From the NCBI RefSeq assembly GCF_964204645.1, contig NC_134029.1, positions 3,729,001 through 3,793,000 on the forward strand: DNA of 64,000 bases. The letters run 5' to 3'. Below, in pieces: positions 1 through 64,000 of the stretch (the stretch's first letter is position 1; every line of letters starts with the position of its first letter). Both the position numbers and the translations under genes were made by a program. The notes under the pieces were generated by a model. The model saw only the letters and a program-made list of their open reading frames with translations, was not told the origin of the DNA and made no database searches. This DNA comes from Tubulanus polymorphus (taxonomy: Eukaryota; Nemertea; Palaeonemertea; Tubulaniformes; Tubulanidae).

Positions 1-283
1 ATTTAGCGTCGGACATGATTAGTGCTTACTTTTCCTGTGAAATCCTGAGAAGTACTTACTTTTGGACTCGGTGTCAGCCCAGGAAATTTCTATTGCTGAA
101 TCTTATTGCAGTCTAACGTGTCTTCCCATTTACAACTCAGTCAAAATTTTAAGTGATTGTTCCTTTTGAAATGAATTTAAATTTTGATCGCAAATGCTTT
201 TTCTAATTTCATGGCTTGATTCGCTGGTGTTTGGATTCAAGTAATTGTGCTGACTTACGCCTCAGTCTGACTGCTACAAACCC
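1..283. repeat. Partial interspersed repeat, cut by window edge
   Basis: This stretch upstream of the first kinase exon shares segments with an element at 36108-36290: AGTGCTTACTTTT, ACTTACTTTTGGACT, and the terminal CAGTCTGACTGCTACAAAC. The other copy is a foldback element with GTTTGTAGC and GCTACAAAC ends, so this is probably a diverged copy. Its left end lies outside the window or has decayed. No coding exon is visible here; it is intron of the kinase gene. Confidence 0.5.
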
Positions 284-373
284 TGTTCAAACTGGCGCAA
301 AAGATTCCTTTAGTTCGATATCCGGCTCAATTCAAAACTGAAAACTGAATCGTTGCATTATTTCTTGTTTCAG

Positions 374-6641
<6,268 letters not shown>

Positions 6642-8390
6642 TGACCTCGTCGAACTGTAAACAGAATGTGGGACAAAGCATTATTCACTGTGGGGGCCAA
6701 AAAAATTAAAGTACATATGGTACACATCTGAGGGAGGGTTACAGATATGCTTAAAATTGCGCACATGGGGGTGTTGAAAATCGGCAATATTTCGCTTACG
6801 TAAATAGTACGATGGCCCGACTGAGAGAATGATAATCGTACTCGGTTCAACCAGTTTTGAACATTCTCAATACAAGTATTAAACCAACGAGAACGTTTCT
6901 TGCTTCTAGCTCGAGATGAGGGATTGATTATGGCTTGATTATTGAAATGGAATCTTTTCTGAGACAGGTTCATTTATATAGACACGTATATGTTTAAATG
7001 TCTGTGATTAGTGTATTAAAAATTGATGTCAAATATTACCATATATGTGCGATTGTAATTACAGTCAAATGCGCATAAATCGTAGCTCTCGGGACCTAGT
7101 GAATTTATACGTCTTACATCAGCTATGAGTTGTACATAAGTTAGATTTTTACTGAAATCGTAAAATGTACTTGTGAGAACATGAAACTTACTTATTGAGT
7201 GAACCAGTATTTCTTCTGTTACATTTTAGTGATTTTGTTAAGAACATGCCATCGTTCCTGTGATCCAGAAAGTGTTGTCAGCGATAGATAGAGGCCATAA
7301 TTACCATTCTTTCCCGTAATTTCGAAAATTTCAGTTTTTTCAATCAGAAAGTGGACCCCGTGACTTAGCAAATTAGATTTATAGGGGACAAAGGGAATTG
7401 GGTCATCCAATGCTAGTGTGACTCTTAAAAACTACGATTTAAGGGACAGATACGCATTTTGAAGAGGAAAAACTGTATTTTAAGATTCATTCGACCTACC
7501 TAGGTGATTATTTGAATTGAAACATAAAGATTTATGCGAGTTTGGCTGTATTAGTGTTATTATCGGTATATATTGATTTATTGTGATCTATCTTTGAAAG
7601 GATTATGCCTTTTTTGCTCATTCCGACCCTTATTTACATGTTGGGTTTTATATTTATATAGATCATGTTTATTTTATGTTGTTTTATATCTACACTCTCA
7701 TCCCCTATTTTAGATATGATACGTGTAATCAAATATATATTGTATCGATGTTATTTGTATAGAGATTTTTTGATGAATTTTTGTAGTGTGACCATCATTT
7801 TCCATTTCTTAAAACCTTCCATCTTCTAATAGATTCTACTTATATGCTGAGTACCCAGTTCCAGTTGGGAGGTGAAATTTGACTCTTAAATTAAATATTT
7901 GAGAATGAACTGATTTTAACTCCACGAAAACTGTACTTTATTTCTGAACAAGGGTCTTAGACCTAGTTCCACAGTTTCTGGTTTTACTCTCGCATCAAAA
8001 TGTTGGAAATAAACTGATTTTTGATAACTCTTAGAAAACCATGGACTTCAAAAAGAAAGAATTCGCTTTGAAGTCTTTGGTCAAACTTAACCGAGGACAG
8101 TGCCACCGGATCCAGGTTTATTATATTCGACTGCTTCTATATCTTTCCATTTGTTATTGCTTCCTTGTAGATTTTTGTATACAAAGACTGACATATTTTT
8201 TTCCCATATTTTGGAAACTTGAGCTATGTTTTTTGTTCAATATTTACTGCTACTGGAAATGAGTTTTTTTTTTGTTTCAATCCATGATGTATGTACGTAG
8301 TGGACTGTGATAATTTTCAACACAAATACATGTTTTATGTAATGTGATCATTGTTCAATATGCCAACGAATAAATAATTAATTAACTGTT
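6642..8390 (+). other. CAMK4: Putative CAMK4 3' UTR and poly(A) signals
   Basis: After the TAA at 6641 no further exon is visible. AATAAA occurs at 8008-8013, inside a repeat-like stretch, and at 8369-8374, which is the more likely cleavage signal. The ALG8 gene converges from the other side. The UTR is inferred only from position and signals. Confidence 0.5.
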
Positions 8391-8679
8391 AAGAAAAGTC
8401 TTTATCTTAATTTTCTATCTTGGTAATAGAGATATTTTGTATCAACGCATTAAGGGAACAGCATCCACGTTTCAAAGAGCAGGAAAGCAACTAAATTAAA
8501 GATTATTGGTTAATAAATGATAGCGTATTTATATTTATCATAATAAGTCTATAGGATACATACAGCTGACAATAAGCACATAAAGAGTCGGATTGATGAA
8601 CTGAAATTTTCACATTTCTTTGCATCATTACATTCTCATATTTTTCAACAAAAGATACCGGGATTTTTCACGTCAAGGT

Positions 8680-8815
8680 ATAAAGTGGCCACTGCCCTCG
8701 AAAACTCAGGGAATCAGATCTAGATCTAGAAAAGATTCAAGGAATACTCGGAAAATTGACAGATTTTACCAAAAACTCAGGAGATTTGTAAATGGGCAGA
8801 AAGCGGCCACCCTGA
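8680..8815. repeat. Interspersed repeat, GTGGCCACTG...AAATGGG family
   Basis: The stretch runs from GTGGCCACTGCCCTCGAAAA, through CTCAGGGAAT, to ACTCAGGAGATTTGTAAATGG and GAAAGCGGCCACCC. A second copy with the same order of blocks lies at 37779-38003 in a CHAF1A intron. Its ends are GGCCAC-type inverted repeats, which suggests a non-autonomous DNA element. Confidence 0.6.
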
Positions 8816-8880
8816 GGTACATGTACAATAACAATACGTTAGCGGTTACTGATCACAATCTGGACAAAGTAAAATGTCAT

Positions 8881-9197
8881 TTTATTGGTAAAGTCTAGTT
8901 TTCACCTGGATTCAGTGCCAGGTTGATTACTTCAATTGAGTGAAGACCGAAGATCCTAGTGACGTAAAGCCAAACAAAACAACAAACAAACAAACTTAAG
9001 TGTTAACACTTCTTGAGCATAAATTCTGGTATGAAAAGGAGATAAAGATATTAAGACAGACACAATTCTTGAATTTTTCGTATTTAACCATTTTTCAAGA
9101 GAAAGCACTAATACTAGTCCCAAGTGTGAAACAGAAAGAACTGCAGTTCCCACATTTTTAATTATATCTTATATGAAATATTATAGCACATTTTCGA
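8881..9197 (-). other. ALG8: Putative ALG8 3' UTR with poly(A) signal
   Basis: On the minus strand the ALG8 stop is at 9198-9200. The first AATAAA downstream is at 8886-8881 (TTTATT on the + strand), giving a UTR of about 320 nt. The UTR is inferred from the signal only. Confidence 0.5.
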
Positions 9198-12562
<3,365 letters not shown>

Positions 12563-13004
12563 TTCACCGAAGTTCACCGGCTATATTTGTCTTGAAAGCG
12601 AAAATCGGTTTGGTAAATAGACGAAAACCAAATAAAACAAAATTGTTTATGTCTAGCTGTATCAATGGATTTGGACTGGTTGTCGGTGCTAAATCTATGG
12701 ATCTGGCTAAGGACACCGTGCAATTCTCTTCCGAAGCCAAATCCGCGTTCTAGGCATGCGGGAGAACTGTCATTTCCGGGTTTGTGGGCTAGCAGGTTTG
12801 TTTATTGGCTCCGAACCGCTGGATTTTACGCCTCTGTGATTTTTACAGGTGATTAAAAGCGTCTTCTTTAAAACAGCGGAATAAATTGTTCAAGTCGACG
12901 TCACCGTCGGATTAACCCACCCTATATAGAATTCAAAGAGAAGCGGAAATTTCTTTTGATTTCATCATTGCTATCGTCGTCGCGAGGAGGTCGAGAACGT
13001 CGTC
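12563..13004. promoter_or_regulatory. Bidirectional promoter region, ALG8 / endophilin-A
   Basis: Only 442 bp separate the two divergent start codons. Visible candidate sites are an inverted CCAAT box (ATTGG, 12804-12808), an ETS-like CATTTCCGGG, and a CRE-like GACGTCAC (12897-12904). Transcription start sites cannot be fixed from sequence. The region also holds the 5' UTRs. Confidence 0.55.
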
Positions 13005-16000
13005 ATGTCGATTGCAGGTCTTCGAAAACAGTTCAATAAAGCCAATCAGGTAATTGATTTGCTTCAGAAATTCCCCGTCTTGCTTTTTATTGTGCGTTAT
13101 GTTGAAGATTAAGTAAAAATCCATTGCCTCGCTTGCCGATACTACACTTTTTATTTGTTTAAAATTGATTTTGATATCATGGATGTGGATATTTTGCCAA
13201 TATGCAGCATTCTAACTAAACTAATAGAAATAATTATGACATTTTTTTATTAGAGGCCAGTTGCTAAGAGTTACTAAAGTTGACAAGAGTTAACCAATGG
13301 ATAGTTGATGTAAGCCTGGTGACAATTAAAAGTTCATTGTTACTATGGTATTTATCCACCAGTTATCTTTAACCAACTTTAAAGCAATTGGCCCCAGAGG
13401 GTTTGGTTTAGGTTTAGGATCCTGAGGATGAGATGCTATCTATATATTGGCCCGGGCTTGAAAACTGCCCTCATCTGAACGAACCATTGGCAAAATAGCA
13501 TTAACTGGAATAGGCCTAATGCTGCATTGGCAAATCATTGCTTGCCTATATCATTATTAGGGCATTGGACGGATTGAGTGGTCAGTAACCTAAATGTGGT
13601 TATTTTCTATCAGATATTTGCATTATTAGCTTAAACTAAAAATCAACATAACCAATGGGACATTAGCACTTACAATTAATTCTTCCTAGTCAAAAGCATT
13701 AAGGTATGTTTGATAGTGCAGGGTTAGGATTTATAAGGGTTTGATGCATAGGCCTGCCTCTGCAGAGACTGTCAAATTCTGATTAGTTATTGAGAGATGA
13801 CCTTCTCGCGATTCAAATAATCGTTATTTCGGTGGGGATAATTGTGGAATTAAAATGGCTGTGGTTGTCCCCAGTCTGCATTACTGGCTGTATGTAGTAT
13901 TGATTGATTGATTGATTGATTTTTCTGCTGATGTATTCACTCGTATACATGTTTGTGTTGTATGCGCGTGGACTCATAGAGAACGGGCAATGCGTTATCT
14001 CGCCACTCCAGATACGTACATACCGGCAGTCACCCATTCATGACAAAATACTCAATCAGTAGTTTATTAGCGTTCATTCATTCATTCATTCATTAAACAT
14101 ACACAGTTCCAATCATAACCCGCAGGACCGCAAAAACTCATTCATTTATTCCAACAACTATACTATTTTGTCTGATAGTAATTCAGTCGGGTAAGCTCTT
14201 GGAAATGGTTTTTACTTGTTTGAAAAATTTATTGTTGCGCTTTTTGAGATCGATTGAATTTTCTTTTTTCAGTATGTCAGCGAAAAAATTGGCGGAGCGA
14301 AAGGAACTGAATTGGAGGATGATTTTCTGGAGATGGAACGGGTAAGATAAGTATTGAGATGGCGAAAGCTGCCATTTTAAATTAGATTCAAATAAACTAC
14401 AATTGCGCAAGCATTTTTCAATCATTCACATTGATGCCAATTGCGCTTGTTCCTGTTTAACACGGGCCAAATTTGACTTTGGTCAGTCCGTCCAGTCATT
14501 CTGAATCAGGTTCATGTCGTTCTTTTGTAGAAAATCGATGTCATGACAGACTTTGTCGACAAAATCATCAATCAGACTCATGAGTTTTTACAACCAAATC
14601 CAGGTAACAATATTTTCTAGGCCTATCGGCAGAAATTCTTTAAAGAACCTAGCTCTATCTACTAATATGTAAACCAGGGGCCTGTTGCACAGTCGTGACT
14701 TAAGTCCAAAAGTGTTCTTAAATCTTAAGACTGGTCTTAAGTTGTGAGATTGGCTATAGAACTAAGTTAGTCTTAGACTGGTCTTAAGTCTAAGCCATGA
14801 CTATGCAACCGGCCCCAGGCTATCATAATCCATCTTCGCATGATTCTCTATCACCGCATGGAGGAACATGATTCATATTTACGATGTATATTTAACCAAA
14901 AAATTACTCACTCAAGGTATCTCTCCCCTTCAAATTAAACACTAGTCATGAAGTTTTTTGCTATGTCTCAACTTAATATAATTTTGATCCATTTATTACA
15001 TTAATAGGATCAGGTAAGATCAAAATATGTGAAAACAATTTAGCTTAGAGATGTGCGAAAGACGATTCACGTACGTTCGTAGCTTTGGGTGAATTTAGAT
15101 TTTTTTCGTTTTTAGGGTAGAGGTATCTTGAATTGAAATGATTGGGTTTCTTTTATCATTCATTGATTTAATTAGGGTTATTTTATAACATCTACAAATT
15201 GCACACATAGGTAATTAGGGTTTAACATTGTGATGTTTTAGTAATTTCTATTCAAATAATATTTACCATTCCAATAGCCTATTAGGAAAAATTTAGAAAT
15301 AGCCCATACTTCACTGCATGTTAGGCCTTTTTCAATTGCTTGGAGTACGGGGGAAAAGAAAACAGACTTTTGAAAATCAAAGGGGTCATGAAAAAAGTTT
15401 CAAATTTTGGAAGTACTATGGAAAAAATTTTTTAGAATGAAAATTGTTTTCAATTGAATTCAAATGATGGAGAAACAAAGAAAAGTAACTTTTTGCAAAT
15501 TAATAGATCAAAAGTATCGAGAAAATATGTTGTTGTTTTTTTTCAAAATCTTGTTGAAAACCCAATGGAGACTAAAAAGTGATTTCTTGGGACGATACGT
15601 TTTGGAGATTTCTGGGCGACAGATCTGTACTCCAAGTAATTTAAAAAAGAAAGCCTTGTCTAGATTTTTGCATGATATCAAGCAATTTTAACCCACAGCT
15701 GATTGATAATTTATGAAATGCAAGTGAGATGCTCGTATATCAGTACAAGTTTCTAGCATATTCTTTGCAAGATGATTTATTAAAGCACTTTAGCAATGAG
15801 AAGCTCCTTTGCTGCCTCAGCACGGAATGCATGCATCACGACCCATCATCTCAATAGAAATGAACGACAATCATTCATTATTTGACGTTATCGATGCAGC
15901 GGAGCTTGTTACAGACTAAACCGAGGTTCTTCATCTTATTCTATCGATCAATGTTCAATTATACATATCTATATATGTGATGTTCCTCACCCCCGCAATT

Positions 16001-19000
16001 ATACATGCGATATACGCACGACAAACAATAGTCTTCAGAAATCTAATTCCATTTCATTCTTAAATCAATGTATTTCTGAGCAGAGATGAGTACACGTAGT
16101 ATATATCTGTGGCTCTGACACGGACAAGGCGAATATATCCTCGATGAAATCTATACCAGGGTTCTGTCTGTCAACGATATCCATGGCCATATCTTAACCA
16201 GGGTTCTGACTAGTATATCCCTGACCGAATTCGGGCCAGTGTTCTAACAAGATTATGCCTAGCAAAATCTATACCAGGGTTCTGTCTGTCAACGATATCC
16301 ATGGCCATATCTTAACCAGGGTTCTGACTAGTATATCCCTGACCGAATTTCGAGCCAGTGTTCTAACAAGATTATGCCGAGCAAAATCTGTGCCAGGGTT
16401 CTGATAACGAGGATCTCCGTGACAATATCTAACCAGGGTTCCGTAAAGAATATCCCTGACCTAATCCGTACCGGGGTCTCGTCAAGATTATACCGGGCCA
16501 AATCAAAATACCTTTGATTACATCGATTGATATGTGTAAGCTGTATGAATGTTCACAATTAATAATTAACGATCGGTTAATGTGGTGTTTACTAGACCTA
16601 TCAATTGATCATAAATTCATCGAAGCCTTATTTGTATTTATATATGTGTATACCTGTACTGTATATATTTGTGCTAACAGGTCACTGGAAAATGGACTAA
16701 CAACAGTTCAATATTCAATATTAGCCTAACACGTACTTAGCAAACCTCGAATGGTTTTAAGATAAGCTGTTCGTTTTTAATTGAGTTGTTATCTTATCTG
16801 GCCTCGTGTAAAAACATCGAACAAAAGTGTCTCGTGTGATATGGACTGATTTTATCACGACGCCTCAAGACTTTGTTGTATGCTTTTAAGTATTGGCGAG
16901 TAATGTTGAAGCACCTTTTTTTAAACTGAGGCATTTGCCTCGGTGTCAGTCTCAGCAAGGTTAATACTATGGCTGTGGACAAAATTCACTTAATGTTTTG
17001 GGTTGGTTAAAAAAAACAGCGATTTAAGAAAATACATCCTTGTAATAAAACAATATTTGACGAAGAATTTGAAACCATGTTGGCCCTACATGTACTCCAG
17101 GGTTCTTATGGATCAGGGAAAATTTGCGAATTTTTCTGACATTCTTGAAAATCAGGAAGAAGTGGGGGAATTTGAATTTTTGGTGGACTGTTGTTCTTTT
17201 TGGTGACAAGTGGCAAAATGAGCAAACTTCTTGACAAGTAACTGCACCAAGAGGGGATATCATATAATTCAGCGAATGTTTGGTCATAGGTCAGGGAAAT
17301 GTTGGGGGATTTGGGATTTCGTGATCTGTAAGGACCCTGGTTCTCGGCGAACCTATGCCGAAGTTCTATATTCAGTATGTTAGTTTTATATCAATACATG
17401 TTTTATTGTCAGGACTGTTATTGATTATTTCTCAATACACAGTAGAATTAACCCATTTATTCACAGCTGTTCTTTAATCTCAATCGATTTAAAAACTACT
17501 TATTCTGAACTCGTTCCATAAAATGGACTTAATCCTGTTTAAGTGTGCAGCTACTTGGCAACAACTGAAAATAAAGAAGTTATCTTTCCCTTTTATGAAA
17601 ATGAGCACCACTCATTATTTTACCCAAGGATCATTCCAATGATGGGAAAAGGCGGCTCCAGAGCCTTTAAGACTAATTTCAAAAGATCAAATTAAATCCA
17701 AAACATATCTCCAGATTTAAGACTTATGTTAGCTGGTTTTAGTGTCACAATAAGCATAGCCTGTCATTGATAGCCTACATGGAACGAAACTAAACTAAAA
17801 TCCGATGGTTGTTTTTTCAGGTCACAGAGTGAAACTGGCGACGATGAGCGCTTATCAGAAAATGCGCGGTCAAGCGCGAAGTCTTCAATATCCACAACCA
17901 GAAGCAGTAATGGCTGAAACTATGAACAAAACCGGTTCCGAATTCAATGATACTTCTCCATTCGGTATGTTTCAAAAATAAATGGGTTTGAGCTTGGCAA
18001 AAAATTGTTGGGTCTACTATATTTTGTGAGTAATTTTCTAGTGATGTTTACTTGTTTAGTACCGCTCTTTGTTTGAGTGTAGGAAATAGCAACTTGACCA
18101 ACATTATAGATATTTTACTGAGGAGGCAGGATGTAGCAGTGGAAGTACTTACCTGACCTATAAATGGGTTGAATGATTGATGATATTTTATTAGTCCACC
18201 GGGTCTGACTGCTGCTCTGGGACTCTTTGAATCGCATTGATCCAATTTTAAGATGACCAAAAGCGGGGATCAGATCGATGTGAAAAATAGATGAAGTTTA
18301 AGAAATTTCATTTGAATCTGTCCTGATTTTGATCAGCAACAGCTAATGTTATTGTACCTTGACCTGAACAGATCTGAAAAACATGAAAAATCCTGGTTTC
18401 TTTTTCTTGTGAAAAAATCTGACAAAGGCATAAGGATGTGAAAAATGTGAAAATTGCAAAGTTCATTGATCCGACCCCTTTGAAAGTAGAAGAGTCGATC
18501 ATTCCTGTCGAATATTCATTAAAGATTTGTATATTTTGTGTTGTAGCGATGTCGTTAGCGGAGGCTGGTGAATCGTACAAACAGCTCGCTGATATCAAAT
18601 ACTCCCTCGAAGACAACGTCAAACAGAACTTCCTCGAACCATTACAACATTTAGCGACGAAAGACCTAAAAGAAGTTGCTGTAAGTTTCTACGTAGATTA
18701 TCACATTCATGCATCGTAGGTTGGCTTTTCCGGTCCATTTGTGGCATTTTTAATTTCTTTTTCATCAGTAGAAAATTTTGGATAGATTTTAAGTTTGAGC
18801 ATAGACAATACAAAAAGGAATGTCTATTGATTTTGTGTGGAGCGGATGCTTGTTTTTTTGTCGCTGCTTGCGGCTTCGATGCTGCAACGAAGTCATGTAC
18901 GCCTATATTAATCAAGCGAAAACTGTTGCCAGACAAAAACGACAGACGGACAATCCGGCCGGCCGCGAACCCTCTGTTTAGATGATACACAATATCTGAC

Positions 19001-22000
19001 GGCGTTATGAAGATAAACAACCGCGATCAGATAAACTCAAATGATCCGCTCGAACCATCCGCAATAAATGATCAATGATTATGCATCAATTCTGTACCTA
19101 CATACGTGATCCACGAACCTGTAAAAACCAGTGTAAACCACTGCCTGTTTTATTGACTGCTGTGCAGGATGTTTTATGGTTGTTGTTTGTTTTATCAATA
19201 CTCGCCTCTGCACATAAGTTGCCCACTTCAATACGATGCTTTTATAAACTGGAGTCTATTAATCCTAATATGATTATCGTGCATAAAGGGAATACTTCCT
19301 GATGTATATATAAAAGGCTATTGGTGGATATAGAGTGAGCGTTCTCTTATAATGGCTGTGACCATCGCTTACATTTCATCACACCTCGAATCCCAAATGG
19401 TTATTACCAATAATCTCAAGAGCTGAGTGGAAGTGTTAATAGACTTCAGTCCAGCGATGTGTTTCACCTGAGCCGCAAATTTGGTAGTCAGCTATGCAGG
19501 GTTCGCACTAATTCCTAAAAATCCTGGAAAAGTTACGGAAATTTGTAATCATTTTTTCAAGGTTTAGAAAAGTTACGAAATTATGAAAAAAGCTAAAGAA
19601 TTTTAGAAATGAGGTCTGCATAATTTATACTTGTGGTTTTAGATAGATATGTCGGCCGGTTTCATTTCTGCCTTTGGACATTTGCCCTGCATAAGGTACG
19701 GAAAATCAAAGACTGAAATAGTATGAACCCTGGCTATGTGTTGACATATTATAGTGAACAAGAATTTGTCTTCATTTATCGACCATTAGGTATTGTATAT
19801 ACAATACATATAACCCATCCTACATTATCCATCATAATCAAATATTAATTTCTTCTGTTTTCACCAGTGGGTGAATGTCTTGTAGCGTCTGTCAGGCATC
19901 GCTGCATCAATCATGGTCGGATGATGATATATTCTCTCACCCGGTCGATCATATTCATTTGTAGCGGAATTATTTTCGCGGTTGCCATCTCTTAATTCCG
20001 GCTCGGAGTCCGTGCGGCGATTGCCAATTGACTCGTTTAGGTTCGATACGATGTCATCATTGAGATGTCTCTCTCTACTGTAATATATAATGTCATCCCC
20101 TGTGGTGATGATGATTGTAGTCGTTGTGGTATCACATTTCATCTTATTTGAATTCGATGTCATCTTACTTAATGCTGCTGGTAATTTTAGATTTAACCCT
20201 TTCCGATTCGTTTGCTATATTATCAATACCGTGTAATCCGTACAGGAGAATGAAAGCCTGCCAATCGATGGTCTGGCCCCTGGATTTCATAAGAAGAAGA
20301 TCTCGAACAGAATTTGACTGTCAGTAGTCGCTTTGGTTTCGAGGAAAATAATTTGGCTACTTCTTCAAGCAAAGTGTTCTGACATGAAAGATGAATTTGC
20401 GGCCCAGATATGGATAGTATGAATACATATGTCGTGTATCTAGGTTGTGATCACATTAAGTACATTGGAAGCAGCACAGATTGTGTAATGTCAACTAATT
20501 AAATGGTAGTTTCATTAATAATGTACTTTTATATAACCCGATACAATGAACCATGCCAGATTTCCGAGAGAACTTTTCCAGGTTTTCGTGATCATGTTTT
20601 TAAGCGGATTGAAGCCTTGACTATTCGAACTTACCTGGACCAGTCAAATTTGGCCAATGCCTAATAAATGCTATCAAAATGACTGTGGCGAGTGAGGTGA
20701 GACATTTTCGGAACCGGTTAGCTTTCGAATCGAATGAATTTGGCATGGGCATAGGCTCATTTGGCCTCAGTGTGTTGATGCCTGCGACTAATCTGGCACA
20801 GGCCAAATTGGCCTAGGTCAAAAATGCTCGCGTGAAGACGGCTCGGTATCATTTTCTACCGCCTCCTTCCTTCTTTATAGTGTACATGATGTAACTGATC
20901 TATATACATGGCAATTCCTCGTGTCTACGCTATAAATAGAATATTGTTTATTGAGAAACTGTTTCGACAAACAAGGAAAAATAGAGATTGTATATTATGT
21001 GTGCGGGTGACACGCTGCCCTCTCTCTGTGAGAATCTAATATCGATTCAATTCGGATAAAGTCGTCTCCCGGTTTATGTTCTCCCGGTCGTCATCCGATG
21101 ATCGAACCGGTCGGTATTGCGTTTGCTGATTTGCTTAGACGTAATACGCAATACCCCCGCAGAAATGCTGAAAGCATCCAGTTTACAGCGGCCCCGTCTA
21201 ACAGCCAGCGCATGCACACTTATGTGATACATATATTCTGTGAAAGTCACATTCGTTGACTGACGTCGTTGGAGATTGTATACGGTATATGAAAGACTGG
21301 GGAAAGCATCGATTTAATGTCACTATTAGGCTAAGAAAAATGATGCTTTGTTTCTCCTAATCGGGCAGGTCGCTTTTGTAAACTGCGATAAAATTTGTAA
21401 TCAGTTCATTTCTATAACTGCCGGGTCCGTTATTGTTAGCTTGATCATGATGTTAAAAAGTAATTTACACGGTAGATATGCGGTCGAGTGGTCAACTTTT
21501 TAGCTTCGCAGATATAAGAAACTAGGTATAAATTTTTTAGCCTTATGTTCGTTAGAATGCTGTGATTTGTAGAAGATTCCAGGCATTTATTGCTAGCGCT
21601 AGCTGATCTCTCTCTTTCTCTCTCTCCTCATCCTCTCTCCTCATCCTCCTCAGGATCCTTCACTCTCTCCCCTCCAGTGTAACTCTCCATTCTCCTCTCT
21701 CCTTGTCTCATGTCAAATGAATTTGAGGGAAATCTGAAAAATTGTCTTTTTGTCAAAATACTTCGCTAAGATTTCCGGGTTCTATCAATCGAGTAGAATG
21801 AACTCATGCATTATGTAGATTCACTTTCATCGGCAGCAGCAGCAGCAGCAGAGTTTGAGCTGATTAGTGCCGCAACTTTCTCAATACAGGATTAGACATT
21901 GCATAACTGTATGAACTGTAGATAAAGGGTCTGTGGTAAGCTGATTGAGTTACTATTGACTTACGGTCCCATTAGTAGATGACAACTGAGTCTTCTCATA

Positions 22001-25000
22001 TCAGAAAGTACAGTAGGCAGATTTCGTGTCTGAAAGCTGTCAGCGTCACCCACAACTGTAGACAACCTGTAGGTGTAACGTCTCTATCGGATCCTGTCTA
22101 GGGGTCTCGTGGGCAGAAGGTGAAACTAGAAACATCATGTGTCCCCCTATTCACGTAACACTGTCGTTAGGAAATACAGCTCAGTTCCGAGTTCATACTG
22201 AAAATCAAATCGTTGCTTTTATAAAGTTGAATCAGTGATTAGTAATGAAACTCGTGAGTTAGTTGAGTGAGCGAGTGAGTGCTGATACGTAATAATGTCG
22301 AATGCAGTGATGCAGTAATAAAAGAGCTGTATCTCCTTCCTTCACAGTTCATTAAACGCTAATCTCTACTGCAGTCTTACTGTCTGAATGTGCATTTGTC
22401 ATAAAACGTTTGCGACACTCATCGAATCTATTCCGATGTACGACGAAATGTATTTCGTATTTCAACAGGGATTTCAAAGCACTTAAGTGGTCAAGACTTT
22501 CTGGCCCCTTGACCACTGTTTTCACAAAAAGCTGCTATTTCGTGTCATCAATTCCGTCAATTTCATGTTTTCCATCCCGATATACATTAAGAAGGAGTGG
22601 TATCAAAGGCTTTTTTCACCTTGGGGAACATTTTCAATTAATCATTTCGTTATCAGTAGTTACTGCATGATTTTACCATTAGGTCGTTAAGTTTATGAGC
22701 TGAATCCACATATTTTGATCCACGCGCGATCAATCTTACGTTAATTAATTACAGCGAAACCTTACATTTTACATTGGAATTACGCTGTGAAAGTGGGTTC
22801 TGATCAATTGATGCTTCCTCTTCTAATGGACTCGTTTATCTCTATGGAAACATTCAGATTGATTCATAAACCAGACAATGAAATCCAGCAGCATTTTGGA
22901 GCCATGTAGATTAACATGTATTTAGTAATGTTATATAGTAAAGTATCATATTTTCTTATGGTATGTTTGGAATTGTTTTGGAGGCAGTGTTGTACTATAT
23001 ACGGCCTGAATTATATCCAGGTTATCAAACTCACGTAAGCCATTTACCATCACTGCATGCCAGAGTCGGTGTTTGGTAAAGCCAGTCCATCGGACAATCC
23101 GTTCAGCTATGACTCTATCAGTATCTAAGAAACTTGTTGTAATCATAAATCTTAACTTCCCGTTACGCGTTCATTTCAAGCATTATTTATTTAGTGGGAA
23201 AGTTGCTCGATGAACTTGAAGAGACTTATACCACAACCCAGGCGGATACATTGTTTTACCACGTGTACACATGATTGTACGGTAATTCGCATCGATTTTG
23301 TAATCGATGTCTGCATTTATCGTGATTCCAGCGTTGGAGAATTTGATTGAAGCAGTGATGTATGTTCTCTGGTATATCGATGGCTCTTCAGTAATTACCA
23401 ATGACACCGATATACGAAGCGTGTTTCTTTTTGCACTGCACCGTATTTATATCTGATTACCGCAAATTGCTGATGACATTTCCATCAAAGGAGAGGGAAA
23501 CAGCTTTCTCGTAAATTCAGTCCCCGCGGCGCGCCGCAAGTGTATAAAATAGCTGGTATGGCTTACGAGGGAAATTAGTCTCGCGTCTCCTTATTGCTGG
23601 TTGATTCTTAGTTATGACATTCCAGACCGGCTTCTACGGTTATGAGTCTAAACACAACTAGTAGAGGACTATTCAGTCTGTTATTCATTAGACCAGGTAC
23701 CTCTAAGTGAGTTGAGAGGGAAGAAGGATAAAGCCGCGATCACAGTGTGGAGACTGCCTGTCACACTGGCCCGGACCGGACACGAGTCAAATTTAGCCTA
23801 TACCCTAAGAAAGGGTTCACCGGCGAATCACTTATTTGTTACTAATAATGCTGTGGCAAGCGAGTCAGCTCCAGAACCAATAAGCATCCTCATAGAATAA
23901 TTTGACCCGTGTCCAAATTTTGGATGGCCGTCGTCTGATTTTTTGGTTGGGCCAAATTTGGCTACAGTGTGAGTAGATGGTCCTGGTCAAAAACGCTTGT
24001 GTGATCGTGACCCATAGTGTACAGGCTTCAAACCCGGCATGACTTGGTGGTACTCCACACTGTGTTCCACACTGTTTAACCTAAAAAATCCTACCATATC
24101 ACAAGAAATAATATTCTATTTATGTTTTTTTTAGCATCATCGGAAGAAGCTCCACGGACGACGTCTTGATTACGATTGTAAAAAGAGAAAACAACAAAAA
24201 GGTGAGAAAATGTGGATATCTGTTGTAAACCCTGAGATCGGTTATACCTCGACTGTGCTCATTTCAACACCATTATCAAAAGCATTTTCATTATTCCCCC
24301 CCCCCCCCCGAAGAGATCTATTTTCGCATTAACTTTACAATTTGAAAGCTCAAAGATCGGAATGAAATTGCGTTGTTATTAGTTCTCTATCGCTTTCTGG
24401 CAGCGAAGTTAAATCGCCTGTCGACATTATATCGAGTTTAATTGAAATTTGCGGCAACCCGATACAATCCAATACAATCCGATACAATCCGATACAGCTG
24501 TATCAATTTTCCACGAGATGAAAACGTCGCCGTCGTCGTCGCAGATCTCGCGACTGTATCCTAGTAACATGTTCATCACATAATTGAAATTTTATCATCA
24601 TTCGAAAAAGATACCGCTAGTAACTTCCCCCTTCACTGCTCCAATTTTATTATTCAATGTATATTCCAGTTTTTCTAGATAAAATCTTTAATTTCTCACT
24701 TTTGATTCTGAAATATGTATTTGTACCTGTTACTTATTTGATTGATTGATTCGGGTTTAATTTTGTGTCCCCTCTTATCTCGCCGCACCTGCCTGTAATG
24801 GAACAGAGTATGGTTTTTAAATCGAGATTCATGCAACAGATATAATTGGATGGTCGGTCAAATTTACAGAATTGTTGTTTTTAAATCGGAGTACCAGGTA
24901 GACTACCTACCATCTAGCCTGAACCGGCGAGCAACTGATTGGGTTTTTAAAAATTTTTCTAGGCTGCCTAACTTAATACATTTGGAAACCCTTTATCAAA

Positions 25001-28000
25001 CTTCAATTTCTTCACGGCAGCATCATGAATTGACAGATAGAAAGTATTTGAGGATGTTAGGATGTTTCAAAAGCTTCTTTCAAGAGCAGCTGTCGCATAT
25101 GGCTAAGAAGATTTTAGTTGTGACAGGGTTTTTTTTATTGAAGCAGAATATCAGTTTTTTGTATGAGAATTTATTTTCCATGTGCCCTGCCACCCGCAAC
25201 CCCCTCCCCCTGGCCAGTCTGTGTTATACACCAGCATATACCTCCCCCTCAAGCTCCCATCACTGGCTGTTGCCAGGAAGGTCTTACAGTCACATAGTAC
25301 AATGAATAGGTTTCCGATGATTGCATTAGATTACGATTGCAGTGAGGATTATGACTCCAGTGAGGATTACAACTCCGACGAGGATTACGCGCAGTTCTCT
25401 GCTTTCGTTTCTTAATCAGCGGCGCGTTTAATCACGACTTGGAGCTCATTCATGACTTCTATTCGTAAATACTGATGATGTCGATTCGAATTTAATCTCG
25501 CATTCAATCTTCATTCATTCTGAACGCAGTTCATTTTTCATCTTCAAACAGATTTCATTTACTGTCGGTAGATCAATTCTCAGCTTATCATAAAGTCATT
25601 TCTACTGGATAATACGGAAATATTCTGGGCCGAATTTAGATTCCTTTACGCATTTGATATGACGCAAATATCAAAAATGATTACCATAACTAAATATGAC
25701 TGAGTTTATCGGAACGAAACTAGTTAAATGTCTGTCGATTATCATTTCTTCGATGTTCATTTTCATAATTTTCTCTCTTCGCCTGGGGAGAGGATTTGGC
25801 CGCGATCAAATTTGGCCCACGCTTAACTAGAGAGCGCATTCACTCAGATCAATCACTCGTTACTAAAATGGTATCAAAATGATGCTGCTGCAAATGAGTT
25901 GAATCACTTCAAGAACCAGTTACCATTCACACAGAATCATCTAATCTGTGCTAGAATATGGTGCAGGCCTGGTCTGACGTTTTCGGACGGCCAAATTCGG
26001 CCAGTGTCAAATAGGCACAGATTGTTTTGGCACGAGTGTGATTGATTGGCCCCAATCAAAAATGCTTGTGGCGTGATCGCGGCTTTTAATGAAACATCTG
26101 TTTTAAGCCCAGTCATGATCTTATAAAGAAACAAATCAATTTTACAAGTTATGATTATTTGAATTATGCCTGGTTCCTTGAATTGGTTCATTCTGTGTAG
26201 ATGCACCATGATAAAACATCCTTCCTTCCGCTACATCACGCATATCGCTTTCAAGTGTCAGTCGTGCGACCCCCGTAATCGAAACGAAACGATCGAGGCA
26301 TCTGACAGGAAATTAGAGCTGGACCATCCGACTGAGCGACTCTCGATCGGTTTATTACTGATTGAGACCAGACACGACTACGCAACGTCGGACGTTATTT
26401 CGATTTCGAGATATCTCGAAAAATCATCATCTGCCACGAAGAACGATGAACAAATGATTGCGATATTCATGACATCTCCGGCACGCAGTTTCTCTTTTAT
26501 TTGAACACGATCATGATTTCGTATATTGTATCATTTACAGTACATAGCTGTATTAACTGTATTACTCTATGTGCTGTGTTGAATCTAGGTAACCCCCGTT
26601 CACCCCTAGAAAAATCCTTCTATAGATAAAAATTCCTGCCTGGTAAAACAATTTCTCAGACAATAGCATAACTCTTTTCATAGAAAACTGGATTTGGGAT
26701 GATTTTTATTTAGGGGGATATTTAACGAGCTGATTTTTATTTTATTGGCCCGTTACTGCTGTGTCGGTCCCCAAATCATCATCACAATGAGTCACACGTA
26801 ATTAATTACAATGAAATACGTAAGACCCTTTATTATTCTGGCTTCTTTGGACGTATTGAGTAATGAATTTCTGATGATGATAGCTGTGAATGTTGAGGTA
26901 TTCAGACATTACCTATTGAACTGTGGGCCGTAGTAGCAATTCATTCCCCCTTTGAATTTCAATAGACAATTGGTTAGGAACGTGATGGAAAGTCTTGGAA
27001 TTTGGTAGATTCAGTACGGGAACACCGCAGAAATGAACACTGCATCATACATAGTTTTAACTCATATCCATCAACTTCATCATTACATTCAGTTTTGTTG
27101 TGATTATTGCAGGTGCAAAGAAAGGTAAATGATAGAAAGTTCAGACCATATATCGGTATATACTGATATACGTAGATCTAATGAAGTGCGCACAACACGA
27201 TGTTAATATTCTCATCTTTAATCGTTCACAATTAGTGTTGATAGTTTTTTTTCGCGAACGTTTTCCGATAATAAACTGCTTCTCATTAATAACTGTTCAG
27301 TGGTAATATTAATTACTACTAATAACTTTTGACCTCTTTTTTCAATATTCGAATTAACGTATTGTAGAAGGTAACTATATCGATCTCGTCCAGCACCCGG
27401 TGGACGATGGTTCTAACAGTATTTTCAATATTTTTACTAAGATATTTAACGGTCGTTTTCATTCGTGGTGAATAATTATTTCTCGGGCACCGATGGTTAA
27501 ACGGTGGTCGGTACGTGTTTCTTCGTTCGTTTTTCGCTACTGGGAATTTTTTCGCTAATTTCTATGCTGAAAACTATTATTTTCATATGATTCTGTATTT
27601 ACGGTAATACTGAGGTTTGGATTCGTGATATTTAGTAGCAATTCCAGTAAAAACTGATGTAATTCATATGTTACTGATATGGAAATCTAATAAGTTCTAC
27701 TGAAATGTTTTCATTTTTATCCGATGATGTCCTGTTGTTTAGAAAGGCTCCAGAATATTAGGCAATATATATAACACTAACATGAACACTAACATCATAT
27801 TGATAAAACATTGAAAATGCTTTCAGGAGCTAGTCCCAACATAACTGGTAAAATTAGAGTCTAACCCAGAAGTGTGGAACTGGCTCCAGATATATATCTA
27901 ATCCCTGATTCTTTCTTCTCTCTTTGTCTCTCTCATTCGATTGCCGTATTTAGCTGCAGGTAAATTCTTTTTCATTCTTCCACTAATTATGCATTACAAG

Positions 28001-30237
28001 AAATACTTCCGAAATAGATATCCAAGAAAGCTTCACCTACTAATAATGATATATCCGTTTCGTGACGTTCAAACAGCTAAATTCTATCATTTTCTCGGCA
28101 TCTTTTGAATTTCTGATAAAAAAATATTCCTTTTCTATTATAATTTGAAGCTGCCGGTAAGTCGTGATAATGTTGTCTGCTAAAGATGCGTTGATGTATA
28201 CCTAGGGCTTTAAAGCAGTGTATAACACATATATACAATTTTGCTTATTTTCTCATTGAGTCGTGTGCTTTATCCGGATATTTGAATAGAAATCAATATT
28301 AGACGATTATTTAGTTCTATTTCTTAAGTTCGCTAGTTTAAAAATGGATCATTTAAATCATAGACTATTAGCTACGCTATCGTGTCTTCCTACACTCTAT
28401 AGTTGTGTGAATTATCCCTGTAGGTGGCGCTATTAACGAAGATGAACTACACATAGCCGAAGAGAAATTCGAAGAATCAAAGAACCTTGCGGAGATCGCC
28501 ATGCAGAATGTACTCGATAATGACGTAAGTCTCAGAAAACGAGCCAGTATGGCCAATTTATGATAATTATTATGATAAATTATTGAGCTTAAAATCCATG
28601 TAAAATATGGTCATTGGCTTTACATGATGAAAAAACCAAGACTGGTTTAATTGAAAGCTTAGCTGAGTAAATTGGTTTCAAGATTTTATTAAAAAGCATC
28701 GATTGATAGACTAGATGTGATTGAACTAAGTGAAGTATTCCAAACTACAAAGGCAGAGTACTACATCATCCATTGACTTCTAAGCATGATTCCATATTCC
28801 CGCGATATATACCGATATGTTAACGGTTCACATGTATCTCGCGTCTTTAAGATTGTTTTTTTGTGCGCAGGTTGAGCAGATTTCCCAATTGGCTTCGTTC
28901 GTCGAGGCTCAAATTGACTATCATCGACAAGCGCAAGACGTGTTACAAGGACTTTTCGAAACGTTACAAAACAAGTACGTCTTATCAACCCTGGCGAAAT
29001 ACAGGGGTGACTTCTAACCCGTAGTAGCAACAGAAAGGGGCATCATTCCAGCGAAAAGGGCACCAAAAACTATATACAGTAGACTCTGCTTGCTCCTGAT
29101 CTTGCTGGACCAATAAATTTGGTCCGATGTACAAGATTTCCTGGAGAAACTGGTCGTTATCTCGATGAAATGGAATACAGAAATTTGTAATATATCGTCC
29201 GGAGCGTGGTACAATCAACTTCAGGGTGAATGGAGTCTACTGTATCTCCTATTATTCTCCATTCTCTTACAGTCTTATAGCAGCTTTCTGCAGCTATAAA
29301 CGTTACTTATTTCGCGGTTTAATGATGAATAATTTCAGACAAGCCGAAGCGGCGAATCGACCGAGAGTCCAACGTGAGAAGAAAACGTTTAATCTGTTGC
29401 CTCGCAGTAACAACGACAATATCAGCGACGCCGGGTCAGACTACGCTATATCTCCGATGACAACTCCAACGCATCATCCTAACAAAGGTTTGTATTCATA
29501 TCATTTTATTTATTTGCGTACTTAATCAACATCAAAGCGGAAAAATGAATTGAATGCTGGAAAAGTGTTCAGTAATCATTTAACAAAACATGGTATTAGT
29601 TATATGATATATATTCAGTTTAACAAATAATACTGGTAACAATATTATATCATTTTATATATTTTATAGAGCATAAAATTGATAATTGAATAAAACTAAA
29701 ACATCAGCAGAAATGCACGTTGAAAGATGGTTTACCTTTAAAAAAAAACACTTGGTCTGTTCAAAATTGAAGCAGACTAATTCTAGAACATTCTGAATAG
29801 TGTAGTGTGGACACGGCTATAGACTATCCTGGAGCCAGTTGCACAGTCATGGCTTAAGTCCAAAAATTGTCTTAAATCTTAAGACTGGTCTTAAGTTGTT
29901 GGATTGGCTATAGAACTAAGTTGGTCTTAGACTGGTCTTAAGTCTAAGTCATGACTATGCAACCGGCCCCTGAGGATTAGTTTGAAAGATGGTTTTATGG
30001 TTTATACATACACGGTAATTATGAGATCTAATTTTCTGATGATTTTTAGACTTGACGACTCCGCAGGCGCGAGCGCTGTACGACTTTGAAGCCGAGAATG
30101 AATCAGAACTGGAATTCAAAGAAAACGAAATAATCACGTTGACCCAACAATTAGATGAAAATTGGTATGAAGGTGAAATTCATGGTCGTACCGGTTTGTT
30201 TCCGTGTAATTATGTCGAGGTTATTGTCCCATTGTAG
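13005..30237 (+). CDS. SH3GL: Endophilin-A (SH3-containing GRB2-like, N-BAR + SH3)
   Basis: Constitutive exons 13005-13049, 14273-14341, 14531-14603, 17821-17964, 18547-18680, 24135-24201, 28424-28524, 28871-28974, 29339-29487 and 30050-30237 sum to 1074 nt, or 357 aa, the usual endophilin-A size. Exon 1 encodes the amphipathic H0 helix [15 protein letters not shown]. The N-BAR domain follows with [71 protein letters not shown] and [16 protein letters not shown] Pro/Ser linker leads to the C-terminal SH3 domain with ALYDFE (304-309), DENWYEGE and [10 protein letters not shown]. The protein should sense and bend membrane at endocytic necks and recruit dynamin and synaptojanin. The introns are large (up to 5.4 kb) and repeat-laden. 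Candidate microexons in the 24202-28423 intron are listed separately. Confidence 0.97.
13254..13396. repeat. Foldback element, GGCCAGTTGCT...AGCAATTGGCCCC
   Basis: Ends AGGCCAGTTGCTAAGAGTTA and AACTTTAAAGCAATTGGCCC form imperfect terminal inverted repeats. Shared internal blocks (GTTAACCAA, ATCCACCA, CTTTAACCAACTT) link it to the decayed copy at 54986-55105 in a cyclin B intron. It lies in endophilin intron 1. Confidence 0.7.
14677..14816. repeat. 140-bp palindromic MITE, copy 1
   Basis: The element runs from GGGGCCTGTTGCACAGTCG to GACTATGCAACCGGCCCC, with inverted ends and an interior rich in CTTAAGACTGGTCTTAAG. It is about 90% alike and the same length as 29831-29970. It lies in endophilin intron 3, just after the exon ending at 14603. 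Confidence 0.88.
16130..16510. repeat. Minisatellite, about 120-bp period with about 30-bp sub-units
   Basis: Two nearly identical units (16147-16265 and 16266-16386) each contain ATCTATACCAGGGTTCTGTC, ATATCTTAACCAGGGTTCTG, ATATCCCTGACCGAATT and GTGTTCTAACAAGATTATGCC. A third, more diverged unit follows. The sub-unit theme is ATATCT..ACCAGGGTTCTG. It lies in endophilin intron 3. No coding potential. Confidence 0.9.
17097..17344. repeat. Interspersed repeat with CCAGGGTTC / GGACCCTGG ends
   Basis: The left end CCAGGGTTCTTATGGATC and right end GTAAGGACCCTGGTTC are inverted to each other around an AT-rich GAAAATCAGG-type interior. A related stretch at 19495-19739 begins GCAGGGTTCGCACTAATTCC and ends ATAGTATGAACCCTGGC. 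Probably a non-autonomous element; the boundaries are approximate. Confidence 0.55.
19495..19739. repeat. Interspersed repeat with CAGGGTTCGCA / TGAACCCTGG ends
   Basis: GCAGGGTTCGCACTAATTCC at the left and AGTATGAACCCTGGC at the right form short inverted ends. The interior is AT-rich (CCTGGAAAAGTTACGGAAAT). It resembles 17097-17344. It lies in endophilin intron 5. Confidence 0.55.
19941..20077 (-). other. Possible antisense coding exon inside endophilin intron 5
   Basis: On the minus strand a good acceptor (TATATATTACAG) precedes 137 nt with one open frame, and the donor is CGACCGG|GTGAGA. The frame reads [18 protein letters not shown] then [18 protein letters not shown] and ends NEYDR, a hydrophilic, protein-like composition in locally CpG-rich DNA. 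I recognise no family and find no partner exon, so it may be coincidence. Confidence 0.25.
20628..20846. repeat. Interspersed repeat, CCAAATTTGGCC family, copy 1
   Basis: It contains GGACCAGTCAAATTTGGCC, TATCAAAATGACTGTGGCG, CAGGCCAAATTGGCC and GGTCAAAAATGCTCGCGTG. Related blocks in the same order occur at 23732-24012, 25796-26084 and 42804-43019. The left and right ends are inverted repeats (GACC..TCAAATTTGGC against GCCAAATT.GGCC..GGTC). Confidence 0.7.
21831..21852. repeat. Short CAG trinucleotide run
   Basis: About six CAG units lie within endophilin intron 5, non-coding here. The surrounding 20.9-22.9 kb holds no exon that I can support. Confidence 0.8.
22946..23440 (-). other. Two adjacent antisense ORFs, unrecognised
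   Basis: On the minus strand two open frames lie 36 nt apart in different frames. The upstream one (to the stop at 23183) reads [20 protein letters not shown] and [17 protein letters not shown]. The downstream one (23146-22946) reads [16 protein letters not shown] and [18 protein letters not shown]. Both look more protein-like than the surrounding intron. They could be a decayed retrocopy, a small nested gene, or chance. I recognise no domain. Confidence 0.2.
23732..24012. repeat. Interspersed repeat, CCAAATTTGGCC family, copy 2
   Basis: This copy runs from GCCGCGATCACAGTGTGG to GCTTGTGTGATCGTGACC, with GATCACA/TGTGATC inverted ends. Inside are CCGGACACGAGTCAAATTTAG, mirrored by a GGGCCAAATTTGGC-type block, and GGTCAAAAACGC. 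It ends about 120 bp before the endophilin exon at 24135. Confidence 0.75.
24459..24495. repeat. 10-bp tandem repeat (CCGATACAAT)4
   Basis: Four near-perfect consecutive copies lie just downstream of endophilin exon 6, in the intron. No function is suggested. Confidence 0.85.
25328..25400. repeat. 18-bp tandem repeat in endophilin intron 6
   Basis: About three and a half units of ATTAYRAYTCCAGTGAGG are present. In one frame they spell [23 protein letters not shown] precedes the second unit, so exon use is conceivable, but no donor follows before a stop. Confidence 0.7.
25796..26084. repeat. Interspersed repeat, CCAAATTTGGCC family, copy 3
   Basis: It runs from GGCCGCGATCAAATTTGGCC to GGCGTGATCGCGGC. 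These are inverted ends, and the internal blocks are shared with copies 1, 2 and 4 (TCACTCG, AAAATGGTATCAAAATGATG, CCAAATTCGGCC, CAATCAAAAATGCTTGTG). Confidence 0.75.
26220..26510. other. CpG-rich intronic segment without recognised gene
   Basis: About 280 bp in endophilin intron 6 is richer in CpG than its flanks (CGTGCGACCCCCG, CTCTCGATCGG, GCAACGTCGGACG). It carries an open + strand frame of 112 codons that matches nothing I know. It might be an internal promoter or enhancer. There is no direct evidence. Confidence 0.3.
27113..27124 (+). other. SH3GL: Candidate 12-nt endophilin microexon
   Basis: The sequence GTGCAAAGAAAG lies between a pyrimidine-rich acceptor (TTGTGATTATTGCAG) and a donor GTAAAT. 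Inserted between the exons ending at 24201 and starting at 28424 (phase 1 on both sides), it would add Gly-Ala-Lys-Lys without a frameshift. The site is the basic N-BAR loop after KKRKQQK. Confidence 0.45.
27826..27887. repeat. 62-bp foldback relic
   Basis: GGAGCTAGTCCCAACATAAC at the left pairs with AAGTGTGGAACTGGCTCC at the right, and the centre AAATTAGAGTCTAA is also partly self-complementary. The AGTTCCACA-type ends are shared with 48659-49014. This explains an apparent 21-nt microexon at its left edge. Confidence 0.6.
27954..27959 (+). other. SH3GL: Candidate 6-nt endophilin microexon or recursive splice site
   Basis: CTGCAG lies between a strong polypyrimidine tract ending in TTTAG and a GTAAAT donor. 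It would add Ala-Ala in frame. Alternatively GCAG|GTAAAT is a zero-length recursive splice point. A similar CTGCCG|GTAAGT occurs at 28151-28156 after a weaker acceptor. Confidence 0.3.
29831..29970. repeat. 140-bp palindromic MITE, copy 2
   Basis: It is the same element as 14677-14816: GGAGCCAGTTGCACAGTCAT at the left, ATGACTATGCAACCGGCCCC at the right, and the same CTTAAGACTGGTCTTAAG core. It lies 80 bp upstream of the last endophilin exon. Confidence 0.88.
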
Positions 30238-30630
30238 AAAACAGTCACATCGCTAAAACATTTCCATTATTTTGTCTATTGCTATGCTTAGAAAATACTG
30301 GTACTTGTTGTCCGTTGGGGCAGATTTAGGCAGGTTTCATTTGAGCGTATTCAGGCTTTGGAATAGCAATTCCGGATTACAAACTCTACCGCTTCTATCA
30401 GGTTTACAGATTATAATGCTATTCCAGAATAGGTAGAGCGTATTCTGGTCAAAACAATGCACCAGAAGAGAATTCCGAAATCCATAGAGACCAATCGAAA
30501 ACCTGCCTAATGCTTAAAGAATTTAAGGAAAATTTGAATATATGGTCCGTATATCCTTGGTTTCCCAGTGTTAATATATGGTTGGTCGTACAAATTTCTC
30601 TATGTTATCACTAAGTTGATGGATTTAACC

Positions 30631-30746
30631 CCAGGGAGGCAGTTTCATAAAGATAATTACAATTAGTTTTAATTTGTCGAGTTCATTAAAATGAAATAGT
30701 TGTCATCAGCTACTTATCATAATTTTGCACTGTGAAATTGGCCCCA
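30631..30746. repeat. Foldback element, GGCAGTTTCATAAAG...TGAAATTGGCCCC
   Basis: CCAGGGAGGCAGTTTCATAA at the left pairs with CACTGTGAAATTGGCCCCAG at the right. It has the same general terminal theme as the other GGGGCC elements in this window. It lies in the putative endophilin 3' UTR. Confidence 0.65.
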
Positions 30747-33425
30747 GAAGTTTACTTTGATGCCCAGTCTAGTCTCTCTACTGAGGAACTTGCTGCTAAT
30801 CTGTGCTTAGTTCGTGCCTAGTACCGGTAATAGAAGTATCGCTAAAATTAGCCGTGTACAAACAAATTCACATTCAAATGCGAACTAGGGAAATGATTTT
30901 CAGTATTGTGCACAGTAAAATTTATAGTTAGTACCAAAGTTGAATTCTATAATTCAATACGAACATTAACAGATATCACAATGTACTTAGATGGTGATTT
31001 TCCAATATTTTAAAGTCAATTAGATCAGTACGCATATATATTATATGTATATATGTATGTATAGTGTACATAAATATTTAGTGATACTGATAATACGATA
31101 CTCAATGTAGCGCGATGTGACCAAACTTAGATGAACAAAACCAAAAATTGGCATAATTAGAAGAGACCCGCGGTTAATAAATACAATATGTATCGATGTT
31201 TTGAAGAATGTCTAAGACACATTTAGATGAAATAGATTAATGATGATGGTTGTGTAGCTATTTGTTATGTAGTCAGTAATATGCAGTGCTGTAAGCTGAT
31301 GAGCATGGACCCTCCTTACTCGGCACTGGTCAACTCAATAGACCGCTAAATTCAGTCGATTTTACACCTAATCATTTGGGAAACTACTCCTGATTCTGAA
31401 CTCTGTGAAAAATCTACGGTCTATCGAGTAAGGCTGAGTTGACTGAAGTTCTGGTTCTTGATGTGTGTGTATGAAACAGCATGTAAAATTATATATAAGG
31501 AAATATTTATCGGAAATATGGAAAATGTACATATAAATGTGTGTGATAAAGGTCTGATAAGTTGCAGTGGGTTTTTTCATCATTGTCTATCTCCGTGTTC
31601 TCGAGCTATCTAAATATGGTTGTATACATGAATGTCAGTGATTTAGAAGTAGTTCTACTACCATACTACGATAGAAATAATGTTTTACATGTATAAAACT
31701 TTGATTCCATTTTTCTCTCCATTTCGTACTCGAAGCATTCCGGACAGTGTATATTGCGCATATTGATACGATGTTGTATTACGTAGGTATACAGAGAACT
31801 ACTTAAACTTAATGAGAAAATAGACAACACATTTCAACCACCTGCACTACTGGACTAGATTACTGGACTTTTCAAATCATTCTACCGGATTTCGGGTTGA
31901 AGCTCATGTACAGGTTACTCGAATAACCTTCAAATTATTTGTTTGTTCTGTAAAAGACGTTAAATTTATCACTTCCTCAATTGAAGCAAAATATTTTTGT
32001 GTATGATGGTCCTTAAGGGCTAGAAATGTTATCCATAAAGTTATGTGGCATTGAAATTGAGGAATGCATTGAATTTGATTCTTTTAATTCTAACAATCCG
32101 GAAGTTATAACCTTAATGAGCTCGATTATGGTTCTGAAAAGTCTGTCAAGTTATGTACTACTAACTATTATTGCCGTGTATAGACTTGTACATGTGTTGA
32201 AGATATGCGATGTAATCTTAGGTTTTCTGAATGATTAATTCAAATACTTAACGAATGAATATTCATATGTTTTACAATGAATTCTGTACGATATTAATCA
32301 ATCAATTGCGTGGAATAATCGGAATTATTGTGAATGTAATGTTTTTAAATCGCTAACATTAAATGTACTCAATGTACTGGTGCTTTGAGAGCGCGTTTGG
32401 GATACGAAGAAGCATTAATGTCGTTAGTTTGTCTGTGATTTTCACTTAATGAAATATGTTTTTAAATCTTCTAGTCAACGGAATTGTGAATTCGTCGGAA
32501 GCGTTTAAGCTTTTGGAATGTTATTTCAATGGTTGCTCGATGAAGTAAATATGTTGTTTGGTTAATTCTTTCTTGCCATCTTCCTTCAAGTAAGCTAAAT
32601 AGGCTACCAACTTCATGAGACCTATTTATTTAAAGTCTATTTAAGCTTTTCCTGGCCTTATCGTAAGGTATGTTACATCATAGTTTGACCAATGACTTGC
32701 TTTTTTTCAAACCTCAAAACGAAAACCTCACGTAGAATCGAGAACATTATTTCAATCTATTTTGCATGTAGCCAAAAATGCATATGTATTTTTGATGTAG
32801 CAGTATACACTTATGAAGGCTTTTGATTAGCTGTCTGATACCATAAGTGTATTTCTAGGAATCTTTAGCCTATATTATTTGCAGTGACAACCTTTTTGGG
32901 TCGTCGATTAGATTGAACCTGTATTTCTACACATAATAGTGAAATACGACATAGATCAGTGAAAATGATAATCACTGAACAAAAATGTACTTTAATTTTA
33001 TAGTTGTAGGTATTTTTCAAATGGTCAAAATTTAATTTTTTTGATTCTATCTCAATGGTTTCGTATTTGGACCTGACATTCCGAGTGTATCGTGTTTGTT
33101 AGATCATATTCGATATAAGTAGAATGTACGGGTTAGCCATACTTTAATTGCTCTTATTGCTAAAATATCGGTTTTGACATGAAATATCTCAACGTTGTAA
33201 AAGAAACATTTGTGTAGAAAATTAGAAGTAATTTCCGAGTGCCTTAGATGGTGGAGTATTTACTGTTATTTTACTATATGTAGGCTTAACATAGCTTCAC
33301 TGCATTTGAAAATGTTTTAAGTTGCGGCTAATTAGACTATGAATAAAGAAGCAGGCAACAATTTTGACGAAATCCATAATGCTGCCAAGAAAGTAGATAT
33401 TTTTCGGAGAAACCTTTCCTACAGC

Positions 33426-33566
<141 letters not shown>

Positions 33567-34766
33567 GTATAGCTTAAAGTTGAACGGAGGATATATTTGA
33601 ATATCGGAAATGTTTTGGTAGTGTAATGTTATGTTACTATGCATCAAAAACGGATAAAAAATGGGTGATGCAAAACTTTGGGAATTCAATACATCATCAG
33701 TACTGCATGGGTATTTTCAGGGGTCGATCGAGCCCGCTAATACTGTTACCGCTTGAACAGTAGGCCTGCTCATAGATGAACCAAGCTCGCAAATATGATA
33801 TGATCCCTTTATTTCAACTGTGTGGAATTGATTTCCACATTCCAAGAAATGCTCAGATTGTATCTGGACTCTGCTGTGATTGGTCCTGGACTGAGCTGTA
33901 CTGATGAGGCTAGATCCACCCGTGATTACTGAGGGCCCTACTACTAGTGACAGACCCAATCCTCTTTACCTGAGACTGACAATAGATAATGATAGAAATA
34001 GTCCGTAATTTAGATATATATTGCAATAATAGATACAGTAGCTCACCAAGCATGTTATATCGTAATAGATCATTATTATTTCTCTATATATAGATATATA
34101 TTTGTATGATTTGATTAAGCGCATGATATTTTAATCTTTAAGTCTGTGTAGTAGTTAAAATACGTTACACCGGAGTTTATCATTGTAATCTGCAAATATA
34201 TATATGTGTAGAATAATCTATTTTTGTTATTTAACAATAAAATTGCGTGAAATAAATAAAATTAGTGTATTTTCTATGTTAGAATTTTTATCTTATGGTT
34301 TTTAAGAACCCTTGGAGATCTTTGTTTTATTGTAGTGCTATGCACCGAATATGATTCGTCTTGATAGATGACTCTTGAGTGAGTAGCTGCTGGATCGGAT
34401 GTTACTTCTACCCAGGGAAAGATAGGCTGGGGCAGTAAAAACCAATTAATCGATTGATGATAATTAAGCCTTATTCGTTTATACAGAATATAGAAAGCGC
34501 CATTGAACATCTAATAATATTTTTTTAATTCAAAAACTAATGTCATAAAAGATTTTATAATTGGATCACAGTGAAAAGGACGCTATAGAAATTAAATTAC
34601 TATTAATATACTGGTCCGTTAGTAAGGATTGCCGCTGTCCGAACCGTTAGGCCAGTATTAGGCCAGTTCCATGATGTAAGTTAGACTGGTTGCCTGTCCC
34701 ATTCAGTCCGGTAACCAGTCTACAATGGGAACTCAATGCAATGACGCGATTGACGGATGTCCGAAG

Positions 34767-34781
34767 TCGCGCCATTTTGAA
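34767..34781 (+). promoter_or_regulatory. CDE/CHR-like cell-cycle element upstream of CHAF1A
   Basis: TCGCG, four bases (CCAT), then TTTGAA lie 125 bp upstream of the CHAF1A ATG. On the other strand the first part reads ATGGCGCGA, an E2F-like core. This spacing is that of tandem CDE/CHR elements bound by DREAM or MuvB in vertebrate cell-cycle promoters. Function here is inferred. Confidence 0.45.
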
Positions 34782-34905
34782 GGGATATCCTGAAAAAGAA
34801 TTCATTTGTTTACGTAGTTTTTTTCAGCTGCCGCAGGACCAGCCCCTCTCTCCTCGACCCCTGATCTCATTGATAAATAGTATCGTTGTGTAGAACGGGA
34901 TTGAG

Positions 34906-37900
34906 ATGTCATCTTTACACGATGGAACGGCTTCAGGTACTGATAATTTGATAGATTACAGTAAAAAAAATCAGCACCCACCAATTAAATTTTGTTGATT
35001 CACGGATTGACCGACGCGACAAAGAATCCAAATTGTCCCGTTTTTTAAAGTACACGAAAAGGATCGTTATTGGATACCTGGTAATGTGTTCGAACTTAAA
35101 GTTGACAAGAAACTTAATCCCAATAATGTAGTTCTGATGTTTTCCATTTTCAGATCCGATTCCTGTTGGAACGTCGCCTTTAAAACCTTCTTCGAAATCT
35201 GGTCTCAAACAAGGTCAGTTCGTTACCGAATATAGGAGTGACTGCTATTTTTAGGTGTCCGTATTGATTAAGTTGCAGATTTTGTCAAATTCCTGAAATG
35301 TAAAGTGATATTTTCAGCTCGTTTGCCGTTTGTTCAACTCGGTCAGAAACCGATCGTCACCGCCCCGGTTCTCGCGTCAAAAAAACGTAAACTTTCCGAT
35401 AACGAAATTCCCGCCCCGAAAGTAATCAAAACGAATAAATCGAACGCTTTAAAATCGGCGACGAATAGAAAAGAAGATAACAAAGATAACGTCTACGTGT
35501 CCGAAAACGAGGTCAGCTCGAGTTCGGAAACGGAAAATATCCCTCTATCGGCTTTAACAACGAAACCGGCGTCTAGACCTGGTTTACTCGATCGGTACAT
35601 CGAAGCCGCCCAACAACGAGAGGTTTCGACTTCCGTAAAGGATGAAAACGAAGACGGCTGCGTTTCCCTTCTCGACGAAAAGGAAAACGAAAAGGAGGCG
35701 ATCGATAGAATCGTCGCGAGAAACGACAAACTAGATCGGTTTATTTACCGCACGAAAAATAGCGACGCGAAAGTCATCGTTGATAATGATGACGACGAAA
35801 AGAAGGAGGAAACCATCAATGAGAAGGATGATAGTGACGATGATGATGCGCTCGAAGCGGCCGATATCTCGGCGATGTCCGTCGATGAAGAGGTGTCGAT
35901 TTTGATGGATAAAGATGCCGACAACAGTATCAACGAACAGAACACGTCCGTAAACTCGAAACGCAGTATAGAAAGCGAAGCGACGCCGGCTAAGAAAGTC
36001 GTTAAGTTACATGAGGGTCAGTCACCTGTAGGAGTCACAGAGTCGACTTCAAAATCACCGGCAATCGTCAGAAAAGTGAGTACTCGCGCAATAAGTGAAG
36101 TCTAAGGTGTTTGTAGCCAGTCTGGCAAAGTTTGAAAGTGCTGAATTAGGAATATGCCTACTTCTGAATCATTCGTGCTGCAAAGTGCTTACTTTTGGAC
36201 TTCAGGTTTCTTAAAAAGTTAAACTTAAAAACGCTGATATTTGACTGTTAAAAATGTTGACTTTTGCTTCAGTCAGACTGCTACAAACAGCTGTTGTTTC
36301 AATGTTTCTCTTTTCACTCTGTGAGCAAGGGTGAACTGAAAATTAAATTGCGGAAATATATGTACAATCTGTTTCCTGTTTCAAGATTTTTCTTGCTGCG
36401 TGCCATGAGTTTAGTGTTGTTATTTTGATATTGAAAATTGTGTTTATTCCACCAAAGACTCCGGCGTCTGGTAAGAAGCTCGCCCTGGAAGCCGAGAGGC
36501 AGCGAAAACGCGAAGAGAGAGAACGAGAAAAACAAGAAAAACTGAGACTTCGCGAAGAGGCGAAACTCGAACGAGAGCGAAAAAAGGATGAAGAAAAGGT
36601 AACATTATTCAATACTTTAGCCCTGGGTGCAAGGTTAGGTAATTGTAGTTGGTTGTTTATCATAACTTGGCTTCATTCCAGAAACGAAAAGAACAGGAAA
36701 AACTACAGAAAGAGAAGGAAAAACAGGATAAAAAAGAACAAGTCGAAAAAGAGAGACTGGAGAGATTGAAGCAGAAAGAAGATGAGAAAAAGAAGAAGAA
36801 TGAAGCTATTGAGTGAGTAGATTGAGAGGCATTCAGTCATCGTTTTCTGCGGTCTTTCCGGAGTGAAATATCTTGTTTCGCTGATTATTCAGGGAAGAGA
36901 AACGTCGAAAGGAGGAAGAGAAGAAATTGAAGGAAAGCGAAAAAAATAAAATCCAGAATGAAAAATTGCGCGATGAAGAAGAAAAGGTATGTTTTAATCT
37001 GTTCATTTCCAGTTGTGGACAGTTCCTTATAACTGATAAGGCCAGTATTACAACAACACAGAGTGGCGTATTGGAAATTTCTTGTTTTGCAGCCATGTTC
37101 TTTTATCATGTACCCAATGCCACATTGATACTCAATATACAATGTATGATTTATAAACTGTTCCCTTAAATCTATAGATGACCATATTATCTTCTGTTGT
37201 TATATGACAGCAAGTCTCCAATACTTGAGGGCAAACAAACTAAAACATCATGTGCAAGACTTTTATTCATTTGAGCGTTGATGACATGAAATCGTCTGAT
37301 TTTTGGTTTATTTTCGTTTTACTGCAGATGAAGAAACAGCAGAAATTACAGCAATCTTTTCGAAGTTTCTTCGTGAAGAATGATACCTCCCCTGTTCTCA
37401 AGGTATAAAAAGAACCTTCAGTGTTTTTTCATTTAATTGCAGTTGATTCTAAATCTAATTTTAGAAACTAATGCGTAATTTTTGCATTCAGACGACGGTC
37501 AAACAGTTCACCACGAACGGATTCTTCCGCGATTTCCAAGTTAAAGACAACATGAGGTTGGCTCCGTCGACTCGCTTTGACTCGGCGAATCACGATTTGA
37601 AAATGGAGGCGTTCGACGATTTGCTGACGAAACAAGATTCATCAACCGCGGAGCTGTATTTACACCGTATCAAATCTACGTCGTATGTTAAAGGCAAATC
37701 AGGGAAAACATGGAAATTGTAAGTAATTTACAGAGGCTCATTTGACTTACTTTTGGGTTTTTATTTATCATTCGTAGAATGGCCACAGTGTGGCCACTGA
37801 CCTGGAAAACATGGAAAATTCAGGGAATTCGGATATGTTATTGACCACACGCTTCTTTATCAATACATAATTCATAAGAGTGAAGAAATTGTAAAATTTT

Positions 37901-40421
37901 AAACCAAGAAATTCCTTGGATTTACTCAGCGTATTGGTGTGTTATGATATTGAAAAATCAAGGAAACTCAGGGGATTTCTAAATGGGTGGAAAGTGGCTA
38001 CCCAAACGTTCGAGCTAAGTCCTCGTTAATACGCTCTTATTGTTATATCAGTGAAAATGAAAGTGACGTGGTCGCAATTGACGACAATTCTGCAGTGAAA
38101 ACGAAAGCAAAACTGATACAATTCCACGAGAATTATCGACCTCCGTACTATGGCACGTGGAGAAAGAAGAGCTCAAAGCTGAACGCTAGGGACCCGTTTA
38201 GAAAAGATGAGGTGAGAGAGAAAGTTTTGAAACAATCTTGCGATAATGACTCGGATTCAACTTTTAATCAACTTTTCGAATTTTCAATAATCTTTCGTAG
38301 AATTTGTTTGATTATGAAATCGACAGCGACGATGAGTGGGAAGAAGAGGAACCAGGAGAGAGTTTATCTCACTCTGAGGTAAAGAAAATCCTGTGAAAAT
38401 GCTATCAGCTTACTCCGCTCAAGTCGGGCTCCAGTCCAACTTGAGAGTAATATCCAAATTACTGGGCAGATATACATAAATTTCGACTAAATGTTGTTCT
38501 GAATATATTTGATAATTAGGGTGAAGATGAAGATGAGAAGGTCGGCGGCGGTGATGATGCAGATGACGATGATGAAGATGGTTTCTTCGTCCCGCACGGC
38601 TATCTGTCGGGCGACGAAGGTTGCGAAGATGATGAAGACGTAAGGAATATTCTCGTATTAAGATTCAGTTTGCAGATGAACACATTTTGTTTGCCCTTTA
38701 TTGAGATATGAAATGTTCGCGATTGTAGATGAGTCCGGAGAAGATGAAAGCTGATCAGCAGCTGAAAGCTCGTCAGTTCGAGATGGATTTAAAGAGACAA
38801 TGTAAAGCGCTTGTTCCGATTATAATCGGATGTTTCATCGATGATAAACCAGGACCGATACCCGTACAATACAATCAATTAGAAACTTATCGGGTAAGAT
38901 TCGATCCAAGGGATTGAACAAAATTGTACCCATTTTGACGAAAAGTGCCTATAGAATGAGTACTCAAAATTTTGGGGGTCCTACAAAAGACTGATCAGAT
39001 TCTCTGGCCTTCCGACTGTCTTACACAATCTCAGATTTGATGTTGTTGTTTTTAGGCTGTTCCTTTGAATGACGGTAGTTTTCCTATTCCAACCTACCAC
39101 AGTACGAAGGGTTCATTACCTACTGATGCAGTCAGTGGGAGCCCGGCATCGAGAGCTGCCTCTCGAGCTCTTAAAAAACCAGTCCCCGAGGAAGGTAAGT
39201 TATTCAATAGTTATCCATCGATCAAGTTTTTGTATTCTTTTTTTGGAAGATCGTTTACGCAACCCAGAACCAGAATTTCCATTCTGTACTTCAATTTTCG
39301 ATTTCAAAATAAAACCCCGTTTCATTGCTGGCAGGTGTAGTGGGTTTGTTAGGAACTATCCTCGCTTGCCAGGATGATAGTTAGATGATTAGGGACACAC
39401 CAAAAATTAGCACGAAAATCAATCAATTAATCATACGTTAACTTTATTTTCAGCTATGTCGGATTTGATTCGTTTGGTGCACGGGAATATATGTGGAATC
39501 AAGAAACTCATTCGCGAATTCCGCGAGTACTGGAGACTGAAAAACGGTTGCAAACCGTCTTCAGAACTCGCAGAACAGAGTCAAGAGAATAACGATAATA
39601 TCGGAGTAGATTCTGGAGTCGCTCCGATGGAAGTCGATGCTCCGGTTATTACCGTACCATCCACTCCGACTAGTCCAGCTAATGTCAACGCGTCCGATTA
39701 CGAGATATCTAAACGTCAAGTCGAATTGAAGATCAACGCGATCGCGCAGTATAAAAAGGACTCGTCATATCCGCGTAAATGCTGGTACGTTAATCCTGAC
39801 ATGTTGAGTCAGTACAAGTTAACTGACCTGCCGATACCGGGTCAATGGCAGTACGTTACTAAACAACCAGTATCACGCGCTCCAACCCCACTGCAGCAGA
39901 AGGACGAACGCGAAGCGATGGATACCTCGACTCCAACTGCAACGTCGAAAACATCTGCGGGAATTTCAATTAAACAGTTCACCGTAAAGAGCTCACCGGC
40001 GGACGCGTTTAAATCGATGCCCATCGCGGAATTGACTCCCCCGAAACCAATTCCCGTTATAAAACCGCCCCGCCGAATAACCTTGACCTCATTTCTAAAA
40101 CCGAACTCGAAACCGACGGATATTTCATCTGCTGAGGGAGCGACCTCCACTGAAGGGACGACCTCTGCTGAGGGAGTGACCTCTGCTGTTCTCGGGACAT
40201 TAACGACTGGTGAATCATCAGTTGAATTGAATATGATGAATGGCAGTCAGAATTCAGTATTTCAGGCTCGACCTGAACACACCAATACAGTGAGCTCGGC
40301 ATTACAGGCTTGGCCTGCACTTGTCAATACCGAGAGTTCAGCGTTACAGGCTTGGCCTGCACGTGTTAATACACAGTTACTAGATGATGTCAGTGATGAC
40401 GATATTATCGTATTAGACTAA
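34906..40421 (+). CDS. CHAF1A: Chromatin assembly factor 1 subunit A (CAF-1 p150)
   Basis: Fourteen exons (34906-34936, 35154-35213, 35318-36075, 36458-36598, 36682-36812, 36893-36986, 37328-37402, 37492-37718, 38052-38211, 38301-38378, 38520-38639, 38729-38893, 39056-39194, 39454-40421) total 3147 nt, or 1048 aa, all in frame. In order: the N-terminal QARLPF motif (30-35, PCNA/PIP-type); a disordered acidic region; a highly charged KER coiled coil (about 284-405); an internal PIP box QQSFRSFF (413-420); LIQFHENYRPPYYGTW; the acidic block IDSDDEWEEEEPGESLSHSE followed by DDEDGFFVPHGYLSGDEG; then a C-terminal winged-helix region with LVHGNICGIKKLIREFREYW, CWYVNP (836-841), PIPGQWQYVT and the SIKQFTVK motif. 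The protein deposits newly made H3-H4 behind replication forks through PCNA. The tail carries short tandem repeats (SALQAWPA and STEGTTSAEG types). Confidence 0.97.
36108..36290. repeat. Foldback element, GTTTGTAGCCAGTCT...AGACTGCTACAAAC
   Basis: The inverted ends GTTTGTAGCCAGTCTGG and CAGTCAGACTGCTACAAAC enclose an interior with AGTGCTTACTTTTGGACT. It lies in CHAF1A intron 3. The DNA at the left edge of the window (1-283) is a diverged relative. Confidence 0.75.
37779..38003. repeat. Interspersed repeat, GGCCACTG...AAATGGG family, copy 2
   Basis: It runs from GTGGCCACTGACCTGGAAAA, through CAGGGAATTC, to AACTCAGGGGATTTCTAAATG and GAAAGTGGCTACCC. It shares block order with 8680-8815. It ends about 50 bp before CHAF1A exon 9, so it supplies much of that intron's 3' region. 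Confidence 0.65.
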
Positions 40422-40865
40422 AATGTTGAGCTTTCTTGACAAACTGTTTGTCGACACAGAATGTAGAAACTGATTATAAACTCAGGAGAGATTGAAATGT
40501 TTAAAGATATTCTACTTCTGTTTATACAGTTGCTTGCTGTTATATCGGTGAAAATTTATGTTTTAATATATTGATGAATAATTGAACATTATTTGTTGTA
40601 TAGATATGTTGTGCTCGTGTTGTGTAAGTGTTAGATGGAAGAAGGCTTTCGTAGTTTGGGCCTGAACTTGTGGGTAATCGATACAGTGATTTTGATATGT
40701 AAATTAGTCTCTCGAAACCACCAAAAATACATCACATTCACTGGTGCTATAATATGATATTTAAATTAAAAGTAAATGAATCCTTTTTGAGCTAGGATGG
40801 CTGTTTGCAAAATTGTGTAACATTTTGTATTGTATATAATATAAAGTGGTCGATAAATACATATA
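40422..40865 (+). other. CHAF1A: Putative CHAF1A 3' UTR
   Basis: AT-rich non-coding sequence follows the TAA at 40419-40421. No perfect AATAAA is present; the variant AATATA(AA) at 40838-40845 is the best candidate. The MYORG-like gene converges here, so the two 3' ends probably abut or overlap. Confidence 0.45.
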
Positions 40866-42247
40866 TTTATATATGCATGTACTAAGACACAAATTTGTTT
40901 GTTTATTGAAATGGTTTCATTCCAAAAGCAATTAAGGAAAGGGTATTTAGCAGAGGACTTTCCAGGCCTTCCAACTGTTGGCTTCGATATTTGGTTATTC
41001 TCGGGAGTTGAGGCGGAGGAGTTTCAGAAAACGTGCAGGAAAATGATCTTCCTTATGACCAAAAAGTAGACTGAAGAAACGCGTGCAATTTATTCATAGG
41101 AATGTTTTTAATCAAACAATTTTAGTAGGAGACAATCTTCAAAATGTTTTAAACAACATAACAAAATATTCAATCCATAACACTTCCGAACCATTTGATA
41201 TGAATAGACCGTTGTTTAAAAGTACTGGTTGATTTAAAAATTGGGCAATTAGTTATTGAGCAAAGATTAAGAAGCAAAATGTGTTAAATTCAACAAACCC
41301 TGATTCTGGAGTTACAATAACAGCCCAATTATCTTAAAGCTATAAACCAGGGGTGGGCTTATTACGCATGACTAGATTAACAAGCCTTCAGAGGAAGAAC
41401 ACTTCAACATACTGATTAAAGGCATTATGCATTACTGGTATAAAAACAAACCATTGATCAGTGAAAAATTATGTTAGGTTATTCTTACTTTGAACCACTG
41501 AACTAGAATTGTACAATCATTCGTTCTGCATGGCAGGAATTCTGTTGTAAAAGACAATATTTGTAATGCAGATTATGATATAAATGACTGACCAATGAAG
41601 CACTTTCTTTAAGCCACATTCATTCCCCTATCTATAATTCAGAGTGCTGGAGAGATCAATTTCCTGTATTTTCATCGGGACAATATGGCTGTATGAATGG
41701 GAATTAAAATGTGTTTACCAAATCATTATTTCCACCTTAATTCATCATCAAATGAATAAAATTAAGAACCCAGACATTACAACATTAGTTCTAGATTGCT
41801 GATTTTACTATGAGTATAGTGAATATTTGAGGTATATTTTATATCATTGCGTTGTATGCAGAGGTCTTTTCCCTGAAAATTCAATCATTGTTTCTAAGCT
41901 CATTTAAATTCTAGTTGCACCAATGTTTCAAAATTTTTACACGCTAATCTTATAAATTAAGAGATCAAAAAGATCATACACAAGAAATAGCCACTATTTC
42001 GGAATGTGTAAATGGATTTGATTACATCTAACTCACTAATAAAAGCAAGCTTAATTCAGAAATTATTGCGTCAAAGTAATATTTAGAGCAAACATTTCAA
42101 AGTTATGCAATTAATACAAATATGTAAACTCTAAGGTCAAACCTATGGACAAAATTTTTTGTAAATTTCCTAGCACTCATTCTACTATATACTTGATTAT
42201 CAAGACAATTTTAGGTTAAAATAAAACAACTAATAAAAAACAAAACT

Positions 42248-42350
42248 GGGGCCAGTAGACTAAAACTCAAACTCTTAAAACCATAAAGCTAAGGTCGTAA
42301 AGAGAACAGTTCATCCAGAGTAAAAACTATGTCTTTAAAAACTGGCCCCT
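42248..42350. repeat. Foldback element, GGGGCCAGTAGAC...AACTGGCCCC
   Basis: The inverted ends ACTGGGGCCAGTAGACTAAA and TTTAAAAACTGGCCCCTG border a 103-bp element. It is related by its termini to the other GGGGCC foldbacks in the window. Confidence 0.7.
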
Positions 42351-42803
42351 GATGTATAACAATCATATTCTATGAAAAGTATTGATGGCCTATTAAAGGA
42401 AAATATATCTTATTATGTACAGAGCGTATTACTGGCTAAAATTCATATTTATTGCATATTGCATAGATTATTACTTGATTGGCACTTACTGTTCCTCACT
42501 AACTTAGTGCCACACTGGCACTAAGCTAGTTACTGGCACTAAGCTAGTTAGGTTCACATATCAATAATGAGCCATGATGAAGTATTTCATTCATGTATAT
42601 TAATTACATGTACGGGTATAATATTATGTATTTAAAACTATGATGATAAGAAAGACCATTACGGTAGCATATGTTCACTATCCCAGCACAGGTGCCATTT
42701 AACGGATAATCAATTCTATATACAGAATACGTAGAATAAAATGGTAAAAATATGATGAACTGCTTTTACATGTGACACCATTACCGCTATCCAAAGAAGA
42801 CGA

Positions 42804-43019
42804 TTTGGCGCGGACCGGACCCGAGTCAAATGTGGCTGCGCTTAATAAGAAAGAACATTCACACAAATAATGCAGTGGGAAGCCAAAGGATTTACCCCAT
42901 ACTTCCAAACAAGTTAGCATTCACACAGAATAATTTAACCAACGCTAGAGATTGGCAGGGGCCTGTTACGATATTTTAGATTGTGCCAAATTTGGCCCGG
43001 GTCAAAAGCGCCGGTGTAA
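42804..43019. repeat. Interspersed repeat, CCAAATTTGGCC family, copy 4
   Basis: Blocks GGCGCGGACCGGACCCGAGT, CACACAAATAATGCAGTGG, ATTCACACAGAATAATTTAA and TGCCAAATTTGGCCCGGGTC match the other three copies in order. It ends close to the 3' end of the MYORG-like coding sequence. Confidence 0.75.
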
Positions 43020-43106
43020 TTCTATTTATTTCAGCATGAACCGATCCCACGTCGTATTCTTCACTTTCGCACCTAAAGAAAATTTTGATTTTGAAATTGG
43101 AAGAAC

Positions 43107-46100
43107 TCAGTCATTACTTAATGAATACTTAAAATCTTTCGATTCTTTCGGAGGCTTTTCACGTACGAAATATGGCACGGATCCGAGCGGTACGGGGTAA
43201 TTCCTCAACCACGCCCCTCGTTTGATCGTATAGATAGCCGCGTGTTCCGGAGACTTCCATCGTCCGGCGGTCAGATAAACGTCGCGACGTCGTTCTCCCT
43301 TGTTCACAGAGGGCGCAACAATCACGTCATCACCCAGCATAAACTGATCGTCGATTACCTGCGCGTAACGATCGTCGTGCTGCGCCGTCCACCACATCGG
43401 ACGGATAATCGGGTCACCGGTGACCGACGCGTGCTCTGCTAATCTCTTCACGATCGGAAACACGAAATCCTCGTGAAGTTTCGCGAGTTTCTTCGCGATG
43501 ACGACGACCGAATCGTTGTATTGCCACGGCAACGTCGAGAATTCGAACGCCGGCAGAAAAACGGCGATTCCCAACCATCGTACGTAGAGCTCTTCTGGTG
43601 GGATCGTCACTTTAGAATCATTCGCTGTATTACGTATAGCGCTGCTACCGACTTGTAAACTCAAATACGGATAACCGTGCAAACCGAGTGTGAGTACAGT
43701 CGGTATAATCGTCTTCAAACCGTTCTGCGAGCCCCAGTTATTCTGTTTGCCTTCGATATTCATCAGAAGCGGTAAATGTTGAGTATGAGCGCCGACCGAT
43801 ACCTGCGTCTGGTCACCCCATTTAAGCGCTAAGGCGATATATTTCTCGACGAATGAGTCCGGATTGCTTAGATTCGCGTAGAACATCGGTTTTTTCGGTA
43901 ACCAGCCGATTTCTCCTCCCGCAACGCGAAAGATGCGCACGCCGTTTTCATTGACGATACGCTCTAGACTGTTATAGAACCATTTGGCGGCGGCCGGATT
44001 CGTGAAATCGCGCACGCAACCTTTACCACGCCACCACGACACGATACCGGGCAGTTTATCGAGGCTGGTTTTCACGTAGTAATCGTTGACGATGCCGGTG
44101 TGGAACTCGACGGAATCAGTGTTGACGAACGGATGAATCCACAGCGTTAGATTAAACCCGATTCGTCTGAGTTCGTCGACCATAGCGGTCGCGTTCGGGA
44201 ATTTGATCGCGTTGAATTTCAAATCGCCGTAACGATTCTCCCAGCCGTCGTGCAGTACGAGGTAACTGTTACGAAACCCGCGGGCCTTGATTGTCTCGGC
44301 CAGGTCGACGACGTCTGCCTGCGTTACGTTCGTACCGAATCGACCCCACGTCGACCACGCCGGATACCGAAATAAACTCATCGCCGGCACGTGCGCGGCG
44401 AATCGAGTCATATTCGCGAGCGTGAATCGGTGCACGCCGAGCATATCCTTGCCGCGACACAGTTCGTAGTTCAGACTCGGTTTATGCCCGCGGTACGGCG
44501 TATCGCGATACGCCGCGCTTAAACATAACTTATCGCCGTCGAAGCTGACGGATAGTGGGACGTCTTCGTCGACGGTCAGCGATATTCCCTTCGACGATAA
44601 CCAGTAACGCTCGACCACCGAACCGTACTCGCCGTCGAACATGTTACCGGTTAAATACGGCTCGAGTGAATGATTCTGACGATCCATCGGCCACAGTTGA
44701 TTCGGTATGATCGCGCCGCCGTACCAGTGACCGCTCAAATCGTAACAATCCATGAGCGGGTATTCGTCGCTTACGGCCGTCCAACTGACGCGGAAACACG
44801 AGATATCCTTGCTGATATCGTGGCCGGAATATTTGATATCCAGTTGACCGTATTTACGCCACAATAAAGAAAGATGCAACTTGCTGTCTCTGTCGGAGCA
44901 GGTTTTCGGGAGGCCCAAGTAAGGCATCGTGACGCCGAGTTTCCCTTTCAGTCGAATGTCTTCGGTATCATTTTCCCGATCAACGATCTACAAAAACAGA
45001 AACGTGATTATTGATAAGGAAATCATAATCACCCGATCATCCTCCCTCAGCACGGATTCGAACCTGATAGCAGCGTTTGACTCAGCTACGGCGAGAAACC
45101 CTGCCGCTGCAAAAATGAAACAGGATTTCTGATAATAATGACATCACTCGGGCTAGTCAGGCAGGGTTTCATAACGCGGTGAGTCTTAATGCCATCAGGT
45201 TTGTATCCCTGCCCATAGATTTCAAGTGAGAATCCACCAGTATCCTCCCCTGAAATCTATGGGAAGTTTGTGCACTTTATGAAAGGGATGTAGCAAAAGA
45301 ATTTTGAAAACTACCTTGAATGTTCGTTTATCTTCGCTGAAGACGATTTTCATCGCGATTTCAACTTGGTACATTTTACGATCATACTGCAGCCACACGA
45401 CAGTAACGCCCCCTACAATTATGACGAACAGGAACACGAGCAATGTCTTCAGTCTGTACTCTTTCGGTTTGATGATCTCAACTTTCTTTTTCGGCGGAGG
45501 TGGCACGATGTCATGCTGAAAATTGAACACACATTTTGGCAGTTAGAGAACTTGTTTCTGTAAAGGGAAGGCTTTTGAATCTCAGATATCCTTCATTGAT
45601 TATAATCCATGGAACCAATGTTAATTTTTTTTGTATATAAGATTAAATGTTGTTTCTGAAACCACTAAGGTTATTAAGAGTAAATTCATATACTATACCC
45701 AACCACAATATAAGTATCTTAAAAAGTAAAACGTATCTTATTTCATATATGTTTACATTTTTCCTAAGGGATCATTCATTTATTACGTACGCATGAGGGG
45801 TGGGTCAAATTTCACACGTAATAAATGAATGATACCTAAGTAGCTACTGTGAGATATTCTTATACGTGTATATAATTGTTATCGCCTTTCAATCAAACCC
45901 ATGAATAGGATCAAGAGCAAGCTTTGAAAATGTTTTTAAAGGAATGTAAGCTGAAGCATAGCACTTAAATAACTACACAAAATTTTTTTCTAGAAATCTG
46001 AGCAAAAGGGTTTGACTAGGAAAATCATGTTATGGTTTGAATTTGGCTTGAAAATTACTCCACATGGTTCATGTGATGTGTGATGACGGGGATTTCGGTC

Positions 46101-46950
46101 AATTTGATCAATATGATGCAATTACGACAAAAGCCATGAAAACCAATTAAGCAGCCTGCATATCGGTGTAGTTAGGTTATTAGATTGCCACAGGTGAACA
46201 GTGGTGAAATTATCAATGTGATATATTATTACATAGGCATTTAGTTTACAAGTGAACAGGTGCTCAACTCTCAGCGTTAGAAACAAAATAGGACGAACTT
46301 ATATCAGTTTTTTATGACATCGACATGAACTACTGAACAAATATACCTATCACACAATGTACACGTGCTTGAAAGCTAAAACTTGTCTTTCAGTAAAATG
46401 TCAGAACAGCGAGGTTAAGTTCTACACACACTAAAACAACAATTCCACACCACATCAAACAGTTAGTAGTAAACGCTGTGCAAATACATCAGAAGAAGTG
46501 TCATCTAAGAGACCCTAGACACTCTACTCTGCATGCTGGTGCTAGAGAAACTAACGTCGGGGCGGGGAGGTCAAGAGAAGCCTACAACTAAAATAGAAAG
46601 TCCTAAAATCCAGCACTTATAGTCCCCTACAGCCTCAGCCTAGGAAGATTATGCCAAAGGCTTCTATGTTGTGTGCAGTTTTGGAATTGGTCCCGACATA
46701 AAGAATCACTGACGACGAAGTCTGGAGGTCGGAAAACAAATCTACACACAAGTTAAAACATCAAGTGAATGAAGCCTATGAAGGTGTTCTAAATTGTGAC
46801 ATCGGTGTTTTTGCGAATAAAGTTTACCGAATGACGTCTTATTTTAGGCTTCTGTTTCGCGCCGTATTCGACGTCTGGTTCCGGGAAGAGTAGGTTGGCA
46901 AATACAACCGCTCTTCGACTAGGAGCGCCACGATACTCACTACTAGTCAT
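43107..46950 (-). CDS. MYORG-like GH31 family protein, predicted catalytically inactive
   Basis: With the proximal first exon the coding exons are 46950-46828, 45515-45315 and 44987-43107, giving 734 aa against about 714 in human MYORG. Both introns are phase 0. A short cytosolic tail (MTSSEYRGAPSRR...) precedes VPPPPKKK and one transmembrane segment (TLLVFLFVIIVGGVTVVWL, about 65-83), so this is a type II membrane protein with its GH31 domain in the ER/Golgi lumen. N-glycosylation sequons are frequent. Family motifs kept include HWYGGA, VVERYWLSSKGIS, YPAWSTWGRFG, YGDLKFN..KFPNAT, LWIHPFVN, RWLGIAVFLPAFEFS, GDPIIRPMWW, DQFMLGDDVIVAPS and RRRDVYLTAGRW. The nucleophile motif (KFDAGE in human) reads RVAGGE and the acid/base motif (VDRDSVWG) reads EGKQNNWG, so both catalytic Asp are missing. 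Alternative first exons upstream are listed separately. Confidence 0.93.
45763..45840. repeat. 78-bp foldback element in MYORG-like intron
   Basis: CCTAAGGGATCATTCATTTA at the left pairs with TAAATGAATGATACCTAAG at the right, separated by TTACGTACGCATGAGGGGTG. It is a compact near-palindromic MITE. Confidence 0.8.
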
Positions 46951-47964
46951 CTCTCTTACACTCCTCTCACAGCGAACTGTTAATCGTTAAATTCGGAGAA
47001 AAAGAAAACGAAAAATTTCTAGTGAATTCACAACAAAAATTATTTAGAAGAAACTAAAATGCTAACAGCATGCCTGGTGTTAGAATTGATGAAACCTCGA
47101 TTTAAACTTAAACACGTTGCAAACTCAAGGACTTTTTCCGATTCCTCACATTCAATTTTCATCATTTTCTAACGAGGTTCCATCAAATGTTACGAAATCC
47201 TACAATAGTGATTCTAGAAGATTTACGTTGAAACTGTCCAAGAACGGGGACAGAAGGCGATCTTTCAACGAGTCATGAAATTGTGGCCGATCGTCGGGTA
47301 TTAACTGGAAAAAAAGTTTTATAAAAAAAAGAATTACGAAAATTATCAAAAATCGGCAGCTGTGACTACATTGGATGTTTATTGTAGTTTAACCCTTTTG
47401 AAGCTATAGCGCAAAAGAACACATGGTTTTTGAGAATAGCTGATAGCCCATTGTTGTATCAGATGTTATATATGAATATTTTTCCATTTTCAATATAATA
47501 TTCCGCATACACGAAGCTTTCGTCAAGCACAAATAAATCATTGCTCGACTTCAAAGCAAAATAGTAAATTGTAGTCTGCATAGCTTTTAATTATGAATCG
47601 AAATACCTATATGTTCTGCCTGTGTCTGAATTCAGTATATTATTGCAGTTATTGTGAGATCATATTTTCAAAGAGCGAGAGACATTGCATCGGCATATAT
47701 TACTTTACAGCGAATTCAAAGCAACAGATGTGGCAAACGCGATATTTAATAGTTTTAAAATAAGCCTAATCAAATTTGATTGAATTCGAATAATCTAACG
47801 AATTGATCTGATATTCTTATCATGTGGTCTATTGATACCAGTAAACGGGTTATGTTAATTGATATGAATAGACGAGTCCAAACTAGAATCTATGCAAAAA
47901 TACTGGAGGGAACGAGGATACACGTAGGCCTATTAGAAAGTGCTTTTCAAATTACATTGATGAT

Positions 47965-48190
47965 GACAATTCCGTGATGAAGGGGTTGATTTTATTGCGA
48001 CAAAGGAGATTTCATGGGAGCATTTTAAATCGTGTATCATAATAAATGCGATCATTTACAAATGGGAATATCAATGATGGAAATTTGGTGAAGAAAGGGT
48101 TGATCTTGATAAAATTCTTATTCTGACAAAGATCTTATGGGAGCATTTTAAATCATAGTAAATCCAATCATTAACGAACGGGAATACCAC
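47965..48190. repeat. Tandem duplication of about 105-115 bp
   Basis: Two diverged units share GGGTTGAT, GACAAAG, ATGGGAGCATTTTAAATC, AATCATT-type and GGGAATA blocks in the same order. It lies between the MYORG-like alternative first exons. Confidence 0.75.
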
Positions 48191-48328
48191 CGGGAATCGC
48201 GTGTACAAAATCAATACTCCATCCGTACACGTATTTGCAGTATTTTGTATAGCATTGAGATATATAAGATGATAAGCAATTATATAAAGATAAGGCTTTT
48301 TTATCAGGTATACATATTTGTTTACTAC

Positions 48329-48436
48329 CTCGATAGCGACTAGGGGTTTGTTACTGGTGGGTATGGCTACGCGGCCATCAATCGAACGTACTGGTGGCCG
48401 TGAAACAGCGCGGCCAGCTCGAATCCATGTAGCCAT
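48329..48436 (-). other. Candidate alternative first exon (36 codons), MYORG-like gene
   Basis: On the minus strand, ATG at 48436 opens 36 codons (MATWIRAGRAVSRPPVRS..., ending PLVAIE), then a GTAGTA donor in phase 0. The phase fits the exon starting at 45515. It would supply a basic cytosolic tail before the shared transmembrane exon. The exon is CpG-rich relative to its flanks. The donor is only moderate and no upstream elements are diagnostic. Confidence 0.35.
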
Positions 48437-48658
48437 AATCGCTGAAATGTGTCGTAAACACACAGAAACAGTTGAAATAATGATGTATGATATAATGAAT
48501 TGTAACTTGAAAAAAATAGCTTTTATGGTAAAGAAGAAATTAGATTAAATCATGTAACAACACATTGAAATAGCACACCACAGATTCAATTTCTGACAAT
48601 ATCATCACATTTTTGCGAAGTTACTTCATGATGGTTTCCTCGACCAACTTTTGAACAA

Positions 48659-49014
48659 GGACCCATTTCCACAGTTGCTGAGTCGAGAATTGACTTAAGA
48701 GTTAACTCATTGAAAATGAACTAATTCCAACTCTTACTTATACAGATCAGTTGTTCCGGGATAACCTATAAGGGGGTATCAAATAGTTTTAAGGAGAACA
48801 TTTCAAGTGGAGTAACAGAAAGAACCTGGTTCCAACTGTACTGATTTCCGCATAGTCTAATGAACAACTTCTCAAGTATCTTATTGCCTATTTCCCAGAA
48901 TTGAAGGAGTTTTAAAGTATTTTCTGCCGTTTCAAGCACATTCAGAGCAAGAAGGAATTTTTGAGGAATCAAGGAGTCGTGTAGACCCAGTCATAACTGT
49001 GGAACTGATCCTGG
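48659..49014. repeat. Element of about 356 bp with AGTTCCACAGTT-type inverted ends
   Basis: The left end GGACCCATTTCCACAGTTGC and right end AACTGTGGAACTGATCCTGG are inverted repeats. The relic at 27826-27887 has similar ends. It lies immediately downstream of alternative exon 1a of the MYORG-like gene. Confidence 0.6.
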
Positions 49015-49065
49015 ATATCTTAACTGTAATTAATATCGTTAGGCCTACAGCTTTAAAAAATATAC

Positions 49066-49821
49066 CTTCGATATCGATGGTCCGAATCCGTTGAAAAATG
49101 AATAGCTACACTTCTCCAAAACAAGATTACTCGACGATTTCTTCTTTTTCTTTTTCGGCGGAGGAGGAGACTGCGGCGTCGACGGTTTCAAGCGAGCGGC
49201 GAGCCAAGGACTTTCAGAAGTTGACCCGACCGATGATTGCGTAACGTCGCTCCCCTCGATAGGAGCGAGTTTTACTAAATTATCAACGCTCCAGTTGACT
49301 GATTTACTGATTTTCCGTCGTGGTACGATCAGCTGATTATCCGACGTGACCGTGTGATACAATCGATCGTCGCTGCTCTCTAACGACTCAGGGAATAATC
49401 CGATCAGTGAACTTGGCGGTTTTAGGATCGAAGATATTTTTCTCGGTAAAATCGCCTCCGATTCCTTACACCTAACTGCGTCCAAGCTACGAACGGTCAA
49501 ATTATCGCTTTCGATATTTTTCAGGTTTTTTGCTGGTTTTATTTTTTCATTTGATGCTTTGTCGATATTTATAGTCGGAATAACTTCAACAGTTTCCGGC
49601 GGTTTGCTTTCGTTATCTACTTTCACGACTTGGAAACGAGAGCGTTTTTCAGTTGGTTTTTCGACATCTTCAACCACGACAGTAGCAGCAGTAGCAGCAG
49701 CAGCAGCAGGTGCGACTTCAGCAGCTATAGCTCCTTCGACATCAGTTGTTGAAATAGCTCTCTCTTCTTCGGGGACAGGGGTCAATTCTGCGGTGGAACC
49801 ATTCGAAAGATCACTTGCCAT
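49066..49821 (-). CDS. Distal alternative first exon (252 codons) of MYORG-like gene, or separate small gene
   Basis: ATG at 49821 opens a clear coding exon of 252 codons ending in a phase-0 donor (TCGAAG|GTATAT at 49066). If spliced to the exon at 45515 it would give a 945-aa form with a long cytosolic tail. Visible features are an acidic Ala-rich N-terminus, a SRFQVVKVD stretch carrying the RFxV docking motif used by SPAK/OSR1 kinases, several basic Ser-rich patches, and PPPPKKKKKK near the end. That last block is coded by 18 nt identical to the VPPPPKKK start of the shared exon. Read without splicing, the frame stops at 49045 as a 258-aa protein. I recognise no domain. Exon reality is likely; which transcript it belongs to is inference. 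Confidence 0.6.
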
Positions 49822-51280
49822 AACTCATCTATGAAAGATATTTGAACAATTTTGCACACGAGGAAAAAACAACTTCTTTTTTTATCAGTTACTAAGAAAT
49901 TTTAACTTTTTTACTTTGTGATGATTGAAATGAATCGAAGAATGTGACGACTGACGTGAGTGTAGAGACCGAAGGTGACACTTATAAAAAACATCAGCTT
50001 ACCGCAAGAATCCACAGTAAGAACAACAAACCCAGCAGTAATCAAATCTCATCAACAGCGTAGTTCACAAAATCGTCCGTCATAGAGCAGAAATTTTTGC
50101 CGAACTTTGGAACTTTGACACTGACAGTAATTTGTGAACCCGGAAGCAAGTTTGGTAGCAGTTATTTCGAATGACGCAAATTCTATGACGTCACATTTCA
50201 GCAAAACTAAGTGAGTTCGAATCCGCCAATTCACGCACCGATATAAACCTGGCGATCACTTGATGAAATTGAAATAATTATCAAAAATAATTGGCGTTGT
50301 AACATTTTTTGCAATGATATCCAGCAGCATTTGACACCGGGAGTCATATTTTCAGGGGTCGCCAAACTATGGTTAATCTGTCCACGCCTTTCCCAGTCTT
50401 TCTGGCCCGCGCTTAGTCCCCTCGGCCGGGCTGGGTATTGGCTTCCATTTCGTTCTCATTATTTCATTTCACCACTAAGCTGGTAATAAACTAGCTGTTA
50501 ACCGACCGTCAACTATACAACTACCGGAAAGTGTTTTTCAATAGAATCAATGCCTTCCAAATGACTGGCTGCTGGGGCTGATTCAGATCACGAATTAATG
50601 ATTGCAACGGAAACGTTAGAATAATAACCCGCAATCGATTCTAGCGCTAAATACTATACGCAACTATGGTTACCAGAACTTTCGGGAATTGTCAACACTG
50701 GTGACATTTACTTTCAGAGATTACAATCTAGCCGGCAGGATTAAGTTACTGATACCTTGTTTTCATCGAAAAATAAAGGCACAGACACCGACAAATTTCG
50801 ACCGGATTTTGATGTGACATTTAATAACGGATTAGCAGATATCAAAATGGATTTTTTTTAAATATTTCATTAGTGCTGAGTCGTGACTGATATTTCACGC
50901 ATTTTTCCCGATTTTTTGTCTCGATCAGGTCACAGATAGAATTTGATTGACAGGAATTTTTCACTCGTCACGCTTGACACAATCAAAACAGGCTTAAACG
51001 TCGAAGATTTACTTCTAATGCATGTACTGGTGCGAACTAACCAGGGGACCGTCGACGCTCATTCATTCTTTCGGAGTTATTACCAAAACAAGAGATTTGA
51101 TATATAACGTCGTGTCGTTCACAGTTCAAGTGTTAAAAAGTTTGTGTAGATTTAGTAAATAGACGGCGTATATAGTTTTCTGTTGGCACGCTCAACTCGT
51201 CTTACTACTAGCTTATACCAAACGAGAACACAAACCTTACCTTGACAATAGAAAAACATATCATTACATCATTATCATTA
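49822..51280. other. Intergenic region between divergent genes
   Basis: No coding exon is visible. This stretch should contain the promoter of distal exon 1a (minus) and that of the small + strand gene. A non-coding 5' exon of the latter probably ends at 51281, because CATTATCATTAG is followed by a perfect GTAAGT. Confidence 0.4.
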
Positions 51281-51392
51281 GGTAAGTGTATCATAAAAAA
51301 TGTGTGTTTTAGATAATGGCAATGTAAAACTTCGGTATTATCTAGTATAGTGAATTCATTGTCAACAAAACTTTCGATTGATTACAATTCAG

Positions 51393-51843
51393 GCATAAAC
51401 GATCGACTATGCCACAAACAAGGCATCGTACGGCCACCATTCGCTCATCGGTCAGACCGAAAAGTTCGAAGCAGCCTTGGGGAACGATTATACAGCCCGA
51501 ATTCGGTATGGGGTACCAACAGTTGACCAATTACGAGGTTCGACAGACTGTTGACAGGTTGTATTATGTACCGGACGTGAAAGAAAGAACCCAACAGAAA
51601 CCGCATATGAAACCGATGACGCGCTCTGCAGTTGAAGATATGGTCAGTTTTTTCTTATTTTGCTGAAGTTTTTTTTAATGCGCAGCACAGTGCCTATTTA
51701 AAAAGGTTAAATTCCGATTTCAGGTGGACAGACTTTCGAAAGCAGACAAAAATAATTCCGTGGATAGTAACAGAACTCAGGCTAACTCGATTTATAAGAA
51801 TATGGGTGTTGTGAATTCATTCGCGTGGAAGGGATACAACTGA
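51393..51843 (+). CDS. Small unrecognised protein (117 aa)
   Basis: The coding exons are 51409-51642 and 51724-51843. Together they encode 117 aa ending SFAWKGYN. The acceptor before the start (TTCAG|GCATAAACGATCGACT then ATG) and a GTAAGT donor at 51282 imply a non-coding first exon. The protein is basic at its N-terminus (MPQTRHRTATIRSSVRPK), then has PWGTIIQPEFGMGYQQLTNY, RLYYVPDVKERTQQKPHMKP and RSAVEDMVDRLSK. There is no signal peptide or membrane segment. The aromatic, Pro-rich short-linear style recalls small ciliary microtubule inner proteins, but this is only a resemblance and I cannot name a family. AATAAA at 51932-51937 follows about 90 nt after the stop. It lies between the MYORG-like gene and cyclin B. 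Confidence 0.75.
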
Positions 51844-51931
51844 TTATCCCTCCACTGCTGCAGTCGGTCGGTCTTCCTTGCTATATACATGTATAAGTTG
51901 TGAATGCATCAAGACGTATATTGTATTGTAT

Positions 51932-51937
51932 AATAAA
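51932..51937 (+). terminator. Poly(A) signal of the 117-aa gene
   Basis: AATAAA sits 89 nt after the TGA in otherwise non-coding sequence, giving a short 3' UTR before the cyclin B upstream region. Confidence 0.7.
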
Positions 51938-52354
51938 CTTAACAATTTTTCTAGAAATTTTTTCTAGTATAGTATCTTATCTTCTAGAATCTTGATTGAA
52001 CTTTTCGAAACTTGATGGCTTCGGGCCCTGGCAATCGCAGTGGTAGCGTTGCCCGGGTAGGGAAGTACGGCAGAACAAACTAGTTTGACAAATCCTGTGC
52101 CCTGTACTATCAGTAGTTTCGACGTTGAAATCATTTCTATGGATCTTTGTGTCCAAAAATGGTTATCATTTTAAGAATTCTATTCTATCTTCACTGTAGT
52201 GTTTAAACGTAGCGTCCTATGGAAAAACATTCACTGGCATGTGAGGGTGCACCGTATGCTACTGCCATCTACAAGCTTACCGTGGTATGTGAGGTTATAT
52301 CTAAGGTGCTGCCATCTGTGTAGCTGATATCGTGGTTAACGCATTTCAAAACAG

Positions 52355-52390
52355 CCAATCGACGAGCGGCTCGAGATCTCGGTAGCCAAT
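52355..52390 (+). promoter_or_regulatory. Paired CCAAT boxes upstream of cyclin B
   Basis: CCAATCG at 52355 and CCAATCA at 52386 are in the same orientation, 31 bp apart, about 190-220 bp upstream of the cyclin B ATG. Vertebrate cyclin B promoters use NF-Y-bound CCAAT boxes at 31-33 bp spacing. TTTGAG at about 52412 is one base from a CHR. Activity is inferred. Confidence 0.55.
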
Positions 52391-52577
52391 CAGCATCAAC
52401 CCCGCAATATTTGAGTCGCCATATTGTTTAGTGTTCAGTAATCAGCTGTGAATCACAAATCAGTTAAAGCTTGTACTGACGAATTGAGAAGTTTATAGCG
52501 CTCTGAAAATATTTTCTACGCTACAAGACGTTTATTACGAGTTGATACACGAGAAACAGATACAAAACCAACGCAAA

Positions 52578-55265
52578 ATGTCTCTCGCTGCAAGACACAA
52601 TGCCGTAAGTATCGGGAAAAATCATGACTTCAATTAAAGTTTCAGTTTTGATTTGAGCCTCGCTTGTTGTTAATGTTTTGCGGGGCGTGTGAATGATGGT
52701 GGTGTGAGCGAGGCGCTTAGACTTGTGGGGGTAAAATTTATTTTTAAAAACTCTTGCCCAATACTGTCATTTAAATCCCATATTGGATTCATTGCACAAA
52801 CAAAAAAATTCATTGCACAAACATTGTCGAGCAAAATGGACAATCGTCAATGGATGGAATGAATCAACCACACTCCATATTTCATATCATCTCGGTCAAA
52901 GACAACCCTTATGTTAGCTGGTTAGTGCCATCCTTAAATCTGGTAAAGATCCTGACTAAAATTTGGCTTATAGGCCCTAGGCCTGGGCCTATACTTTGTA
53001 GCTGAGGCCAGCCAGGAGGGTTGTTGAAATTTAGGATTTTGGTCAAAAGGACATACCCTCTGCTAACACTTGTATTGGCAAATGATATGAATTTTCCATC
53101 CAATTTGTTAATTTCTTTCAGAATGTATTTGGTCGATTCAACAATAATGAGAATAAAGACGTCCGTGCTGCTGGTAAAATGGTAACCAGAGCTCAGATAG
53201 GCACACGAGCGGCCTTAGGTGCGCTCACAAACAAAGTCTCAAATCTTGCATTAAATGTAAGTAAAACATTGATTTTGTGGGAATTTTGCTGCAAATTCAT
53301 GTTTTAGGTTTACCTGGTTTTATAAAAATTGGGAATTTCGCTCCGATTTCTAGGCGGGTCTGCCGAAGGAGGGTAAATTACAGAAAAGCAAAGGATTGAG
53401 TGACCTGAAAGCGATAGATAAAGAAAATGCCGGGGCTGTCAGGATAAAGGTATGGAAAAAAGATTTGAATTTATAAACCAGTAAAGTTATATGAATATTT
53501 CCTCAATTTTGGATGAATTTCGTTTCACAGAAGGAAGCAAAACGCGAAGTGAAGCAAGAAATTGCGCCGAAAAAAGAGACGAAAGAAATCGATTTGAAAA
53601 AGTCTGTGAAACAAGAAGAACCACGTCATGAAGCGTTCTCCAGACAGATGCTCGGTCAGATCAATAATATCGATGCTAATGACAGAGGAAATCCACAACT
53701 AGTCACTGAATATGTTAACGATATCTACCAATATATGAGGCATTTAGAGGTTTGTGTCATTTTATTAACTCGTGCTTATTTCAGTTATGCAAAAACAAAA
53801 CAGATGTTTTTATGCAAAATATATCTTCTTGTTGACCTAAGTTGCTACTACTATGTTCCTCTGTATTATGTATGGGTTTTGATATTATATTTTCAGGATA
53901 AATATGCGGTGAAACCTCGATATCTGGAAGGGAGCGAGATTAACGGCCGCATGAGAGCGATTCTTGTCGATTGGTTGGTTCAAGTTCACACGAGATTCAA
54001 TCTGTTGCAGGAGACTCTTTACCTCGCCGTTGCTATTCTAGATCGCTTCTTACAGGTAAAGAACTAAGAACAGCGGTACTGGTCAGTCGGAGACTGTCTA
54101 GGTTCGCAAAACAATCGTACAACTTAAGTCCAGACTGCATCGGACTATTGAAACAAGATTACTCTATCCAATTCGTGTTTTTATACGTTTACAGGTCAAT
54201 CCGGTGCCAAAAAGTAAATTGCAGTTGATCGGAGTTACGGCGATGTTGCTCGCTTCAAAGTACGAAGAAATGTACGCGCCAGAGGTCGGTGATTTCGAGT
54301 ATATCACCGATAACGCTTACACTAAATCCGAAATCAGAAAGGCTGAGGTTTTCATGTTGAAAGCTCTGGATTTCAATCTCGGAAAACCACTCGCGTTACA
54401 TTTCCTGCGTAGGAACTCGAAGGCTGGGGATGTAAGTTTTTTAAGACTAGTCGTGTCAATTAAATGCAGTGTCATTTACAAAACTTGTCCCTTTACTCAT
54501 TTCATTGTTCTCTCATTTTAGGTCGATGCCAATAAACACATGTTGGCTAAATACCTAATTGAACTGACCATAATCGACTACGAAATGGTGCACCACAAAC
54601 CATCGGAAATAGCAGCTGCCGCTCTGAATCTATCAATGAAAATTTACGACCTCCCTTGGGTATGTTCCTTCTACCTCGTAACATTTACTTAAGAGGAAAT
54701 GTTTCTGAAAATTTAAAAAGACGTTTCAAAATCGATTTAATTGCTACTTGAACACAGTTTACCTAAATCAACGATCTAGGGCTCGTTTTGAGTTCCTACT
54801 TGGCTCTCTAGGGAATTGTTAGTTATTTTGACTTGTATTTTGCAGGGCGATACTCTGACGCACTACAGCACGTACAGCGATGACTTCCTGAAACCAATCG
54901 TCTCAAAGATCGCTAATCTAGCAGTTAAAGCGCACCAAGGAAAACTGTTGGTAAGTTCATCATCCGTGTGGTGTCCACTGTTCAAGAGGACCATTTGCTC
55001 ATTAGTTGGTTAAGCATACTGGTGGACGAATAAACCTATCGAATCGTTAGTGTCACTTAGTCATCTATCCACCATTAAACTTAACCAACTTCAGAGCAAC
55101 TGGTCATATACCAAATCTGAACTGATCACACAATATTATCATTAATTTTTGTAGGCCGTGTACGACAAGTATTACAGTTCAAAATTCAACAAAGTCAGCG
55201 CGATAGCGATCACTAGATCATCGAAAGTGAACGACATCATAGCGCGTTGTTCATCATCGTCGTAG
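52578..55265 (+). CDS. CCNB: G2/mitotic-specific cyclin B
   Basis: Nine exons (52578-52604, 53122-53256, 53354-53449, 53531-53749, 53897-54055, 54195-54431, 54522-54659, 54846-54950, 55155-55265), each a multiple of three, total 1227 nt, or 408 aa. The N-terminal destruction box RAALGALTN (38-46) fits RxxLxxxxN for APC/C-dependent degradation. A Lys/Glu-rich linker leads to the cyclin box with [16 protein letters not shown] (178-193), [48 protein letters not shown] and [10 protein letters not shown]. The second cyclin fold carries [12 protein letters not shown] and [11 protein letters not shown]. All junctions are GT-AG, phase 0. It is the regulatory partner of CDK1 at mitotic entry. The C-terminus is short and Ser-rich (RCSSSS). 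Confidence 0.97.
54986..55105. repeat. Decayed foldback element in cyclin B intron 8
   Basis: It starts GAGGACCATTTGCTCATTAG and ends TTCAGAGCAACTGGTC. Internal GTTGGTTAAG, TATCCACCA and CTTAACCAACTTCA blocks match the element at 13254-13396. Confidence 0.55.
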
Positions 55266-56285
55266 GAGACATACACAAAACAAAACGATCCGTAACAGAA
55301 CTAGACTGGACTTAGCGCGATTATCAATCGATATTTTACGTCACTGTGTGATAAACGTATATTCACTCGAGGTGTATCACTGTACTCCGCTGGCTGTTTA
55401 ACGGATATTTTAAACTACCCACTGATAGACTTTCTTCGACTTGTGTGAGCGCTGGAAGCACCGAGTGATCGTCGCATCAGATCAACTGGTCAACATTTGT
55501 TTTTCGAGCGTTAGTTCTTCAATTTTAGAATTGTGTCTAATTTTAAACATGCTCAATCATAGTTTTATTACCGATATTTTTATCATTAAGTGTTATCACA
55601 GACAAACATTTCTTTATTTCCATCCCGACAATTTGAGCAGCTGTCGTTGAATTTCTTTTTCATTCTCAATCTAGTAATTCTTAGTTTGAGGAATAATCAT
55701 AGAATGCAAATAACTGTCGCGATGCAGATTTTTTGGACAGGTCGGGGGGGGGGTGTTAAATGATGTTTTTGGTATGAATTGTTTGTTAAGGGTAACTGCC
55801 GTGTATGATATATATTTTTTCGATGTGTTTCGGCGACAGAGGTCTTAAAGCCTCTCTGGTGATGATGCGGTATTTTATTCTAATTACGTGCCTCGATTTT
55901 CAAGGTTATTACACCATTATTAATTGCAAATCCTCGCTTAAGGGCGAGAAAATTTAATAACCCGATTTAATTCCTTTCTGCTGTACGCGATGCAGATTTT
56001 TTTTTTTGGATTGAAAAATTTGTTAATTCGGTATAATTTTGGTCATAGCATGTAGCGACTATCAATTTCTATTTTTTGGCAATTCGGGTAAATTCTAGGC
56101 ACAAAACTTGATATCTATAACCGTTGTTTTTAAGACCATATACTCCATTAATGTTGCACACATATTTAAACAACTGTATTTTTAAAATCAATTTGTCTCT
56201 CAATTGTAAATATTCATTTTCATGTTATTAATCTTACGTATGTATGTAATATATTAAGAATAAAGATGTATATATTATAAAAATA
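55266..56285 (+). other. CCNB: Cyclin B 3' UTR with poly(A) signal
   Basis: About 1 kb of AT-rich non-coding sequence ends at AATAAA (56259-56264). It holds a CPE-like TTTTTAT (55577-55583), a hairpin (CAGAGGTCTTAAAGCCTCTCTG near 55840), and a Pumilio-type TGTAAATA close to the poly(A) signal. Length and cleavage site are inferred. Confidence 0.6.
56205..56212 (+). promoter_or_regulatory. Pumilio-type element in cyclin B 3' UTR
   Basis: TGTAAATA is an exact match to the UGUANAUA Pumilio consensus. It sits about 50 nt upstream of AATAAA, as in translationally controlled maternal cyclin B mRNAs. An 8-mer is short, so position is the main argument. Confidence 0.5.
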
Positions 56286-57692
56286 CGTGAGTCTTGTTGG
56301 ATATTTTTGGTTTGGTAATGGTGGAGCTATGAGAAGCGGTTTTTGGACCCCAGCTAATTGAGTTTTTGTTGGTTAACTTGCTGTGAACTCTTCTTCTTGA
56401 TCGGGGTCAATTTTCGACCTGATGGTTGATCTCTGACCATTTCAGATCTCGGATCGGATGCGCTCCTCTAAAGTGATGCTCACTGTAAGGTGCTGCCATC
56501 TCGGCTCCAGCATTCAATATGGCTGCGCCCATGTAGCAATATAACTTCAGTTTCCGTGGCCAATTTGAAAACGATAGCAAGCCAGTTCGAAGTAATTATT
56601 GTAGATTATTCTTCTGCTGAATCCCCTTCCCTTTAAAAAATGTACGATAAAATTCACCCGTCTCGACTAGGCCAACCTGGGATTATATACATCATTTTCT
56701 CTCTTTATTTATCGGTTTATCGTCTGCTGAGAAATGAATCGTGGTCTTGTGCTGACAATATCTTCAGGGCAAATTGAAATTTAAAAGATAAGGGAATTCC
56801 AACAGTGTGGTGGACACCAGAGTAATGTGGTACTGGTCTATCTAGCTTAGTATTATTGGCCTAGCTACACTGGTCAATTCTAGTATGGCCTAATGGCTAA
56901 AGCCTATATTCTTTTCTCAATGTTTAAACAAAGTTGTAAACTTGTACCCTTGTTTTTATAAGCCTTGTCTGGAGTAAAGTTTTGGTATGGCAGAGAGAAA
57001 CAAATTATTTTTTATTGTAGGCCTATCTACATTTAATGATTGAGGCCTCAAGTCTTGCTTTGGTAGATTTGCTGTAGTGTACTCAATAGCACTGTGGAAC
57101 TTATCTACATTGCTGTATCAGACCTAAAACTACTGATCCAACAAAAAGAACTAGTCAAGTGTAGCCTACATAGGACTTCAGTTTAATGGCATAAAACCTG
57201 GTTAAGACACTTCAGTGCTTAACACGGTAGTTGTTAGGTAAGGGTTACCTGGGTACAGCACATTGCGAGAATTGCAATATTTGGTTACTGTGGTATTTTC
57301 AGTGGATGAATTAAGAGCCATATCTGAGCGGAAAATGGTTGAAATTAGGAAATTATTTAGAAAATCATATTGATCGCCTCTTTCTTAAGTGAAGCCGTCA
57401 TTTTTCTAGTGGAAATGAACATTTGTGTGAATTTTAACTGCGTCTTGATGTTATGATATGAACTTTTCAATTTTCCATGAAAATCGATGAATTGATTTTC
57501 CTGACCTGATTTAAGAAATGAAATTTTGATTTTACCAAAGATTTGCAAAGTAAATGACTGCTGGTACCGTCTGTAATACACTGGTATTGTTTGTAATACC
57601 TGAGTGGTCTGTATATGTACCAGGTATTACCCAACAGGTAACTGACTGAAATGCTATTTTATAGATTTTGCTGTTAGCTACATACATCCAAT

Positions 57693-57746
57693 ATGGAGGA
57701 TTTGAAAAGAAGACTTGAATTCCGGAATGGAGGTGTACAGTTACAG
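57693..57746 (+). other. Possible isolated first exon (18 codons)
   Basis: The ATG begins MEDLKRRLEFRNGGVQLQ and is followed by a GTTAGT donor after CAG, in phase 0. The reading is protein-like, but no following exon can be assigned with confidence. Low support. Confidence 0.2.
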
Positions 57747-59833
57747 GTTAGTCAGTACATGTATATTATGTTCAAAGCATGTACATTTTTATTTTGTTAG
57801 GTATTATTATATTGATTTTGCCTGTAAAACCGTGCGCAAACCTCATCAGGTAGAATCATTATTTAACATTCTGTTCATTTTTAGCCTTATCAATGTAAGA
57901 TCAGACATCACCTGTTTAGGTTTTATCTATACAATGAGACGAATAGTACTTAAGTTATCATCTAGTTAAACAGATGTTCTGCATTGCCTTGTTACAATAC
58001 AATATTCGGATAAGACTACAATTCAAGAGTAGTTTCTATTATTTTCAAGAGCACAACTGCAACTAAAGATAACAAATACTCTTAAGAATCGCAATAACTT
58101 TGTGTTCATTTTCAATCTTATTTTCTATATTTTTGTGTCAAATTATAGTTTTTTTGTGAAAACTATGCTACAATTGCTGATATCAGGTGATCTGGTATGT
58201 GAAATAACCAGTCGTATCGAATAATTTCCTTTATTTAAATCGTTCAATAAGATTTTAACCTTTTTAAATTCTTCTTGTAAATGAAAATCTGTTCCGTACT
58301 GCGGCAGCCACATCTTCACCTGAGCTGCAACGTTTTCTTCTGAGCTCCTCAACATTTGTGGTACAGATTGATGTGGAAAATTGTGATGTCCGCTTTAAAA
58401 TTGTAAAAAATTGGGGAACAATTTGAAAAATATCATGAAAATGTGTTCGTCAAAGTATTTTGATCCCCTTCTTATTCCATGTACAGTGAAGCTCAGACAG
58501 CTGTGTTAAAGTAAGGAAATTATATTGTAATCTGTCCAAATTGTTAACAGTATCTGCTATATACATGTAATTGTATGCTTATTAGGAAAAATTATGAAAA
58601 ATCCTGGTAGTTTGTTGTGTAATGTAAAAGTTCCACAGTTCATCAATCTAACCCCTGCAACAGGCACAAAACGTGTTCCGCTGAGCTGACCTTGAAAATG
58701 TCTTCCTAAGTATCTGCTGGATAGTCTCTGTTCATCCATCAGAGAATCTCTGTCCGTCATTTATCGAACCGGTCTAAAGTAGGCATCAATAGCTGCCTTA
58801 AATTATCGCTAATTTCCGTGGACTGGCTGTCGGGTCGGGGTTAAGTTAATTACTAACTTTTTCCGCGGCTGAAGTACGGACCTAAAAAGCTCGAAAGACG
58901 TATACATGCTTCTATATCTGATTATCGCGGTGTAATGTTAAGATTAATTTCTCGAGGGACTCTTGATGTGTATGTCGATGTTGTTGATCTAATTTATTCC
59001 GATATACGGTTACTCAAGGAAATGAGGTGAGCTGGAACTGTTTCCGAGACGGACAATTGGTAAACCTGCCGACCTTATTTTATCGTATTACCCGTAGTTA
59101 GCTCATTACAGGGCGATGGGATTGTCGCTTATAAAAATACAGAAAGCGTTTTATTTTGTTGGCGGAGGTGTGGTTTTCATTTCGTTTGAAAATTTAAACT
59201 GACTGTGCTGCTGTATTCACTTTCATTGTTGCTATTTGATATATTAATGGCTTTTAGAATATTTCCCTCGGAATCTATTGTCTCTTGTCGGGTGCTGCTG
59301 TGTGGAACCATGTGTGTGATAGCTCCCAAAATATTTTTTCAAAATACTGCGAAGATGCTTCCCCGGGATGTGTAATTTAACACGCCAAAAAAGCATTTCT
59401 GAGAAATATTGCTATTATGTTAACATGTTCAGTTGAAAACGCTTTAGAAAATTTTGCTTCGCTGGAATAAGAACTGAACGAAAAAAAAAATAACCAAAAC
59501 AATTCAGTTACTGCAAAACATCTGAAATTTATTTATTTATTTTCTGTTTAGTTTTTGATACAGTAGATTTCAATTGATTAATTCCAGTAATAACAAACCT
59601 AAATATCAAATCCACCAGTATTTAAAAAATACATTATTACATATTTACGTTATGATATGATAGTTACATTATTAGCTTTTAGTGAATTATGAAATACCTA
59701 CATTTTATGGCAAGTTCTATTAAAGTCATGGGTACGTATTACTGGTATGTATGAGTGTTAACTGACTTAACAGTGAAATGAGTTGGTTTAAACTGGACTT
59801 AGATCTGTATCCAAATGGGTTCAAACTGGATCC

Positions 59834-59908
59834 GGGGACCGTTTCACGGCTGGCTTAAAGTTCCACAAGTATTAGGTTATTTTGAAGTCATCCCGTGAAA
59901 CCGCCCCT
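59834..59908. repeat. 75-bp foldback, GGGGACCGTTTCACGG...CCGTGAAACCGCCCC
   Basis: The inverted ends GGGGACCGTTTCACGG and CCCGTGAAACCGCCCC flank a short AT-rich loop. It is a MITE-like element of the same terminal style as others in the window. Confidence 0.75.
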
Positions 59909-62900
59909 GGTCTACAAAATCGTTTATCCCCGAAAGGAAATCAACGTTCACTGCATGATCTGTCGGTGTTTAGAAAACAATTGCAGATTGAAAAAATAAT
60001 CTTTTTGAAAAGAAGATTGCACCACGCAGTTACTGACGAAAATACAGCATTGAAATGAAAATTACGAAGTAGTGTATATAGAGAACATATTTTTGATTTT
60101 AACAGAAAATCTCAGAAAAATTTTTTGCTTTCGGTTGTGAAACCGCGGTGAACTTCGATGACGGAAATACTACATTTTCATACGATTTACGTGACGTTTA
60201 AATTAGATTGAAATTGCTTCCAGTGACTTGAACACTTCATAACATCGTGTACATCGGTGAACAACGCTTAACCCTTGCACAATCATTGACAGCATCATTT
60301 CGTTTATATCTATTTACAGATTGTTTCAAATAATTACATTATCATAGTTATTAGTATTTTGTATTAATATTAGCCGCCTTGAAGAGCAACCTAGTAATTC
60401 ATCCACTGAAAAACAAGAACGTCTACAATAAATCGCGCGTTTTGCCCTAATTCATATTTTGCTGAATTTCGTGAGAAAGCATGCGATTACGAAGTCGGGG
60501 GTTACGGACTCGCAAATTGACCATTGCAGTTGAAAATGTTTCAATAAATCGGGATTGAAATCTATTCAGGAAAAATTACCTCAAATAACTGTTAATCGAT
60601 TGATGAACTAAGATAATTAGTTTATTCATCGACGTTTCCTCGTTTTCGAACAACTTGATTGAAAGTTTACGTTATAGAAAATCGAAAGAGTTCATTCTAT
60701 TCCGATATGCAGTTGGCACCGGAGGAAAAAATATTAGCTATGAGTGAAAGGTTTATTTATTCACAGCTACTCGGGGGGCTGTAACGCGCTGGATGTAGCA
60801 TGCTGCAAATGTCACCAGTGACTGATGACGCAGTAACAAAACAACAGAAGATAACATAAAACACCGGATCTCATTCGTCGTTCGGGCTGTTGTGATAGAT
60901 GTCGATTCTATCCTATAAGTAATCACCCTGTCTATACTTTCACCTGTATTAAATCCATCACAGCTCGATGCCGTCGTTTGAGGAGGTTTTCTACGAGACG
61001 ATATTAGAATTTTTCAAATCATAAGATTGAAAACTGATCCAGATTTTTTGGCGATGAATTTAAATAGGATTTTGACTTGTTTTGTCAGCGATTTTTGATG
61101 TAGTTATTTTCTAAATGTCATCAGATCAAAAATGTAGCTTTCATTAAAAACTGGCTGGTTGATTTCCGTCTTAGTGCACGATGTAGGCCAATGTTTCAAC
61201 TTTGCGACAACAAAATCATTAGACGGTTATAAAACGAATGATAACCAAGCCAAGTAATGATAATCAAGTCTTGTATCTTTTAAAAAGTATCGTGTAATGA
61301 TTTGAAGTTATAAGTGTAGCTGTTCACATCTCATAAACGAAACATGACTTCAACGTCGAAGTAGCCATATTTAGATGTTACGTATGTTACGGGATGCGTC
61401 ATAATGTAGATCATTCGACCAGTATCCTTAAAATAGAAGTCATGGTTTTGCTTCGTTCGCTACGCCGGAAGCCAACAAATACATTCGTATATGATAATCG
61501 ACAACCGATCATAGAGCGAGTTAGTGACCAGAGATTTTCAAACGAGATTTCCTCTTTTTCAATTTTCAGAACTAGTGGAATTAGTGTACGACCAATACGC
61601 TGAACTCGTGCCCCCTTGCTGCGTTTGAGATTTTCTCAGGAACTGATAAAATGGCAGTTTTAAAGGGTTATAGTTCTGATGATTTCTCCAGTATTTCAAA
61701 GGAATGCGCTATTATATGAAGCGAAGGGTGTTAATTGAACCGGTGTAAGATGAAGCAAAACGACAGATGTTATTAGAGCGATCACGATCTGATCTGTAAT
61801 TATAGGTGGATATCACGTCAAAACTCATATTTCTACCTCCCATATTTTATACTGATCTTGTTGTTACAAGCTGAGTGTCTATTCGCGCACGGGATTGAAG
61901 TTTGACAGCCGTAATTCGTAATCTAATTTCCGTAATTGGCCGAGAAATAATCAGATTATCGCCGTAGAGTTGTTTGTCAATTGGATAGATTATTTTGTTT
62001 TCTCAACTTTCTCGCGACGAGGGATCGTTTTTCTATTCGCCATATATAACACCCCTTTATAGACGCGTATCTAGATGTGTATAGCCACTAATCTAACTAA
62101 TGACCTTCACTCCATAGCTTGGCTAATGCCGTGGTCTAAAAATTCGTAATTAGCGACCAGTTTACTGGAGGATATAATGAATTGAGGGTATTTTGACTCA
62201 CAGTTCTCTGTCCTCTTAGGGTATAGGTAACAAACGAAATGGCAGATTTCTTAAGACGTGTGGGTGGGGTTAACGATCTCTTCGAGAATATTTTTTATGA
62301 ATTACGCGTCAAACCGCAGAAACCGAGTTTTTTTCCGGAGAAGGGTGGAGGTTCAGTTAGTAGCAAAGCTCCAATAAAAAGATTTCATGGTATTGGAATA
62401 AGGTCCTTGGATGTTTTAAATATGATATGACGGGTAACCCTAAAACATTTTTTGATGCCCTTCAATCAGTTCCTTCCGATAAAAGTCTCTAAAGTAAAGA
62501 GTTAAGCGACACTCTTCGACCTTCGACAAAATGTGCTTACAACAGTTTAGATTCGAGAACCTAAAACCATCCTTAATTTCGTTGAAGAATCTACTGTCTG
62601 CCATCAAAAGAAGTCTGGAAACCACGCTGGTTTTCGTTTAAATCGCTGAATATAAACTGCAGATCTCGAAGGAAATGATGTTTGTTTGTACTGACAACGT
62701 TCAGTCGGAAGGAACGGCTGACGGATTGTCAAAACATCGGAACAGGTTCAAATGACAGACCTATCAAAGATAATGCAAACTGATTTACAAGATCGATATC
62801 GCTGCAATATTTCTACCGAGAGAAAAATGTTTTAAGATTTCCAATCGATCATCGCTAAATGACAAAAATCATTGAAATATTTCTATTATTTCTCACGAAA

Positions 62901-63239
62901 TGTAAAGTGATGGGGAGAAGAAATAGTAGAATGAATTCAAAATTATCTCTGATCAATGTTTTGACCTTGTCCGGATTAAGGCCGACGCACATGACGCAGG
63001 GAAACACGGGTAAAGGAGAAACATCTTTCCGAAAGTTTCCCTTCGCGTGTGCGATGGAAACAAGAAGCTTCTGTTCCCTGTTTCCGCATTTCCCTGCGTC
63101 GCGTTCGTCTGGTTTAACCGACCTCTCACTACCGATGGCACATTCAAGTATCATCTTTCAGTGGCTTTCATTCTAATTGGTTTGTATATAATAAAGAGCT
63201 ACGTCGTTTGCATTAACAGCCGGATTATATAATAATATC

Positions 63240-64000
63240 CTATACGATTGTACCGTTTTTGAATTTACTTAAATCGACTTTATAAACGCAAAATGATTCG
63301 CTAGTAGGTATGAGTTGTCTGAGAACAGTCTCTTGAGAGTCGTTGTCACCGTCCGGTTCGTCGGGCGACGGCTGATGAAGATCGCTGAGTTCGAACTCCT
63401 CGATGATCGGTTTCGAACTGTCGATGATGAAATCATCCTCGTCGTCGTTGTTGTGATTTTGATGATTATCAGTAATTTTTAGCGAAATGCAGTTCGTGTT
63501 CGTGATAGTCGGCGAGAGAAGCGACGAGTCTTTCGACAGCGTCGATGATCTGGTCGTCGTGCCGGACGAGTTCCGATGGTTCATGACTGTTGTATCACAA
63601 TGTTGCGGCGACCGGGCGTGGTTGGGAATGCGCGTGTACTGATTGTTGCCGGAGTTGCGCTGGTGTTGCAGGTGTTGCGGTAGAACGGCTTGCGTGGCGT
63701 TGCCCTGCGCCGTGTTCGACAAATGGCTGAAACTGTGCTGGCGTCGCAGCGTTTCGGGCACGACGCACCAGCAGACCATACGCACGAATGTCCGGCGAAA
63801 CTTCTGACCGAAGGCACAATACAGTAGGAAATTAATCGTGCTGTTCACGACGACGAGAAAGTTACGGAAATTCGATAACACCTGGAAGCTGTACGATAGG
63901 GTGATGTTGCGGTCAATAGCGTACGCTACGTTATAAACTAAAGCCGGCACTTGACAAATGATGAAGACGACAACGACAGAGACGAGCATAATCGTCACAT
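63240..64000 (-). CDS. Class A neuropeptide-type GPCR, C-terminal part (5' truncated by window edge)
   Basis: One open frame runs from the window edge to TAG at 63240, 253 codons without an intron. It starts within transmembrane helix 6 (TIMLVSVVVVFIICQVPAL; FxxCxxP in place of FxxCWxP). Helix 7 follows with NFLVVVNSTINFLLYC, where the usual NPxxY is NFLLY, then helix 8 FGQKFRRTFVRM. Two Cys pairs after helix 8 could be palmitoylated. The tail of about 170 residues is His/Asn/Ser/Thr-rich (RSSTLSKDSSLLSPT) and ends in an acidic SDLHQPSPDEPDGDNDSQE segment and KNGTIV. The NSxxNFxxYC..FG.KFR pattern is typical of FMRFamide-receptor-like and related protostome peptide receptors. Ligand and subfamily cannot be fixed without helices 1-5. 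Confidence 0.85.
   Translation of the reverse strand, partial: VTIMLVSVVVVFIICQVPALVYNVAYAIDRNITLSYSFQVLSNFRNFLVVVNSTINFLLYCAFGQKFRRTFVRMVCWCVVPETLRRQHSFSHLSNTAQGNATQAVLPQHLQHQRNSGNNQYTRIPNHARSPQHCDTTVMNHRNSSGTTTRSSTLSKDSSLLSPTITNTNCISLKITDNHQNHNNDDEDDFIIDSSKPIIEEFELSDLHQPSPDEPDGDNDSQETVLRQLIPTSESFCVYKVDLSKFKNGTIV

Follow-up and report, generated by a model that had tools for sequence, protein, structure and literature searches.

A 64,000-nucleotide stretch of Tubulanus polymorphus DNA (the window) carries on its minus strand a gene, probably intact, whose product would be a type II GH31 pseudoglycosidase of the ER lumen in the MYORG/NET37 lineage, most likely with a role in binding or scaffolding, whilst an intact paralogue elsewhere in the genome would keep the alpha-galactosidase activity. 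Judged from its residues, the window protein should be beyond the retaining alpha-galactosidase reaction, as its catalytic nucleophile is replaced by Ala, its acid/base by Gly, and most of its contacts to the 2-OH, 3-OH and 4-OH groups of galactose are changed. By its sequence it retains the fold, the membrane anchor, the disulphide cysteines C158/C284, the aromatic residues W321 and W426 at the pocket, and the greater part of the hydrophobic insert that forms the dimer. Loss of catalysis combined with retention of fold, anchor, aromatic residues and insert points to a binding or supporting role in the lumen. The protein would then be a membrane-tethered ER-lumenal barrel, probably homodimeric via the insert, that most likely binds a partner, either glycan or protein, inside or close to the altered opening of its barrel, cleavage of alpha-galactosides presumably staying with the separate intact paralogue.

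Gene model and domain organization

Three coding exons on the minus strand (46950-46828, 45515-45315 and 44987-43107) make up the gene model, giving a protein of 734 amino acids when the proximal first exon is used. This exon (46828..46950, 41 codons) starts with an ATG at 46950 and encodes the cytosolic N-terminus, its splicing being predicted from a GT donor, a phase-0 join and an open frame. The second coding exon (45315..45515), bounded by AG/GT splice sites, encodes a transmembrane segment at residues 65-83, TLLVFLFVIIVGGVTVVWL, with a hydropathy of 2.73 over 19 residues. The main exon (43107..44987; 1,881 nt, 626 codons plus stop) encodes the N-terminal beta domain, the GH31 barrel and the proximal beta domain, and all nine N-glycosylation sequons of the protein lie C-terminal to the membrane segment. 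Three paralogues on contig C7, described below, share a phase-1 intron immediately ahead of the proximal beta domain, and the main exon has none there. The coding sequence of human MYORG lies wholly in exon 2 according to PMC8570371, whereas splicing of zebrafish myorg involves at least exons 1 to 3 according to PMC9308368, and the intron pattern was therefore given no weight.

Further exons upstream on the minus strand could supply alternative cytosolic N-termini via the membrane exon. A possible distal first coding exon (48329..48436) would join a possible alternative second exon (47227..47304, 26 codons, phase 0) and then the transmembrane exon in phase 0, as suggested by the open joined frame and the splice consensus. 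A possible further N-terminal exon (49066..49821, 252 codons, phase 0), which may be part of another gene, matched no Pfam family at E 0.1 or below; it holds an RFQV motif, presumably of the type recognised by SPAK/OSR1 kinases.

Family assignment

The main exon matched both GH31 models, PF01055 at 89.4 bits (cut-off 23.5; E 3.7e-25) and PF21365 at 57.7 bits (cut-off 24.4; E 1.6e-15). With phmmer, residues 62-608 of its translation matched solved human MYORG (7qqf/7qqh) at E about 1e-125 (7qqf 9e-126), and MYORG was the best solved-structure match at 424 bits, the next protein scoring 183.5 bits. This best structural match and the single N-terminal membrane anchor place the protein in the MYORG/NET37 lineage by descent. 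Human MYORG (NET37, KIAA1161; 7qqf-7qqh) is an ER-lumen GH31 alpha-galactosidase, and the window protein shares with it the N-terminal anchor, the three lumenal domains, W321, D354, W426, Cys at both C158 and C284, the N-glycosylation site at N372 and most of the hydrophobic dimer insert. The bacterial GH31 alpha-galactosidases 8j52 and 8j53 and their relatives share the barrel and proximal domain with the window protein, at 28-31% identity over about 400 residues.

Residues were compared in an alignment that set the window protein and its three paralogues in the T. polymorphus genome against human MYORG (residues 156-711) and 73 bacterial relatives. A query with a bacterial enzyme had given 365 relatives, bacterial by their titles, of which the best 80 were kept; these are close to the query enzyme and form a narrow outgroup. 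Seven of the 80 loci were dropped by a frame filter (letters GG, DD and PW plus a long match to 8j53). Searching genome contigs and viral contigs for relatives with two animal proteins gave none, and no further animal MYORG was found there.

Loss of active-site residues

In the available text of PMC9491548, D463 of human MYORG is the nucleophile and D520 the acid/base, and the contact, specificity and catalytic residues are D213, W321, D353, D354, W426, K461, D463, R504, R517 and D520. A sequence-only reading of this gene had described loss of both catalytic aspartates, and the alignments bear this out: phmmer and three MAFFT alignments agree in register, placing Ala464 (codon GCG, 43920..43922, minus strand) opposite D463 and Gly521 (codon GGC, 43749..43751) opposite D520, with no gap between the two sites and with the residue numbers, counted from the proximal first exon, as that reading had given them. 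This concordance rules out a misalignment hiding intact Asp residues. The changes of EIDD to VLHD and of GYPFILPD to GYPYLSLQ are likewise as it described. Besides D463A and D520G, the protein differs from human MYORG by D353H (His354, codon CAC, 44250..44252; a contact of the galactose 4-OH in PMC9491548), R504S (Ser505, 43797..43799; 2-OH and +1 sugar), R517N (Asn518, 43758..43760; 2-OH) and the conservative K461R (Arg462, 43926..43928; 3-OH contact), and the GYPFILPDMVGG loop is replaced. The galactose-specificity residue W321 and the contact D354 are kept, whereas the contacts D353, K461, R504 and R517 are not.

Nine of the ten named positions, all except 213, are identical in human MYORG, the intact paralogue and 73/73 aligned bacterial relatives. 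Only three of these nine (W321, D354 and W426) are kept in the window protein, against 57 of 76 other invariant columns, in which human MYORG, the intact paralogue and 90% or more of the bacteria agree (Fisher p 0.017). The invariance of D353/D354 is partly selected, because the bacterial loci were fetched with an IDD pattern and the frame filter asked for DD; with these two left out, 2/7 are kept against 57/76 (p 0.020). Several of the 19 changed non-catalytic columns adjoin active-site motifs in sequence (A464G, I352L and the P551-G556 loop). Both catalytic Asp residues are present in 8j53 and in 73/73 aligned bacterial relatives, unlike in the window protein. The 8j52 chain has Ala at the nucleophile position and is presumably an engineered mutant.

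With no nucleophile, no acid/base, and both R504 and R517 gone, a double-displacement reaction and normal binding of alpha-galactosides would be very unlikely, and loss of catalysis is, on these residues, near certain. The chance that an assembly or sequencing error produced the two codons is negligible, given that the frame is intact, that the codons start 171 bases apart and that four further active-site residues are changed too. A tblastn search of the 64-kb window, run up to E 1 with human MYORG and the intact paralogue as queries, returned only the main exon and no intact duplicate exon nearby.

Alternatively, the protein might still catalyse a reaction, by a different mechanism or on a different substrate, for instance with Glu520 as acid and substrate assistance replacing the nucleophile. 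Glu520 sits one residue before Gly521, and inserting a single residue into the loop would place it at the catalytic acid/base position, a caveat on the register there; two eroded paralogues have Glu at the 520-equivalent position, and D354, W321 and W426 are retained. The known GH31 mechanism, however, uses an Asp nucleophile, no acidic residue of the window protein lies opposite that position, and the 2-OH, 3-OH and 4-OH contacts are replaced. Continued catalysis of this kind is considered quite improbable, and a pseudoglycosidase is the preferred reading.

MYORG-family genes in the genome

A six-frame search of the assembly (267.8 Mb, 77 contigs) with the window protein gave six matches corresponding to four MYORG-family genes, the window gene on contig C5 and three others on C7, three of the four having altered catalytic sites. 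The sequence-only reading had proposed looking for a second, intact MYORG paralogue, and one is present at C7:6.33 Mb (L001/L010), with the motifs EIDD, FKFDAGE and MDLDSKWG. It belongs to the same GH31 subfamily as the window protein (33% identity) but, unlike it, keeps all ten active residues, has neither C284 nor hydrophobic dimer residues of the MYORG type, and has the phase-1 intron. In about 5 kb searched upstream its first exons did not turn up; the interval holds two short frames with hydrophobic segments, which could not be placed.

The remaining two genes, L004/L011 (G000:C7:7273786-7274673; 7.27 Mb) and L009 (G000:C7:14261000-14267000; 14.26 Mb), each combine a long open frame and a hydrophobic N-terminal segment with an eroded active site. 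Their alignments shift between runs and their residue assignments are tentative. L011 reads FKATATHGVGE, with a four-residue insertion at the nucleophile motif, L009 reads FSVDRKI, and in the tentative alignment both have Glu at the 520-equivalent position. In a targeted-loss test, L011 kept 2/9 active residues against 47/76 other invariant columns (p 0.033). The corresponding figures for L009 were 3/9 against 35/76, and with a p value of 0.72 this gene looks eroded throughout.

No second close copy of the window gene was found in the genome among the candidates, of which 7/7 were scored. Other GH31 matches, each of several exons, lie at C1:10558000-10567000 (L016), C8:15988000-15997500 (L014), C9:15795000-15803000 (L015) and C5:4328000-4336000 (L012); the match on C1 keeps a WNDMNE nucleophile motif. 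A search for mollusc haemocyanin gave no hit, a negative that falls short of showing absence.

Local loss of the active site in a gene probably under constraint

Up to four residues either side of the nine active residues, 19/60 positions of the window protein are identical to human MYORG against 35/60 in the intact paralogue (p 0.006); the contrast is weaker when the nine themselves are left out (16/51 against 26/51, p 0.07). Taken together, the N-terminal domain, insert and proximal domain show 92/237 identities in the window protein and 92/241 in the intact paralogue, the respective values being 35% and 34% for the N-terminal domain, 43% and 36% for the dimer-forming insert and 42% and 45% for the proximal domain. 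For the rest of the barrel plus insert the counts are 106/286 and 119/284 (p 0.27). The loss thus looks mainly local and targeted, and divergence concentrated at the active site would not be expected of an unconstrained gene.

The stops, frameshifts and drift in composition towards background that mark a decayed pseudogene are absent from the window gene. Its main exon has 0 stops in 626 codons, against 19, 26, 27, 29 and 30 in the other five frames. GC3 over the whole coding sequence is 0.61, compared with a GC content of 0.38 for the whole window, 0.33 for the 3' flank and, for two introns, 0.36 and 0.43; GC3 of the three paralogues is 0.49-0.54. By the Nei-Gojobori method, pS was 0.80 and 0.76 against two paralogues and 0.79 between those two, with dS infinite, and no dN/dS ratio is given because synonymous sites are saturated against both. 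The earlier statement that this is not a pseudogene is supported indirectly, by the open frame, by GC3 of 0.61 against 0.33-0.43 and by non-catalytic domains conserved as in the intact paralogue, and the window gene is likely to be live.

The rival account is a gene on its way out, having recently lost catalysis and having no job, with a frame not yet broken. The branch of the window protein (4.4) is longer than those of human MYORG (1.5) and the intact paralogue (2.1), and with this faster rate partial relaxation is possible; 19/76 non-catalytic invariant columns are also changed, and the active sites of two further family genes in this genome are eroded as well. Against this, a rough neutral estimate from the changed invariant columns predicts 9.5-11 stops in 626 codons where none is seen, an estimate that is only indicative because it assumes that the changes followed the end of constraint, and some may be selected or predate the loss. 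Together with a GC3 far above local non-coding GC and non-catalytic domains conserved as well as those of the intact paralogue, this makes decay an improbable account, and a retained pseudoglycosidase is favoured over it.

Dimer interface and relationship to vertebrate MYORG

Human MYORG dimerizes through an insert, with interface residues F402, V406, L419, L422 and I429 in the available text of PMC9491548. At these five positions (human F V L L I) the window protein has F I L I K, four of the five being hydrophobic, and the intact paralogue has Y R N H E. The shared hydrophobic residues at 406 and 419 may be animal inventions, since bacteria are mostly polar or small there, whilst 402 and 422 say little because bacteria are also aromatic or aliphatic at these positions. 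Other dimer residues are changed in the window protein, with I429 replaced by K, E407 by V and Y397 by T. By these sequence comparisons, more of the MYORG dimer interface is retained by the window gene than by the intact paralogue.

A further reading is that the window protein acts as a regulatory partner, in a pseudoenzyme-enzyme heterodimer with the intact paralogue at C7:6.33 Mb. Dimerization of human MYORG through the insert (PMC9491548) and the largely kept hydrophobic insert residues of the window protein are in keeping with this, but the intact paralogue lacks those residues, so that a heterodimer would not use the known interface, and its first exons, which might encode an anchor, were not detected in the upstream interval described above. 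Such a partnership is judged quite unlikely, homodimerization of the pseudoglycosidase via its own insert being the preferred arrangement.

The shared interface residues and C284 are suggestive of the window gene being the orthologue of vertebrate MYORG, an assignment against which its lower overall identity to the human protein counts (37.3% over 542 aligned residues, compared with 42% for the intact paralogue). Phylogenetic trees, which took in 15 and 13 of the 73 bacterial relatives, grouped the window protein with human MYORG (support 82/54), and alternative orders were not rejected (p-AU 0.22 and 0.34). The fuller proposal, that the window gene is the true MYORG orthologue in this animal by its dimer insert, C158/C284 and anchor, with catalysis given up and alpha-galactosidase activity kept by a separate paralogue, is tentative and rather less likely to be right than wrong. 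If it held, or if the window gene and a dead clade known from Diptera formed one ancient dead line, MYORG would have in animals an enzyme-independent role, old and separable from sugar cleavage.

Relation to known inactive NET37 proteins

Dead proteins of the MYORG lineage are already on record in insects, as the available text of PMC8063059 (2021) divides NET37 (MYORG) of sandflies and other dipterans into two clades, with and without catalytic residues. The dipteran clade IV resembles the window protein in its NET37/MYORG lineage, its membrane anchor and the judgement that it has no hydrolytic activity, and the intact clade III alongside it parallels the intact paralogue in the T. polymorphus genome. 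Two sandfly members have Pro replacing the proton donor, where the window protein has Gly and, at the nucleophile, Ala, a comparison made by description only. Lysosomal alpha-glucosidases without catalytic residues are also reported there. To the known dead NET37 proteins the window gene adds a case in which much of the sugar-contact shell went together with the catalytic pair, in a loss that is chiefly local, and in which an intact paralogue sits in the same genome. A search of open-access literature, with subscription journals mostly outside its range, gave no paper on MYORG or inactive GH31 as a pseudoenzyme and none on molluscan MYORG/KIAA1161; on NET37 catalysis it gave PMC8063059 and PMC9491548 only, and for MYORG in invertebrates the titles and abstracts held nothing on dead MYORG.

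Mutations of human MYORG are linked in PMC9491548 to primary familial brain calcification, and its available text describes a conserved function yet to be uncovered and an expectation that other metazoan orthologues are alpha-galactosidases too. The window protein, which retains the anchor, the fold of the lumenal part and the greater part of the dimer insert but is predicted to be without catalysis, would depart from this expectation and could serve as a ready-made separation-of-function tool for testing whether MYORG acts in part non-enzymatically. The cell study of Datta et al. 2009, cited in PMC8063059 for myogenic activity depending on the catalytic site, argues the opposite way. One intact and three eroded MYORG-family genes in a single genome would provide a small natural series for the change from GH31 enzyme to pseudoenzyme.

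Neighbouring genes

Elsewhere in the window, long low-complexity open frames on the minus strand at 3769-4200 and 33297-33716 consist of simple repeats (Arg-Glu/Gly-Glu and Ile-Tyr runs) and are probably not genes. Exons of chromatin assembly factor 1 subunit A (p150), matching PF12253 and PF15539, lie on the plus strand at 37954-40421, and exons of a cyclin gene, in two consecutive plus-strand frames matching Cyclin_N (PF00134), at 53495-54521.
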